Source: Spirosoma fluviale
GTDB lineage: Bacteria > Bacteroidota > Bacteroidia > Cytophagales > Spirosomataceae
Direction of reading: 5' to 3'
NCBI GenBank assembly: GCA_945883625.1
Contig: CAMCXW010000013.1
Location: forward strand, 1 to 52,209
DNA: 52,209 bases
Shown here: in pieces, positions 1 to 52,209 of the stretch
Layout: each line of letters opens with the position of its first letter
Numbering within the stretch: the first letter of the stretch is position 1
Translations under genes and position numbers: made by a program
Notes under the pieces: model-generated
Databases searched by the model: none
The model's input: only the letters and a program-made list of their open reading frames with translations
Told to the model about the DNA's origin: nothing

Positions 1-3000
1 ACTAAGCCACCTGTCATATACTCGCAACCGTGATCTCCAATTCCCTCTACAACAACTTTAGCGCCTGAGTTTCGTACACAAAAACGCTCTCCAGCCATTC
101 CAGCTAGATAAGCTTCTCCCGAGGTTGCACCATAAAAGGACACATTACCTATAATAGAGTTCTCAGAGGCTTTAAACGATGCTTCTGGAGAAGGATATAC
201 CACAAGAGTAGCACCGCATAATCCTTTACCTACATAATCATTTGCATCTCCTTCGATTTCAAATTTAACGCCTTTAACCGCAAATGCACCAAAAGATTGA
301 CCAGCAGTACCTTTAAATTTAATATTTATAGTATCAGCCGGAAGACCCTTAGCTCCATATTTTTTAGTTATCTCATTAGATAAAATAGTTCCTGCCGACC
401 GATTTACATTGAAAATATCAAGTTCTGCACTTACAGTTTGACCTTTATCCAAAGCTGGTTGAGCTATTTTTAATAAATCCCAGTCAATTTGTTCTGACAA
501 ACCATGATCTTGTTCTTCTGATTTATATACTGCAACTCCTTCTGATAAAACCGAGGGTGCTAAAATGGGACTTAAATCTAAATTCTTAAATTTCCAATGA
601 CTTGAAAGATCAATCATCTCTAATAGATCAACACGGCCTACCATCTCTTCAAGCTTACGGAAACCTAATTCAGCCATAATCTCCCGCAATTCTTGCGCTA
701 AGAAATGGAATAAATTGACCACATGGTCTGCTTGGCCTGTATACAATGCTCTTAATTCTGGATTTGTAGTTGCAACTCCAACCGGACATGTATTTAAGTG
801 ACATTTACGCATCATAATACATCCAGCTGTTACTAGAGCTGCCGTTGCCACACCGAATTCTTCCGCTCCTAATAAAGCAGCTACGGCAATATCTTTACCT
901 GTTTTTATTTGGCCATCTGCCTGAATCGTCACACGACCACGTAACTTATTTTTAACTAAGGTTTGGTGGGTTTCAGCTAAACCAAGTTCCCAAGGTAAAC
1001 CTGCGTGGCGAATTGATGATAATGGAGACGCTCCAGTACCGCCATCATAACCAGCAATCAAAATATGATCCGCATGTGCTTTAGCAACACCTGCAGCGAT
1101 AGTTCCTACGCCAGCTTCAGAGACCAATTTAACAGAAATTCTGGCTGCTCTGTTGGCATTTTTTAAATCAAAAATTAACTGAGCTAAATCTTCAATAGAA
1201 TAAATATCATGATGTGGAGGAGGAGATATTAAACCAACGCCTGGCGTACTATGACGCGTTTTTCCAATCCAATCATCCACTTTATGTCCAGGCAACTGGC
1301 CACCTTCTCCTGGCTTAGCACCTTGAGCCATTTTAATTTGAAGTTCCTTCGCATTCGTTAAATAATGTGCAGTAACACCGAACCTACCTGAGGCTACTTG
1401 CTTAATAGCTGAATTCATAGAATCCCCATTTGCCATTATTTCAAAACGAATAGGATCCTCTCCGCCTTCACCTGTATTAGATTTTCCTCCAATACGGTTC
1501 ATAGCGATGGCTAATGTCGTATGAGCTTCAAAAGAAATAGAACCAAATGACATAGCTCCAGTTGCAAAACGAGCTAATAAACTTTCTATTGGTTCTACTT
1601 CATCAATAGAAATGGCAGTACTAGATTTAAACTTAAGCAAACCACGAAGCGTAATAGTTTTCTTACTTTGGTTATCAATTAATTGAGCATACTTTTTATA
1701 AACAGAATAGTCATTTTGCTTTGTAGCTTGCTGCAATAAATGGATAGTAGCTGGATTAAATAAATGTTCTTCGCCTCTTTGTTTCCATTGGTAGATTCCA
1801 CCCACTTCTAATTTGGGAGAATCTTGCTTTATTAATTGATATCCTGACGCATGCTTGATCAGCGCTTCCTTGGCTATGATATCTAAACAAATACCACCAA
1901 TTCGGGAAATTGAACCCGTAAAATAAGTATCAACTACATCCTTCCCTATACCTAAAATTTCAAAAATTTGAGCTCCTTGATAAGACTGCAAAGTGGAAAT
2001 ACCCATTTTAGAAAAAATCTTTAGAAGTTCACCATTAACTGCTTTGATATAATTATACTCTAATTTATCATAGCTTAAATCTTGATTAACAAAACACTGA
2101 TCTTTCATGGCTTTAATTGTTTCAAAAGCCATATATGGATTAATTGCACTCGCGCCATATCCAATCAAAGTAGCAAAGTGGTGGGTTTCCCACACATCCC
2201 CTGCTTCAATAATAATACCCACTTTGGCGCGTTTTTTCGTACGATTCAAGTGGTTATGTACTGAGGCTAAAGCCAGTAAGGACGGAATGGGTGCATGGGA
2301 ACTATCGATTCCTCTATCCGTTAATAAAATGATGGAATAACCATCATCCACTGCATCTTCCGCATATTGATTAATGCGATCTAAAGCTTTCTTCAAAACA
2401 CCTGCTTCTTCTGAGGCACGGAAAGTCATGTGAATGGTTTTTGTTTGGAAATTCTCATGATCAATCCAACGGATTTTTTCTACCTCTTTATTACGTAATA
2501 CGGGTTGTTGAATTTCGATTTGACGACAATGAGTAGGACTTTCTTCTAATAAATTAGATAAACCTCCAATATCAGAAAGTAGCGACATTACCATTCGCTC
2601 ACGAATTGGATCTATTGGCGGATTCGTAACTTGTGCAAATAGCTGCTTGAAATAAGAAGATAGATGCTGAGCCTTCTCAGACAATACAGCTAATGGGGTA
2701 TCGATACCCATAGAACCAAGAGCTTCTTTTCCTGTCTCTGCCATTTGAGCTAAAACAATACGAATATCTTCCGTAGTAAAGCCAAATATCTGTTGTCTAG
2801 AGACTAATTGAATAGCCTTTGGCTCCCTGAATTCACTTCCAGCCTCTGGTAAATCCTCTACTCTAATCTTATTATTTAACAACCATTCTCCATAAGGCTG
2901 TTGTTGACAAATCTTTTCTTTTAATTCTTCATCAGGAATAATACGCCCTTGTTCCATGTCCACCACAAACATTTTTCCAGGTTGTAAACGGCCCTTAGAA

Positions 3001-4211
3001 ACTATAGTGGCTGGATCTAAATCTAAGACACCTGCTTCTGAAGCCATTATCACGTGATCATCCGATGTTACCCAATAACGCGACGGACGAAGACCATTAC
3101 GATCTAAGGTAGCTCCTATCATTTTACCATCTGTAAATGAAATACTAGCTGGGCCATCCCAAGGCTCCATCATGGCTGCGTGGTATTCGTAGAAGTCCTT
3201 TTTATATTTCTCCATGCTTTCATTGCCATCCCAAGCTTCAGGGATAAGCATCATCATTACATGCGGCAACGAACGACCCGTTAAATACAATAATTCAATG
3301 GCATTGTCTAATATGGCTGAATCTGATTGTCCAAGACTACAAACCGGAAGAATCATGTCTAATTCTTCTTGTGTAAAATATTTACTAGAGAATAAAGCTG
3401 ATTGCGCTTGCATCCAAGATGAATTACCTTTTACTGTATTAATCTCCCCATTGTGCGCAATAAAACGAAACGGCTGAGCCAATTTCCACTCTGGAAACGT
3501 ATTGGTCGAAAAGCGAGAGTGAACAATAGCTAAAGCTGAGGTGAAATTCTCTTGAAAAAGATCTAAGAAATAGCCAGGAACTTGCATCGTAGTTAACATA
3601 CCCTTGTAAATAATGGTACGGCATGACAAAGAGGCGAAGTAAAAATTGTTATCTAAGCCAGAAATGGTTTCATTTAATAACTTAGCTACATATTGTCTGA
3701 AAACATACAGTTTTCGTTCAAAATCAATCTCAGTGGTACAATCAACCGGTCTCTCTAAAAATAATTGCTGAATAGAAGGTTCTGTATTACCTGAATCTGC
3801 TCCTGTGATTTCCGAATTATCTACAGGGACTACTCGATAACCCAATACACGTAATCCTAACTTCTTTGTTTTGCGTTCAATAACCTCTTTGCATTCCTTT
3901 ATTAAAGTTTCATCATTCGGAAAGAATACCATTCCTACACCATAATGGCCCAAAGACGGTAAAGTAAATCCAAGTAAACTAGTTTCTTCTAAAAAGAATT
4001 CATGAGGTAATTGCACAAGAACACCTGCTCCATCACCTGAATTGGGGTCACAGCCACAAGCTCCACGGTGATCCATACGAATTAGCATCTTAATGGAGTC
4101 TTGAACAATACGGTGGGATTTTATACCTTTTAAACTAGCGACAAAACCAATACCGCAAGCATCATGTTCAAATTCTTTTCTGTAAAGACCATTTTCGGCA
4201 ACATTATTCAT
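1..4211 (-). CDS. gltB: Glutamate synthase large subunit (3' end beyond window)
   Basis: This gene makes the large subunit of glutamate synthase, which with the small subunit turns glutamine and 2-oxoglutarate into two glutamates. About 1403 codons are visible; the family is about 1500 residues, so roughly the last 100 lie before position 1. The start at 4211 gives an 18-residue propeptide followed by Cys19 (context HDACGIGF), the expected N-terminal glutaminase nucleophile. Around 765-830 the frame reads [15 protein letters not shown], the three-cysteine motif of the [3Fe-4S] cluster. The window edge falls in the C-terminal GXGXG domain ([11 protein letters not shown]). The long reading frame is intact throughout. 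The small subunit gene gltD is not visible and may lie just outside. A possible promoter lies at 4308-4336. Confidence 0.97.
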
Positions 4212-4307
4212 ATGGAAATTAGATTATTCAAATTATATATTATAAAAAAAGTATAATAAATAAAACAGTTAATTTATTGGGTAGCAATATAAAATGTAAG
4301 TCTAATT

Positions 4308-4336
4308 CAAATTTAACACAAAATAGATTTGGCAAA
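4308..4336 (-). promoter_or_regulatory. Possible gltB promoter
   Basis: Read on the minus strand, TTTG at 4336-4333 is followed after 17 bases by TAAATTTG at 4315-4308, which fits the Bacteroidota form TTTG-N17-23-TAnnTTTG. Transcription would start near 4302 and leave a leader of about 90 bases before the gltB ATG. The rest of 4212-4416 is AT-rich and shows no gene. The spacer is shorter than the 19 bases seen at the better sites in this window, so the call is tentative. Confidence 0.4.
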
Positions 4337-4416
4337 TAAGTATTTTACAAAATAATCTTTTGAATAAATCTAATTCGGAGAACTAAAATAAAATTTCTTA
4401 GAAAAGTGATATAAAA

Positions 4417-4851
4417 TTAATAATCTTCACCTAAATCAGATCCATCTAGGCCATATTCATCAGTATTTGCATCAGATTCATCTTCAAAATCATGTGCTAA
4501 ATCATTAAGGTATATAGCATCTACACCTTCTTTGACCGAATTCATTATAGTCAAATCATCAATCTTTGCTTGATCAAGACGATCAATAACTTTATCGGAT
4601 TTTAATATTAGGACAAATAGGCCAAGTTCATTTGTGCAAATTTTGGTAGCCTTCCTAATTGCTGCAACACCAAAACCGTCAATAATGTTAACTTTTGCCG
4701 CATTTAAAATAATATTCGAGTATTCATTTTTAAATAATATTCTAAATGCATATTCTAATTCCTCCGAGTTTGTTTGAGTTAAACCAGCTGAAAGCCAATC
4801 AATAACAGCATAACTTTCATTTTTTTCTAATTGATAAACTTGAGATGACAT
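4417..4851 (-). CDS. STAS-domain protein with acidic tail, no phospho-acceptor serine
   Basis: A 144-residue soluble protein with the layout of an anti-sigma-factor antagonist (STAS) domain: strand NIILNAAKV at about 47-55, the signature loop at 57-61, and a helix after it. In SpoIIAA-type proteins the loop is D-S-S/T-G, with a serine phosphorylated by a partner kinase. Here it reads D58-G-F-G61, so no phosphorylatable residue is present. Residues 120-144 form a strongly acidic tail. The start codon is 1 base after the purC stop, so the two are probably co-transcribed. No kinase, phosphatase or sigma factor lies nearby. It may be a constitutively active antagonist or a structural STAS protein. 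The domain call is good; the function is unknown. Confidence 0.75.
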   Translation of the reverse strand: MSSQVYQLEKNESYAVIDWLSAGLTQTNSEELEYAFRILFKNEYSNIILNAAKVNIIDGFGVAAIRKATKICTNELGLFVLILKSDKVIDRLDQAKIDDLTIMNSVKEGVDAIYLNDLAHDFEDESDANTDEYGLDGSDLGEDY

Positions 4852-4852
4852 T

Positions 4853-5779
4853 TTAAAAATGGTATGATATTTGATTATAAATATTAGATATGTAATCTTC
4901 CTTTAAATCGGATTTTACAAATTTATTACCTGTTATCTCCTCATACAAAAGTATGTAACGCTCAGATATTTGGTAAACAAATTCATCCGTTATCAATGGA
5001 ATTTTCTGACCTTCTTTACCTTGAAAATTATTTGCAAGCAGCCATTCTCTAACGAATTCCTTTGATAACTGTTTTTGTGGCAAACCTTTTGTAAAAAGTT
5101 CTTTGTATAAATTTTTATAAAAGTATCGAGACGAATCTGGCGTATGTATCTCATCCATTAAAATAATTTTATTATCACGAATACCAAACTCATATTTTGT
5201 GTCAACTAAAATTAAATTTTTAGAATCAGCCATCTCCTGACCTCGTTGAAATAATGCGAGTGAAATTTGACTTATCTCTGTAATTAATTTTTCACTTAAT
5301 ATTCCCTGTTTAATAATTTCATCTATTGAAATATCTTCATCATGACCATGACTTGCTTTTGTCGTAGGTGTAATAATTGGTGACGATAAAATTTGATTTT
5401 CAATTAATCCGTCTGGTAATTTTACACCACAAATAATTCTTTTACCCGATTTATATTCTCTCCATAAATGACCCACCAAATATCCTCTAACAACCATTTC
5501 AATTGGTATAGCCTTGCACTTGATTCCAAAAGCAGCATTAGGAGCCGGTGTACTGATTAACCAGTTAGGAACTATATCTGCAGTAGCATTAAGGAAATAG
5601 GAAGCTATTTGATTTAAAACTTGACCTTTAAATGGAATTAAACGTGGCAATACTACATCAAATGCAGAAATTCTATCTGATGTAATCATTAAAAGATGTT
5701 CTCCAAAAAAGTAAACATCACGCACTTTTCCTTTATAAAAAGAGGTTTGATTAGGAAATTCAATAATAGTATTACTCAT
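4853..5779 (-). CDS. purC: Phosphoribosylaminoimidazole-succinocarboxamide synthase
   Basis: SAICAR synthase joins aspartate to CAIR using ATP in purine synthesis. The 308-residue protein is of the longer type, with the N-terminal nucleotide-binding strand pair FYKGKVRDVYFF at about 14-25, RISAFDVVLPRLIP at about 36-49, the central VRGYLVGHLWREY, and GHDEDIS. It is complete and starts with ATG at 5779. The gene is 8 bases downstream of a BatC-like gene and 1 base upstream of the STAS gene, so it seems to sit inside a four-gene minus-strand unit. No other purine gene is visible. Confidence 0.96.
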   Translation of the reverse strand: MSNTIIEFPNQTSFYKGKVRDVYFFGEHLLMITSDRISAFDVVLPRLIPFKGQVLNQIASYFLNATADIVPNWLISTPAPNAAFGIKCKAIPIEMVVRGYLVGHLWREYKSGKRIICGVKLPDGLIENQILSSPIITPTTKASHGHDEDISIDEIIKQGILSEKLITEISQISLALFQRGQEMADSKNLILVDTKYEFGIRDNKIILMDEIHTPDSSRYFYKNLYKELFTKGLPQKQLSKEFVREWLLANNFQGKEGQKIPLITDEFVYQISERYILLYEEITGNKFVKSDLKEDYISNIYNQISYHF

Positions 5780-5787
5780 GTAAAAAT

Positions 5788-6318
5788 TTATAATATTAAT
5801 TTTTCATTTTTCTTCATTATCTCTAATAATTGCAAAGCCTCTGATTTGTCCCATTGTTGGGTAAGTGTAGTCTTATTAAATATGTTTGGTCTTAAAGAAA
5901 TTTTTGAAGTATTTGATTTTAATAATTCGAAAACATAAACCAAGCTATCAGAGTTTGAATTTTCAATTATCCCTTTTTTTAACATTTTTTGGGCTAATGC
6001 TGAACTATATATCCTATCAATTAATAAAGAATTTAAAATTAAATCATTCGTATTACTTGATTGTGTGAAATTCACTGTTTTGTGATATTTTGAAGGATAA
6101 CCTGATTTCACACTTATTAATTTTAGCCTACTTTCCGCCTCATAATCGTTGAAAATAGTGTTTTTTTTCATTTGTTTAATAGACTTTTCAGCTCTTTCTA
6201 ATTTTACTACACTTAGATACTGGTTTAGCTTTAATACCTGTTTATTATATGAATCATTAGACAAAGTGTATATACTCTGATACAATAATATGGCAATATA
6301 AATGAGGGATGAGAACAA
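5788..6318 (-). CDS. Hypothetical protein, BatC-like
   Basis: A 176-residue protein with a hydrophobic N-terminal segment (residues about 3-17), likely a signal or anchor, followed by a charged, mostly helical body. The C-terminus, EALQLLEIMKKNEKLI, resembles the closing motif of BatC proteins, TPR-type partners in Bacteroidota Bat operons. The gene is 1 base downstream of a degenerate BatB-like gene, which supports the idea. No clear TPR consensus can be read by eye. The only start that keeps the N-terminal hydrophobic segment is TTG at 6318; the next in-frame ATG is nearly 50 codons in. The product is probably exported or membrane-anchored; its role is not known. Confidence 0.55.
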   Translation of the reverse strand: MFSSLIYIAILLYQSIYTLSNDSYNKQVLKLNQYLSVVKLERAEKSIKQMKKNTIFNDYEAESRLKLISVKSGYPSKYHKTVNFTQSSNTNDLILNSLLIDRIYSSALAQKMLKKGIIENSNSDSLVYVFELLKSNTSKISLRPNIFNKTTLTQQWDKSEALQLLEIMKKNEKLIL

Positions 6319-6319
6319 A

Positions 6320-6997
6320 TTATATTTTCAAAATCTTTAATTTAAAAATTAAATCAGTCGATATTAATACTATCGTTAAAATTAGTAAATAAATTTTTAA
6401 GGACGATATCTCAAAAATATAAGTAAAGTAATTTATAAGCTTAACTGGTTCATTACTTTCAGAAATAAAAATAGAGCCTTCAGAGAAATCAGAATTATTT
6501 ACGTCTAAATATTTGGTATTGGTTTTATTTAAATCAATCTTTTGAAGATTATAATCTGATCTATTTTTAAAATATTCATTACGCAATAAATTAATAAATC
6601 TACTTTTATTCGTTGTAGGAATTATAAAGTTGCCTAAATTTCTATTCGTATTTAATATTACTAATCCAATTTTTTCAATTTTAGCTGCATTTGCTATTTC
6701 AATTAATTTCAATCTGGTTGATTCAGTAAAAATAAGTTTATTCTGATTTTCTGAAATTGTTAAATATAAAATTAAGTTACTCTCACTTTTTGACTTTAAG
6801 CTACTTTTGTCCTCTGAACTAGACAATACAACCAAAATTAAACACAATAGTATTAACGTACGTAAAAACATTTTCACTATTACTAGGTTAGAAATTCGTG
6901 CTCCTTTTTGAAAAACAACATAATACCTTAAAGCTAAATTCATCAAAAGAATGAATATAGCTATTATACCGCCTAATATGACCTCATTTAAATACAA
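6320..6997 (-). CDS. Degenerate BatA/BatB-like membrane protein (vWA without MIDAS)
   Basis: A 225-residue protein with two N-terminal membrane segments (about 8-28 and 45-62), a soluble domain, and one C-terminal membrane segment (about 198-217). This is the layout of BatA/BatB proteins. The soluble domain keeps recognisable parts of a von Willebrand A fold: a first strand (LILYLTIS), then RLKLIEIANAAKIEKIGLVIL, matching the usual helix and second strand. The metal site is absent: where DxSxS should be there is TISEN, and the domain is shorter than usual. The start is TTG at 6997; no in-frame ATG is nearby. It seems to head the unit with the BatC-like gene, purC and the STAS gene. The fold assignment is an inference from layout and weak motif similarity. 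Confidence 0.55.
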   Translation of the reverse strand: MYLNEVILGGIIAIFILLMNLALRYYVVFQKGARISNLVIVKMFLRTLILLCLILVVLSSSEDKSSLKSKSESNLILYLTISENQNKLIFTESTRLKLIEIANAAKIEKIGLVILNTNRNLGNFIIPTTNKSRFINLLRNEYFKNRSDYNLQKIDLNKTNTKYLDVNNSDFSEGSIFISESNEPVKLINYFTYIFEISSLKIYLLILTIVLISTDLIFKLKILKI

Positions 6998-7058
6998 ATT
7001 GCCGAATTAAAGAATCAAAAGTAATTTACTAATTTTACATTTCAATCATTTGGAACAT

Positions 7059-8270
7059 ATGGATATTTATAAAAGTAAGCGCCTTGACAATTTAAAATAT
7101 GAAATTCGTGGTCCAGTATATGAGAAAGCACTTGTATTACAAAATCAGGGTTATAAGATTACTTCATTAAACATTGGTAACCCTGCAGCATTTGGATTTG
7201 AAACTCCCGATGAAATTATACATGATATTATTGTAAATATTCGGTCTGCACAAGGATATGTAGACTCACGTGGTTTATTTGCGGCAAGAAAAGCTGTTAT
7301 GCAATATTACCAAAATCAAGGTGTTAAAAATAGTTTTATTGAAGATGTCTATATTGGTAATGGAGTTAGTGAGTTAATTTCACTAGTTATGACGGCTTTA
7401 CTAAATACAGACGATGAAGTTTTAATTCCATCGCCCGACTATCCACTGTGGACTACAGTTGTTGGCCTACAAGGAGGTAAGGCTATTCATTACGAATGTG
7501 ATGAATCAAATGATTGGAATCCAAATATTCAAGACATTGAAAATAAAATAAATTCCAAGACAAAAGCTATTGTTTTAATAAATCCAAATAACCCAACTGG
7601 AGCAGTTTATACAAAAGAAACAGTTAGACAAGTTGTAAAACTTGCTGAAAAGCATCAATTAATTTTGTTCTCAGATGAGATTTATGACAAAATAATTTAC
7701 GACACGGCTAAGCATTATTCAGCTGCAGGATTAAGTGAAGATATTTTAATTGTTACCATGGGCGGATTGTCAAAAAACTATCGTGCAGCAGGATTTAGAG
7801 GCGGGTGGATGATTTTAACTGGTGCAAAACATAAAGCTAAATCTTATATTGAGGGCTTGAATTTTTTATTCAGCACAAGACTTTGTGCCAACGTTATCAC
7901 ACAACTCGGAATACAAACAGCACTCGGCGGCTACCAATCTATTAATGATTTAGTTTCTAATGATGGAAGATTAGCTAAACAAATGAATCTTGCATATGCT
8001 AAATTAAATGCAATACCAGGGGTTTCATGTGTGAAACCTAAAGGGGCACTTTACCTTTTTCCAAAATTTGACCTTGATGTTTTTACGTTTAAAGATGACA
8101 ATGAATTTGTCATGACACTCCTAGAGGAACAAAAAATTCTGGTCGTTGGTGGCCAAGGATTTAATTTTACGAGAAAAGATCATTTTAGAATTGTATTTCT
8201 TCAACATGTCGAACAATTAAATTTAGCTTTAGATAAAATTGCATCTCATTTTAATAATCATAGAATATGA
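7059..8270 (+). CDS. Pyridoxal-phosphate aminotransferase, alanine transaminase (AlaA) type
   Basis: A class I/II aminotransferase of 403 residues. NPNNPTGAVY and SDEIYDKIIYD are the usual cofactor-pocket motifs, and the Schiff-base lysine lies in GGLSKNYRAAGFRGGW. The N-terminus (RLDNLKYEIRGPVYEKA) and GYVDSRGLFAARKAVMQYY match the AlaA/YfbQ group, which transaminates between alanine and 2-oxoglutarate. The open frame begins at TTG 7050, but ATG at 7059 gives MDIYKSKRL and is preferred. The last 4 bases overlap the start of the next gene (ATGA), so the two are translationally coupled. Exact substrate is inferred from family resemblance only. Confidence 0.85.
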   Translation: MDIYKSKRLDNLKYEIRGPVYEKALVLQNQGYKITSLNIGNPAAFGFETPDEIIHDIIVNIRSAQGYVDSRGLFAARKAVMQYYQNQGVKNSFIEDVYIGNGVSELISLVMTALLNTDDEVLIPSPDYPLWTTVVGLQGGKAIHYECDESNDWNPNIQDIENKINSKTKAIVLINPNNPTGAVYTKETVRQVVKLAEKHQLILFSDEIYDKIIYDTAKHYSAAGLSEDILIVTMGGLSKNYRAAGFRGGWMILTGAKHKAKSYIEGLNFLFSTRLCANVITQLGIQTALGGYQSINDLVSNDGRLAKQMNLAYAKLNAIPGVSCVKPKGALYLFPKFDLDVFTFKDDNEFVMTLLEEQKILVVGGQGFNFTRKDHFRIVFLQHVEQLNLALDKIASHFNNHRI

Positions 8271-9019
8271 TTTTTAGTCAATTTTCAAGAAAACAAAAGC
8301 TTTTTATTGTTTTATTCGGTGTCTTTTTGACGAATGCAATAATAGCAGAGATTATCGGAGTTAAAATTGTAAGTATTGAAAAATCTCTTGGTTTCAACCC
8401 ATTAGAATTGAAAACATTTTGGGGTGAAACATGGTCATTTAATCAAACCGCTGGTGCTTTAAATTGGCCAATCGTATTTATAACATCAGATTTAATAAAT
8501 GATTATTTTGGCAAAAGAGGAGTAAAATTTATTTCATACACCACTTCCCTATTTGTATTTTATTCCTTCTTTGTTATTTATTTAGCAACTTTATTAGTCC
8601 CTGCTGATTTTTGGATTTCTGTCAATGAAAAAACAGGTAATATAAATGATTCATTTTCATTAATATTTAGGCAGGGTCTTGGAATAATTGCAGGATCCTT
8701 AACAGCTTTTTTGGTCAGTCAATTATTAGATGCTTTTATTTTTGAAAAAATCAAATCAAAAACAGGTAAAAAACACATTTGGCTACGAGCGACTGGATCT
8801 ACCTTAGTTTCACAATTAATCGATAGTTTTCTAGTTATTGGTATTGCGTTTTATATTTTCGGTAATTGGAGCGTCAATCAGTGGTTCAATGTGGCTTTGA
8901 ACAACTACTTATATAAATTCATTGTTGCTATACTATTAACACCCTTATTATACTTAGTTCATTATATAATTGAAGTCTATTTAAAAAAAGAATTAAATGA
9001 AAGTTTAACTTCTTCTTAA
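8267..9019 (+). CDS. Queuosine-precursor transporter (YhhQ/VUT family)
   Basis: An integral membrane protein of 250 residues with about six hydrophobic segments. The family signature is clear: IVFITSDLINDYFGKRG at about 68-84 and SQLIDSFLVIGIAF late in the protein. YhhQ-family proteins take up queuosine precursors (preQ0/preQ1) for tRNA modification. The start overlaps the aminotransferase stop by 4 bases. The 3' end overlaps the convergent methyltransferase gene by 15 bases, so there is no room for a separate terminator. No queuosine synthesis gene is in the window. Confidence 0.88.
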   Translation: MIFSQFSRKQKLFIVLFGVFLTNAIIAEIIGVKIVSIEKSLGFNPLELKTFWGETWSFNQTAGALNWPIVFITSDLINDYFGKRGVKFISYTTSLFVFYSFFVIYLATLLVPADFWISVNEKTGNINDSFSLIFRQGLGIIAGSLTAFLVSQLLDAFIFEKIKSKTGKKHIWLRATGSTLVSQLIDSFLVIGIAFYIFGNWSVNQWFNVALNNYLYKFIVAILLTPLLYLVHYIIEVYLKKELNESLTSS

Positions 9020-9739
9020 ATTATCCAAAAAAATTGCACACGAAATGCCAACATTTAGTGATTCGGCCCCGCCGAAACTAGGAATGGTTACGGAATCATC
9101 AATTAATTCAATCACTGATTGACAAATGCCATTTGATTCATTTCCAAAAATAATAAAGCCGGCATCAGGAAATTCATATTCGTGTATATTCTTCCCATCA
9201 AGTACCGCTCCAATTTTTTTTGAGTTCGTATATTTACTTAACCAAGTGTCCAATTGAACATACATATGTGATATTCTCAAGAAAGAGCCCATAGAAGCAT
9301 TAATAACTTTGGGATTGTAGAATTCAGTACAATCATTAGATAAGACAATTTGGTTTATACCATACCAATCACAAATACGAATAATTGTACCAAGATTACC
9401 AGGATCTCTTATGCCATCTAAAATAACAGTAAATTCATCAGGCATATAAACAAAAGATTCATTAGGCATCTCTACAATAGCAAATCCATAGTTATTAGTG
9501 ACCAAAGTTGAAAGTTGATGAATTAAAAAATCGGCAACATAAAAAACAGTGCATTTAATATTTAAAAAAGTAGTATCAAGTTTAATATTATCATTGATAA
9601 TAATAGAATGAATTTTCAAACTAGAATTTAACAATTCATTTACACCTTTCTCCCCTTCAACTAAAAATAATCTATTCTCCGAACGTCCTTTTTTAGAATG
9701 TAGGGAATTAATTAACTTTATTTGTTTATTGGTTAACAT
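9005..9739 (-). CDS. TrmH/SpoU-family RNA 2'-O-methyltransferase
   Basis: A 244-residue SPOUT-class enzyme that should 2'-O-methylate a ribose in rRNA or tRNA. Motif 1 is DGIRDPGNLGTIIR (residues about 108-121), motif 2 is IIFGNESNGI, and motif 3 is SLNVGISCAIFLDNLRR at the very C-terminus; together they make the knotted SAM site. The N-terminal 80 or so residues look like the substrate-binding domain common in this family. The frame can start at GTG 9742, but the ATG immediately after it (9739) is preferred. It is only 3 bases from the divergent Omp85-family gene, so each promoter must lie inside the other gene. The target nucleotide cannot be told. Confidence 0.88.
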   Translation of the reverse strand: MLTNKQIKLINSLHSKKGRSENRLFLVEGEKGVNELLNSSLKIHSIIINDNIKLDTTFLNIKCTVFYVADFLIHQLSTLVTNNYGFAIVEMPNESFVYMPDEFTVILDGIRDPGNLGTIIRICDWYGINQIVLSNDCTEFYNPKVINASMGSFLRISHMYVQLDTWLSKYTNSKKIGAVLDGKNIHEYEFPDAGFIIFGNESNGICQSVIELIDDSVTIPSFGGAESLNVGISCAIFLDNLRRS

Positions 9740-9742
9740 CAC

Positions 9743-12034
9743 TTGAAAAATATAAGCTATTATTCTTTTTTAATTATAATCTCCTTTCTACACTTATCGT
9801 GTACGAATTTGCAAATGTATAAACTTCCGTTGTATACAATTGAAAAAACTTCGATAAGTGGTAATAAGCATGTTAAAATTGAGGATTTCAAAACAAACCT
9901 TAGTTCATTAAAAGAAGTAAATAAACCTTACATTTTTATCAAATTAAACGGTTATTTAACAATTAAAAGAAGAAAAAAGGATTCATTAAATATAAAAGAA
10001 GCTAAGTTTCAACTTTTTAAACGCCAACCTGAAGTGCTGGATACCTCTTCAGTGAATTCAATAAGAGATAAGATTTCTCGTTATTACAGTTCTATTGGTT
10101 ATTTAAACTCTCAAATTGCTATTAAAATAGATACCTCAATAAACAATAAAGTAAAAATTGAATATGTAATTTCAGAGGGCCTACCAAGTTTATTTACTAA
10201 AAAAGACACGCTTATAATTAACAATCCAGCTCTAGAAAATATAGTAAAGAAATTCATAAGTGAAGAAAGTTTAATTAAATTGAACACTAGACTTTCTATT
10301 TCTTTATTAAAAGAGGAGAAAAAAAAACTAGGTGAAACACTAAGAAATCAAGGATATTATTACTTTAATGAAGATCAGATTGGAATTAAGTTAAACGATA
10401 CAAAAGATTCTACACTGACATCAATATCATTGGCTTATAAGATTCCGAATTCAAACATATCCACTACTAATAGTCAATATGATCGACTCTTTCGTATTGG
10501 ACTTGTCAAATTCAATGAATTACATTTAGAATTAAATGAAAAAGAAGAGAAATGGATTTCTCAATCTTTGAATACAAATCAATTAAAAAGAATCGTCACC
10601 TTCAAAGAAGGTGATATGTATGCAGCAAATAGAATATCGCAAAGTCTTCAAAATATTTACGCAACAGATCAGTATAAATCAGTAGCTATAAAGTTTGATA
10701 CCGGAGCAACTCGAGTCAATCCAACAATCGATCTAATTCGGAACGATAAATTTAATATTTCATCTGAATTAGGTGGAAGTGTGTTTAGAGGAATTCCTGG
10801 TCCTTTTTTAACTAATTCATTTAAAATTCGTCGTGTATTTTCAGTTCTAGATAATCTAGAATTTAATAGTAGAATTGGATTTGAAGCACAGACTGGATTT
10901 ATAAATACAGATCAAACAAGAAAAAATTTAGAACTAAACCTGACAGCGATTTTAAATCTTCCTACACTATATATACCCGCATATTTTTCAAAATGGTCGT
11001 CAAATATCATAGGATCTCAAACCCAGTTTGGTTTAGGATATGATTACATAAATAGACCTGAGTATTTAAGAACAAATTTTAAATTATTCCAACGATATCA
11101 ATGGAGAAAGTCAGTTAATAAATATTTTCAATTATCATTATTTGATGTCAACATAATAAATACTAATTATCCTCTAACAGAAACTTCAACTAGTTTTACT
11201 TCCTATTTAGAAAGTTTGAGAGAACGCGGAAATAATCTATATCGCAGCTTTAATCCTAGTTTTGTTTCTAGTATTATATTTCAATATAACTACAGATCAT
11301 TTCTCCCTTCGAATAAATTAGTAGACGGTAGAAGTTTTCAAATTGGATTAGAATCAGGGGGTACTTCATTAAATTTAATTAGAAATAAACGAATTGCCTT
11401 TATTGAGAATTTATTTCAATCCAACCAAGAACTACAATTCTACAGATATTTAAGGTTTAATTTAGATTATCGAAAGTATGTTCTTTTAGGACCGAAAAAA
11501 CAGTCACAATTAGCCTATAAATTCGCTGGTGGATTAGCTTATGTATATGGAAGTGAAAATGATTATCAATTACCCTATGAAAAGAACTTTTTTATTGGAG
11601 GCCCAAGCAGTCTAAGAGCATGGAAACCTAGACGATTAGGTCCAGGTTCATATAATTCATTCACAAATTTAATTGAGCAACCGGGCAGCGTTTTAATAGA
11701 ATCTTCATTGGAATATAGATTTAAAATTATTCAATTTCTTGGCACTATGAATGGAGCCCTATTTTTAGATGCCGGTAATATTTGGAATATTTCATATCCA
11801 GGACAGCTTTCTGTAGGAAATTGGAAAATTAATAGTTTTTTTAATGAGATTGCGGTAGGAACAGGCATCGGATTAAGATGGGATTTCGAATACTTTCTTT
11901 TAAGATTAGATTTAGCAAGTAAAGTGTTAAATCCTGCTATGCCTAAAAACGAAAAATGGGTTTTCAACAAAACATCATTTAGTTCAGTTGAAAACCCAAT
12001 AGAATTTAATATAGGTATTGGTTACCCATTTTAA
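9743..12034 (+). CDS. BamA/TamA-family (Omp85) outer-membrane lipoprotein
   Basis: A 763-residue Omp85-superfamily protein: N-terminal POTRA-like repeats (about 30-330) and a C-terminal beta-barrel that ends in a typical strand (IEFNIGIGYPF). Barrel motifs are visible: GGPSSLRAWKPRRLGPGSY, LFLDAGNIWNI, GTGIGLRWDFEYFLLRLDLA. The N-terminus has a hydrophobic signal and a possible lipobox (HLSC, Cys20); a lipoprotein start is known for a TamA-like subgroup in Bacteroidota. The leader decides the start: TTG at 9743 keeps it, whereas the next ATG would remove it. Members of the family insert or secrete outer-membrane proteins, but this one's substrate is unknown. It starts 3 bases from the divergent methyltransferase start. 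Confidence 0.88.
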   Translation: MKNISYYSFLIIISFLHLSCTNLQMYKLPLYTIEKTSISGNKHVKIEDFKTNLSSLKEVNKPYIFIKLNGYLTIKRRKKDSLNIKEAKFQLFKRQPEVLDTSSVNSIRDKISRYYSSIGYLNSQIAIKIDTSINNKVKIEYVISEGLPSLFTKKDTLIINNPALENIVKKFISEESLIKLNTRLSISLLKEEKKKLGETLRNQGYYYFNEDQIGIKLNDTKDSTLTSISLAYKIPNSNISTTNSQYDRLFRIGLVKFNELHLELNEKEEKWISQSLNTNQLKRIVTFKEGDMYAANRISQSLQNIYATDQYKSVAIKFDTGATRVNPTIDLIRNDKFNISSELGGSVFRGIPGPFLTNSFKIRRVFSVLDNLEFNSRIGFEAQTGFINTDQTRKNLELNLTAILNLPTLYIPAYFSKWSSNIIGSQTQFGLGYDYINRPEYLRTNFKLFQRYQWRKSVNKYFQLSLFDVNIINTNYPLTETSTSFTSYLESLRERGNNLYRSFNPSFVSSIIFQYNYRSFLPSNKLVDGRSFQIGLESGGTSLNLIRNKRIAFIENLFQSNQELQFYRYLRFNLDYRKYVLLGPKKQSQLAYKFAGGLAYVYGSENDYQLPYEKNFFIGGPSSLRAWKPRRLGPGSYNSFTNLIEQPGSVLIESSLEYRFKIIQFLGTMNGALFLDAGNIWNISYPGQLSVGNWKINSFFNEIAVGTGIGLRWDFEYFLLRLDLASKVLNPAMPKNEKWVFNKTSFSSVENPIEFNIGIGYPF

Positions 12035-12038
12035 ACTA

Positions 12039-12995
12039 TTATTTTTTTCTTGATATAGCTAGTAATGCTTTTTCAACGATAGAATTCGCATTCAAACCAT
12101 ATTTTTCCATCAATTCAGCCGGCTTCCCAGATTCGCCAAAAGTATCATAGACACCTACAAATTCTTGCGGTGAAGGTAAATTTAACGCTAAATACTGTGC
12201 AATAGAGTCTCCTAAACCCCCATTAATTTGATGTTCTTCTGCTGAAACAACACAACCAGTTTTAGCAACTGAGGTATGAATAGCATCAACATCTAAAGGT
12301 TTAATCGTGTGTATATTTATTATCTCAGCATGAATTCCTTTTTCTAATAATATTTCTGCAGCAATAATTGCTTCCCACACCAAATGACCAGTTGCAAAAA
12401 TACTTACATCGGTTCCTTCTATAAGCCGCAATGCTTTACCAATCTCAAAAACTTGATTCTCTGAGGTAAAAACAGGAACTACCGGACGTCCAAAACGAAG
12501 ATAAACCGGACCTTCATAGCTAGCAATGGCTATAGTTGCAGCTTTAGTTTGATTATAATCACAAGGATTAATTACGACCATACCTGGAAGCATTTTCATT
12601 AATCCAATATCTTCTAAAATTTGATGCGTAGCCCCATCTTCACCTAAAGTTAACCCAGCATGAGAACAAGCTATTTTAACGTTTTTACCGGAATATGCCA
12701 CAGACTGACGTATTTGATCGTAAACACGCCCTGTACCAAAATTTGCAAAAGTAGTGGCATAAGGAATATATCCACCGATTGATAGTCCAGCAGCTAATCC
12801 AATCATATTGGCCTCTGCAATTCCTGTCTGAAAAAATCTTTCAGGGGAATTTTTAATAAATGATTCCAGCTTTAAAGAACCAATCAAATCCGCGCACAAT
12901 GCGACAACTTTAGAGTTATTTTGACTCAAGTATTCCATTCCTGCACCGAAGCCAGAACGTGTATCCTTTTTACTATCGTATGTAAATAATGCCAT
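12039..12995 (-). CDS. Transketolase, C-terminal subunit
   Basis: This gene encodes the pyrimidine-binding and C-terminal domains of transketolase (318 residues) as a separate polypeptide. FFQTGIAEANMIGLAAGLS and FANFGTGRVYDQIRQSVAY are the expected Pyr-domain motifs, and HAGLTLGEDGATHQ supplies cofactor contacts. SAEEHQINGGLGDSIAQYL marks the C-terminal domain. With the adjacent N-terminal subunit it moves two-carbon units between sugar phosphates in the pentose phosphate pathway. It lies 9 bases after that subunit and is last in the operon; its stop is 4 bases from the convergent Omp85 gene stop. Confidence 0.94.
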   Translation of the reverse strand: MALFTYDSKKDTRSGFGAGMEYLSQNNSKVVALCADLIGSLKLESFIKNSPERFFQTGIAEANMIGLAAGLSIGGYIPYATTFANFGTGRVYDQIRQSVAYSGKNVKIACSHAGLTLGEDGATHQILEDIGLMKMLPGMVVINPCDYNQTKAATIAIASYEGPVYLRFGRPVVPVFTSENQVFEIGKALRLIEGTDVSIFATGHLVWEAIIAAEILLEKGIHAEIINIHTIKPLDVDAIHTSVAKTGCVVSAEEHQINGGLGDSIAQYLALNLPSPQEFVGVYDTFGESGKPAELMEKYGLNANSIVEKALLAISRKK

Positions 12996-13004
12996 TTCTA
13001 TTTA

Positions 13005-13862
13005 TTAATAATCTCCTAAAGTTTCTTCTAATTGCCCAAGAGCAGCGGCAAGTTGCTCATCATTTGGTGCCACACCATGCCATTTATGACTATGCATCAT
13101 AAAATCAACGCCAGCTCCCATCTCCGTTTTCATAATAACCATAACAGGTTTATTATTTACTAAAAGAGCTTTAGACTCTTGAATTACTGCTGTCAAATCT
13201 GACATATTATTTCCGTCCACTCGTAAAACTTGCCAACCAAAAGCCTGATACTTAGCCTCTAAGTCTAGGTTATTCATGACTTTTTCAGTTGGGCCATCAA
13301 TTTGTTGGCCGTTTTCATCTATAAATACTATTAAATTATTCACGTTATGATGGGGTGCATACATGGCAGCTTCCCAAACTTGACCTTCATTTTGTTCTCC
13401 ATCCCCCATCAAACAATATACTATTGAATTATCTGAATTAAGCTTTTTAGCCTGTGCAACACCAATTGCTACGCTTAATCCTTGACCCAACGAACCTGAA
13501 GCAATACGCACGCCTTCTAAATGTTCATGAGGTGTAGGATGACCTTGTAACCTACTATTTAGCTTACGAAAACTGGCTAATTCTGATACGTTAAAATAAC
13601 CACGACGAGCTAATACACTGTACAAAAGTGGTGAGATATGGCCATTGGAAAGAAAAAATACGTCTTCATTTTTTCCATCCATCTGAAAAATCACTTGACC
13701 TGAACTATCTAATTTCAAATTCATGGAATTGAAAAATAGTTCAACTAATAAATCAGTGCATCCTAAAGAGCCTCCAGGATGACCTGACTGGACACCATGC
13801 ACTTGACGTAAAATATCCCGACGTACTTGGGATGCGACTTTTTGTAATTCTGTTGTTTGCAT
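13005..13862 (-). CDS. Transketolase, N-terminal subunit
   Basis: The thiamine-diphosphate-binding half of transketolase (285 residues). GDGEQNEGQVWEAAMYAPHH followed by NLIVFIDENGQQIDG is the GDG-type cofactor and metal motif; QSGHPGGSLGCTDLLVELFF and HGHISPLLYS-like sequence at about 75-85 are further family marks. Split transketolases are common in Bacteroidota and many other bacteria, so this is a normal arrangement and not a broken gene. It starts 10 bases after the peroxiredoxin gene and runs into the C-terminal subunit gene. Confidence 0.94.
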   Translation of the reverse strand: MQTTELQKVASQVRRDILRQVHGVQSGHPGGSLGCTDLLVELFFNSMNLKLDSSGQVIFQMDGKNEDVFFLSNGHISPLLYSVLARRGYFNVSELASFRKLNSRLQGHPTPHEHLEGVRIASGSLGQGLSVAIGVAQAKKLNSDNSIVYCLMGDGEQNEGQVWEAAMYAPHHNVNNLIVFIDENGQQIDGPTEKVMNNLDLEAKYQAFGWQVLRVDGNNMSDLTAVIQESKALLVNNKPVMVIMKTEMGAGVDFMMHSHKWHGVAPNDEQLAAALGQLEETLGDY

Positions 13863-13872
13863 AATAATTCGA

Positions 13873-14310
13873 TCAGTGGATTTGTTGAGTGTGATTTTGG
13901 GTATCCACTTTCGTTATGATATCTGTTATAATTCCCAATTCATCAATAAGGAATGTCGTACGAGCTATCCCCATATAACTTTTACCATACATTGATTTTT
14001 CTACCCAAACACCAAATGCCTCAACGATATTATGTGATTCATCTGATATCAAAGGGAATTTCAATTGAAATTTGGCGATAAATTTATCATGAGATTTAGT
14101 AGAATCTACACTTGCTCCAATTACCTTATAACCTTTAGACATTAAATAATCTAAATTTTCATTCAAATTGCAAGCCTGAGCTGTACATCCTGGTGTATTA
14201 TCCTTGGGATAAAAATACAAAACTGTTTTACTACCCAGTAAACTGTGCTTAACACCAGCAGAATCAATCATTTCCGTTATAGGTACAGAAGAACCAATAG
14301 TTAAAGCCAT
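13873..14310 (-). CDS. Thioredoxin-dependent thiol peroxidase, Bcp/PrxQ type
   Basis: A 145-residue peroxiredoxin that reduces peroxides with electrons from thioredoxin. The active-site stretch FYPKDNTPGCTAQACN carries the peroxidatic Cys42 and a second Cys47, the spacing typical of Bcp/PrxQ. RTTFLIDELGII and KVDTQNHTQQI close the thioredoxin fold. The length is close to the usual 150. The gene overlaps no neighbour but is only 1 base after the fumarylacetoacetate hydrolase family gene. Confidence 0.92.
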   Translation of the reverse strand: MALTIGSSVPITEMIDSAGVKHSLLGSKTVLYFYPKDNTPGCTAQACNLNENLDYLMSKGYKVIGASVDSTKSHDKFIAKFQLKFPLISDESHNIVEAFGVWVEKSMYGKSYMGIARTTFLIDELGIITDIITKVDTQNHTQQIH

Positions 14311-14311
14311 T

Positions 14312-14923
14312 TTATTTAATTGCTAGTTCAAATAAATTCTCTCCTTGTAGATATCCATTTAAGATATCCCCTATTTGTACAGGTCCGACACCGGCAGGAG
14401 TTCCTGTAAATATGTAATCACCTGATTTCAAAGTAAAGTATTTTGAGATATCAGCTATTAATTCAGAAACATTCCAAATCATTAAATCTGAATTACCTTT
14501 TTGTACAGATTGCTGATTTTGAAATAATTCAAATTCAATTGAATTTGAAAAATCTGATTCACATATGGGACGTAGTGTGGAAACAAATGCAGAACCATTA
14601 AATGCTTTGGCTTTTTCCCAAGGTAAACCCTTTTCTTTTAACTTACTTTGCACATCTCGCGCCGTAAAATCAATACCTAATCCTATTGCGTCAATATATT
14701 TATAAGCAAATTTTGACTCAATGTTTTTTCCAACTTTTCCTACACGATAAACTAGTTCTAGCTCATAATGTACGTCTGATGAAAAAGATGGGTAATAAAA
14801 AGCATGTGAATTATCTATTAACGCAGTATCAGGTTTAATGAAAATAACGGGATCAGTTGGCTTTTCATTAGATAACTCCTTTATATGATCAACGTAGTTT
14901 CTCCCAACGCAAATAATCTTCAT
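14312..14923 (-). CDS. Fumarylacetoacetate hydrolase family protein
   Basis: A 203-residue protein with the single FAH catalytic domain found in YcgM-type enzymes. The metal-binding acidic residues are in HYELELVYRVGK, and IGLGIDFTARDVQSKLKEKG, GDYIFTGTPAGVGPVQIGD are family motifs. Related enzymes hydrolyse acylpyruvates or decarboxylate oxaloacetate. Its place directly after sucC makes a TCA-side role such as oxaloacetate handling possible, but the substrate cannot be read from the sequence. The gap to sucC is 6 bases. Confidence 0.88.
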   Translation of the reverse strand: MKIICVGRNYVDHIKELSNEKPTDPVIFIKPDTALIDNSHAFYYPSFSSDVHYELELVYRVGKVGKNIESKFAYKYIDAIGLGIDFTARDVQSKLKEKGLPWEKAKAFNGSAFVSTLRPICESDFSNSIEFELFQNQQSVQKGNSDLMIWNVSELIADISKYFTLKSGDYIFTGTPAGVGPVQIGDILNGYLQGENLFELAIK

Positions 14924-14929
14924 TGCAAT

Positions 14930-16120
14930 CTATTTTAAAACTTCAGAAACTAATCTGGCCGCATCTTTTAATAAAACTGCAGAAAATACCTTTAAGCCTG
15001 AGTTGTTGATTATAGCCGCTCCTTCTTCTGCATTTGTACCTTGAAGACGTACAATAATTGGAATATTAATTTCTCCTATATTCTTATATGCTTCTACAAC
15101 ACCATTAGCAACACGATCGCAACGAACAATACCACCAAAGATATTTATTAAAATAGCTTTGACATTTGGATCTTGCAGAATTATGCGAAAACCGGCCTCA
15201 ACGGTTTTTGCATTAGCTCCACCACCTACATCTAAAAAATTAGCGGGATCGCCACCTGATAACTTAATTATATCCATTGTAGCCATTGCTAAACCAGCAC
15301 CATTGACCATGCAGCCAACATTACCATCTAACTTTACATAATTAAGATCATTCTCTGAAGCTTCGACTTCCAGTGGATCTTCTTCTTGTAAATCTCGTAG
15401 AACAGCTAAATCTTTATGACGATACAAGGCATTATCATCAATATTTACTTTTGCATCAACTGCCAATATTTTATCATCAGATGTCTTTAAAACAGGATTA
15501 ATTTCAAACATTGAAGAATCCGTATCAACATAAGCACGATAGAGCGACTGAATAAATTTAACCATCTCCTTAAATGCTTGACCACTTAAACCGAGCATAA
15601 AAGCAACTTTTCGAGCTTGAAAATCTTGTAAACCTACGCGAGGATCAATCCACTCTTTAATAATTTTTTCTGGAGTGTGTTCAGCTACTTCTTCAATATC
15701 CATTCCTCCTTCAGTAGAAGCCATAATTACATTACATGAACGACCACGGTCTAGTAAAATAGAAATATAAAACTCCTTCGGTTCTGAATCACCTGGATAA
15801 TAAACATCTTCACTGATCAAAACTTTATTAACCTTCTTGCCCTCTGGACCTGTTTGATGTGTAACCAATTGCATTCCTAAAATTTGAGAAACACGTTCTT
15901 GAACTTCATCTAAATTCTTGGCCAACTTCACTCCTCCTCCTTTACCACGACCGCCGGCATGAATTTGTGCCTTGACAACAAACCAACCAGTTCCTGTCTG
16001 TGCTTTTAACGCCTCTGCTGCTGAAATGGAATCTTCGACTTTATCAACAACAATCCCTTCTTGAATTCTTACTCCGTAACCTTTGAGAATTTCTTTAGCT
16101 TGGTATTCGTGAATATTCAT
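14930..16120 (-). CDS. sucC: Succinate-CoA ligase, ADP-forming, beta subunit
   Basis: The beta subunit of succinyl-CoA synthetase (396 residues), which couples succinyl-CoA cleavage to ATP formation in the TCA cycle. The N-terminal ATP-grasp domain has KAQIHAGGRGKGGGVKLA; GSMVNGAGLAMATMD-like sequence and INIFGGIVRCDRVANGV lie in the C-terminal flavodoxin-like domain. It starts the five-gene minus-strand operon that ends with the transketolase halves. The alpha subunit gene sucD is not adjacent and not in the window, which is common outside the gamma-proteobacteria. Confidence 0.97.
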   Translation of the reverse strand: MNIHEYQAKEILKGYGVRIQEGIVVDKVEDSISAAEALKAQTGTGWFVVKAQIHAGGRGKGGGVKLAKNLDEVQERVSQILGMQLVTHQTGPEGKKVNKVLISEDVYYPGDSEPKEFYISILLDRGRSCNVIMASTEGGMDIEEVAEHTPEKIIKEWIDPRVGLQDFQARKVAFMLGLSGQAFKEMVKFIQSLYRAYVDTDSSMFEINPVLKTSDDKILAVDAKVNIDDNALYRHKDLAVLRDLQEEDPLEVEASENDLNYVKLDGNVGCMVNGAGLAMATMDIIKLSGGDPANFLDVGGGANAKTVEAGFRIILQDPNVKAILINIFGGIVRCDRVANGVVEAYKNIGEINIPIIVRLQGTNAEEGAAIINNSGLKVFSAVLLKDAARLVSEVLK

Positions 16121-16216
16121 TTAGTAAAAATTTTAATTTCGTGAAATTACTATTTATTTGCCAAACTTTTAAATTGTTCAATTAACAAGTTCATTTTCAT
16201 AGAATAACCCAATAAA

Positions 16217-16870
16217 ATGTTAGAATTAAAAAATATTTCCAAAAGTTATGGAACCCAATTAATTCTAAATGACATTTCATTTAGCGCTGATAATAATTCA
16301 CTAGTGTCAATTCTAGGTCCTTCTGGGTCAGGAAAAAGTACATTATTACAAATTATAGGCTTGTTGACAAAAGCAGATTCAGGAGAAATACGATTAAACG
16401 ATATTTCATATTTGAAATTAGATACAAAAAATTTAGAGGTATTTCGAAATGAAAATTTAGGATTTGTTTTTCAATTTCACAACCTACTAAATGAATTCTC
16501 AGCCATTGAAAATATTATGATGCCATTGTATTTACGCAAAGAATATAACAAGGAAAAAGCAACGTATTTAGTAAATGAGATTTCTACATCATTGGGAATC
16601 AATCAATTGCTTAAAAAATACCCCTCGAACCTTTCTGGAGGTGAACAACAAAGAGTCGCAGTAGCAAGGGCACTAATAACTGAACCTACATTGTTATTAG
16701 CCGATGAACCGACAGGAAATCTTGACAATAAAAATGCAGAAGATTTATATAATTTATTTCTTCAAATAAAGGAAGAACGCAACCAACAGATTATTATGGT
16801 TACGCACAACAACAAACTAACAGAACAATCTGATAAAGTCATATTCTTAGATTCAGGTAAAATTATATAG
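16217..16870 (+). CDS. ABC transporter ATP-binding protein, LolD-like
   Basis: A complete ABC ATPase of 217 residues. Walker A is GPSGSGKST (about 34-42), the Q-loop is in FVFQFHNLL, the signature is LSGGEQQRVAVARAL, and Walker B is LLLADEPTGNLD. The sequence style is that of LolD/MacB ATPases, which power lipoprotein release or MacB-type permeases. There is no permease gene next to it. It diverges from sucC across 96 bases, and miaB follows 50 bases later with its own possible -7 element. The partner permease must be elsewhere. Confidence 0.88.
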   Translation: MLELKNISKSYGTQLILNDISFSADNNSLVSILGPSGSGKSTLLQIIGLLTKADSGEIRLNDISYLKLDTKNLEVFRNENLGFVFQFHNLLNEFSAIENIMMPLYLRKEYNKEKATYLVNEISTSLGINQLLKKYPSNLSGGEQQRVAVARALITEPTLLLADEPTGNLDNKNAEDLYNLFLQIKEERNQQIIMVTHNNKLTEQSDKVIFLDSGKII

Positions 16871-16890
16871 TATTTACTGACAATATGTCA

Positions 16891-16898
16891 TAAATTTG
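16891..16898 (+). promoter_or_regulatory. Possible -7 element for miaB
   Basis: TAAATTTG fits the TAnnTTTG element and lies 22 bases before the miaB ATG. No TTTG is present at the expected upstream position, so it may be a weak or coincidental site. Confidence 0.3.
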
Positions 16899-16920
16899 AC
16901 CTGTAATTTAAGCCTAATTC

Positions 16921-18348
16921 ATGCAAGAATTAAATATACTAGCCAAATCAACAAGTGATAATCTAGACTTACCTCGAATTTCATCCGATACAAATGACTC
17001 TTTTTTATTGGGTAAAGTTTACATTGAAAGCTATGGTTGTCAAATGAATTTTGCTGATTCAGAAGTTGTTACAGCTATTTTAATTAATAATGGTTACGGA
17101 ACTACGTCTAATATTCAAGAGGCAGATTCTATTTTATTAAATACTTGTGCCATTAGAGATAATGCAGAACAAAAAATTCGTCATCGTTTACAGACATTCA
17201 AAGCTATTAAATCAAAAAATCCTAAAGTTGTAATTGGAATTTTGGGGTGCATGGCAGAACGTTTAAAAACCAAATTAATAGAAGAAGAAAAATTAGTTGA
17301 TTTGGTTGCAGGTCCAGATTCGTATCGAGACCTACCCAATTTGCTTGGACAAATTGAAAATGGCCAAAAGGCTATTAATGTCTTTCTTTCTAAAGAAGAA
17401 ACTTACGGAGACATTGAACCCGTCAGACTTCATTCTAACGGAGTTAGTGCTTTTGTAAGCATCATGCGTGGGTGCGATAATATGTGTTCATTTTGTGTTG
17501 TGCCATTCACACGAGGTAGAGAACGCTCTCGGGATTTGGATTCCATTCTTGACGAATGTCAAAAATTATACGAAAAAGGATTTAGAGAAATTAATTTACT
17601 AGGTCAAAATGTTGATTCTTATCGATGGGAAAATCCATCAACCAAGGAGTTAATAACTTTTGATAAACTGATAAGTCTAACCGCTCAAATACATACAGAT
17701 TTACGTATACGTTTTTCAACTTCTCATCCGAAAGACATTACTAATGAGGTTTTGTATGCAATGAAAAAACATTCTAATATTTGCAAAAACATACACCTTC
17801 CTGCTCAAAGTGGTAGTAATCGTATTCTAGATAAAATGAATCGAACTTATACTAGGGAATGGTATTTAGATAGAATAAGAGCCATACGTGAAATTCTGGG
17901 TAATGATTGTGGTATTTCCCATGATATAATTGCTGGTTTTTGTTCAGAAGATGATCAAGATCATCAAGATACATTAAGCCTTTTAAATGAAGTTATTTTT
18001 GATTTTGGCTATATGTTTACATATTCAGAAAGACCTGGAACGCCGGCAGCAAAAAAATATACGGATAATGTACCACTAGAGGTAAAATCTAAACGTTTAC
18101 AAGAAATTATTGATCTTCAACGAAAACATTCCGGAATTAGAAATGAGCAAATGATCAATTCAATTCAGAAAGTTCTGGTAGAAGGAAATTCAAAAAAATC
18201 TAATCAACATCATTTTGGTAAAACAGACAACAACAAAATTGTTGTTTTTGAAAAAGGATCTGAAAAGGTTGGTAGTTATGTAGATGTTAAAATAACTGCA
18301 TGTACCACTGGGACTTTATTAGGGCATCTAAATTTAACAAATACTTGA
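16921..18348 (+). CDS. miaB: tRNA-2-methylthio-N6-dimethylallyladenosine synthase
   Basis: A methylthiotransferase of 475 residues that adds a methylthio group to i6A37 of tRNAs reading UNN codons. The N-terminal UPF0004 domain has three cluster cysteines, C40 ([12 protein letters not shown]), C76 ([12 protein letters not shown]) and C110 (GCMAERL). The radical-SAM motif C185-x3-C189-x2-C192 is in [21 protein letters not shown]-terminal TRAM domain follows ([10 protein letters not shown] to [10 protein letters not shown]). The IRDNAEQK context favours MiaB over the related MtaB and RimO. The next gene starts 1 base after its stop, so it leads a plus-strand unit. Confidence 0.95.
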
Positions 18349-18349
18349 T

Positions 18350-19657
18350 ATGGAAAATTCACACATTGCAAGTATCAAGGCGAGATTTGGAATAATTGGA
18401 AATTCCTCAGCATTACTTCATGCTATATCGATAGCTGAACAAGTCGCATCCACGGACATGACAGTACTTATTACCGGGGAAAGCGGTTCGGGTAAAGAAT
18501 CATTTTCAAAAATAATACATGCATTATCAAAAAGGAAACACGGTCAATTCATAGCTGTTAATTGTGGTGCAATTCCAGAAGGTACAATAGATTCCGAGTT
18601 ATTTGGGCATGAAAAGGGTTCATTTACGGGAGCCATAGAAGCAAGGAAAGGGTATTTTGAAGTTACAGATGGCGGGACAATTTTTCTAGATGAAATAGCC
18701 GAAATGCCGCTAGGCACTCAAGCAAGATTATTGCGTGTGTTAGAGAATGGGGAATTTTATCGAGTTGGTTCATCAAAAGTTCAGAAAAGCAATGCGCGCG
18801 TAGTGGCGGCAACGAATTTAAATCTTCAAGATGCGATAGAAAAAGGTAAGTTTAGAGAAGATTTATACTATCGACTTTGTACGGTACCTATTTATGTACC
18901 CCCACTCCGTGAAAGAGGTTCGGATATTGAATTGCTTTTTAGAAAATTTACAACTGATTTTTCTGAGCTTCATCGGGTAAAGCCTGTTTCATTAACAAAT
19001 GAAGCTAAAATACTACTTGAAAAACAACGGTTTCCGGGTAATATTCGTCAATTAAAAAATTTAGCAGAACAAATTTCAGTATTAGAATTAGGGGATCGTA
19101 TTTTAGACGAAGAGAAGCTAAACGAATATTTATTGTTTAATGAGCCTAAAATAAAATCGACTCTTATTAAGGGTGAAAACTTTCAAGGTTCTGAAGGAAT
19201 GAATGAAAGAGAAATATTATACAAAATTCTTTTTGATCTTAAACGTGATGTTACTGAATTAAAGAAAATACTATTACAAGTAATTGAATCAGGAAATAGC
19301 AATGCATATGATATAATTAATGAAAATTCAGATTTATTTGCCGACATTAATTATTCTCCTAACCCATCTATTAAAGCAATTAGCCAAAAAGTCAATGTTG
19401 ATAAAAATGGATTAGAAAATTCAATATCTATCGAACCAAATAAGACGATTCATGTAGTTGAAGAATCTAATTTTGAAGAAATAATATCACCTAGTCAAGA
19501 CGTGACACTTTCTTTGGAAAAACAAGAAAAAGAAATTATTATCCGCGCATTGAAGAAAAATAGAAATAAAAGAAAACATGCTGCAAGAGATTTAGGGATA
19601 TCAGAAAGAACACTATACCGAAAAATTAAACAATATGATCTCGAAGACTTGGCATAA
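18350..19657 (+). CDS. Sigma-54-dependent activator without receiver domain
   Basis: A 435-residue bacterial enhancer-binding protein. It begins directly with the AAA+ domain: Walker A GESGSGKE (43-50), the sigma-54-contacting loop as GSFTGA (90-95), Walker B IFLDEI (111-116), and FREDLYYRL. The C-terminus (about 388-435) is a Fis-type helix-turn-helix (AARDLGISERTLYRKI). Between them lies a poorly conserved linker of about 110 residues (about 270-385), rich in Asn, Ser and charged residues. No N-terminal sensor exists, so control must come from expression, the linker or a partner. It lies between miaB and lptE, overlapping lptE by 23 bases. Such activators next to lptE and secG may link to envelope homeostasis; this is inference. 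Confidence 0.92.
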   Translation: MENSHIASIKARFGIIGNSSALLHAISIAEQVASTDMTVLITGESGSGKESFSKIIHALSKRKHGQFIAVNCGAIPEGTIDSELFGHEKGSFTGAIEARKGYFEVTDGGTIFLDEIAEMPLGTQARLLRVLENGEFYRVGSSKVQKSNARVVAATNLNLQDAIEKGKFREDLYYRLCTVPIYVPPLRERGSDIELLFRKFTTDFSELHRVKPVSLTNEAKILLEKQRFPGNIRQLKNLAEQISVLELGDRILDEEKLNEYLLFNEPKIKSTLIKGENFQGSEGMNEREILYKILFDLKRDVTELKKILLQVIESGNSNAYDIINENSDLFADINYSPNPSIKAISQKVNVDKNGLENSISIEPNKTIHVVEESNFEEIISPSQDVTLSLEKQEKEIIIRALKKNRNKRKHAARDLGISERTLYRKIKQYDLEDLA

Positions 19658-20150
19658 ATTATCAAAATATATACTCTTTTCTTATGTATTTATACATATT
19701 CTATCTTGTTATAGCTTTAAAGGAGCTAGTCTTTCTCCAGAACTAAAGACTATTCAAATATCGAATATAAGAATGGAGACTGCTGGTGGTCCAAGTAATT
19801 TAAGTCTATCTATAAATGAGAAATTAAAAGAATATTTTCAACGAAACAGTACCTTAAAAATCACCGGTCAAAATCCAGATTTACAAATTGAAGGAACCAT
19901 AGTAGGATACGACTTAACTCCGCAAGCGCCTACCTCTGATGATAAAGCAGGTTTGAACCGATTAACATTAAGAGTTCAATTTCAGTTAACTAATCGATTA
20001 GATGAAACTAAAAATTTTGATCAAGAATTTTCATTTTATCAAGACTTTCCTCAAAATCAAACTTTAAGTCAAGTTGAGAAAACATTAATTCCAAAGTTAA
20101 TAGACCAAATTATATTAGATTTATTCAACAAAATAGCTGGAGATTGGTAA
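19635..20150 (+). CDS. lptE: LptE-like lipopolysaccharide-assembly lipoprotein
   Basis: A 171-residue putative outer-membrane lipoprotein. The N-terminus is a hydrophobic signal ending in ILSC with Cys25 as the lipidation site, and the mature part starts YSFKGASLSPELKTIQI, the usual opening of Bacteroidota LptE proteins. LptE plugs the LptD barrel that puts lipopolysaccharide into the outer leaflet. The start at 19635 overlaps the activator gene by 23 bases and is the only one that keeps the signal peptide. LptD is not in this window. The family is recognised by pattern rather than by conserved catalytic residues. Confidence 0.83.
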   Translation: MISKTWHKLSKYILFSYVFIHILSCYSFKGASLSPELKTIQISNIRMETAGGPSNLSLSINEKLKEYFQRNSTLKITGQNPDLQIEGTIVGYDLTPQAPTSDDKAGLNRLTLRVQFQLTNRLDETKNFDQEFSFYQDFPQNQTLSQVEKTLIPKLIDQIILDLFNKIAGDW

Positions 20151-20151
20151 T

Positions 20152-20685
20152 ATGGAAACAAATAAGACACAAGAACTTTATTTATTATTATACAAGTACA
20201 ATCGAAAAAACATAGAAAGTCAAAATATAATCTCGGATTATGTAAAAAAATACCCTTATTTTTTTCTACTTAATTGGAATTTACAGCTTGATTCAATCAC
20301 ACAACGCAAAATTGCCCTACAATCTCCATTTAGATTGCACTACCATCAATCAATTGTAGATGCCCCTTTAGCCTTTACAGAAAATCATGCGAAAAAAAAA
20401 GTCTCATTTGAAAATCAAAATGAAATTGTTGATCAATTTTTAACTAATCAACCCACTTTATCAAGAAATAAAAAAAATAGTACTGATAATTCAGACATAG
20501 CCGACTTATCAGAAACTCCATATTCTCCTCCAGTATCAGAAACATTTGCAATCATATTGGTAAAACAAGGGAAAATTTCCCTTGCAATTGACATTTACAC
20601 AAAATTAATGTTGTCTAAACCTGAAAAAAGGCTTTACTTTGCATCTCGTATTTCGGAATTAACCATATTATTAAATCAAGACTGA
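20152..20685 (+). CDS. Hypothetical protein with C-terminal TPR-like helix pair
   Basis: A 177-residue soluble protein, no signal peptide. The middle (EIVDQFLTNQP) and the end, ETFAIILVKQGKISLAIDIY followed by KLMLSKPEKRLYFASRI, look like one TPR unit of the type found in Bacteroidota proteins coded beside lptE and secG. Asn/Ser-rich sequence links the two parts. It starts 1 base after the lptE stop and ends 2 bases before secG, so it is surely co-expressed with them. Function is unknown; involvement in envelope assembly is a guess from position. Confidence 0.7.
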   Translation: METNKTQELYLLLYKYNRKNIESQNIISDYVKKYPYFFLLNWNLQLDSITQRKIALQSPFRLHYHQSIVDAPLAFTENHAKKKVSFENQNEIVDQFLTNQPTLSRNKKNSTDNSDIADLSETPYSPPVSETFAIILVKQGKISLAIDIYTKLMLSKPEKRLYFASRISELTILLNQD

Positions 20686-20687
20686 TT

Positions 20688-21020
20688 ATGTTCACCTTAT
20701 TAATTTCACTGATTATTCTTTTTTCGGCCTTACTTATCGTATTAATTCTAGTTCAGAATCCAAAAGGTGGTGGTATAAGTGGAGAATTCTCATCCTCAGG
20801 AGCAACTCAGATGTTTGGCGTACAGAAAACTGGAGATTTAGTTGAGAAGCTAACTTGGGGTTTTTCAATCGCAATTCTTTTATTGGTTCTTGTAACAAAT
20901 TTTACATTAACATCAGGAGATTCGGAAGGCATAAAATCTATAAATGTAGAGAAAGCGGCTGGTAAAACTTTACCTTCTGCTCCTGCGCCAATTAGCGCTC
21001 CAGCACCGGCATCAAAATAA
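20688..21020 (+). CDS. secG: Preprotein translocase subunit SecG
   Basis: A 110-residue protein with two membrane segments (about 2-20 and 55-74) joined by the conserved cytoplasmic loop VQNPKGGGISGEFSSSGATQ. SecG helps SecYEG move unfolded proteins across the inner membrane. After the second segment there is a 35-residue Ala/Pro-rich tail, as in many Bacteroidota. A hairpin that may end the operon follows at 21048. Confidence 0.93.
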   Translation: MFTLLISLIILFSALLIVLILVQNPKGGGISGEFSSSGATQMFGVQKTGDLVEKLTWGFSIAILLLVLVTNFTLTSGDSEGIKSINVEKAAGKTLPSAPAPISAPAPASK

Positions 21021-21047
21021 GTATACTGACATTATTTCAGTCATTCT

Positions 21048-21089
21048 TGCGTGGCATGCATATTGTATATGATGTCACGCATTTTATTT
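21048..21089 (+). terminator. Possible terminator or imperfect hairpin between secG and groES
   Basis: TGCGTGGCAT (21048-21057) pairs with ATGTCACGCA (21072-21081) with one G-T pair. The stem extends inward, CATAT against ATATG, with one bulged base and a three-base loop. TTTTATTT follows, an imperfect U-tract. It is not a CIRCE element, whose half-site is TTAGCACTC. Confidence 0.5.
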
Positions 21090-21135
21090 ATAAATGTGTT
21101 TTACAAAAGTTATTAATCTTTTAATTTATACAAAC

Positions 21136-21414
21136 ATGTCAAAATTAACTATTAAGCCCTTAGCAGATCGGGTTATCGTTGAGCCTGCTGCAGCTGAAGA
21201 AAAAACAGCATTTGGAATTATCATTCCAGATACAGCAAAGGAAAAACCTCAAAAAGGTATTATTGTAGCTATTGGAAATGGGAAAAAAGATGAACCTATA
21301 ACTGTTAAAGTTGGAGATGAAGTCTTGTATGGCAAATATTCTGGTACTGAGATTACAATTGAAGGAAAGGATTATTTAATCATGCGAGAGTCTGACATTT
21401 TTGCAGTTTTATAA
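21136..21414 (+). CDS. groES: Co-chaperonin GroES
   Basis: The 92-residue lid of the GroEL folding chamber. [20 protein letters not shown] gives the N-terminal strands and the mobile loop, and [16 protein letters not shown] the C-terminal part. The open frame could start at 21094, but ATG at 21136 gives [13 protein letters not shown], the universal N-terminus. GroEL follows after 33 bases, so the two form the usual groESL unit. No CIRCE operator is seen upstream, so HrcA control is unlikely here. Confidence 0.97.
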
Positions 21415-21447
21415 TTTAGTTAAACCGAAAAATCACTTATACATACT

Positions 21448-23076
21448 ATGGCAAAGGAATTATATTTCGACAGTGAAGCGCGTGAAAAAATGAAGAGAGG
21501 GGTTGATACCCTTGCAAACGCAGTTAAAGTTACATTAGGACCTAAAGGTAGAAATGTAATTATTGATAAAAAATTTGGTTCTCCATCTATTACAAAGGAT
21601 GGTGTTTCAGTTGCAAAAGAAATAGAATTAGAAGATCCCGTTGAAAATATGGGTGCTCAATTGGTTAAAGAAGTTGCATCAAAAACAGCTGATCAAGCTG
21701 GGGATGGAACTACAACAGCAACTGTTTTAACACAGGCTATCTACACAATTGGTTCAAAAAACGTAGCAGCTGGAGCGAATCCAATGGATCTTAAGAAAGG
21801 AATCGAAAAGGCTGTAGAAGCTATCGTTAAAAACTTGAAAGCTCAATCAAGACCAATTACAACTTCTAATGAAATAGCACAGGTTGCTACAATTTCAGCA
21901 AACAATGATTTCGAAATCGGTACAATGATTTCAAATGCAATGGAGAAAGTAGGTCGTGAAGGTGTAATTACAGTAGAAGAAGCACGCGGAACAGAGACTG
22001 AAGTAAAAACTGTTGAGGGTATGCAATTTGATCGCGGTTATCTTTCACCGTATTTCGTAACGAATACTGAGAAAATGGAAGTAGAATTAGAGAAACCTTT
22101 TATACTTATATCAGAGAAAAAGGTATCATCTATGAAGGAATTACTGCCTGTCTTAGAAGTTGTAGCTCAAACAGGTCGTCCATTGTTAATTATATCTGAA
22201 GATGTCGATGGAGAAGCATTGGCTACTTTAGTAGTTAATAAAATTCGTGGCGCTCTAAAAGTTGCAGCTGTTAAGGCTCCGGGTTTTGGTGATCGCAGAA
22301 AGGCAATGTTAGAAGATATAGCCATACTAACGGGTGGTACTGTCATTGCAGAAGAGAGAGGATTTAAGTTGGAAAATGCAACAATTGAATACCTAGGCCA
22401 AGCTGAAAAAATCATCATAGACAAAGACAATACAACTATTGTAAATGGTGTTGGATCTTCAGAAGATATTACAAATCGTGTAAATCAAATAAAGGCTCAA
22501 ATAGAAAATACAACATCTGATTACGATCGTGAAAAATTACAAGAGCGTTTAGCTAAACTATCTGGTGGTGTTGCCATTTTATATATTGGTGCTGCTACAG
22601 AAGTTGAAATGAAGGAAAAGAAAGATCGTGTAGATGATGCATTACACGCTACTCGTGCGGCTGTTGAGGAAGGTATTGTAGCTGGTGGTGGTGTTGCATT
22701 CATTCGCGCTATTAAATCATTAGATGGCCTAAAAGGTGAAAATGAGGATCAAACAACTGGGATAAATATTATTCGTCAAGCTGTGGAGTCTCCATTACGT
22801 ACTATTGTCGCTAATGCTGGTGGTGAAGGATCAGTAGTAATTAATGCTGTTAAAGCGGGTAAAGATGATTTTGGATATAATGCACGTGAAGATAAATATG
22901 AAAATATGATCGCTGCTGGAATTATTGATCCAACTAAAGTAACTCGTTTGGCATTAGAAAATGCTGCTTCTATTGCCGGGTTGCTATTAACAACTGAGTG
23001 CGTAATTGCTGATAAACCTGCTGCAGAAGCGCCACATAGTCACGCACCTGGTGGCGGAATGGGTGGAATGATGTAA
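21448..23076 (+). CDS. groEL: Chaperonin GroEL
   Basis: The 542-residue subunit of the GroEL double ring, which folds proteins with GroES and [20 protein letters not shown] and [20 protein letters not shown] form the ATP site, with the GDGTT motif. The C-terminus ends in a Gly/Met tail (GGGMGGMM) after a short His/Pro linker. It is full length and closed by a strong terminator at 23101. Codon use and length are ordinary. Confidence 0.98.
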
Positions 23077-23100
23077 TTATTATTCATATTTTAATAAAAA

Positions 23101-23129
23101 AACTCCTCATATTTGAGGAGTTTTTTTTT
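23101..23129 (+). terminator. Intrinsic terminator of groESL
   Basis: A perfect nine-base-pair stem, AACTCCTCA (23101-23109) with TGAGGAGTT (23114-23122), has a TATT loop and a run of nine T at 23121-23129. Confidence 0.93.
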
Positions 23130-23144
23130 ATTTATAATTTACTA

Positions 23145-23672
23145 ATGAAACGAATAGCAATAGATATGGATGACGTTATGGCCGATACAACCATAAAAAT
23201 CATTCAAACAATCAACAACATAACCAATAGTACATATACATATGAAGCGTTAATGTCAAATGACATAAAACTAAAAAAAACGTTTTATGAGGTGTATTTA
23301 GAAAATAATTCATTTTTATGGCAACCTGGATTTTTTACCGATTTACCTGTTAAAGAGGGTGCTATTGAAGTAATTAAAGACTTAACTAAATCTTATGAAA
23401 TCTTCGTTGTATCTGCAGCAACTGAATTTCCTAATTCATTAAGTGAAAAGTTAGAATGGATGAAGAAGCATTTTCCATTTATTACATGGCATAATATTGT
23501 ATTTTGTGGACATAAACATATGATTCAAGCTGATTACCTAATCGACGACCATGAAAGAAATTTAGTAACATTCACTGGCACACCTCTCCTATTTTCAGCT
23601 CCACATAATTTACATATTAATTCGTATGAACGAGTTAATTCATGGTTGGATGTGAAAAGCAAATTATTATAG
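23145..23672 (+). CDS. 5'(3')-deoxyribonucleotidase-like HAD phosphatase
   Basis: A 175-residue HAD-superfamily protein. Motif I is DMDDVMADT (residues 7-15), with the two catalytic aspartates; SAATEF supplies the motif II serine, and the DYLIDDHERN stretch the motif IV acids. The size and motif spacing fit the NT5C family, which removes phosphate from deoxynucleotides. The ATG lies only 15 bases after the groESL terminator T-run, which leaves little room for a promoter, so expression may depend on read-through. The MFS gene follows after 7 bases. Confidence 0.85.
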   Translation: MKRIAIDMDDVMADTTIKIIQTINNITNSTYTYEALMSNDIKLKKTFYEVYLENNSFLWQPGFFTDLPVKEGAIEVIKDLTKSYEIFVVSAATEFPNSLSEKLEWMKKHFPFITWHNIVFCGHKHMIQADYLIDDHERNLVTFTGTPLLFSAPHNLHINSYERVNSWLDVKSKLL

Positions 23673-23679
23673 TTCAATT

Positions 23680-24825
23680 ATGTTCAAAACGAGATTTGGA
23701 ATAGGTATTTTATTTTTTTTGTGCGGTATAAATTTTGCAACGTGGGCAACAAGAATTCCTGATTTCAAAAAGCTCCTAAATTTAACAGAAGCTGAACTAG
23801 GAACTGTACTTATGGGACTGCCAATTGGCTCATTAGTATCACTACCATTAGCAGGATGGTTAATAGCTAAATACAATTCGAAAATAATATGCTTGATTGC
23901 AGTTTGTATGTACATATGTATCGTCACATTAATTGGCTATAGTTCTACTGCATTTCAATTGTTTGGTGTTTTATTTTTATTTGGCATGTCAGGTGATATA
24001 TTAAACATAGCCATGAATACACAAGTAATTACACTAGAAAATAAACTTTCAAAAATTTTCATGTCATCATTTCATGCTATTTTTTCAATTGGTCTTATGC
24101 TTGGAGCTTTGCTAGGTAGCCTAATGATTACAATGAACTTTGGATACAAAATTCATTTTTGGGGAATTGCAATGCTAAATTTAATACTAATACCTTCCTT
24201 TTATTACGCTTTATTACCAGATGAAAAGTCAATTAAATATTCAAATGAAGAGTTAGATGCCTCTATTTATAATTTAGATTCATATTTAATCACATTGGCA
24301 TTAATTGCTTTTTGTGGCATGTTGTGCGAAGGTGCCATGGCAGATTGGATAACGCTCTATTTTGAAGAAATTATATCTTCAAATATAATTCCTCAAACAA
24401 TTGGCTTCACAACCTTTGCGGCAGCTATGGTTTTAGGAAGGTTATTAGGAGATTTTTTATCAAATAAATATAAAGTAAAAAATGTATTAATAATCAACGG
24501 AATTCTAATTGCCGTAGGGATGAGTATTACTTTAGTCAGTTATGATATTTTAATTAAAATTTGCGGATGTTTTTTAGTTGGAATAGGTGTATCAACAATT
24601 GTACCTATTATTTATTCACAAGCAGGTATGCAAACTAAAATCAAACCATCCATTGCCATTGCGGGCGTCTCAACTATTGCCTATATTGGATTTTTAATTG
24701 GACCGGTTATAATTGGTTATTTGGCGGATATTTCGAGTTTGAAATATTCATTAATACTCTTAATCGTACTTGGCTTACTAAGTAGCTTAATTGCAACTAT
24801 TTTCCTTCCAGATTCAGAAAATTAA
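23680..24825 (+). CDS. MFS transporter
   Basis: A 381-residue major facilitator superfamily protein with about 12 hydrophobic segments in two halves and a cytoplasmic loop near residue 190. The N-terminal RFGIGILFFLCGINFATWAT and the loop GLPIGSLVSLPLAGWLIAKY are typical of the YbjJ-like branch. VLGRLLGDFLSNKYK marks the start of the second half. The substrate cannot be told. A short unrecognised gene starts 1 base after its stop. Confidence 0.85.
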   Translation: MFKTRFGIGILFFLCGINFATWATRIPDFKKLLNLTEAELGTVLMGLPIGSLVSLPLAGWLIAKYNSKIICLIAVCMYICIVTLIGYSSTAFQLFGVLFLFGMSGDILNIAMNTQVITLENKLSKIFMSSFHAIFSIGLMLGALLGSLMITMNFGYKIHFWGIAMLNLILIPSFYYALLPDEKSIKYSNEELDASIYNLDSYLITLALIAFCGMLCEGAMADWITLYFEEIISSNIIPQTIGFTTFAAAMVLGRLLGDFLSNKYKVKNVLIINGILIAVGMSITLVSYDILIKICGCFLVGIGVSTIVPIIYSQAGMQTKIKPSIAIAGVSTIAYIGFLIGPVIIGYLADISSLKYSLILLIVLGLLSSLIATIFLPDSEN

Positions 24826-24826
24826 T

Positions 24827-25114
24827 ATGGTAATTCACTATCAAAAACCCATTTTTGAACTAGAACCTTACATTAATCATCCATGGGAAAAATCTGTAAT
24901 TGATCAATCTGATATTCCGTACGAAATTGAAACAATATTTCCAGAAGATCAGTTAAACATTACATTTACATTAGGTTTACCTTACCTAAGAGCACAAAAA
25001 AATCCATCTGTTTTTGAGAAAATTGATACTCACGTTATTGAGGCTTTGCACACCATTCCAAGTTATTACAAACATCAAATAGGAAATCATATATTCGGAA
25101 TAAAGTTTAAATAG
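24827..25114 (+). CDS. Unrecognised 95-residue protein
   Basis: I do not recognise this protein. It is soluble, with no signal peptide or membrane segment, rich in Pro, Ile, His and Tyr (for example YQKPIFELEPYINHPWEKS near the N-terminus and IDTHVIEALHTIPSYYKH near the C-terminus). ATG at 24827, 1 base after the MFS stop, is the likely start; an upstream in-frame ATG at 24791 lies inside the MFS gene. Its stop at 25112-25114 overlaps the first codons of the regulator remnant, which is in a different frame. It may be a complete small protein or the front of a gene whose end was lost in the same deletion that trimmed the regulator. Confidence 0.5.
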   Translation: MVIHYQKPIFELEPYINHPWEKSVIDQSDIPYEIETIFPEDQLNITFTLGLPYLRAQKNPSVFEKIDTHVIEALHTIPSYYKHQIGNHIFGIKFK

Positions 25115-25818
25115 ATAGCATACTTGACAATCTTGGCCAAGAAGTATCACACGCGCTATACTTTCATTACCATGACATTAAGATTTTTGAAACGTTGATT
25201 TATGACAATCTTGGAAAATTCAATCATTACATTGTTCTACCACATTTTAATAAAAGTGTAGCAAAAATTTTAGAAAAAATTCCAAAAGAAAAACTTTTAG
25301 TACTCGATATTGATGTCAAGGAATTCGGACAAGATTATTCTATTTTATACCAAAATTTTGAAAAAAATATATATTCTGGTCTAACTGAATGCTTAGATAA
25401 AATAAAAAAATATCAAAGTCTAAACTTAGTATTGAGCAGTAAGAGTTTTCAATACACACCTCAAGGAATCATTAAGGGATTTACATCTTTTTGCGAAAAA
25501 TATTCAATTACTCATGATATAATATCGGATTTGGAAGAGGAATATGACCTATCAAAAAACCATGCTTACATCGTGTTTAGGGAATTTGATTTAATTAATT
25601 TGATTAATTGGTGTACTAAAAACCATTGGAAATTTGGTCAAGAAATTGGCGTCTTATCGTATGATGATACTCCATTGAAAGAAATAATTTCAGAAGGAAT
25701 AACAGTAATGTCAAATGACTTTTCCTTAATGGGTAAGCGAGCAGCCGAAATGATACTTACCAAAGAAAAAGGAAGATTTTCGAATAATTACTACTTTATA
25801 GATAGAAAATCTATTTAA
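25111..25818 (+). pseudogene. GntR/FucR-type regulator remnant lacking its DNA-binding domain
   Basis: The frame is open from 25111 to 25818 (235 codons) and encodes the periplasmic-binding-protein-like sensor domain of Bacteroidota GntR regulators. Signature stretches are IYDNLGKFNHYIVLPHFNK, IYSGLTECLDKIKKY, FQYTPQGIIKGFTSFCEKY, HAYIVFREFDLI, GVLSYDDTPLKEI and SEGITVMSNDFSLMGKRAAEM. In the whole family a winged-helix domain of about 75 residues and the first sensor strand come before this. Here a TAA stands in frame at 25108 and no ATG occurs before sensor codons; the first start-like codon is TTG at 25195. The upstream sequence belongs to another gene. This looks like an N-terminal deletion that removed DNA binding. 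Most of the sensor frame is intact, so the loss may be recent. Confidence 0.7.
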
Positions 25819-26260
25819 TATTTAAGTTAACATTAATCCACTCGCCATCTAAGTTGGCATTGAATTTTTTATAAAATTCTATAGCTGAAGTATTCCAATC
25901 AAGTACCTGCCACATAAGTCCAGAACAATTACAAAGTCGGGCTTCATTAATGGCAGTATTAAGTAATATTTTTCCAATACCAAAACCACGATAATCCTCT
26001 TTTACATACAAATCCTCAAGGTATAAACGTTTGCCTTTCCATGTAGAAAACCGAAAATACCATAAACTAAATGCTGCCAATTTGCCATCATAAAAAGCTA
26101 AATTGCATCCATATAGTGGATTGTCCATAAATCCATTTATCAAATAGTCTTCTTCTGTAACAGTGACCTCATTAGCTGATTTTTCAAATAAAGCCAATTC
26201 TTTAACTAGACAAATAATGTCTGGAATATCAGATTTGATTGCTTTTCTAATCGTAATCAT
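25811..26260 (-). CDS. GNAT-family N-acetyltransferase
   Basis: A 149-residue GNAT protein that should move an acetyl group from acetyl-CoA. The acetyl-CoA pyrophosphate loop is YRGFGIGKILL (residues about 91-101), preceded by LEDLYVKEDY (strand 4) and followed by NTSAIEFYKKFNA. It resembles the diamine/spermidine acetyltransferase-like branch in length and in the EDLYV motif. The start overlaps the stop of the RluD-like gene by 4 bases, and the 3' end overlaps the convergent regulator remnant by 8 bases. The substrate is unknown. Confidence 0.87.
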   Translation of the reverse strand: MITIRKAIKSDIPDIICLVKELALFEKSANEVTVTEEDYLINGFMDNPLYGCNLAFYDGKLAAFSLWYFRFSTWKGKRLYLEDLYVKEDYRGFGIGKILLNTAINEARLCNCSGLMWQVLDWNTSAIEFYKKFNANLDGEWINVNLNIK

Positions 26261-27285
26261 ATTTTTATAAGGTTACGTAATTTTTCCAACAATAGATTAA
26301 AATCTTCAGGATATGGACTTGTAAATTGAAGCCATTCATGTGAAGTTGGATGTTCGAATCCTAACGAATATGCATGCAATGCTTGTCTTGGACAAATTTT
26401 AAACATATTGTCAACAAACTGTTTAAAATTAGACATTGTACTCATAAAACGAATTTTATCTCCGCCATAGGAAGCATCTGAAATTAAGGGATGGCCCATG
26501 GATTGAGCATGTGCTCTTATTTGATGGGTTCTACCAGTTTCAAGATTAAATTTAACTAAAGAACAAAATCCAAAAGTTTCAATTACTTCGTAGTGCGTAA
26601 TAGCTAGTTTACCAACTTCATTACTTTCGGGAAGAATAGTCATAATCTTTCTGTCTTTCGGACTTCTGGTAATATTTCCGCGAAGCGTTCCTTTTAATTC
26701 TTTAGGAACTCCCCAAAGTATAGCAAAATAGGTTCTTTCTATAGTATGATCAAAAAATTGCTTGGCTAAATATGTTAAAGCAAACTCTGACTTAGCGACT
26801 ACTAAAAGGCCAGACGTATCTTTATCAATTCTATGCACTAATCCTGGCCTAATATTGGTTGAACCCGGTAATTGCTGGCAATGATATAATAAACCATTAA
26901 CAAGCGTTCCATTCCAATTTCCATGTGCAGGATGAACAACCATACCTGGTGATTTATTTACTAAAAGGATATCAGTATCTTCATAAATTATATTTAAAGC
27001 AATATCCTCAGCTAAAACATCTGTATCGCGAGGGGGTTGAGCGAATGAAACAGAAATAATATCTAAAGGTTTAACCTTATAATTAGACTTTATTAAATTT
27101 CCGTTCACGCGTACTGATCCCGCTAAAATGCCTGTTTGTATGCGTGACCTACTCGTATTTGATATTTTTAATAACAAATACAAATCAATTCTCATTAATT
27201 GCTGACCTTTGTCAACAACAAAATTATAATGCTCAAATAAATCATCTTCTGATTCTAATTGATCTATTTCTTTGTCTATGGACAT
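26257..27285 (-). CDS. RluA/RluD-family pseudouridine synthase
   Basis: A 342-residue pseudouridine synthase. Residues about 30-85 form an S4 RNA-binding domain (SRSRIQTGILAGSVRVNG). The catalytic domain has the active-site aspartate in HRIDKDTSGLLVVAKSE and GRTHQIRAHAQSMGHPLISD. Length and S4 domain fit RluD, which modifies 23S rRNA helix 69, though other RluA members cannot be excluded. The start at 27285 overlaps, head to head, the first 8 bases of the D-cysteine desulfhydrase-like gene. Its stop overlaps the GNAT start. Confidence 0.9.
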   Translation of the reverse strand: MSIDKEIDQLESEDDLFEHYNFVVDKGQQLMRIDLYLLLKISNTSRSRIQTGILAGSVRVNGNLIKSNYKVKPLDIISVSFAQPPRDTDVLAEDIALNIIYEDTDILLVNKSPGMVVHPAHGNWNGTLVNGLLYHCQQLPGSTNIRPGLVHRIDKDTSGLLVVAKSEFALTYLAKQFFDHTIERTYFAILWGVPKELKGTLRGNITRSPKDRKIMTILPESNEVGKLAITHYEVIETFGFCSLVKFNLETGRTHQIRAHAQSMGHPLISDASYGGDKIRFMSTMSNFKQFVDNMFKICPRQALHAYSLGFEHPTSHEWLQFTSPYPEDFNLLLEKLRNLIKI

Positions 27286-28138
27286 ACATTTATTTGAAAA
27301 AACAATATTAAAATTACCTTCTCCTATTCAGGAGTTGAATCATTCCATATTTAAAGAAGCTGAAATCAAGGTATATGTTAAACGTGACGATTTAATTCAT
27401 CCAATAATATCAGGCAATAAATGGCGCAAATTAAGCGAATATATTGGCATAGCGAAAGAAAACCCTGAATTACCACTTTTAAGTTTTGGCGGGGCATATT
27501 CTAATCATTTATATGCTTTAGCCTTCGTTGGCAATCAATTAAATATACAAACAATCGGAATTGTTCGCGGCGATGAATTAACATATACTAGCAATCCATA
27601 TTTAACCCAAATGCATGAATGGGGAATGAGATTGTATTTCATTAATCGAAAACAATACAAGTTAAAAGTTTGGCCAGTAAATGAAAAGGTATTAGTTATT
27701 CCCGAAGGAGGATATGGAGAATTAGGTATTAATGGAATAAGCCAATTGGTAAATGAAGTCACACCTTTCGATCCAACTCATATAATAACTGCAGTCGGAA
27801 CCGGAACTACAGCCTTGGGAATAAGAAAATTTTGGGATAAGCCAATTTATGGAATATTAACCTTAAATAACCTTGCCGAAATACAAAGACACGAGAACGA
27901 ATTTAATATAACAGGTAATATCTGGTTAGAAGACTACATTATGGGTAAATATGCTAAGAAAACTGATATTATTAATAATTTTTGCGCAACTTTTGAAAAT
28001 GATCATCAGGTTAAAATAGAACCCATTTATACCGGAAAAATGTTTTATGGTCTTTATGATTTAATCCAAAAAAAACATTTCCCTAGAGGATCAAAAATAC
28101 TAGCATTGCACAGTGGAGGTATAAAACTACCCAACTGA
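27278..28138 (+). CDS. D-cysteine desulfhydrase / ACC deaminase-like PLP enzyme
   Basis: A 286-residue member of the fold-II PLP family. The Schiff-base lysine lies in the motif GNKWRKL (family GNKxRKL), and [15 protein letters not shown] and a Gly-rich phosphate loop (AVGTGTT) are present. The protein is shorter than typical (about 330 residues), with a compact middle part. It could release sulphide, ammonia and pyruvate from D-cysteine, or deaminate ACC. The frame opens at TTG 27272, but ATG at 27278 is preferred. The ATG overlaps the divergent RluD-like start by 8 bases. The last 12 bases overlap the convergent sufB. Confidence 0.85.
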
Positions 28139-29581
28139 ACCCTCTAACGAAACAGCTAATAATTTTTGAGCTTCGACTGCAAACTCCATCGGCAATTGGT
28201 TAAGAACTTCTTTCGCATAACCATTAACGATTAGTGCGACAGCTGTTTCAGAAGATAAACCACGCTGATTGCAGTAAAAAATTTGATCCTCTCCTATTTT
28301 TGATGTAGTCGCTTCGTGTTCCACAGAAGCTGAGTTATTTTTAACTTCTAAATATGGAAAAGTATGCGCCCCACACTTATCTCCTAATAATAATGAATCA
28401 CATTGAGAGAAGTTTTTAGCATGATCTGCTTTACGTGAAACTTGAACTAATCCACGATAAGAGTTTTGTGAAAAACCTGCAGAAATACCTTTTGATACTA
28501 TTCTTGATTTACTATGCTTACCAAGGTGAATCATTTTAGTGCCGGTATCGGCCTGTTGGTAATTATTAGTAACCGCTACAGAATAAAACTCTCCTATTGA
28601 ATAGTCTCCTTTAAGGATTACAGATGGATACTTCCAAGTTACTGCTGAACCAGTTTCAACTTGAGTCCAAGATAATTTAGAATGAGAACCATCACAGATT
28701 CCTCTCTTCGTAACGAAATTATAAATACCGCCTTTACCTTCTTTATCTCCAGGATACCAGTTTTGAACAGTGGAGTATTTGACATCAGCCCCTTTGTGAA
28801 CAAAAATTTCTACAACGGCAGCATGCAATTGATTTTCATCACGCTGTGGTGCGGTGCAACCTTCTAAATAACTTACATATGAATCTTCATCGGCCACAAT
28901 AAGCGTCCGCTCAAATTGTCCCGTACCAGCAGCATTTATACGGAAATAAGTAGAAAGCTCCATTGGACAGCGAACGCCTTTAGGGATATAACAAAATGAA
29001 CCATCAGAAAAAACGGCTCCATTTAAAGCTGCGAAATAATTATCCTTAACCGGCACTACACTACCGAGATATTTTTTTACCAATTCTGGGTGATCTTTTA
29101 CAGCCTCAGATATAGAACAGAATATTATTCCCTTCTCAGCAAGTGTCTCTTTGTAGGTCGTAGCAACTGAAACAGAGTCAATAACAGCATCCACAGCAAC
29201 AGCAACACCTGAAATACGTTTTTGCTCATCAAGTGAAATACCTAACTTTTTAAATGTCTCTAATAATTCAGGATCTATTTCATCCAATGAATTTATCGTT
29301 TTCTTAGGCTTGGGCGCAGAATAATATTTTAAGGCTTCATAGACTGCAGGCGTATAATTCAAATTTGCCCACACAGGTTCTGAAAGCGTTTTCCAATGCC
29401 TGAATGCTGCTAATCGCCATTCAAACATCCAATCAGGTTCATTTTTTTTATCAGAAATAAAACGAATGGTAGATTCATCCAATCCCACTGGCGCTTCATC
29501 TGTATCAAAAAAAGATTCAAACCCATATTTATAATCTGAATTTGTAACCTCTACTAAAATTTCGTCTTGATTGTCTGCCAT
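28127..29581 (-). CDS. sufB: Fe-S cluster assembly protein SufB
   Basis: A 484-residue SufB, the scaffold of the SufBCD complex that builds and passes on Fe-S clusters. [17 protein letters not shown] and the conserved core [20 protein letters not shown], with the cysteine pair, are visible, as is [20 protein letters not shown] near the C-terminus. It is complete. In many genomes sufC and sufD follow; here sufB ends in a convergent neighbour and neither gene is in the window. An Lrp/AsnC regulator lies 79 bases upstream on the same strand. Confidence 0.97.
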
Positions 29582-29660
29582 TTCAATAAAATTTATGAAA
29601 TGTAAAATTACAAATGAAAATTTAGAAAAACACGATTAATTTAGAATGACTCTAAATAGA

Positions 29661-30125
29661 TTAAAATAAGGGTGTATTTCTAATTAAACTTTCCTCTAAA
29701 GAAATAAAAGTTTCTGTACGCTGAATCCCTGTAACTCGTTGTATTTTATCATGAAGTACCTCACGCAAATGTTGGGTGTCCCGACAAATAATTTTAGCAA
29801 AAATACTGTAAATACCTGTGGTATAATGAATATTGACAACCTCAGGAATAGCTTCCAATTGCTTGGCTACATCTTCATATAATGAGCTTTTATCCAAATA
29901 AATACCTAAAAAAGCAGAAATATCCCAACCGATTTTAGAATAATCAATTAGTAATTGTGCTCCTTTTACAATTCCCAACGTTTCCATTTTCTTCATCCGA
30001 ACATGTACAGTTCCACCAGAAACATCTAAGCGCTGTCCTATCTCAGTATATGGTAAATTTGCATTTGCCACTAAGATTTCCAAAATTTTATAATCTAAAG
30101 GGTCTAAATCAATCTTCTTTTCCAT
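29661..30125 (-). CDS. Lrp/AsnC-family transcriptional regulator
   Basis: A 154-residue regulator with an N-terminal winged helix-turn-helix (LDPLDYKILEILVANANLPY and IGQRLDVSGGTVHVRMKKME) and a C-terminal RAM ligand-binding domain (AIPEVVNIHYTTGIYSIFAK). Such proteins form dimers or octamers and sense amino acids. It precedes sufB by 79 bases and diverges from the tRNA-like gene across about 130 bases. A TACCTTTG on the minus strand (30247-30240) could be its -7 element, with no -33 match. Whether it controls sufB or the RNA is unknown. Confidence 0.92.
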   Translation of the reverse strand: MEKKIDLDPLDYKILEILVANANLPYTEIGQRLDVSGGTVHVRMKKMETLGIVKGAQLLIDYSKIGWDISAFLGIYLDKSSLYEDVAKQLEAIPEVVNIHYTTGIYSIFAKIICRDTQHLREVLHDKIQRVTGIQRTETFISLEESLIRNTPLF

Positions 30126-30194
30126 GAAATTATTTCAATAATTTTATCTTTTGATTGCAAAATATCCAATAAACTTATATTATTATTAAAATAT

Positions 30195-30225
30195 TTTGAA
30201 ATTTTAAATCCATGACATATATTTG
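30195..30225 (+). promoter_or_regulatory. Consensus Bacteroidota promoter for the tRNA-like RNA
   Basis: TTTG at 30195-30198, a 19-base spacer, then TATATTTG at 30218-30225: an exact match to TTTG-N19-TAnnTTTG. Transcription should begin near 30230, about 30 bases before the acceptor stem of the RNA. No protein gene starts downstream before 30538. Confidence 0.75.
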
Positions 30226-30259
30226 ATCCATGATAATTACAAAGGTAGTTATTTTTCAT

Positions 30260-30402
30260 TGTAGGGTGATGAAATTGGCAGACGTGCCCTCCTGTCTCGG
30301 GGGTGGTGGTTCTAGGATAAACACGGCATAATGGGTTGACCACTAAATCAGTTCTGTGTCGCGGCTAACTACACCTTGGAGGTTCGAATCCTTCTCCTAC
30401 AG
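30260..30402 (+). tRNA. tRNA-like RNA, class II body, GUC anticodon, giant variable region
   Basis: A cloverleaf of about 143 bases. The acceptor stem pairs TGTAGGG (30260-30266) with TCCTACA (30395-30401), then G73 at 30402; CCA is not encoded. The D-arm is Leu-like (ATG 30269-30271 with CGT 30283-30285, GG at 30277-30278). The anticodon stem is CCCTC (30287-30291) with GGGGG (30299-30303); the loop CTGTCTC gives anticodon GTC at 30294-30296. The T-arm is GGAGG, TTCGAAT, CCTTC (30378-30394). Between them lies a variable region of 74 bases; a class II tRNA has about 10-20. In it TGGTGGTT (30304-30311) can pair with GACCACTA (30338-30345). GUC, C38, G73 and G2-C71 are Asp identity bases; G10 is A and position 37 is T. 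It may be a strange tRNA, a non-translational RNA or a decayed gene. The cloverleaf is seen; function is inferred. Confidence 0.65.
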
Positions 30403-30446
30403 CATTTTTATTATTTGTTTTTAGTTTGTTGATGAAGTGTAATGTT

Positions 30447-30477
30447 AAAAGCAATTCTATTTTAGGATTGCTTTTTT
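30447..30477 (+). terminator. Intrinsic terminator after the tRNA-like RNA
   Basis: AAAAGCAAT (30447-30455) pairs perfectly with ATTGCTTTT (30467-30475), and inner pairs extend the stem to 13 with a three-base loop. A T-run (30472-30477) follows. It gives the tRNA-like gene a primary transcript of roughly 250 bases, so processing at the 3' end would be needed. Confidence 0.8.
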
Positions 30478-30494
30478 ATATTAATTAAAGTCTA

Positions 30495-30502
30495 TATATT
30501 TG
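30495..30502 (+). promoter_or_regulatory. Possible -7 element for the 1-Cys peroxiredoxin
   Basis: TATATTTG lies 35 bases before the peroxiredoxin ATG. The expected TTTG position falls in the preceding terminator T-run and reads only T-rich, so the promoter is incomplete. Confidence 0.4.
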
Positions 30503-30537
30503 ATAGAATAAATATATTATACTTAAACCCTACTATT

Positions 30538-31173
30538 ATGTCACTACGTTTAGGCGATATCGCACCAGATTTTAGTGCAGACACAACACAAGGTCCTATC
30601 AAATTTCATGAATGGATAGAAAATTCATGGGTATTATTTTTTAGTCATCCGGCTGACTTCACTCCTGTTTGTACAACTGAATTGGGTAAAACCGCCATAT
30701 TGGCTGGAGAATTTGAAAAAAGAGGCGTAAAAGCTATAGCCATTTCAGTAGATGATTTAGCATCGCATAACAAATGGGTACCCGATATTGAGGAAGTAAA
30801 TAATGTTAAAGTTAATTTCCCAATTATTGCAGATCCAGAGAAAAAAATAGCACTACTTTATGATATGATTCATCCGAATGCATCTGAAAAAGCTACTGTA
30901 CGGTCGGTATTTATAATAGGAACTGATAAAAAAATCAAATTAACATTAACTTATCCTGCATCAACAGGTCGTAATTTCACCGAACTTTTACGTGTAATTG
31001 ATTCGTTGCAATTAACAGCTAATTATCAAGTGGCAACTCCTGCAGATTGGGTAAACGGTGAAGATGTAATTATCACACCAGCTGTATCAAATGAAGATGC
31101 TTTGACTAAATTTCCTAAAGGATTTACGTCCGTAAAACCTTATTTACGTGTAACGCCACAACCTAACTTTTAA
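30538..31173 (+). CDS. 1-Cys peroxiredoxin (Prx6 family)
   Basis: A 211-residue peroxiredoxin. The active site is FSHPADFTPVCTTELG with the peroxidatic Cys45, and it is the only cysteine in the protein, so the enzyme is of the 1-Cys type. The extended C-terminal domain (from about 165, with PADWVNGEDVIITPAV) is typical of Prx6. It detoxifies hydrogen peroxide and lipid peroxides, with reduction by an external thiol. The transcript is bounded by terminators at 30447 and 31193, so it is a single-gene unit. Confidence 0.93.
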   Translation: MSLRLGDIAPDFSADTTQGPIKFHEWIENSWVLFFSHPADFTPVCTTELGKTAILAGEFEKRGVKAIAISVDDLASHNKWVPDIEEVNNVKVNFPIIADPEKKIALLYDMIHPNASEKATVRSVFIIGTDKKIKLTLTYPASTGRNFTELLRVIDSLQLTANYQVATPADWVNGEDVIITPAVSNEDALTKFPKGFTSVKPYLRVTPQPNF

Positions 31174-31192
31174 TAAGCTCATTATTCATTAT

Positions 31193-31228
31193 AAAAGGGG
31201 AAAAAGACAAATTTTCCCCTTTTTTTTA
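31193..31228 (+). terminator. Intrinsic terminator of the peroxiredoxin gene
   Basis: AAAAGGGGAAAA (31193-31204) pairs with TTTTCCCCTTTT (31212-31223), a 12-base-pair stem with a seven-base loop, followed by more T to 31228. Confidence 0.9.
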
Positions 31229-31243
31229 TAGTCAAGAATATTG

Positions 31244-31251
31244 TATTTTTG
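31244..31251 (+). promoter_or_regulatory. Probable -7 element for pgi
   Basis: TATTTTTG fits TAnnTTTG. Nineteen bases upstream is TTTT (31221-31224) in place of TTTG. The TTG at 31249, which opens the reading frame, is part of this element. Transcription would begin near 31257, so the ATG at 31279 is the real pgi start. Confidence 0.55.
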
Positions 31252-31278
31252 GCAATTATCAAGCCAAAAGTATACCCA

Positions 31279-32931
31279 ATGAATTTATCCAATATCGCCT
31301 TTTCTCAAACAAAGGCTTATCTAGCATTATCTCAAGATCGTAAAAGATTTGAAAACATTAATTTAAATAGCTTATTTGAACTAGATACAAATAGACAAGC
31401 AAATTTCAATATACTTAGTCAAGATATTCTATTAGATTTTAGTAAAAACATTCTTGATGAGACTTCCTTCAAACACCTAATCGATTTGGCTAATGAATGT
31501 AAATTAGCCGAAGCTATTAAAGCGCAATTTTCCGGAGAAAAAATAAACCAAAATGAGAATCGTGCAGTTTTACATACAGCTTTACGTGCTAATTCCAACC
31601 AATCAATTTTAGTTGATGGAGAAGACATAATCCCTAAAATTCATGCAGTAAAAGCACACATGAAAGACTTTTCAGCTAAGGTTATTTCTGGAAATTGGAA
31701 GGGGTACACAGGGAAAACGATAACGGATGTGATCAACATTGGAATTGGTGGCTCTGACTTAGGCCCAGTAATGGTTACTGAAGCTCTTAGGCCTTATAAA
31801 AATCACTTAAATATTCACTTTGTTAGTAATGTTGATGGAACTCACATTGCAGAAACGCTAAAGAAGGTTAATCCCGAAACGACTTTGTTTCTTATTGCTT
31901 CAAAAACATTTACGACACAAGAAACCATGGCTAATGCATTTTCAGCACGTAATTGGTTTCTTGATCAAGCAAAAGATGAATTAGCCGTATCCAAACATTT
32001 TGTTGCCTTGTCAACAAATGCGAAAGCAGTTAGTGCATTTGGCATAGATGTAGCCAATATGTTTGAATTTTGGGATTGGGTTGGTGGTCGATATTCGCTT
32101 TGGTCAGCAATTGGTTTATCTATTGCCTTATCAGTCGGATTTGAAAACTTTGAGTTGTTATTAAGTGGCGCGAATGAAATGGACGATCATTTTGCAAATA
32201 CAGCATTTGAGGTGAATATGCCGGTCGTTTTAGCATTACTAGGAATTTGGTATGTTAATTTCTTTAATGCTGCCACGCATGCGATTTTACCATACGACCA
32301 ATACATGCATCGTTTTGCAGCGTATTTCCAACAAGGAGATATGGAATCTAATGGTAAATCCGTAGACAGGAATGGGAATCGTGTAGAATATGCTACAGGA
32401 CCAGTGATTTGGGGAGAACCAGGGACAAATGGCCAACATGCTTTTTATCAATTAATTCATCAAGGTACACAACTAATTCCTGCCGATTTTATTGCACCAG
32501 CTATTACTCATAATAAAATCAGCAATCATCATACGCTACTTATGTCAAACTTTTTTGCTCAAACAGAGGCACTCATGAACGGAAAAACAAAAGAAGTGGT
32601 AGAAGCAGAACTTGAAAAAGCTGGTTTAACAAAGGAAGAAATAGCGAAACTAAGTCCATTTAAAGAATTTGAAGGAAATAAACCAACAAACTCCATCTTA
32701 GTTAAGCAAATTACACCAAAAACTTTGGGAGCCATAATTGCTATGTATGAACACAAAATATTCGTGCAAGGTGTGATTTGGAATGTCTTTTCTTATGATC
32801 AATGGGGAGTAGAATTGGGGAAACAATTAGCTAATTCAATTTTGCCTGAATTAGAGCATAATGAAGAAATCCATACGCATGATAGTTCAACGAATGGATT
32901 AATCAACCAATTTAAAGCTTGGCGGGTATAA
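31279..32931 (+). CDS. pgi: Glucose-6-phosphate isomerase
   Basis: A 550-residue phosphoglucose isomerase that interconverts glucose-6-phosphate and fructose-6-phosphate. [36 protein letters not shown] and [12 protein letters not shown] are family motifs for the phosphate and active site; the C-terminus is complete. The start is ATG at 31279 rather than TTG 31249, because the latter is part of the promoter element. It is convergent with hisS, the stops being 2 bases apart. Confidence 0.97.
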
Positions 32932-32933
32932 TA

Positions 32934-34298
32934 TTAAAGGGATTTAATTAAGTCAGAAATGGAGAGCAATTTTTGTTCTCCATTTTTCATATCCTTAAGT
33001 GTAATGTTATCGTCTTTAATCTCCTGTTCTCCGATAACACCTACAAAAGGAATTCCCTTTTTATCTGCAAATTCAAACGACTTTTTGATTTTTGCAATTT
33101 CTGGATAAACCTCGGAAGCTATATTAGATTTTCGTAATTCATTAGCAATTTTTAGAGCGATTGACTGACCAGTTAAATCGAAATAAGTAAGCAAAATCTT
33201 ACTTGCACTCGTTTTGATATCGGGAAACAGATTTAATTCACGCATCACATCGATAATACGCTCAATACCAAATGAAATTCCTACACCACTCATATTGGGT
33301 AAACCGAATGCCTCTGTTAAATTGTCATAGCGACCACCGCCAACAATAGAACCAAATGGTAAATCACATGCCTTGCCTTCATAAATTAAACCTGTGTAAT
33401 AGCTTAAACCTCTAGCTAATTTAAAATCAAACAATATATTTGAGTTATCAAAACCGTTTAAAGCTGAAAAATCTAAAACTGTTTTAATCTCAGATAACCC
33501 TTGTTGGCCTACTTCATTATCACTGAAAAAATCATCCAATAATTGAATCTTTTCATTATTGCTTCCCTGAAATTGGAATAAACTACGGAGAGATTCAAGC
33601 TGAGAAATGGAAAATCCATTTGATATTAATTCAAGGGCAACAGAGTCCCAACCAATTTTATCTAATTTATCAATTGCAACAGAAAATGGGACAAACAAAT
33701 CACTTACGCCTAATACACTTACAATACCAAATAAAATTTTTCGAGAGTTAATAATCAAATTAGTTCTCAAATTTAGCGAGCTAAATATTGACTGAAATAA
33801 AGCGATTAATTCTGCCTCATTTATCAATGAATCTGAACCAATAATATCAGCATCACATTGATAAAATTCACGGTACCTTCCTTTTTGCGGACGATCAGCT
33901 CGCCATACAGGTTGAATCTGAGAGCGCCTAAAAGGAAAAGCAATATCATTTCGATTCATAGCCACGAATCGCGCAAAGGGAACAGTTAAATCATATCTTA
34001 AACCTTTTTCTGAAATTTTCGGAATAAGTAATTTAGATCCTAAACTAAAATCTACCGCTTCTGTATTACTCAAATAATCTCCAGAATTAAGTATTTTAAA
34101 CACTAACTGATCGCCTTCTTCTCCATATTTACCAGTTAATATATGTAAGTTTTCCATAGCTGGAGTTTCAATTGCTTGAAATCCAAAAGCCTCAAAATGA
34201 TTTTTTATAATAGTAAAAACATGTGTCCTCAAAGACATCTCTTTCGGACCAAAATCTCGTGTTCCGCGGGCATTATTAGGTTTTTGAATAATTTTCAT
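32934..34298 (-). CDS. hisS: Histidine-tRNA ligase
   Basis: A class II aminoacyl-tRNA synthetase of 454 residues that charges tRNA-His. Motif 1 is in the N-terminal domain, motif 2 holds GLRYDLTVPFARFVA and QPVWRADRPQKGRYREFYQC, motif 3 contains GGGRYDNL, and the C-terminal anticodon-binding domain starts at about 365. The N-terminus NNARGTRDFGPKEM is typical. It diverges from the 47-residue protein gene over 82 bases. Confidence 0.96.
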   Translation of the reverse strand: MKIIQKPNNARGTRDFGPKEMSLRTHVFTIIKNHFEAFGFQAIETPAMENLHILTGKYGEEGDQLVFKILNSGDYLSNTEAVDFSLGSKLLIPKISEKGLRYDLTVPFARFVAMNRNDIAFPFRRSQIQPVWRADRPQKGRYREFYQCDADIIGSDSLINEAELIALFQSIFSSLNLRTNLIINSRKILFGIVSVLGVSDLFVPFSVAIDKLDKIGWDSVALELISNGFSISQLESLRSLFQFQGSNNEKIQLLDDFFSDNEVGQQGLSEIKTVLDFSALNGFDNSNILFDFKLARGLSYYTGLIYEGKACDLPFGSIVGGGRYDNLTEAFGLPNMSGVGISFGIERIIDVMRELNLFPDIKTSASKILLTYFDLTGQSIALKIANELRKSNIASEVYPEIAKIKKSFEFADKKGIPFVGVIGEQEIKDDNITLKDMKNGEQKLLSISDLIKSL

Positions 34299-34328
34299 AA
34301 AGCAAATTTAATTATTCGAAGCAGAATA

Positions 34329-34359
34329 TTTGATATATAAGCAATAATTCCTATTTTTG
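34329..34359 (+). promoter_or_regulatory. Consensus promoter of the 47-residue protein gene
   Basis: TTTG at 34329-34332, a 19-base spacer, then TATTTTTG at 34352-34359. Transcription should start near 34365, giving a leader of about 16 bases before ATG 34381. Confidence 0.75.
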
Positions 34360-34380
34360 CACACCAAAATTATTAATGAC

Positions 34381-34524
34381 ATGGCAGTAACTAGATTAAA
34401 AAGAAAAGACAGAAGAAATAAAGCTGTAGCTAACAATAAAGTTGAAGCTATCAGAATCTTAAAGCAAAGACCAATTATTAAATTAGTAGATGTTGAAGCT
34501 ATTAAAGCTTCATTTGCTAAATAA
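34381..34524 (+). CDS. Small highly basic 47-residue protein
   Basis: The frame reads MAVTRLKRKDRRNKAVANNK at the N-terminus, continues with EAIRILKQRPIIKLVDVEAI, and ends KASFAK. The N-terminal half is very rich in Arg and Lys, the C-terminal half mixed. I recognise it only as the type of short basic protein seen in Bacteroidota genomes and cannot name it. A consensus promoter sits just upstream and a strong terminator just downstream, so it is a real, independently expressed gene. RNA or ribosome binding is possible from the charge; this is an inference. It is missed by length cut-offs at 60 codons. Confidence 0.75.
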   Translation: MAVTRLKRKDRRNKAVANNKVEAIRILKQRPIIKLVDVEAIKASFAK

Positions 34525-34544
34525 TAAATAATTCTTGAAATTGG

Positions 34545-34573
34545 AACCGGTAATTATTACCGGTTTTTTTTTG
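34545..34573 (+). terminator. Intrinsic terminator of the 47-residue protein gene
   Basis: AACCGGTAA (34545-34553) and TTACCGGTT (34557-34565) form a nine-base-pair stem with a TTA loop, followed by a T-run to 34572. Confidence 0.92.
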
Positions 34574-34598
34574 TTCAAAATAATTTAACAGAACTGTT

Positions 34599-35354
34599 AT
34601 GAAAATTAAATTTATTTTAACCCTTCTTACAGGATTAAGTTTAGGCTTTTCCTCATACGCCCAAGATCATCGGCATGTTGTAACCAATCCATCTAAACCA
34701 GGTGTAACTGAATATTGGGATCCTGAAGTACGCGTTGTTACACCAGGGGTAATTCCATCAGATGCAATCGTATTATTTGATGGCAAGAACTTAGATAGCT
34801 GGGAATCTGTTAAAGATGGTGGAACAGCAAAATGGCAAGTGGCTGATGGAAAAATGACTGTTGTTAGAGGTGCTGGAAACATTTCAACAAAACAAAAATT
34901 CACAAACTATCAATTACATATCGAGTGGCAATCCCCAATTGAGCCTGAAACTTTAAAAAGTCAAGGAAAAGGAAATAGTGGGATTTTCATGCAAGGAATG
35001 TACGAGGTACAAGTATTAAACTCATTTAATAATCGAAGCTATCGAAATGGACAAGCAGGTAGTATCTATAAGCAATCAGCTCCCTTAGTCAATGTCACAT
35101 CACCAATGGGAGAATGGAATACGTATGATATTATATACACAGCTCCTGTTTTTACTATTAATGGAGGAATTGAAACACCTGCATATGTTACCGTAATTCA
35201 CAATGGAGTAGTTGTGCAGAACCATACCAAAATTCAAGGTACAACTGAATATATTGGTCAGCCCAAAAATCCAGTTCATGGCGCAGGTCCGATAAGTTTA
35301 CAAGATCATGGTAACCCAGTAAGCTTCCGCAATATTTGGTTAAGAGAAATGTAA
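34599..35354 (+). CDS. Secreted DUF1080 (3-keto-disaccharide hydrolase-like) protein
   Basis: A 251-residue exported protein: a signal peptide (1-21, ending SYAQ) and a concanavalin-like DUF1080 domain. FDGKNLDSWESVKDG, GKGNSGIFMQGMYEVQVLNSF and the C-terminal LQDHGNPVSFRNIWLREM are the usual DUF1080 marks. The family includes 3-keto-glycoside hydrolases in Bacteroidota and Planctomycetes, so cleavage of oxidised sugars is possible. It starts 26 bases after a terminator and ends before another, so it is monocistronic; no promoter of the usual form fits between the terminator and the ATG. Confidence 0.88.
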   Translation: MKIKFILTLLTGLSLGFSSYAQDHRHVVTNPSKPGVTEYWDPEVRVVTPGVIPSDAIVLFDGKNLDSWESVKDGGTAKWQVADGKMTVVRGAGNISTKQKFTNYQLHIEWQSPIEPETLKSQGKGNSGIFMQGMYEVQVLNSFNNRSYRNGQAGSIYKQSAPLVNVTSPMGEWNTYDIIYTAPVFTINGGIETPAYVTVIHNGVVVQNHTKIQGTTEYIGQPKNPVHGAGPISLQDHGNPVSFRNIWLREM

Positions 35355-35373
35355 TTCTATTTTAATTTTCAAT

Positions 35374-35410
35374 AGGAAGGTTTTTTTCCCGAAAAGCCTT
35401 CCTTTTTTTT
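35374..35410 (+). terminator. Intrinsic terminator of the DUF1080 gene
   Basis: AGGAAGG (35374-35380) pairs with CCTTCCT (35397-35403), and inner T/A pairs lengthen the stem to 12 with a loop near 35386-35391. A T-run to 35410 touches the next ATG. Confidence 0.88.
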
Positions 35411-36175
35411 ATGAAACATATAATCAGCTGGGTACTACGTAATATACCAAGAAAATTTATTCAATTATTTGCCCACAGGTTAATAAAAATATACAGTTTA
35501 TTTCTTAAAGGAAATAAAGTTTACTGTCCCGTTTGCGATCATAAATTCTCGAAATTTCTTCCATATGGACGTTTAAACCCTCGGGAAAATGCTTTATGCC
35601 CGTCATGTTTAAGTTTGGAACGCCATCGGTTAATGCATTTGTTCCTTAAAAATGAAACAGATTTTTATACAAGTAATCCACGCGTTTTACACGTTGCACC
35701 TGAATATTGTTTCATAGAAAGATTTGAAAATTATTTAGGTGATCAATATATAACTGCAGATATCGAGTCGCCACTAGCTAAGGTTAAAATGGATTTGCAC
35801 CAAATTCCATTTCCTGAAAATTCCTTTGATGTAATATTTTGTAATCACGTTTTAGAGCATGTGAAAAATGATGTAGTTTGTATGCAAGAAATACGTCGGG
35901 TAATGAAACCAAATGGATTCGCCCTTTGTCAAAGTCCTCAACGATATGATTTAGAAACAACCTACGAAGACGCAAGCATAACAGACCCACGTGAAAGAGA
36001 AATTCACTTTTTACAAAATGACCATTTACGTATTTATGGAAGTGATTTCGGCAAGCAATTAGAAAACTCTGGCTTTACTGTTATTCCTTATAACATGATT
36101 GAAAAGTTAGGCAAAACCGAAAGTATACGAATGGCACTGCCATTAGAAGAAATTATTTATATGTGTAAAAAATAA
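35411..36175 (+). CDS. SAM-dependent methyltransferase with N-terminal zinc knuckle
   Basis: A 254-residue class I methyltransferase. Two CxxC pairs, CPVC (39-42) and CPSC (63-66), make a probable zinc-binding knuckle before the fold. The SAM domain shows VLHVAPEY (about 92), ADIE for the acidic loop, and FDVIFCNHVLEHV typical of Methyltransf_11. A glycolipid, quinone or tRNA substrate is possible, but none can be named. The ATG touches the preceding T-run, so no separate promoter is visible. It is 1 base before the aminopeptidase gene and probably co-transcribed with it. Confidence 0.83.
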   Translation: MKHIISWVLRNIPRKFIQLFAHRLIKIYSLFLKGNKVYCPVCDHKFSKFLPYGRLNPRENALCPSCLSLERHRLMHLFLKNETDFYTSNPRVLHVAPEYCFIERFENYLGDQYITADIESPLAKVKMDLHQIPFPENSFDVIFCNHVLEHVKNDVVCMQEIRRVMKPNGFALCQSPQRYDLETTYEDASITDPREREIHFLQNDHLRIYGSDFGKQLENSGFTVIPYNMIEKLGKTESIRMALPLEEIIYMCKK

Positions 36176-36176
36176 G

Positions 36177-37469
36177 ATGCGCTACTCTCCCTTTCCTTCT
36201 GAACTATTTGTAAAAAACCGCGCCAAATTAATCGCGGAACTACCTCCTAAGTCAATTGTTATTATAAGTTCAAATGACATCATGCCAACGAATGCGGACG
36301 GAAGTATGGGCTTCAAACAGCAAACTGATTTATTTTATTTATCAGGTTTAGATCAAGAAGAAACACTGTTATTAATATATCCAGATGCACAAGAAGCTCA
36401 TATGCGCGAAATAGCGTTTATACGTGAAACATCTGAGTTGATATCCATATGGGAAGGCCACAAATACACGAAAGAAGAAGCTAAAGCACTTAGTGGAATA
36501 ATGAACATACAATGGACTTCAAGCTTTGAAGCCATATTGAAAACATTAGTCTATTCAGCAGAAACAATCTTTATGATTGATAATGAGCACATTCGTAATA
36601 GCTCTTTAGTCCAAACACAGAATGCGCGATTAGTACTAAATATTAAAGAAAAATACCCATTACACAAAATAGGCCGACTTTCTCCAATTTTAAATAATCT
36701 TAGAATGAAGAAAGAGCCAGCAGAATTAGTAGCGTTACAAAAGGCAATTGATATTACAGAAAATGGGTTTAGACGCATATTGAAATTTGTAAAGCCAGAA
36801 GTTTGGGAAAATGAAATCGAAGCAGAATTTATTCATGAATTTATAAAATTACGTAGTGGAGGATTCGCTTATACGCCAATTATAGCTTCGGGGGCGAATG
36901 CATGCGTATTGCACTACATTGAGAATGATAAAATTTGCCAGGATGGTGACTTAATCTTACTTGATGTAGGTGCTTGCTATGGAAATTATAATGCCGATAT
37001 GACACGTACAATTCCCGCAAATGGAAAATTTAGTCCACGTCAAAGGCAAGTTTACATTGCCGTTCAAGCAGTATTAAATTTTGCAACTGATATAATGCGT
37101 CCAGGAAATTACTGGGTAGACTATCAAAAAGAGGTTGAAAAGTTCATGGAAGCCCAATTAATAGAATTAGGATTATTTTCTAGAAAGGATGTTGAAGCAC
37201 AAGATCCAACTAATCCCATTTTCAAAAAATACTTTATGCATGGTGTAGCCCATCATTTAGGACTAGATGTGCACGATGTTTGGGATAAGTATAAACCTTT
37301 TGAAGCAGGGATGGTTCTAACTTGTGAGCCTGGAATTTATATACGAGAGGAAGGAATTGGTATAAGACTTGAGAATAATTTATTAATCACAAACGGCCAG
37401 CCGATAAACTTGATGGCCAACATACCAATTGATATCGATGAAATTGAATCATTAATGTCAAAGTCTTAG
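36177..37469 (+). CDS. pepP: Xaa-Pro aminopeptidase (M24B)
   Basis: A 430-residue metallopeptidase that removes an N-terminal residue ahead of proline. An N-terminal creatinase-like domain (about 1-170) precedes the pita-bread catalytic domain. Metal ligands are the aspartates of LLDVGACYGNYNADMTRTIP, the His of GVAHHLGLDVHDV, and the glutamates of EPGIYI and IRLENNLLIT, all in order. It starts 1 base after the methyltransferase gene. The gene symbol is by family resemblance. Confidence 0.92.
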   Translation: MRYSPFPSELFVKNRAKLIAELPPKSIVIISSNDIMPTNADGSMGFKQQTDLFYLSGLDQEETLLLIYPDAQEAHMREIAFIRETSELISIWEGHKYTKEEAKALSGIMNIQWTSSFEAILKTLVYSAETIFMIDNEHIRNSSLVQTQNARLVLNIKEKYPLHKIGRLSPILNNLRMKKEPAELVALQKAIDITENGFRRILKFVKPEVWENEIEAEFIHEFIKLRSGGFAYTPIIASGANACVLHYIENDKICQDGDLILLDVGACYGNYNADMTRTIPANGKFSPRQRQVYIAVQAVLNFATDIMRPGNYWVDYQKEVEKFMEAQLIELGLFSRKDVEAQDPTNPIFKKYFMHGVAHHLGLDVHDVWDKYKPFEAGMVLTCEPGIYIREEGIGIRLENNLLITNGQPINLMANIPIDIDEIESLMSKS

Positions 37470-37578
37470 GTACATGCAAATCTTTAATTCTCCGACTTAA
37501 TAGTTTGCTTTTTTAGTAGTAAAACAATTGAATTGGACTATTTAATAGATTTATAAGGATAAGCTTGCATGGCTGTGC

Positions 37579-37586
37579 TATATTTG
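37579..37586 (+). promoter_or_regulatory. Possible -7 element and leader hairpins upstream of lepA
   Basis: TATATTTG fits TAnnTTTG, but no TTTG is at the expected position. If used it gives a leader of about 125 bases. That leader holds a perfect eight-base inverted repeat, TTTTCCAA (37625-37632) with TTGGAAAA (37652-37659), and a weaker AAATGC/GCATTT pair (37595-37600, 37613-37618). Confidence 0.35.
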
Positions 37587-37718
37587 TAAATTAAAAATGC
37601 TTGAAAAATATGGCATTTAAATAATTTTCCAACATACTTCAGATTAGTACATTGGAAAAATAATATTTATTACCTACCAAATGGGTAATTTAATAGAGTT
37701 AAGTAGTAAAACAGATAC

Positions 37719-39506
37719 ATGAAAAACATTCGTAATTTTTGCATAATAGCTCATATCGATCATGGCAAGAGTACATTAGCTGATCGATTAATTGAGTTTA
37801 CCAATACTGTTCAAAAACGGGATATGATGAACCAATTATTAGATGATATGGATTTAGAACGTGAAAGAGGTATCACGATTAAATCCCATGCTATTCAAAT
37901 GCAGTACCCTAAAGATGGCGTTGAATACACATTTAATTTAATAGATACACCGGGTCACGTAGATTTCTCATATGAAGTTTCACGGTCTATTGCAGCTTGC
38001 GAAGGGGCACTTTTAATCGTAGATGCCTCCCAAGGTATTGAGGCACAAACTATTTCAAATCTATATTTGGCAATAAATCATGACCTTGAAATAATACCCG
38101 TCTTAAATAAAATCGATTTACCCGGTGCTATGCCAGACGAAGTTTCAGATCAAATTATAGACTTAATTGGATGTAAGAAAGAAGACATTATTCATGCATC
38201 AGGAAAAGAGGGAATTGGTATTCAAGAGATTTTAGATGCTGTTGTAGCACGTGTTCCTGCACCAAAAGGTGATCCATCTGCACCTCTACAAGCATTAATT
38301 TTTGATTCCACATTTAATTCATATAGAGGAATCGAAGTAATATTTCGTGTTTATAACGGAGAGATTAGAAAAGGGGATCGTGTAAAATTTATGAATACGG
38401 GCAAAGAATATTTTGCCGATGAAATAGGAATCTTAGGTTTAGAACAAGAACCTAAATCGATTATTAAAACGGGTGATGTAGGATATTTAATTTCTGGTAT
38501 AAAAGAGGCAAAAGAAGTTAAAGTAGGTGATACAATTTCACATGTAGCCAATCCGTGCAAATCAGCTATACAAGGATTTGAGGAAGTAAAACCGATGGTA
38601 TTTGCAGGTATTTATCCGGTTGAAACGTCTGAATTTGAAGATTTAAGGGATGCAATGGAAAAACTCCAATTAAATGATGCATCACTTGTATGGGAACCAG
38701 AAACATCCGCAGCCTTAGGATTCGGATTTAGATGTGGCTTCTTAGGAATGTTGCACATGGAAATCGTTCAAGAAAGATTGGAAAGGGAGTTTGATATGAC
38801 AGTAATTACAACTGTTCCGTCTGTTAAATTCAAAGTTTTAACTACAGCAGGTGAAACAGAATGGGTTTCTGCACCAAGTGAATTACCGGAGCCGAACCTA
38901 ATTAATCTAGTTGAAGAACCCTATATCAAGGCACAAATAATTACTAAATCAGAATATACAGGTGTTATTATGAGTCTATGTATGGATAAGCGAGGGATTC
39001 TTGTTAACCAAATATACTTAACAACTGACCGTGTTGAACTTACATTTGACATGCCCTTATCTGAAGTTGTTTTTGATTTCTTTGATCGATTAAAAACGAT
39101 CTCACGTGGCTATGCCTCGTTGGATTATGAATACAAAGGTTATGAACCAGGTTACCTGGTAAAATTAGATATCATGTTAAATGGGGAAAAAGTAGATGCT
39201 TTGTCGGCAATTGTTCATAGAGATAAAGCTTACGATTGGGGAAAAAGATTATGTGAGAAATTAAGAGAATTGTTGCCACGCCAACAGTTTGAAATAGCAA
39301 TTCAAGCGGCGATTGGTCAAAAGATAATTGCGAGAGAAACGGTAAAGGCACTTCGTAAAGATGTATTAGCCAAATGTTATGGAGGTGATATCTCCCGAAA
39401 GCGTAAATTATTAGAAAAGCAAAAAAAGGGTAAAAAACGAATGCGACAAGTAGGTAATGTAGAAATTCCACAAGAAGCATTTATGGCTGTTTTAAAACTA
39501 GATTAA
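37719..39506 (+). CDS. lepA: Elongation factor 4
   Basis: A 595-residue translational GTPase that back-translocates stalled ribosomes. G-domain motifs: AHIDHGKST (G1), RGITIKSHA with G2 threonine, DTPGHVDF (G3), NKIDLPGA (G4) and ASGKEGIG (G5). Domains II, III and V and the LepA-specific C-terminal domain ([20 protein letters not shown], then the Lys-rich [15 protein letters not shown]) are complete. It is a single gene 249 bases after pepP and 73 bases before the E2 gene. Confidence 0.97.
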
Positions 39507-39530
39507 CCTAAATATTTTTACACTAATTAT

Positions 39531-39561
39531 TTTAAAAATATGCGTTTAAAGCGTATTTTTG
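39531..39561 (+). promoter_or_regulatory. Near-consensus promoter of the E2 gene
   Basis: TTTA at 39531-39534 (consensus TTTG), a 19-base spacer, and TATTTTTG at 39554-39561, giving a transcription start near 39567 and a leader of about 13 bases. The TTG at 39559, which opens the reading frame, is part of the -7 element, so the ATG at 39580 is chosen as start. Confidence 0.6.
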
Positions 39562-39579
39562 CATCTCAAATATAAAATC

Positions 39580-41196
39580 ATGGCTGAAGTTATAAGAATG
39601 CCCAAGATGAGTGACACAATGCTTGAAGGTGTTATTGCAAATTGGTTAAAAAAAGTAGGGGATGTAATCAAGTCCGGAGACATAATTGCTGAAGTTGAAA
39701 CAGATAAAGCAACGATGGAATTGGAAAATTATGAAGATGGAACCTTATTGTATATAGGTATCAAAGCCGGTGAAGCTGCTCCAGTTGATGGAATAATAGC
39801 TATAGTTGGTGCACCAGGCGAAGATTATTCAGCTTTATTGCAATCTCCGTCAGCTGCCGTACCCGTTGTTGAAAAAGAACAAGTAACTACAATCATACCT
39901 CCTATTGTCGAACAAACTGCAGCTATTGATTTAAATGGAATTAAGGCCAAAGCTGTAAGAATGCCTAAAATGAGCGACACAATGCTAGAAGGTGTTATTG
40001 CAAAATGGTTGAAAAAAGAAGGTGACGTCGTAAAAAGCGGGGATATAATTGCTGAAGTTGAGACAGACAAAGCAACGATGGAACTTGAAAATTACGAAGA
40101 CGGTACTTTATTATACATAGGCGCTAAAGAAGGTGAAGGAATTGCTGTAGATGGTATAATTGCTATTGTAGGTGAACCAGGTACAGATTATAAGCCAATA
40201 CTAGCTGCAGAATCTGCAGTACCTGCTACAACTCCTTTGGTAGTACAAGCATCAGCTCCAGCGCCAGATGTAGTTAAAGCACCAGAAGCTGTTAAAGTAG
40301 TAGATTCAAAAACGGCTGCTGCACAGCCAACTAAAGAAAGAATTTCAGAAGATTCAATAAAAGCATCACCACTTGCACGTGCCTTAGCGAAAGAAAAAGG
40401 ATATAATTTGGCTTGGATTAAAGGAACAGGTGAAGATGGGCGGATCACTAAAAGTGATATAGAAGACTATAACCCAAGTTCGGGTGGTGCTATGTCAACC
40501 TTTATGTCTGGCGTTGAAAGTTTTGAAGATATACCTAATAGTCAAATGCGCAAAACAATTGCGCGGCGCTTATCAGAATCAAAATTCAGTGCACCTGAGT
40601 TCTATTTGACAATGGAAATCAATATGGATAGAGCCATTGAAGCGCGGATAAGCATGAATGAAGTTCTGCCTGTCAAGATTTCATTTAATGATATGGTCAT
40701 TAAAGCGACTTCACTTGCTTTGACAAAACATCCAAAAATTAATTCATATTGGATGGAAGATCGCATTCGAGTTAATAAGCATGTTCATATTGGTATGGCT
40801 GTGGCTGTAGAAGATGGATTATTAGTTCCTGTTATTCGTTTCGCGAGCGAAAAATCAATTGCACAGATATCTGCTGAAGCAAAAGAGCTTGGTGGTAAAG
40901 CAAAAAGTAAACAATTGCAACCTAAAGATTGGGAGGGAAATACCTTTACAGTAAGTAATTTAGGCATGTTTGGAATTGATCAGTTTACATCCATAATAAA
41001 TTCACCTGAATCTTGTATTTTGGCAGTAGGTGGTATAAAAGAAATTGTTGGTGTTAAGAATGGCCAATTTTATGCTACAAACATTATGAAACTAACATTA
41101 ACTTGTGATCATCGTGTTGCAGACGGTGCAGCGGGAGCTGCTTTCCTACAATCGCTCAAACAATATCTCGAGGATCCACTAAAAATGTTCTTATAA
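39580..41196 (+). CDS. Pyruvate dehydrogenase complex E2 (dihydrolipoamide acetyltransferase)
   Basis: The 538-residue acetyltransferase core of the pyruvate dehydrogenase complex. Two lipoyl domains occupy about 1-83 and 124-207, with lipoylated Lys43 and Lys164 in ETDKATME. They are joined by Pro/Ala/Thr-rich linkers. A peripheral subunit-binding domain (about 268-305, ASPLARALAKEKG) and the catalytic domain follow, with the HxxxDG motif in CDHRVADGAAG. The two lipoyl domains are almost identical along most of their length. No E1 or E3 gene lies next to it. Confidence 0.94.
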   Translation: MAEVIRMPKMSDTMLEGVIANWLKKVGDVIKSGDIIAEVETDKATMELENYEDGTLLYIGIKAGEAAPVDGIIAIVGAPGEDYSALLQSPSAAVPVVEKEQVTTIIPPIVEQTAAIDLNGIKAKAVRMPKMSDTMLEGVIAKWLKKEGDVVKSGDIIAEVETDKATMELENYEDGTLLYIGAKEGEGIAVDGIIAIVGEPGTDYKPILAAESAVPATTPLVVQASAPAPDVVKAPEAVKVVDSKTAAAQPTKERISEDSIKASPLARALAKEKGYNLAWIKGTGEDGRITKSDIEDYNPSSGGAMSTFMSGVESFEDIPNSQMRKTIARRLSESKFSAPEFYLTMEINMDRAIEARISMNEVLPVKISFNDMVIKATSLALTKHPKINSYWMEDRIRVNKHVHIGMAVAVEDGLLVPVIRFASEKSIAQISAEAKELGGKAKSKQLQPKDWEGNTFTVSNLGMFGIDQFTSIINSPESCILAVGGIKEIVGVKNGQFYATNIMKLTLTCDHRVADGAAGAAFLQSLKQYLEDPLKMFL

Positions 41197-41205
41197 CATT
41201 CAAAT

Positions 41206-41246
41206 AATCAAGCCTCGAATTACTTATTTCGGGGCTTGATTTTTTA
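41206..41246 (+). terminator. Intrinsic terminator of the E2 gene
   Basis: AATCAAGCCTCGAA (41206-41219) pairs with TTCGGGGCTTGATT (41228-41241) over 14 positions with one G-T pair, followed by six T. Confidence 0.9.
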
Positions 41247-41260
41247 AGCACGTCAACCAA

Positions 41261-42124
41261 ATGGAAACAACTAAAATACGAATTGCGGTACAAAAATCTG
41301 GCCGCTTAAGCGAAGAGTCACTTAAGCTGTTTAAAGAATGTGGAATTAAGTTTGAATCTGGAGGATCTAAATTAAGATCCATTTCAAGTAATTTCCCTGT
41401 TGAGTTTCTTTTTTTACGTGATGATGACATTCCTGGTTATGTGGAGGATGGTGTTGCAGACCTAGGTGTCATTGGGGAAAATGTATTAATGGAAAACATG
41501 CGTCAGGTAGACGTCGTTAAAGAATTAGGTTTCTCAAAATGCCGACTATCATTAGCAATTCCTCGTAATGAAGTTTACAATGGCTTAGATTTCTTTCAAG
41601 GGAAAAACATTGCTACCTCCTACCCAAATTTAACAAATGCATTTTTGCAAAAGCAGGGTATTCAAGTAACCACTCATGAAATTTCTGGTTCCGTTGAGAT
41701 TGCACCAAGTATTGGCCTAGCTGAAGGTATTTGTGATATTGTTTCAACTGGAGGTACCTTATTAAGTAATGGATTGAAAGAAGTTGCAACAGTATTCAAC
41801 AGTCAAGCTGTATTAATAGCTAGTAAAAAATTAGATGCACAAAAAAATGATATCCTAAGTAAATTATTATTTAGAATAGATTCTGTTCAACGAGGACAAA
41901 ATGCCAAATATGTAGTTCTAAATGCACACGAGGAAAATTTATCTAAAATTACTGCGTTGTTGCCTGGCATGAAATCACCATCAATTATGCCACTCACCGA
42001 AAAAGGTTGGTTTTCATTACACTCCGTTATTTCTGAAAATGATTTTTGGGAAATAATTGAATCTCTCCGCTCCGCTGGAGCAGAAGGAATTTTAGTATTG
42101 CCAATTGAAAAAATGATCCTGTAA
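41261..42124 (+). CDS. hisG: ATP phosphoribosyltransferase, long form
   Basis: The first histidine biosynthesis enzyme: it joins PRPP and ATP to give phosphoribosyl-ATP. At 287 residues it is the long, homohexameric form with a C-terminal regulatory domain that binds histidine. IRIAVQKSGRLSEES, DLGVIGENVL and the PRPP loop CDIVSTGGTLLSNGL are visible. It starts 15 bases after a terminator, and hisD follows after 1 base. Confidence 0.95.
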   Translation: METTKIRIAVQKSGRLSEESLKLFKECGIKFESGGSKLRSISSNFPVEFLFLRDDDIPGYVEDGVADLGVIGENVLMENMRQVDVVKELGFSKCRLSLAIPRNEVYNGLDFFQGKNIATSYPNLTNAFLQKQGIQVTTHEISGSVEIAPSIGLAEGICDIVSTGGTLLSNGLKEVATVFNSQAVLIASKKLDAQKNDILSKLLFRIDSVQRGQNAKYVVLNAHEENLSKITALLPGMKSPSIMPLTEKGWFSLHSVISENDFWEIIESLRSAGAEGILVLPIEKMIL

Positions 42125-42125
42125 T

Positions 42126-43388
42126 ATGTTTAGTCTAATTAAATACCCTGTACCGTCAACTTATAAGAGCTTGTGTGAACGCCCAGCATTAGAATCTAAG
42201 TCATTAGATAATCTTGTTGAACAAATATATTCACAAGTTAAGATACATGGTGACAAGGCATTAATTGATTATACATTACAATTTGAAAATAGAACCATAA
42301 CTGATATCGTATTTTCAAATTCTGAAATTGAGGATTTTGCAGCTGAAACAGATCCAGCTTTACAAGAGGCTATTCGTGTTGCTTACGCTAATATTCAAGC
42401 GTTTCATCAATCTCAAATATTAGTTGAAAACCGGATTGAAACGAGTCCAGGCGTAGTTTGTTGGCAAAAATCTACTCCAATAGAAAAAATAGGCATTTAT
42501 ATACCTGGTGGAACTGCACCTCTATTTTCAACCATACTTATGTTGGCAATCCCAGCTCAAATAGCCGGATGCAAAGAGGTAATACTATGTACTCCTGGGA
42601 TGCACCCTGCCCTATTTTTTGCGGCAAAATTATGTGGAATTACTAAAATGTGTAAAGTTGGTGGAGCACAAGCCATCGCAGCTTTAGCTTTAGGTACTGA
42701 CTCTGTTCCCAAAGTTTATAAAATATTTGGACCGGGAAATCAATATGTAACTGCGGCCAAAATGATGGCTAATCGCATGGGTATAGCCATTGATATGCCT
42801 GCTGGTCCTTCGGAAGTAGCTATTTTTGCTGATTCTACTGCAAATCCTGTATTTGTTGCGGCCGACTTACTTTCGCAAGCGGAGCATGGAAATGATTCTC
42901 AGGTGGTACTAATAAGTACAGATGAGAATCTAATAAATCAAAGTATTCTTGAAATAGGAAACCAATTAAAAACCTTACCAAGGAAAGAATTTGCAGAAAA
43001 GTCGTTGGTGTTTTCCAAATTCATATTGGTAAAAAATGAGGAAGACGCTGTAAATATATTGAATGAATATGCCGCAGAGCACCTAATCTTGGCGACAGAA
43101 AATCCAGAATTAGTTGCAGATAAAATTCAACATGCAGGTTCCATATTCTTAGGCCATTACACACCTGAAGCAGCTGGAGATTACGCATCTGGAACTAACC
43201 ATACGTTACCAACGAACGGATTTGCTCATGCCTACTCAGGCGTTAATTTAGATAGTTTTGTTAAAAAAATAACATTACAATCCATCACAAAAGAGGGACT
43301 TAATCACTTAGGAAAAAGTATCATACTAATGGCAGAAGCTGAATCATTACAAGCACATGCGAATGCCGTTAAATATAGAATGGACTAA
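42126..43388 (+). CDS. hisD: Histidinol dehydrogenase
   Basis: A 420-residue zinc enzyme that oxidises L-histidinol to histidine in two NAD-dependent steps. IYIPGGTAPLFSTILMLAIP is the cofactor motif, KIFGPGNQYVTAAKMM, DMPAGPSEVAIFAD and DLLSQAEHGNDSQ bind zinc and substrate, and NEYAAEHLIL the catalytic pair. The final base overlaps the start of hisC. Confidence 0.97.
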   Translation: MFSLIKYPVPSTYKSLCERPALESKSLDNLVEQIYSQVKIHGDKALIDYTLQFENRTITDIVFSNSEIEDFAAETDPALQEAIRVAYANIQAFHQSQILVENRIETSPGVVCWQKSTPIEKIGIYIPGGTAPLFSTILMLAIPAQIAGCKEVILCTPGMHPALFFAAKLCGITKMCKVGGAQAIAALALGTDSVPKVYKIFGPGNQYVTAAKMMANRMGIAIDMPAGPSEVAIFADSTANPVFVAADLLSQAEHGNDSQVVLISTDENLINQSILEIGNQLKTLPRKEFAEKSLVFSKFILVKNEEDAVNILNEYAAEHLILATENPELVADKIQHAGSIFLGHYTPEAAGDYASGTNHTLPTNGFAHAYSGVNLDSFVKKITLQSITKEGLNHLGKSIILMAEAESLQAHANAVKYRMD

Positions 43389-44437
43389 TGGATTTTAAGA
43401 AATTTATTTTACCACATATTTGGAATTTAAAACCTTATTCATCAGCTCGAGATGAATTTAAAGGGAAGGAAGGTGTGTTTTTAGATGCTAATGAAAATCC
43501 GTTAGGCTCAGGTAATATCCCAGAATGGAATCGTTATCCAGATCCAATGCAATGGAATATAAAGTATCAACTAGCAGAAATTAAGCAATGTAGTGTTGAT
43601 CAAATATTTCTAGGAAATGGCTCAGATGAAGCCATTGATCTTCTAATTCGCATGACGTGTGAACCGAGTAAGGATCATATAATCATTTGTCCTCCTACTT
43701 ATGGCATGTATGAAGTTAGTGCATCCGTAAATAATATACAGATTCAACGGATAAACTTAACGAATGATTACCAACTAAACGTGAGTGAAATATGTGAAAA
43801 TATTAATGAGTTTTCAAAGTTGATATTTATTTGTACACCTAACAATCCAACAGGAAATAAGCTCAGTCGTGCTGATATTCGTACGATATTAGCCAAATTT
43901 CAAACCGGCTTTGTCATAATAGATGAAGCATATTTTGATTTTTCTGATGAGGCAAGTTTCATTTCAGAATTGAGCACTTATCCTAATTTAATCGTTCTAC
44001 AAACCTTATCAAAAGCATACGGATTAGCATCTTTGCGTTTAGGGATGGCATATGCAGACCCAATCCTAATTCAATTATTAAATAAAATTAAACCACCATA
44101 CAATATTAGCGGTGCCACGCAGTCATTAGTTGAAGAAGCATTAAAAAACAAGGAATTTGCAAAAACCTCTGCGGAAACGTTAAATAATGCCAAGAAAGAC
44201 TTAATTTCAAAACTTAAAGATTTGCCCGAGATAATTACCATTTTTCCATCTAATGCAAATTTCATACTCGTGAAATGTATTAATGCACAAGCATTATTTG
44301 ATTATTTAATTAAGGAAAAAATTATTACTAGAAATAGGTCATCGGTTACATTGTGTGATAATTCTATTCGAATCAGTATAGGATTGCCTGAAGAAAATAA
44401 CCAATTGATAGAAAAGATAAAGCGCTTTTACGCATGA
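43388..44437 (+). CDS. hisC: Histidinol-phosphate aminotransferase
   Basis: A 349-residue class I/II aminotransferase that makes histidinol phosphate. LDANENPLGSG at the N-terminus, TPNNPTGNKLS, IIDEAYFDFS and the Schiff-base lysine in LQTLSKAYGLASLRLGMAY are the family marks. The start overlaps hisD by 1 base and the end overlaps the next gene by 4. hisB, hisH, hisA, hisF and hisI, which usually follow in Bacteroidota, are absent here. Confidence 0.95.
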   Translation: MDFKKFILPHIWNLKPYSSARDEFKGKEGVFLDANENPLGSGNIPEWNRYPDPMQWNIKYQLAEIKQCSVDQIFLGNGSDEAIDLLIRMTCEPSKDHIIICPPTYGMYEVSASVNNIQIQRINLTNDYQLNVSEICENINEFSKLIFICTPNNPTGNKLSRADIRTILAKFQTGFVIIDEAYFDFSDEASFISELSTYPNLIVLQTLSKAYGLASLRLGMAYADPILIQLLNKIKPPYNISGATQSLVEEALKNKEFAKTSAETLNNAKKDLISKLKDLPEIITIFPSNANFILVKCINAQALFDYLIKEKIITRNRSSVTLCDNSIRISIGLPEENNQLIEKIKRFYA

Positions 44438-44976
44438 GATTCAATCATTTAAAACTAGCCCTTCTGATTTTTATGCTTAGCACTAGTGCAACAGCATATG
44501 GTCAACTGCAAGAATGGGCAGCCGGTTTTAGAATTGGAGAGCCTGGAGGCTTTATGGCAAGGCGTTATTCTGATAATGGAGTTAATGCCCTTGAAGTAAA
44601 TATTGGCACATATGGTGGTTTATGGGGGACAGATAGGAATTACAAAGATGGCACATTTAATAATATTGGCTATTCTATCAATGTATTGTATTTGTGGCAT
44701 CATCCTACAATCATTAATTCGGATCTTCATACATATTATGGATTTGGACCACAGTTAAATTCAAGAGATTGGTACGACAATAAAATAAGTAATAATTTAG
44801 CGGCGAGTAAAAGAGCCTCAGCTATGGGTGCCACTGCGGTAGGTGGAATTGAATATTTTCCTATTGATGCACCCAATTTATCATTCTTTTCGGAGATAGG
44901 CTTTTACACGGAAATCGCACCTAATCCATTTTTTTTTCACCTGCAAGGCGGAATAGGTGTACGTGTGAATTTTTAA
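44434..44976 (+). CDS. Small outer-membrane beta-barrel protein
   Basis: A 180-residue exported protein. Residues 1-23 form a signal peptide ending ATAYG. The mature part alternates aromatic and polar residues, with GGL, NIGYSINVLYLW, YYGFGPQLN and a C-terminal GIGVRVNF strand, as in eight-stranded barrels of the OmpW/OmpX size. The 4-base overlap with hisC suggests co-translation, though it has no histidine-related motif. No ligand site is recognisable. tRNA-Ala begins 3 bases after the stop. Confidence 0.7.
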   Translation: MRFNHLKLALLIFMLSTSATAYGQLQEWAAGFRIGEPGGFMARRYSDNGVNALEVNIGTYGGLWGTDRNYKDGTFNNIGYSINVLYLWHHPTIINSDLHTYYGFGPQLNSRDWYDNKISNNLAASKRASAMGATAVGGIEYFPIDAPNLSFFSEIGFYTEIAPNPFFFHLQGGIGVRVNF

Positions 44977-44978
44977 AT

Positions 44979-45052
<74 letters not shown>

Positions 45053-45053
45053 C

Positions 45054-45084
45054 AAAAAAGGACTTCAATTTGAAGTCCTTTTTT
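45054..45084. terminator. Bidirectional terminator between tRNA-Ala and nspC
   Basis: AAAAAAGGACTTCA (45054-45067) pairs with TGAAGTCCTTTTTT (45071-45084) to form a 14-base-pair stem with a three-base loop. T-runs on both strands let it end tRNA-Ala on the plus strand and nspC, whose stop lies at the same point, on the minus strand. Confidence 0.9.
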
Positions 45085-46223
45085 TATAATCTGTCTTTAA
45101 ATGATTCAAAGCCAAAATGCTTGAATCGAATATATTCTCCTTCTCGATTAATCATTCCAATGTCCGGCAAATTAACCCCATTAAAAGTAGTGGTTTTGAC
45201 CATAGTATAATGAATCATGTCCTCGAATATGATTTCATCGCCAATTTGTAAAGGTTCTTCAAAGGAATAATCTCCATAATAATCGCCCGCTAAACACGTC
45301 ATCCCTCCAAATCGGTACGTAGGTTTACCCTCCACAGGCTCCAACGAAGCAGAACGAATACGCGGCTTATATGGCATTTCCAAGGTGTCAGGCATATGCG
45401 CAGCAAATGAAACATCCAAAATGGCCACATCTATACCAGCTGAATGCACAATATCGAGAATGGTGGATTTAAGAAAACCAGTTTGCCAGCCAACAGCAGA
45501 ACCTGGTTCTAAAATAATATCCAAATGTGGATATTTAGCTTTGAACTTCTTTAGCGTTGCAATTAAATGGTCCACATCATAATCAGCTCGTGTAATTAAA
45601 TGGCCGCCACCTAAATTCAACCACTTAACTTGATTCAATAAATCGCCAAACTTAGCATCAATTACATCAAGTGTTCGAGAAAGTACAAATGAATCATTCT
45701 CACATAATGTATGCGAATGCAAGCCTTCAATTCCTTCCGGTAACGTATCGCCTAAATCACCACGACGAATTCCCAAGCGGGATCCTGCGATACATGGATT
45801 ATACATGTCAGTTTCCACTTCCGCATATTCTGGATTAATTCGAATGCCACACGAAATGCCATTTGACTTTGCCTCAAGGGCGAATTGGCCAACTTGATTA
45901 AGCGAATTAAATGTCATATGACTCGCATACTGCATAAATTCGGCAAACTCGTTCGGTAAATAAGCAGGTGTGTATGCGTGACACTTCTCCCCCATTTCTT
46001 CGAAAGCTAAACGAGCTTCGTTTAATGAACTTGCGGTGGCGCCAGCTAAATATTGACGAATTAAAGGGAACACATGATAGAATGAAAAACCTTTTAGGGC
46101 GCAAATAATTTCAACATTAGCTTCTCGTTGTACGCGTTGAAGTAATGTCAAATTCTTAACAAGTAGAGATTCTTCAAGCACATATGCAGGAGAATTAATG
46201 GAAGGATATTGAACGGCCATCAT
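45084..46223 (-). CDS. nspC: Carboxynorspermidine decarboxylase
   Basis: A 379-residue alanine-racemase-fold PLP enzyme (fold III). The Schiff-base lysine lies near the N-terminus in ICALKGFSFYHVFPLIRQYL, the phosphate motif is GGGHLI, and ILEPGSAVGW and DVSFAAHMPDTLEMPYKPRI fit NspC. It decarboxylates carboxynorspermidine or carboxyspermidine to the polyamine. Start at 46223 shares 1 base with the upstream stop; a second ATG is 1 codon later. Confidence 0.93.
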   Translation of the reverse strand: MMAVQYPSINSPAYVLEESLLVKNLTLLQRVQREANVEIICALKGFSFYHVFPLIRQYLAGATASSLNEARLAFEEMGEKCHAYTPAYLPNEFAEFMQYASHMTFNSLNQVGQFALEAKSNGISCGIRINPEYAEVETDMYNPCIAGSRLGIRRGDLGDTLPEGIEGLHSHTLCENDSFVLSRTLDVIDAKFGDLLNQVKWLNLGGGHLITRADYDVDHLIATLKKFKAKYPHLDIILEPGSAVGWQTGFLKSTILDIVHSAGIDVAILDVSFAAHMPDTLEMPYKPRIRSASLEPVEGKPTYRFGGMTCLAGDYYGDYSFEEPLQIGDEIIFEDMIHYTMVKTTTFNGVNLPDIGMINREGEYIRFKHFGFESFKDRL

Positions 46224-47437
46224 TAATATGTATGAGGCAATTCACCATTAACCTCCTCATTCCATGGCAAACCATGTACATTTAATAGTTCCATAAATGG
46301 ATCAGGATTAAATTCTTCCACATTGTATACTCCCGGCTTAAACCAAGTTCCTTCACACATTAGAGAAGCGCCAATCATAGCAGGAACACCAGTAGTATAA
46401 GAAACGCCCTGAGCTTGAACCTCCTTATAACAATCCGCATGATGGCAATTATTATATACGTAATAAGTCGTATCCTGGCCATCTTTAACACCTTTAATCT
46501 GACAACCAATAGATGTTTGTCCGGAATAATTCTCTCCTAAGGTACCCGGCTCCGGTAACACTGCCTTTAAGAACTCTAAAGGCACAATATCCATCCCATT
46601 AAATTTAATAGGGTGAATGGAAGTCATTCCTACATTTTGCAAGACTTCTAAATGAGTTAAATAGGCTTGCCCAAAAGTCATCCAAAAGCGAGCTCTCTTC
46701 AACGTAGGGAAGTTTTTCGTAAGAGACTCTAATTCTTCATGATATAACAAATACGATTCCTTAGGGCCTATATTTGGATAAGAAATTGGCTTATGAATAG
46801 ACATCGCGTCTATTTCAACCCATTGGCCATTTTCCCAATACTTGCCTTTTTGAGTAATCTCTCTAATGTTAATTTCAGGATTAAAATTAGTTGCGAAAGC
46901 TTTGCCATGATCGCCTGCATTACAATCGATTATATCTAAATAATGCATCTCGTCAAAATAATGTTTATTGGCATATGCCGTATAAACACCTGTAACGCCG
47001 GGATCAAATCCACATCCCAACAATGCCATTAAACCCGCCTTCTTAAATCTATCTTGATATGCCCATTGCCATGAATATTCAAATTTCGCCTCATCCTTGG
47101 GTTCATAATTAGCTGTATCCATGTAATGAACGCCAGTTTCTAAACAAGCATCCATAATCGTTAGATCTTGATATGGCAAGGCTACATTAATAACCATAAA
47201 TGGTTTCTCTTTGGTAAATAAATCTACCAAAGCAGGAACATCATCGGCATCAACTTGACGCGTTTGTATGTGCGTAGGTAAACCTATTTTCTTTGCTTCA
47301 TCAGCTATTTCATCACATTTTCGTAATGTACGCGAGGCTAAAATAACCTCAGAAAAAAATGATGGATTCATGGCACATTTCTTTGCCACTACATTTCCTA
47401 CACCACCAGCTCCAATAATTATTACTTTTTTTCCCAT
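46223..47437 (-). CDS. Carboxynorspermidine/carboxyspermidine dehydrogenase (saccharopine dehydrogenase family)
   Basis: A 404-residue enzyme with an N-terminal Rossmann fold (GAGGVGNVVAKK) and the saccharopine-dehydrogenase-like catalytic half (GVHYMDTANYE, GCGFDPGVTGVYTAYAN). It condenses a diamine with aspartate semialdehyde and NADPH to carboxynorspermidine or carboxyspermidine, which NspC then decarboxylates. It lies directly upstream of nspC with a shared base, so they form one operon. A consensus promoter is at 47458-47488. Confidence 0.9.
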   Translation of the reverse strand: MGKKVIIIGAGGVGNVVAKKCAMNPSFFSEVILASRTLRKCDEIADEAKKIGLPTHIQTRQVDADDVPALVDLFTKEKPFMVINVALPYQDLTIMDACLETGVHYMDTANYEPKDEAKFEYSWQWAYQDRFKKAGLMALLGCGFDPGVTGVYTAYANKHYFDEMHYLDIIDCNAGDHGKAFATNFNPEINIREITQKGKYWENGQWVEIDAMSIHKPISYPNIGPKESYLLYHEELESLTKNFPTLKRARFWMTFGQAYLTHLEVLQNVGMTSIHPIKFNGMDIVPLEFLKAVLPEPGTLGENYSGQTSIGCQIKGVKDGQDTTYYVYNNCHHADCYKEVQAQGVSYTTGVPAMIGASLMCEGTWFKPGVYNVEEFNPDPFMELLNVHGLPWNEEVNGELPHTY

Positions 47438-47457
47438 GATTTATTTAAAAAAGAATG

Positions 47458-47488
47458 CAAAAATAACCCATCAAGCACTAGAATCAAA
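47458..47488 (-). promoter_or_regulatory. Consensus promoter of the carboxynorspermidine operon
   Basis: On the minus strand TTTG at 47488-47485, a 19-base spacer, then TATTTTTG at 47465-47458. This is an exact TTTG-N19-TAnnTTTG. Transcription should start near 47452, about 15 bases before the dehydrogenase ATG. It lies immediately after the NlpC/P60 stop. Confidence 0.78.
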
Positions 47489-47491
47489 AAA

Positions 47492-48007
47492 TCAATTTGA
47501 ATTATTTTTAAAAGGGCGAATTGCATTTTCAAACGCCTTAAACCAATAATTAGCATATAATTGATCCGTGCGTACCCCCTTACTCGTACTCGCATGAATA
47601 AAGGTCACTTCATTATTTCCTTTAACAGACGTAACTAATCCGATATGATTAATGGCAACAGATCCATTTGTTCTAAAAAATAACCAATCACCTCGTTGAA
47701 TCTTATTTAGGGGTACCGATAAACCAAAAAGAGCTTGTTGGCCTGAATTACGTGGAATTTCAAAATTATTCGTACTATAAACACGGAATAGTAAACCAGA
47801 ACAATCCATTCCATCACCATTCGCACCACCAGAACGATATGGAATACCGTAAAATTGCTCCGCTGTACGAATCAATTGATCATTCTCATGATCTGAAAAA
47901 TTAGTTGGCAATTCCCTAGAATCCCTTAAATAAGTACTAATCCGATTAATCGATTTACATCCTACTAATCCCCAAAAGCATACGATTAAAACAATGTACT
48001 TAAACAT
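47492..48007 (-). CDS. NlpC/P60-family lipoprotein (putative peptidoglycan endopeptidase)
   Basis: A 171-residue lipoprotein: signal peptide with lipobox LVGC (Cys17), then an NlpC/P60 cysteine peptidase domain. The catalytic cysteine is C69 in DGMDCSGLL, with RGDWLFF and the histidine H121 in INHIGLV, plus HASTSKGV nearby. Such enzymes cut peptide stems between D-Glu and the third residue. It overlaps the end of the helicase gene by 8 bases and is translated after it. Confidence 0.92.
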   Translation of the reverse strand: MFKYIVLIVCFWGLVGCKSINRISTYLRDSRELPTNFSDHENDQLIRTAEQFYGIPYRSGGANGDGMDCSGLLFRVYSTNNFEIPRNSGQQALFGLSVPLNKIQRGDWLFFRTNGSVAINHIGLVTSVKGNNEVTFIHASTSKGVRTDQLYANYWFKAFENAIRPFKNNSN

Positions 48008-51000
48008 AAACTACACTAAGGTCATCTAGATATAATAAAATTCCATCACCAACATCTTGTCCCAATTGAGCCAAAATAGCTTTGTAACGAACGATTTGAT
48101 TTACGTGCTCTTCCATCCTTTTGCCTGTTTTGAAATCTATAATAATGCTTTTACCTGCTTTAGAAATAACGCGGTCAGGCCTAAAAATAGAACCGTCAGG
48201 ACTTAAAATATCTCGTTCCACGAATAAAAGCTCCTCATCAATAAAAAATTCCTTTAGTATAGAGTCGGTCATTACTTGATCGACAAGTACACGAATTGAA
48301 TCATCCAAGTAAAAAAAGGAACTAGACTGATTATCCATCCAATATTGAGCGCCTCTAATTTGCGCTAGAACTTGATGTAAATATTCACCTTCAGACCGCT
48401 TCGATTTGCTTTGTGAATATAAATCTGAAGATTGGGCAACCACACGAAAATCGGGAGATTTAACAATTTTAGTTTGAATTTTTAGCGTACGATCTGATCG
48501 ATCTACTATTTTACTTGACTTATAATGTGGATTAGCCACATTTGCTAAATCATAAAAATCAGTCAATTCAGTAAATTCACCTTGAAGATATACGGGTAAT
48601 CTTTCCAATTTTTCAGACGTATTTACAGCAAATTGAACTAAAACCTCTGCAAGAGACTCTCTGTATACCTGTTTTGTTTTGGGAGCCGAATCTTCATCCG
48701 GCAAAGATGTTAGAATATGTAAGCGCTGTTTAGCCCTCGTAAAAGCCACATACATCATATTCAATGAATCCAGGAAAATACTATGACGCTCTTGTATACT
48801 TTGAGTTTTTAAAACATCCTCATATAAGGCTTCCTTAGCAGCCACCCGGCCATAAGAATACAGTAATTTTTGGTCGTCTAATTCCAATGCCGACAAAGCA
48901 ACTTCTGATAAATTATACCAAATTCGTTCATTACTTGCCTGATGTGTCCAATTGGCAAAAGGAATTATAACAACGGAGTATTCTAATCCTTTTGATTTAT
49001 GAATACTTGTAATTGTAATTGCATTAGAGCCTTCAGGACTAGCGATCGTAATGGAACCTTTATTTAATTCATAGTAGTCTAAAAATTCTTTTAAATCCTC
49101 AGATTGAGTAACTGTGAATTCTTGAATCAAATCTAAAAATTTGAATAAATACTCTGTACCTTCTTTTTGGTTAAATAAATCAAAACAATCAATTATAGCA
49201 TATACTGTTTGTATTATCGTAAGCTCATTAAATTCTTTTAGTGTAGTAGGCCAATTAAAGAGATGAAGAATATGTTCTAAATAGGATGAATTATACTTAG
49301 TTTGATTATGAAAATTAGCTAAATTTTCAACATTAATTTTTTCATTTTTTAATTCACTAACCTGAAAAATGAACTCAATCGCTAAAAATTCATTTGTTGG
49401 ATTATCCTTAAGTTTAAGTAAAGAAATAATGATACCTACTAAATTTGAATAATGAATTAGAAGTGAATCAGATGAAATGATGGGATAACCTCTTTCTTTC
49501 AATTGAATTGCCAAATACCTAGCATGCTTATTTTTTCGAACTAAAATAGCGATGTCCGTATAATTAAATCCTATTCTTACATTTTCTTCAATTTGATTGA
49601 TGACTTGAGAAAGCATCCAAATTTGCTCTATATCTTTAGCATCAGGGTCTAATTTAGGTTTACGAAAAACAGTTAAATCAACAGAACCAGTATACTTATC
49701 CGAAGGAACACGCGGAATTTGCTCCAGAAATTGACCATAAATAGGTTTAATCAAATCAGATTGAGCTGCGTACATTTCTTGTTCAGAAATCCACTTAAAA
49801 AATGAATTGTTGAATGAAACAATCTCAGCTGCACTTCGGTAATTATAAGCTAAATTTTCATTCGCAACCGCTGAAACTAAGTAGTCAAAACGTTCTTCAT
49901 CAAAAGTGCCCTCACCTATTTTTGATTGAATAATTGATTTATCTTTTTGAGTTATGGAAGCAATGAGGCCAACCTCCCCACCTCGAAATTTATATATTGA
50001 TTGTTTTGCGTCACCCACAAGTAAATTTTGATGCCCTAAGGAAACAGAATTTTCTAACAAAGGCATGAAATTTTGCCATTGTAGCATGGAAGTATCTTGA
50101 AATTCATCAATTAAAATATGCGTATACCGATCACCTAATTTTTCATAAATAAAAGGAACTGGGTCATTCGCAATAACTTGATAAAGTCTTTTTGAAAACT
50201 CGGAAATGGAAACTGCTGCATTCTCGTTTTGATAAATTACCAATTCTTCCGCTATAGAGGACAACAAGGCTATCTTTTTAATATCCCGAACAATCCACAA
50301 GAGCAGTTGGTTTCTTGAAAAGTTCTCATCGTACATCGTAACAAAAGATTGTCCAATAGTATGCAATGAATCTGCTAAATCATTAATTTCAATCGCGGTA
50401 CTTTTATCTACTTTACTTGCAGCCCATTGATTAGATTCAAGTGCCTTATTGAGCGAAGAAAATTTAAAATCAACTAATTTTTTATCAGCTAAATATTTCC
50501 TAAAGTAATATACCGGACTGTATCGGCCGCTCGTGAAGTAATCATCTGGAAACTGTAGTGGATTTATGTAGCTGATAAATTCAGAGGCTATATGGAGCAT
50601 CCTAGTCTCAAATTCAAAAATTTGTTGACGAATTTGCGTTTCAATTAACTTAAAATCCTCCATGGAAAGAACATCCATGTGGGGTTTAATTTGATGATAA
50701 GATTCATCTAAACAAATACGTAAAAACTGATGCAGAGTAGCACGTAATAAATTCCAAGATCTACCTTCAGAAACCTCTGTTTTTGCGAAATCAATTAAAA
50801 GTTCTGTTAAATTTGGATCTCCAAGCCGATTAACTTTTTCTAGCAATTGATCAATCAAATGATCCATCAAACCATTCGAATCTAAAATAACTTCAAATTG
50901 ACTCGGTAGATTTAATTCCTCAATGAAAGTAGAACTTAACCGCTGAACAAAACTATCAATAGTCATGACAGAAAATAAACCATAATCTTGTAAAATTTGC

Positions 51001-51308
51001 TGTAGAGCAACTGAAGCACGTTTGGAAATTTCTGTCTTACTTACATCTAACCCTTCTGCTTGAAAATCGACAAATATTAAAGCTAATAGCTCATGATCTT
51101 GATCGCTTTGAGGATTCGAAATGCCTTTTAAATACTCGATTATTCGAGTTCGCATTTCCTCAGCGGCTTTAATCGTAAATGTAACAGCTAAAATGCGCCT
51201 AAAATAACCCCGACGATCCTCCTCGCGTAAGGCCAACTTGATATATTCTAAGGTTAGAGTAAACGTTTTCCCCGAGCCGGCCGATGCAGAAAAGAGTTTT
51301 AAAGACAT
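48000..51308 (-). CDS. UvrD/AddA-like helicase with C-terminal PD-(D/E)XK nuclease
   Basis: A 1102-residue superfamily-1A helicase-nuclease. Walker A is ASAGSGKT (8-15) at the N-terminus, Walker B is IDEFQDTS (about 400), LAYNYRSAAEIV and TITSIHKSKGLEYSVVIIPF are later helicase motifs, and MYVAFTRAKQRLHI is motif VI. The C-terminal PD-(D/E)XK nuclease shows RPDRVIS and DFKTGK at about 1058-1063. It is the AddA/RecB-like part of a double-strand break repair nuclease. The partner AddB-like gene is not in the window. The NlpC gene follows with an 8-base overlap, and pyrG diverges after 110 bases. Confidence 0.93.
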   Translation of the reverse strand: MSLKLFSASAGSGKTFTLTLEYIKLALREEDRRGYFRRILAVTFTIKAAEEMRTRIIEYLKGISNPQSDQDHELLALIFVDFQAEGLDVSKTEISKRASVALQQILQDYGLFSVMTIDSFVQRLSSTFIEELNLPSQFEVILDSNGLMDHLIDQLLEKVNRLGDPNLTELLIDFAKTEVSEGRSWNLLRATLHQFLRICLDESYHQIKPHMDVLSMEDFKLIETQIRQQIFEFETRMLHIASEFISYINPLQFPDDYFTSGRYSPVYYFRKYLADKKLVDFKFSSLNKALESNQWAASKVDKSTAIEINDLADSLHTIGQSFVTMYDENFSRNQLLLWIVRDIKKIALLSSIAEELVIYQNENAAVSISEFSKRLYQVIANDPVPFIYEKLGDRYTHILIDEFQDTSMLQWQNFMPLLENSVSLGHQNLLVGDAKQSIYKFRGGEVGLIASITQKDKSIIQSKIGEGTFDEERFDYLVSAVANENLAYNYRSAAEIVSFNNSFFKWISEQEMYAAQSDLIKPIYGQFLEQIPRVPSDKYTGSVDLTVFRKPKLDPDAKDIEQIWMLSQVINQIEENVRIGFNYTDIAILVRKNKHARYLAIQLKERGYPIISSDSLLIHYSNLVGIIISLLKLKDNPTNEFLAIEFIFQVSELKNEKINVENLANFHNQTKYNSSYLEHILHLFNWPTTLKEFNELTIIQTVYAIIDCFDLFNQKEGTEYLFKFLDLIQEFTVTQSEDLKEFLDYYELNKGSITIASPEGSNAITITSIHKSKGLEYSVVIIPFANWTHQASNERIWYNLSEVALSALELDDQKLLYSYGRVAAKEALYEDVLKTQSIQERHSIFLDSLNMMYVAFTRAKQRLHILTSLPDEDSAPKTKQVYRESLAEVLVQFAVNTSEKLERLPVYLQGEFTELTDFYDLANVANPHYKSSKIVDRSDRTLKIQTKIVKSPDFRVVAQSSDLYSQSKSKRSEGEYLHQVLAQIRGAQYWMDNQSSSFFYLDDSIRVLVDQVMTDSILKEFFIDEELLFVERDILSPDGSIFRPDRVISKAGKSIIIDFKTGKRMEEHVNQIVRYKAILAQLGQDVGDGILLYLDDLSVVYV

Positions 51309-51380
51309 AGAATAATTTTAAATTCAAGACGAATGCAAGATAAAATAAAAATAGGATTAATTCGGTGTGGTATTTATTCC

Positions 51381-51388
51381 TATCTTTG
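51381..51388 (+). promoter_or_regulatory. Possible -7 element for pyrG
   Basis: TATCTTTG fits TAnnTTTG and lies 30 bases before the pyrG ATG at 51419. No TTTG is present at the usual upstream distance. Confidence 0.4.
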
Positions 51389-51409
51389 TTTCCCGTAACC
51401 AAATAATGA

Positions 51410-52209
<800 letters not shown>

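Follow-up and report, generated by a model that had tools for sequence, protein, structure and literature searches.

A tRNA-like RNA of Bacteroidota and their phages with apparent aspartate-charging and GatCAB amidation signals and a proposed role in asparagine synthesis

The 52,209-nucleotide stretch of the Spirosoma fluviale genome analysed here (contig CAMCXW010000013.1; the window) contains a tRNA-like RNA in which class and identity disagree: the body has the three-base-pair D-stem and layout of a class II tRNA, while the anticodon loop CTGTCTC (GUC, with U37 and C38), G73 and G2-C71 are bases of aspartate identity. Is such an RNA functional, and if so, what would it carry? A sequence-only reading of the window had described these features, all of which are present, and had proposed that the RNA is either charged with aspartate and used outside normal decoding or a decayed tRNA.

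Structure and distribution of the RNA family

The four cloverleaf helices that had been proposed all pair in the window and covary among 51 distinct relatives. In the alignment of these relatives the drawn structure (Table 1) had 97.9% of its cells paired and both-sided changes in 21 of its 28 pairs, and it scored 0.424 for covariation, where shuffles averaged 0.184; none of 500 shuffles equalled the score or matched the paired-cell and double-change values. The same structure slid along the alignment scored at most 0.126, a control biased towards the drawn structure because this was drawn from those same sequences; the compensatory pair types are independent of that bias. Covariation thus supports the four-armed cloverleaf with 7/5/5 stems of canonical tRNAs (RF00005). 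An RNAalifold structure (model R1) with a GGCA/TGCC hairpin instead of the D-stem was rejected and replaced by model R2, since the D-stem covaries. In the genome of the window, ARAGORN placed tRNAs at 25 loci, and all of them have, as the RNA does, an encoded C74 following the discriminator base, so the 3' end of the RNA family looks like that of host tRNAs.

Table 1. Features of the RNA and its flanks (positions in the window)
Feature	Position	Strand	Remarks
AsnC-type Lrp/AsnC regulator gene	29661..30125	-	head-to-head with the RNA; NCBIfam and PDB match
Bacteroidota-type promoter, TTTG-N19-TATATTTG	30195..30225	+	ends 34 nt upstream of the RNA
Mature tRNA-like RNA	30260..30403	+	G73 at 30402, encoded C74 at 30403; covariation
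Acceptor stem, 7 bp	30260-30266/30395-30401	+	covariation and copy counts
D-arm, 3-bp stem 30269-30271/30283-30285	30269..30285	+	G18G19, a single base, then A21; no base 20a; covariation
Anticodon arm CCCTC-CTGTCTC-GGGGG	30287..30303	+	GUC at 30294-30296, U37, C38; stem changes compensated
Long variable arm	30305..30375	+	Pv1, Pv1b and Pv2; covariation
Pv1	30305-30308/30372-30375	+	covariation
Pv1b, 3 bp	30313-30315/30369-30371	+	covariation, strongly compensated
Internal loop GATAAA/CTAA	30316-30321/30365-30368	+	family consensus RAYAAA/CTAA
Pv2 domain	30322..30364	+	one-base bulge; covariation
Conserved GGGTTGACCAC motif within Pv2 domain	30333..30343	+	in many members, not all
T-arm GGAGG-TTCGAAT-CCTTC, 5-bp stem	30378..30394	+	covariation
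Terminator-like hairpin	30447..30475	+	downstream of the RNA

The annotation programs that had been recommended as a check gave no support: ARAGORN did not call the RNA, neither in the window nor at 15 relative loci, Rfam made no call on it at the gathering threshold, and a permissive Rfam search of 30100-30550 returned three weak matches, all on the opposite strand and below gathering. The folding energy of the window RNA is likewise unexceptional (z 0.58). These results are in line with a decayed tRNA or a chance structure, a reading to which we nonetheless attach hardly any probability: the cloverleaf covaries strongly, with compensatory helix changes in the relatives, which refutes it, and the RNA is conserved across many families, across classes and in phages. 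It is a genuine, unannotated RNA family.

The variable region folds otherwise than had been proposed from the window. An eight-pair helix (30304-30311/30338-30345) forming a pseudoknot with a second one (30321-30326/30354-30359) finds no backing in the relatives, where 56.4% of the cells are paired, 46 of 500 shuffles are as good by paired cells and 56 of 500 by covariation score, and double changes are not in excess; the eight-pair helix is complete in two of the 107 distinct copies that bear the GGGTTGACCAC motif (pattern found in 107 of 180 distinct copies). Instead, a long arm is built from Pv1 (with variants GGTG/CACC, GATG/CATC, GAAG/CTTC and GTGG/CCAC), a short 5' bulge, Pv1b, a conserved internal loop and Pv2, the last being 76.7% paired with a covariation score of 0.633 against 0.219 in shuffles. 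The arm seems dispensable, since the member in genome G047 (L271:1038-1114, 77 nt) has no long variable arm and keeps the same acceptor signals, with the loop CTATCTC.

Short palindromes are a further feature of the arm. Viral copies (L166-L214) carry perfect palindromes of 6-10 nt and varied sequence (for example GCGCGC, GCATGC, GCTAGC, GTTGCAAC and GCCGGCCGGC) between GACCAC and CTAA, in 23 of 29 distinct viral tails against a mean of 8.2 and a maximum of 15 in 200 shuffles, which suggests RNA dimers formed through kissing loops; in cellular copies palindromes are not enriched (15 of 55 distinct tails, where shuffles averaged 14.1). In Cyclobacterium/Algoriphagus-like copies (20 distinct copies, such as L051:190-314 and L082:5365-5504) the palindrome GAGCTC in the end loop of Pv2 is unchanged while the surrounding stem varies.

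Of 395 Bacteroidota genomes sampled, 40 carry the RNA with a match of 88 bits or more, and the arm-less relative of G047 (70 bits) is added to them and counted within the 41 and the 38 positives given below; matches below 63 bits, mostly of about 85 nt, were read from length and score as ordinary tRNA-Leu and are not counted. By BLAST, 31 of 37 genomes of the genus matched, that of the window included, the six without a match being at most 86% complete; among 22 other genomes of the order 13 matched, each with a copy that model R2 confirmed. Beyond the class, copies occurred solely in family f66 (3/3 genomes). The exact 22-base anticodon-arm pattern is present in at least 120 stretches of named genomes, and the matches listed (80 of at least 120) belong to the Cytophagales and related families, the Saprospiraceae, the Chitinophagales and two Flavobacteriaceae/Cellulophaga records; among the genera represented are Dyadobacter, Spirosoma, Runella, Emticicia, Algoriphagus, Cyclobacterium, Flammeovirga and Aquirufa. 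Two Aquirufa genomes have an RNA equal to that of genomes of the window's own genus (L078 with L026, L108 with L013), which by itself would point to Aquirufa, or its GTDB genus, as the probable source of the window. Tandem copies, two to five per locus, were seen in L086, L034, L037, L044, L270 and L276, and Flammeovirga pacifica has five of them. A plasmid search gave no match, and keyword searches of the open-licence PMC literature showed no description of the RNA among the papers listed; it may have been described elsewhere.

The anticodon-arm pattern also matches 49 IMG/VR contigs. ARAGORN placed ordinary tRNAs in 23 of these 49 viral stretches and none in the other 26; L198 carries 19 tRNAs and a tmRNA, L205 12 and a tmRNA, and L193 13, a tmRNA being present also in the viral stretch L169, and the nearest tRNA lies 4 nt away in L166, L168, L184 and L198. 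L198 and L185 also encode phage-type RNA ligase, DNA ligase and chaperonin genes. In the 636-kb phage LR756504.1, a copy has a different anticodon stem with the same loop, and nine tRNAs lie within the 20 kb examined. A search of phage records with the window as query returned one record, and another query none. The position of phage copies among tRNAs supports a tRNA-like processing of the RNA.

Charging, amidation and decoding features

The bases that the family keeps and those that it loses were counted in two sets. In 73 distinct covariance-model matches, U35, C36 and C38 are invariant and G34 is present in 67. U stands at position 37 in 66 of them, C in six, G in one and A in none, a purine being absent from 72 of the 73; 58 have U33, and the other 15 have G, A or C there. 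The window copy has U33, but U37. U33 and a purine at position 37 are near-universal in decoding tRNAs, and the family as a rule lacks the combination. The second set comprised the 234 of 236 distinct copies that could be counted, a final GC being required. U1-A72 is found in 233 of them, G2-C71 in 234, U3-A70 in 233 and G73 in 234, the last count being partly built in because of the required final GC, and exactly one base, hence no base 20a, lies between G19 and A21 in all 234. All 72 complete covariance-model rows start with TGT and end with ACAGC, and anticodon stems are diverse (CCCTC/GGGGG, CCTCC/GGTGG, CCGTC/GACGG, CTAGC/GCTAG and TCTCC/GGAGA).

According to PMC9976931, aspartate identity resides in G73, G34, U35, C36 and C38, plus G10, with G2-C71 as a minor element; that paper also calls G1-C72 crucial for this identity and reports the pair to be strictly conserved among bacterial tRNA-Asp. 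For amidation of Asp-tRNA, U1-A72 is the enabling signal, and G1-C72 and U20a block it (PMC9976931 and PMC4206432). The RNA has all of the major AspRS determinants (G34 at the frequency given above) except G10, a mismatch pointed out already in the sequence-only reading, and it has U1-A72 and no U20a, whereas the tRNA-Asp of the same genome has G1-C72 and U20a. Judged by these letters, the RNA is a chimera of AspRS identity signals and GatCAB amidation signals. With U1-A72 in place of G1-C72, AspRS might charge it poorly.

A place on the ribosome, whether as an atypical tRNA-Asp that decodes or as a tRNA that mistranslates, would be compatible with the cloverleaf, the encoded C74, the GUC anticodon, and the ordinary tRNAs that accompany the RNA in 23 of the 49 viral stretches, of which three also hold a tmRNA. 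We regard it as very improbable: U33 is lost in 15 of 73 matches and A37 occurs in none of them, the long structured arm is ill suited to it, an ordinary tRNA-Asp is present in the genome of the window (a check suggested beforehand) and in some of the RNA-bearing viral stretches (L190, L193 and L198), and the association with gatB described below is not predicted by it.

GatCAB, asparagine supply and gene neighbourhood

The chimeric signals predicted a link to GatCAB, which was set down before the gatB search; the presence of GatCAB was judged by GatB alone. In 98 genomes of the class, gatB was found in 38 of 38 RNA-positive genomes (G047 included) and in three of 60 RNA-negative ones, 57 of which were scored as gatB-less through absence among the matching genomes (Fisher 5e-24, a value that ignores shared descent, members of a clade not being independent). 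Two families contain both states, f22 (seven genomes with both, three with neither) and f23 (11 with both, two with neither), so that 23 of 23 agree. The genome of the window has its gatB at G000:C45:1351-2775, and all 41 RNA-positive genomes have one. Among genomes of the class that were checked for GlnRS and have it, the negatives being hand-picked, all 62 are concordant for RNA and gatB (33 both, 29 neither). AsnRS was over the cut-off in all 80 genomes examined for it, and GlnRS in 33 of the 41 RNA-positive ones, which leaves GatCAB without an obvious decoding substrate there. GlnRS was not over the cut-off in the other eight (G000, the genome of the window, which is 88.8% complete, and G222, G443, G047, G329, G331, G397 and G339), where GatCAB may serve tRNA-Gln and its presence is little informative; in family f66, gatB is present in all three genomes and GlnRS over the cut-off in none.

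Within the class, gatB occurs without the RNA in G099, G210 and G258. The GatCAB of G099, where GlnRS was not over the cut-off, is probably needed for tRNA-Gln, and the gatB matches of G210 and G258, near 1e-105 in an otherwise gatB-less family, may reflect a divergent gene or contamination. In other classes most of the remaining genomes carry gatB without the RNA. In G088, G203 and G235, GlnRS and a stretch resembling the GatB C-terminus share one long frame, which suggests a fusion of GlnRS with a GatB tail.

Asparagine supply was compared in 80 genomes, namely the 41 RNA-positive ones and 39 hand-picked negatives, 30 of these from the class. A shorter AsnB, which on its length we take to be E. 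coli-type, was recognised as a frame of 528-578 aa (or two in a 1204-aa frame) with a match breaking near model position 385. Among the matches listed, down to E = 5e-22, it occurs in 24 of the 30 negatives of the class and in none of the 41 positives, an inverse pattern that points to free asparagine. Other proteins that appear by sequence to belong to the AsnB family (unbroken matches in frames of about 571-717 aa) are over the cut-off in 35 of 41 positives, and AsnA is present in four of 41 positives against seven of the 30 negatives of the class, so the RNA route need not be the sole source of asparagine. In six of the 41 positives (G000, G376, G206, G325, G305 and G246) there is neither an AsnB over the cut-off nor an AsnA. 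A survey of 2014 described bacteria, including Bacteroidetes, with AsnRS, GlnRS and GatCAB and no asparagine synthetase, and took such gene sets as consistent with asparagine made on tRNA-Asn (PMC4206432). One bacterial-type AspRS was over the cut-off in each of 19 genomes examined. The His of chain 4rmf (named Asp/Asn ligase), a residue that presumably bears on whether AspRS discriminates, is found at the aligned position in none of the 19.

The gene neighbourhood points in the same direction. Among clusters of neighbouring frames at 213 loci the most widely shared is Lrp/AsnC (136 loci), followed by a SufB-type cluster (60 loci). At the 206 loci with a placed RNA, an Lrp/AsnC frame is present in 134, always directly upstream and divergent, with the edge of the open frame 46-288 nt from the RNA, and by distinct RNA in 96 of 155 groups; the 72 loci without it include some that are merely short. 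The regulator of the window scores 157.7 bits with the NCBIfam AsnC model (curated cut-off 227) against 44.5 with Lrp, and its best PDB match is AsnC, 2cg4. AsnC of E. coli is the activator of the asparagine synthetase gene asnA, of which asnC is the divergent neighbour. The RNA thus sits at the place of an asparagine synthetase gene.

The same divergent gene, together with a large structured arm containing a conserved internal loop, could speak for a regulatory tRNA mimic that binds AspRS or GatCAB, or senses aspartate or asparagine charging, with the AsnC-type protein as a partner. We consider this quite unlikely: the 77-nt form of G047, devoid of the arm, keeps the acceptor signals and the UCUC part of the loop, which makes the charging surface the conserved part.

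The sequence-only reading had also proposed an exact promoter and a terminator. A terminator-like hairpin is indeed present, and the likelier promoter is of another kind: sigma-70-type matches (nine, against 4.6 in shuffles, sd 2.3) are weak evidence, while a site of the type TTTG-N19-TATATTTG, which we take to be the Bacteroidota-type consensus, precedes 80 of the 190 copies at cellular loci, with tandem copies counted, and is absent from all 190 shuffled upstream stretches. Between promoter and RNA, an imperfect inverted repeat, TAATTAC-AAAG-GTAGTTA (30230-30250), is kept with changes in the genus and is a candidate leader hairpin or AsnC-type operator. Between RNA and terminator, a 3' trailer, GTTTTTAGTTTGTTGATGAAGTGTAA (30414-30446), is kept across families (also L031 and L035).

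A proposed carrier for asparagine synthesis and its relation to known systems

The probable role of the RNA is that of a dedicated non-decoding tRNA, which would carry aspartate for asparagine synthesis by AspRS and GatCAB. The comparative evidence for this role in asparagine supply is strong, and some of it had been predicted beforehand; the pathway itself can be sketched as follows. RNase P and the CCA-adding enzyme would mature the RNA as a tRNA. A discriminating AspRS, one that does not charge tRNA-Asn, would load aspartate onto it because of the GUC anticodon, and GatCAB would amidate Asp-RNA to Asn-RNA, accepting it because of U1-A72 and the missing base 20a. In a putative release step, asparagine would be set free from Asn-RNA for AsnRS and metabolism. 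On the ribosome Asn-RNA(GUC) would place asparagine at aspartate codons; it may be kept off by U37, by the long variable arm and, where a lineage has lost U33, by the base that replaces it. The AsnC-type protein would switch the RNA in response to asparagine, as AsnC does asnA in E. coli. Points against this reading are the absence of G10 and the six of 73 copies that lack G34, and it does not directly account for the phage copies.

What had been observed from sequence alone was therefore confirmed in part, and its interpretation is partly supported: aspartate charging for a use outside decoding fits, as aspartate identity bases are kept, decoding features are lost and gatB co-occurs in the class, and decay does not hold. 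The U1-A72 signal, the divergent AsnC-type gene and the link to GatCAB go beyond it.

A different use of the charged RNA can be imagined. Non-proteinogenic tRNA-Gly serves cell walls in staphylococci, and Asn-RNA or Asp-RNA might likewise be the amino-acid donor for a transferase making a non-ribosomal product, GatCAB merely preparing it. The charging and amidation signals and the lost decoding features fit a donor as well, and synthesis of free asparagine has no known release enzyme. We nevertheless judge a donor role improbable, because the top neighbours are the AsnC-type regulator (136 of 213 loci) and the SufB-type cluster (60 of 213), in the 22 largest neighbour clusters, for the most part without family-search annotation, no transferase stood out, and the inverse pattern of E. 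coli-type AsnB favours free asparagine.

Synthesis of asparagine on the RNA resembles the tRNA-dependent route of Bdellovibrio, Deinococcus and Thermus (non-discriminating AspRS, tRNA-Asn and GatCAB; PMC4206432) in the similar enzymes proposed, in U1-A72 and in the setting of AsnRS, GlnRS and GatCAB. That route, however, uses a decoding tRNA-Asn as its carrier, together with a relaxed or duplicated AspRS, whereas here the carrier would be a separate chimeric RNA with an aspartate anticodon, seemingly unfit for decoding.

Among class II tRNAs, bases 8-26 of the RNA are nearly those of tRNA-Leu(gag) of the same genome, with which it shares the three-base-pair D-stem and the class II layout; it differs from bacterial tRNA-Leu in G73, U1-A72, the aspartate anticodon loop with U37, and a variable arm of several times the length, in which additional helices are conserved. 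Like tmRNA (RF00023), it is tRNA-like and no ordinary decoder, but it has a full cloverleaf with a covarying anticodon arm, where tmRNA has a tag reading frame and no anticodon arm. A replacement of tmRNA was rejected, an ordinary tmRNA being present in the genome of the window. Small stable RNAs within a phage tRNA cluster are known from T4 (RNA C and RNA D), whose setting is alike. Allo-tRNAs and selC* tRNA-Cys are also unusual class II-like tRNAs that came from genome mining; as given in PMC7609411, they have longer acceptor and anticodon stems resembling tRNA-Sec, whereas the RNA has a 7/5 body, aspartate and GatCAB signals and a much longer variable arm.

We lean towards a wider reading, in which a tRNA class permanently off the ribosome serves as a reusable RNA cofactor, being aspartylated, amidated and discharged, and would form one of the main routes by which several Bacteroidota lineages obtain free asparagine, controlled by a divergent asparagine sensor and carried by phages, often beside ordinary tRNAs. 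Its large structured arm was missed by the annotation programs tried (ARAGORN and Rfam). If the proposed role is true, it would explain why many Bacteroidota retain GatCAB despite having AsnRS and GlnRS, and how asparagine may be made where there is no AsnA, no AsnB over the cut-off and no evident relaxed AspRS, and the RNA would provide a clear example of a tRNA dedicated to amino-acid biosynthesis and excluded from decoding.
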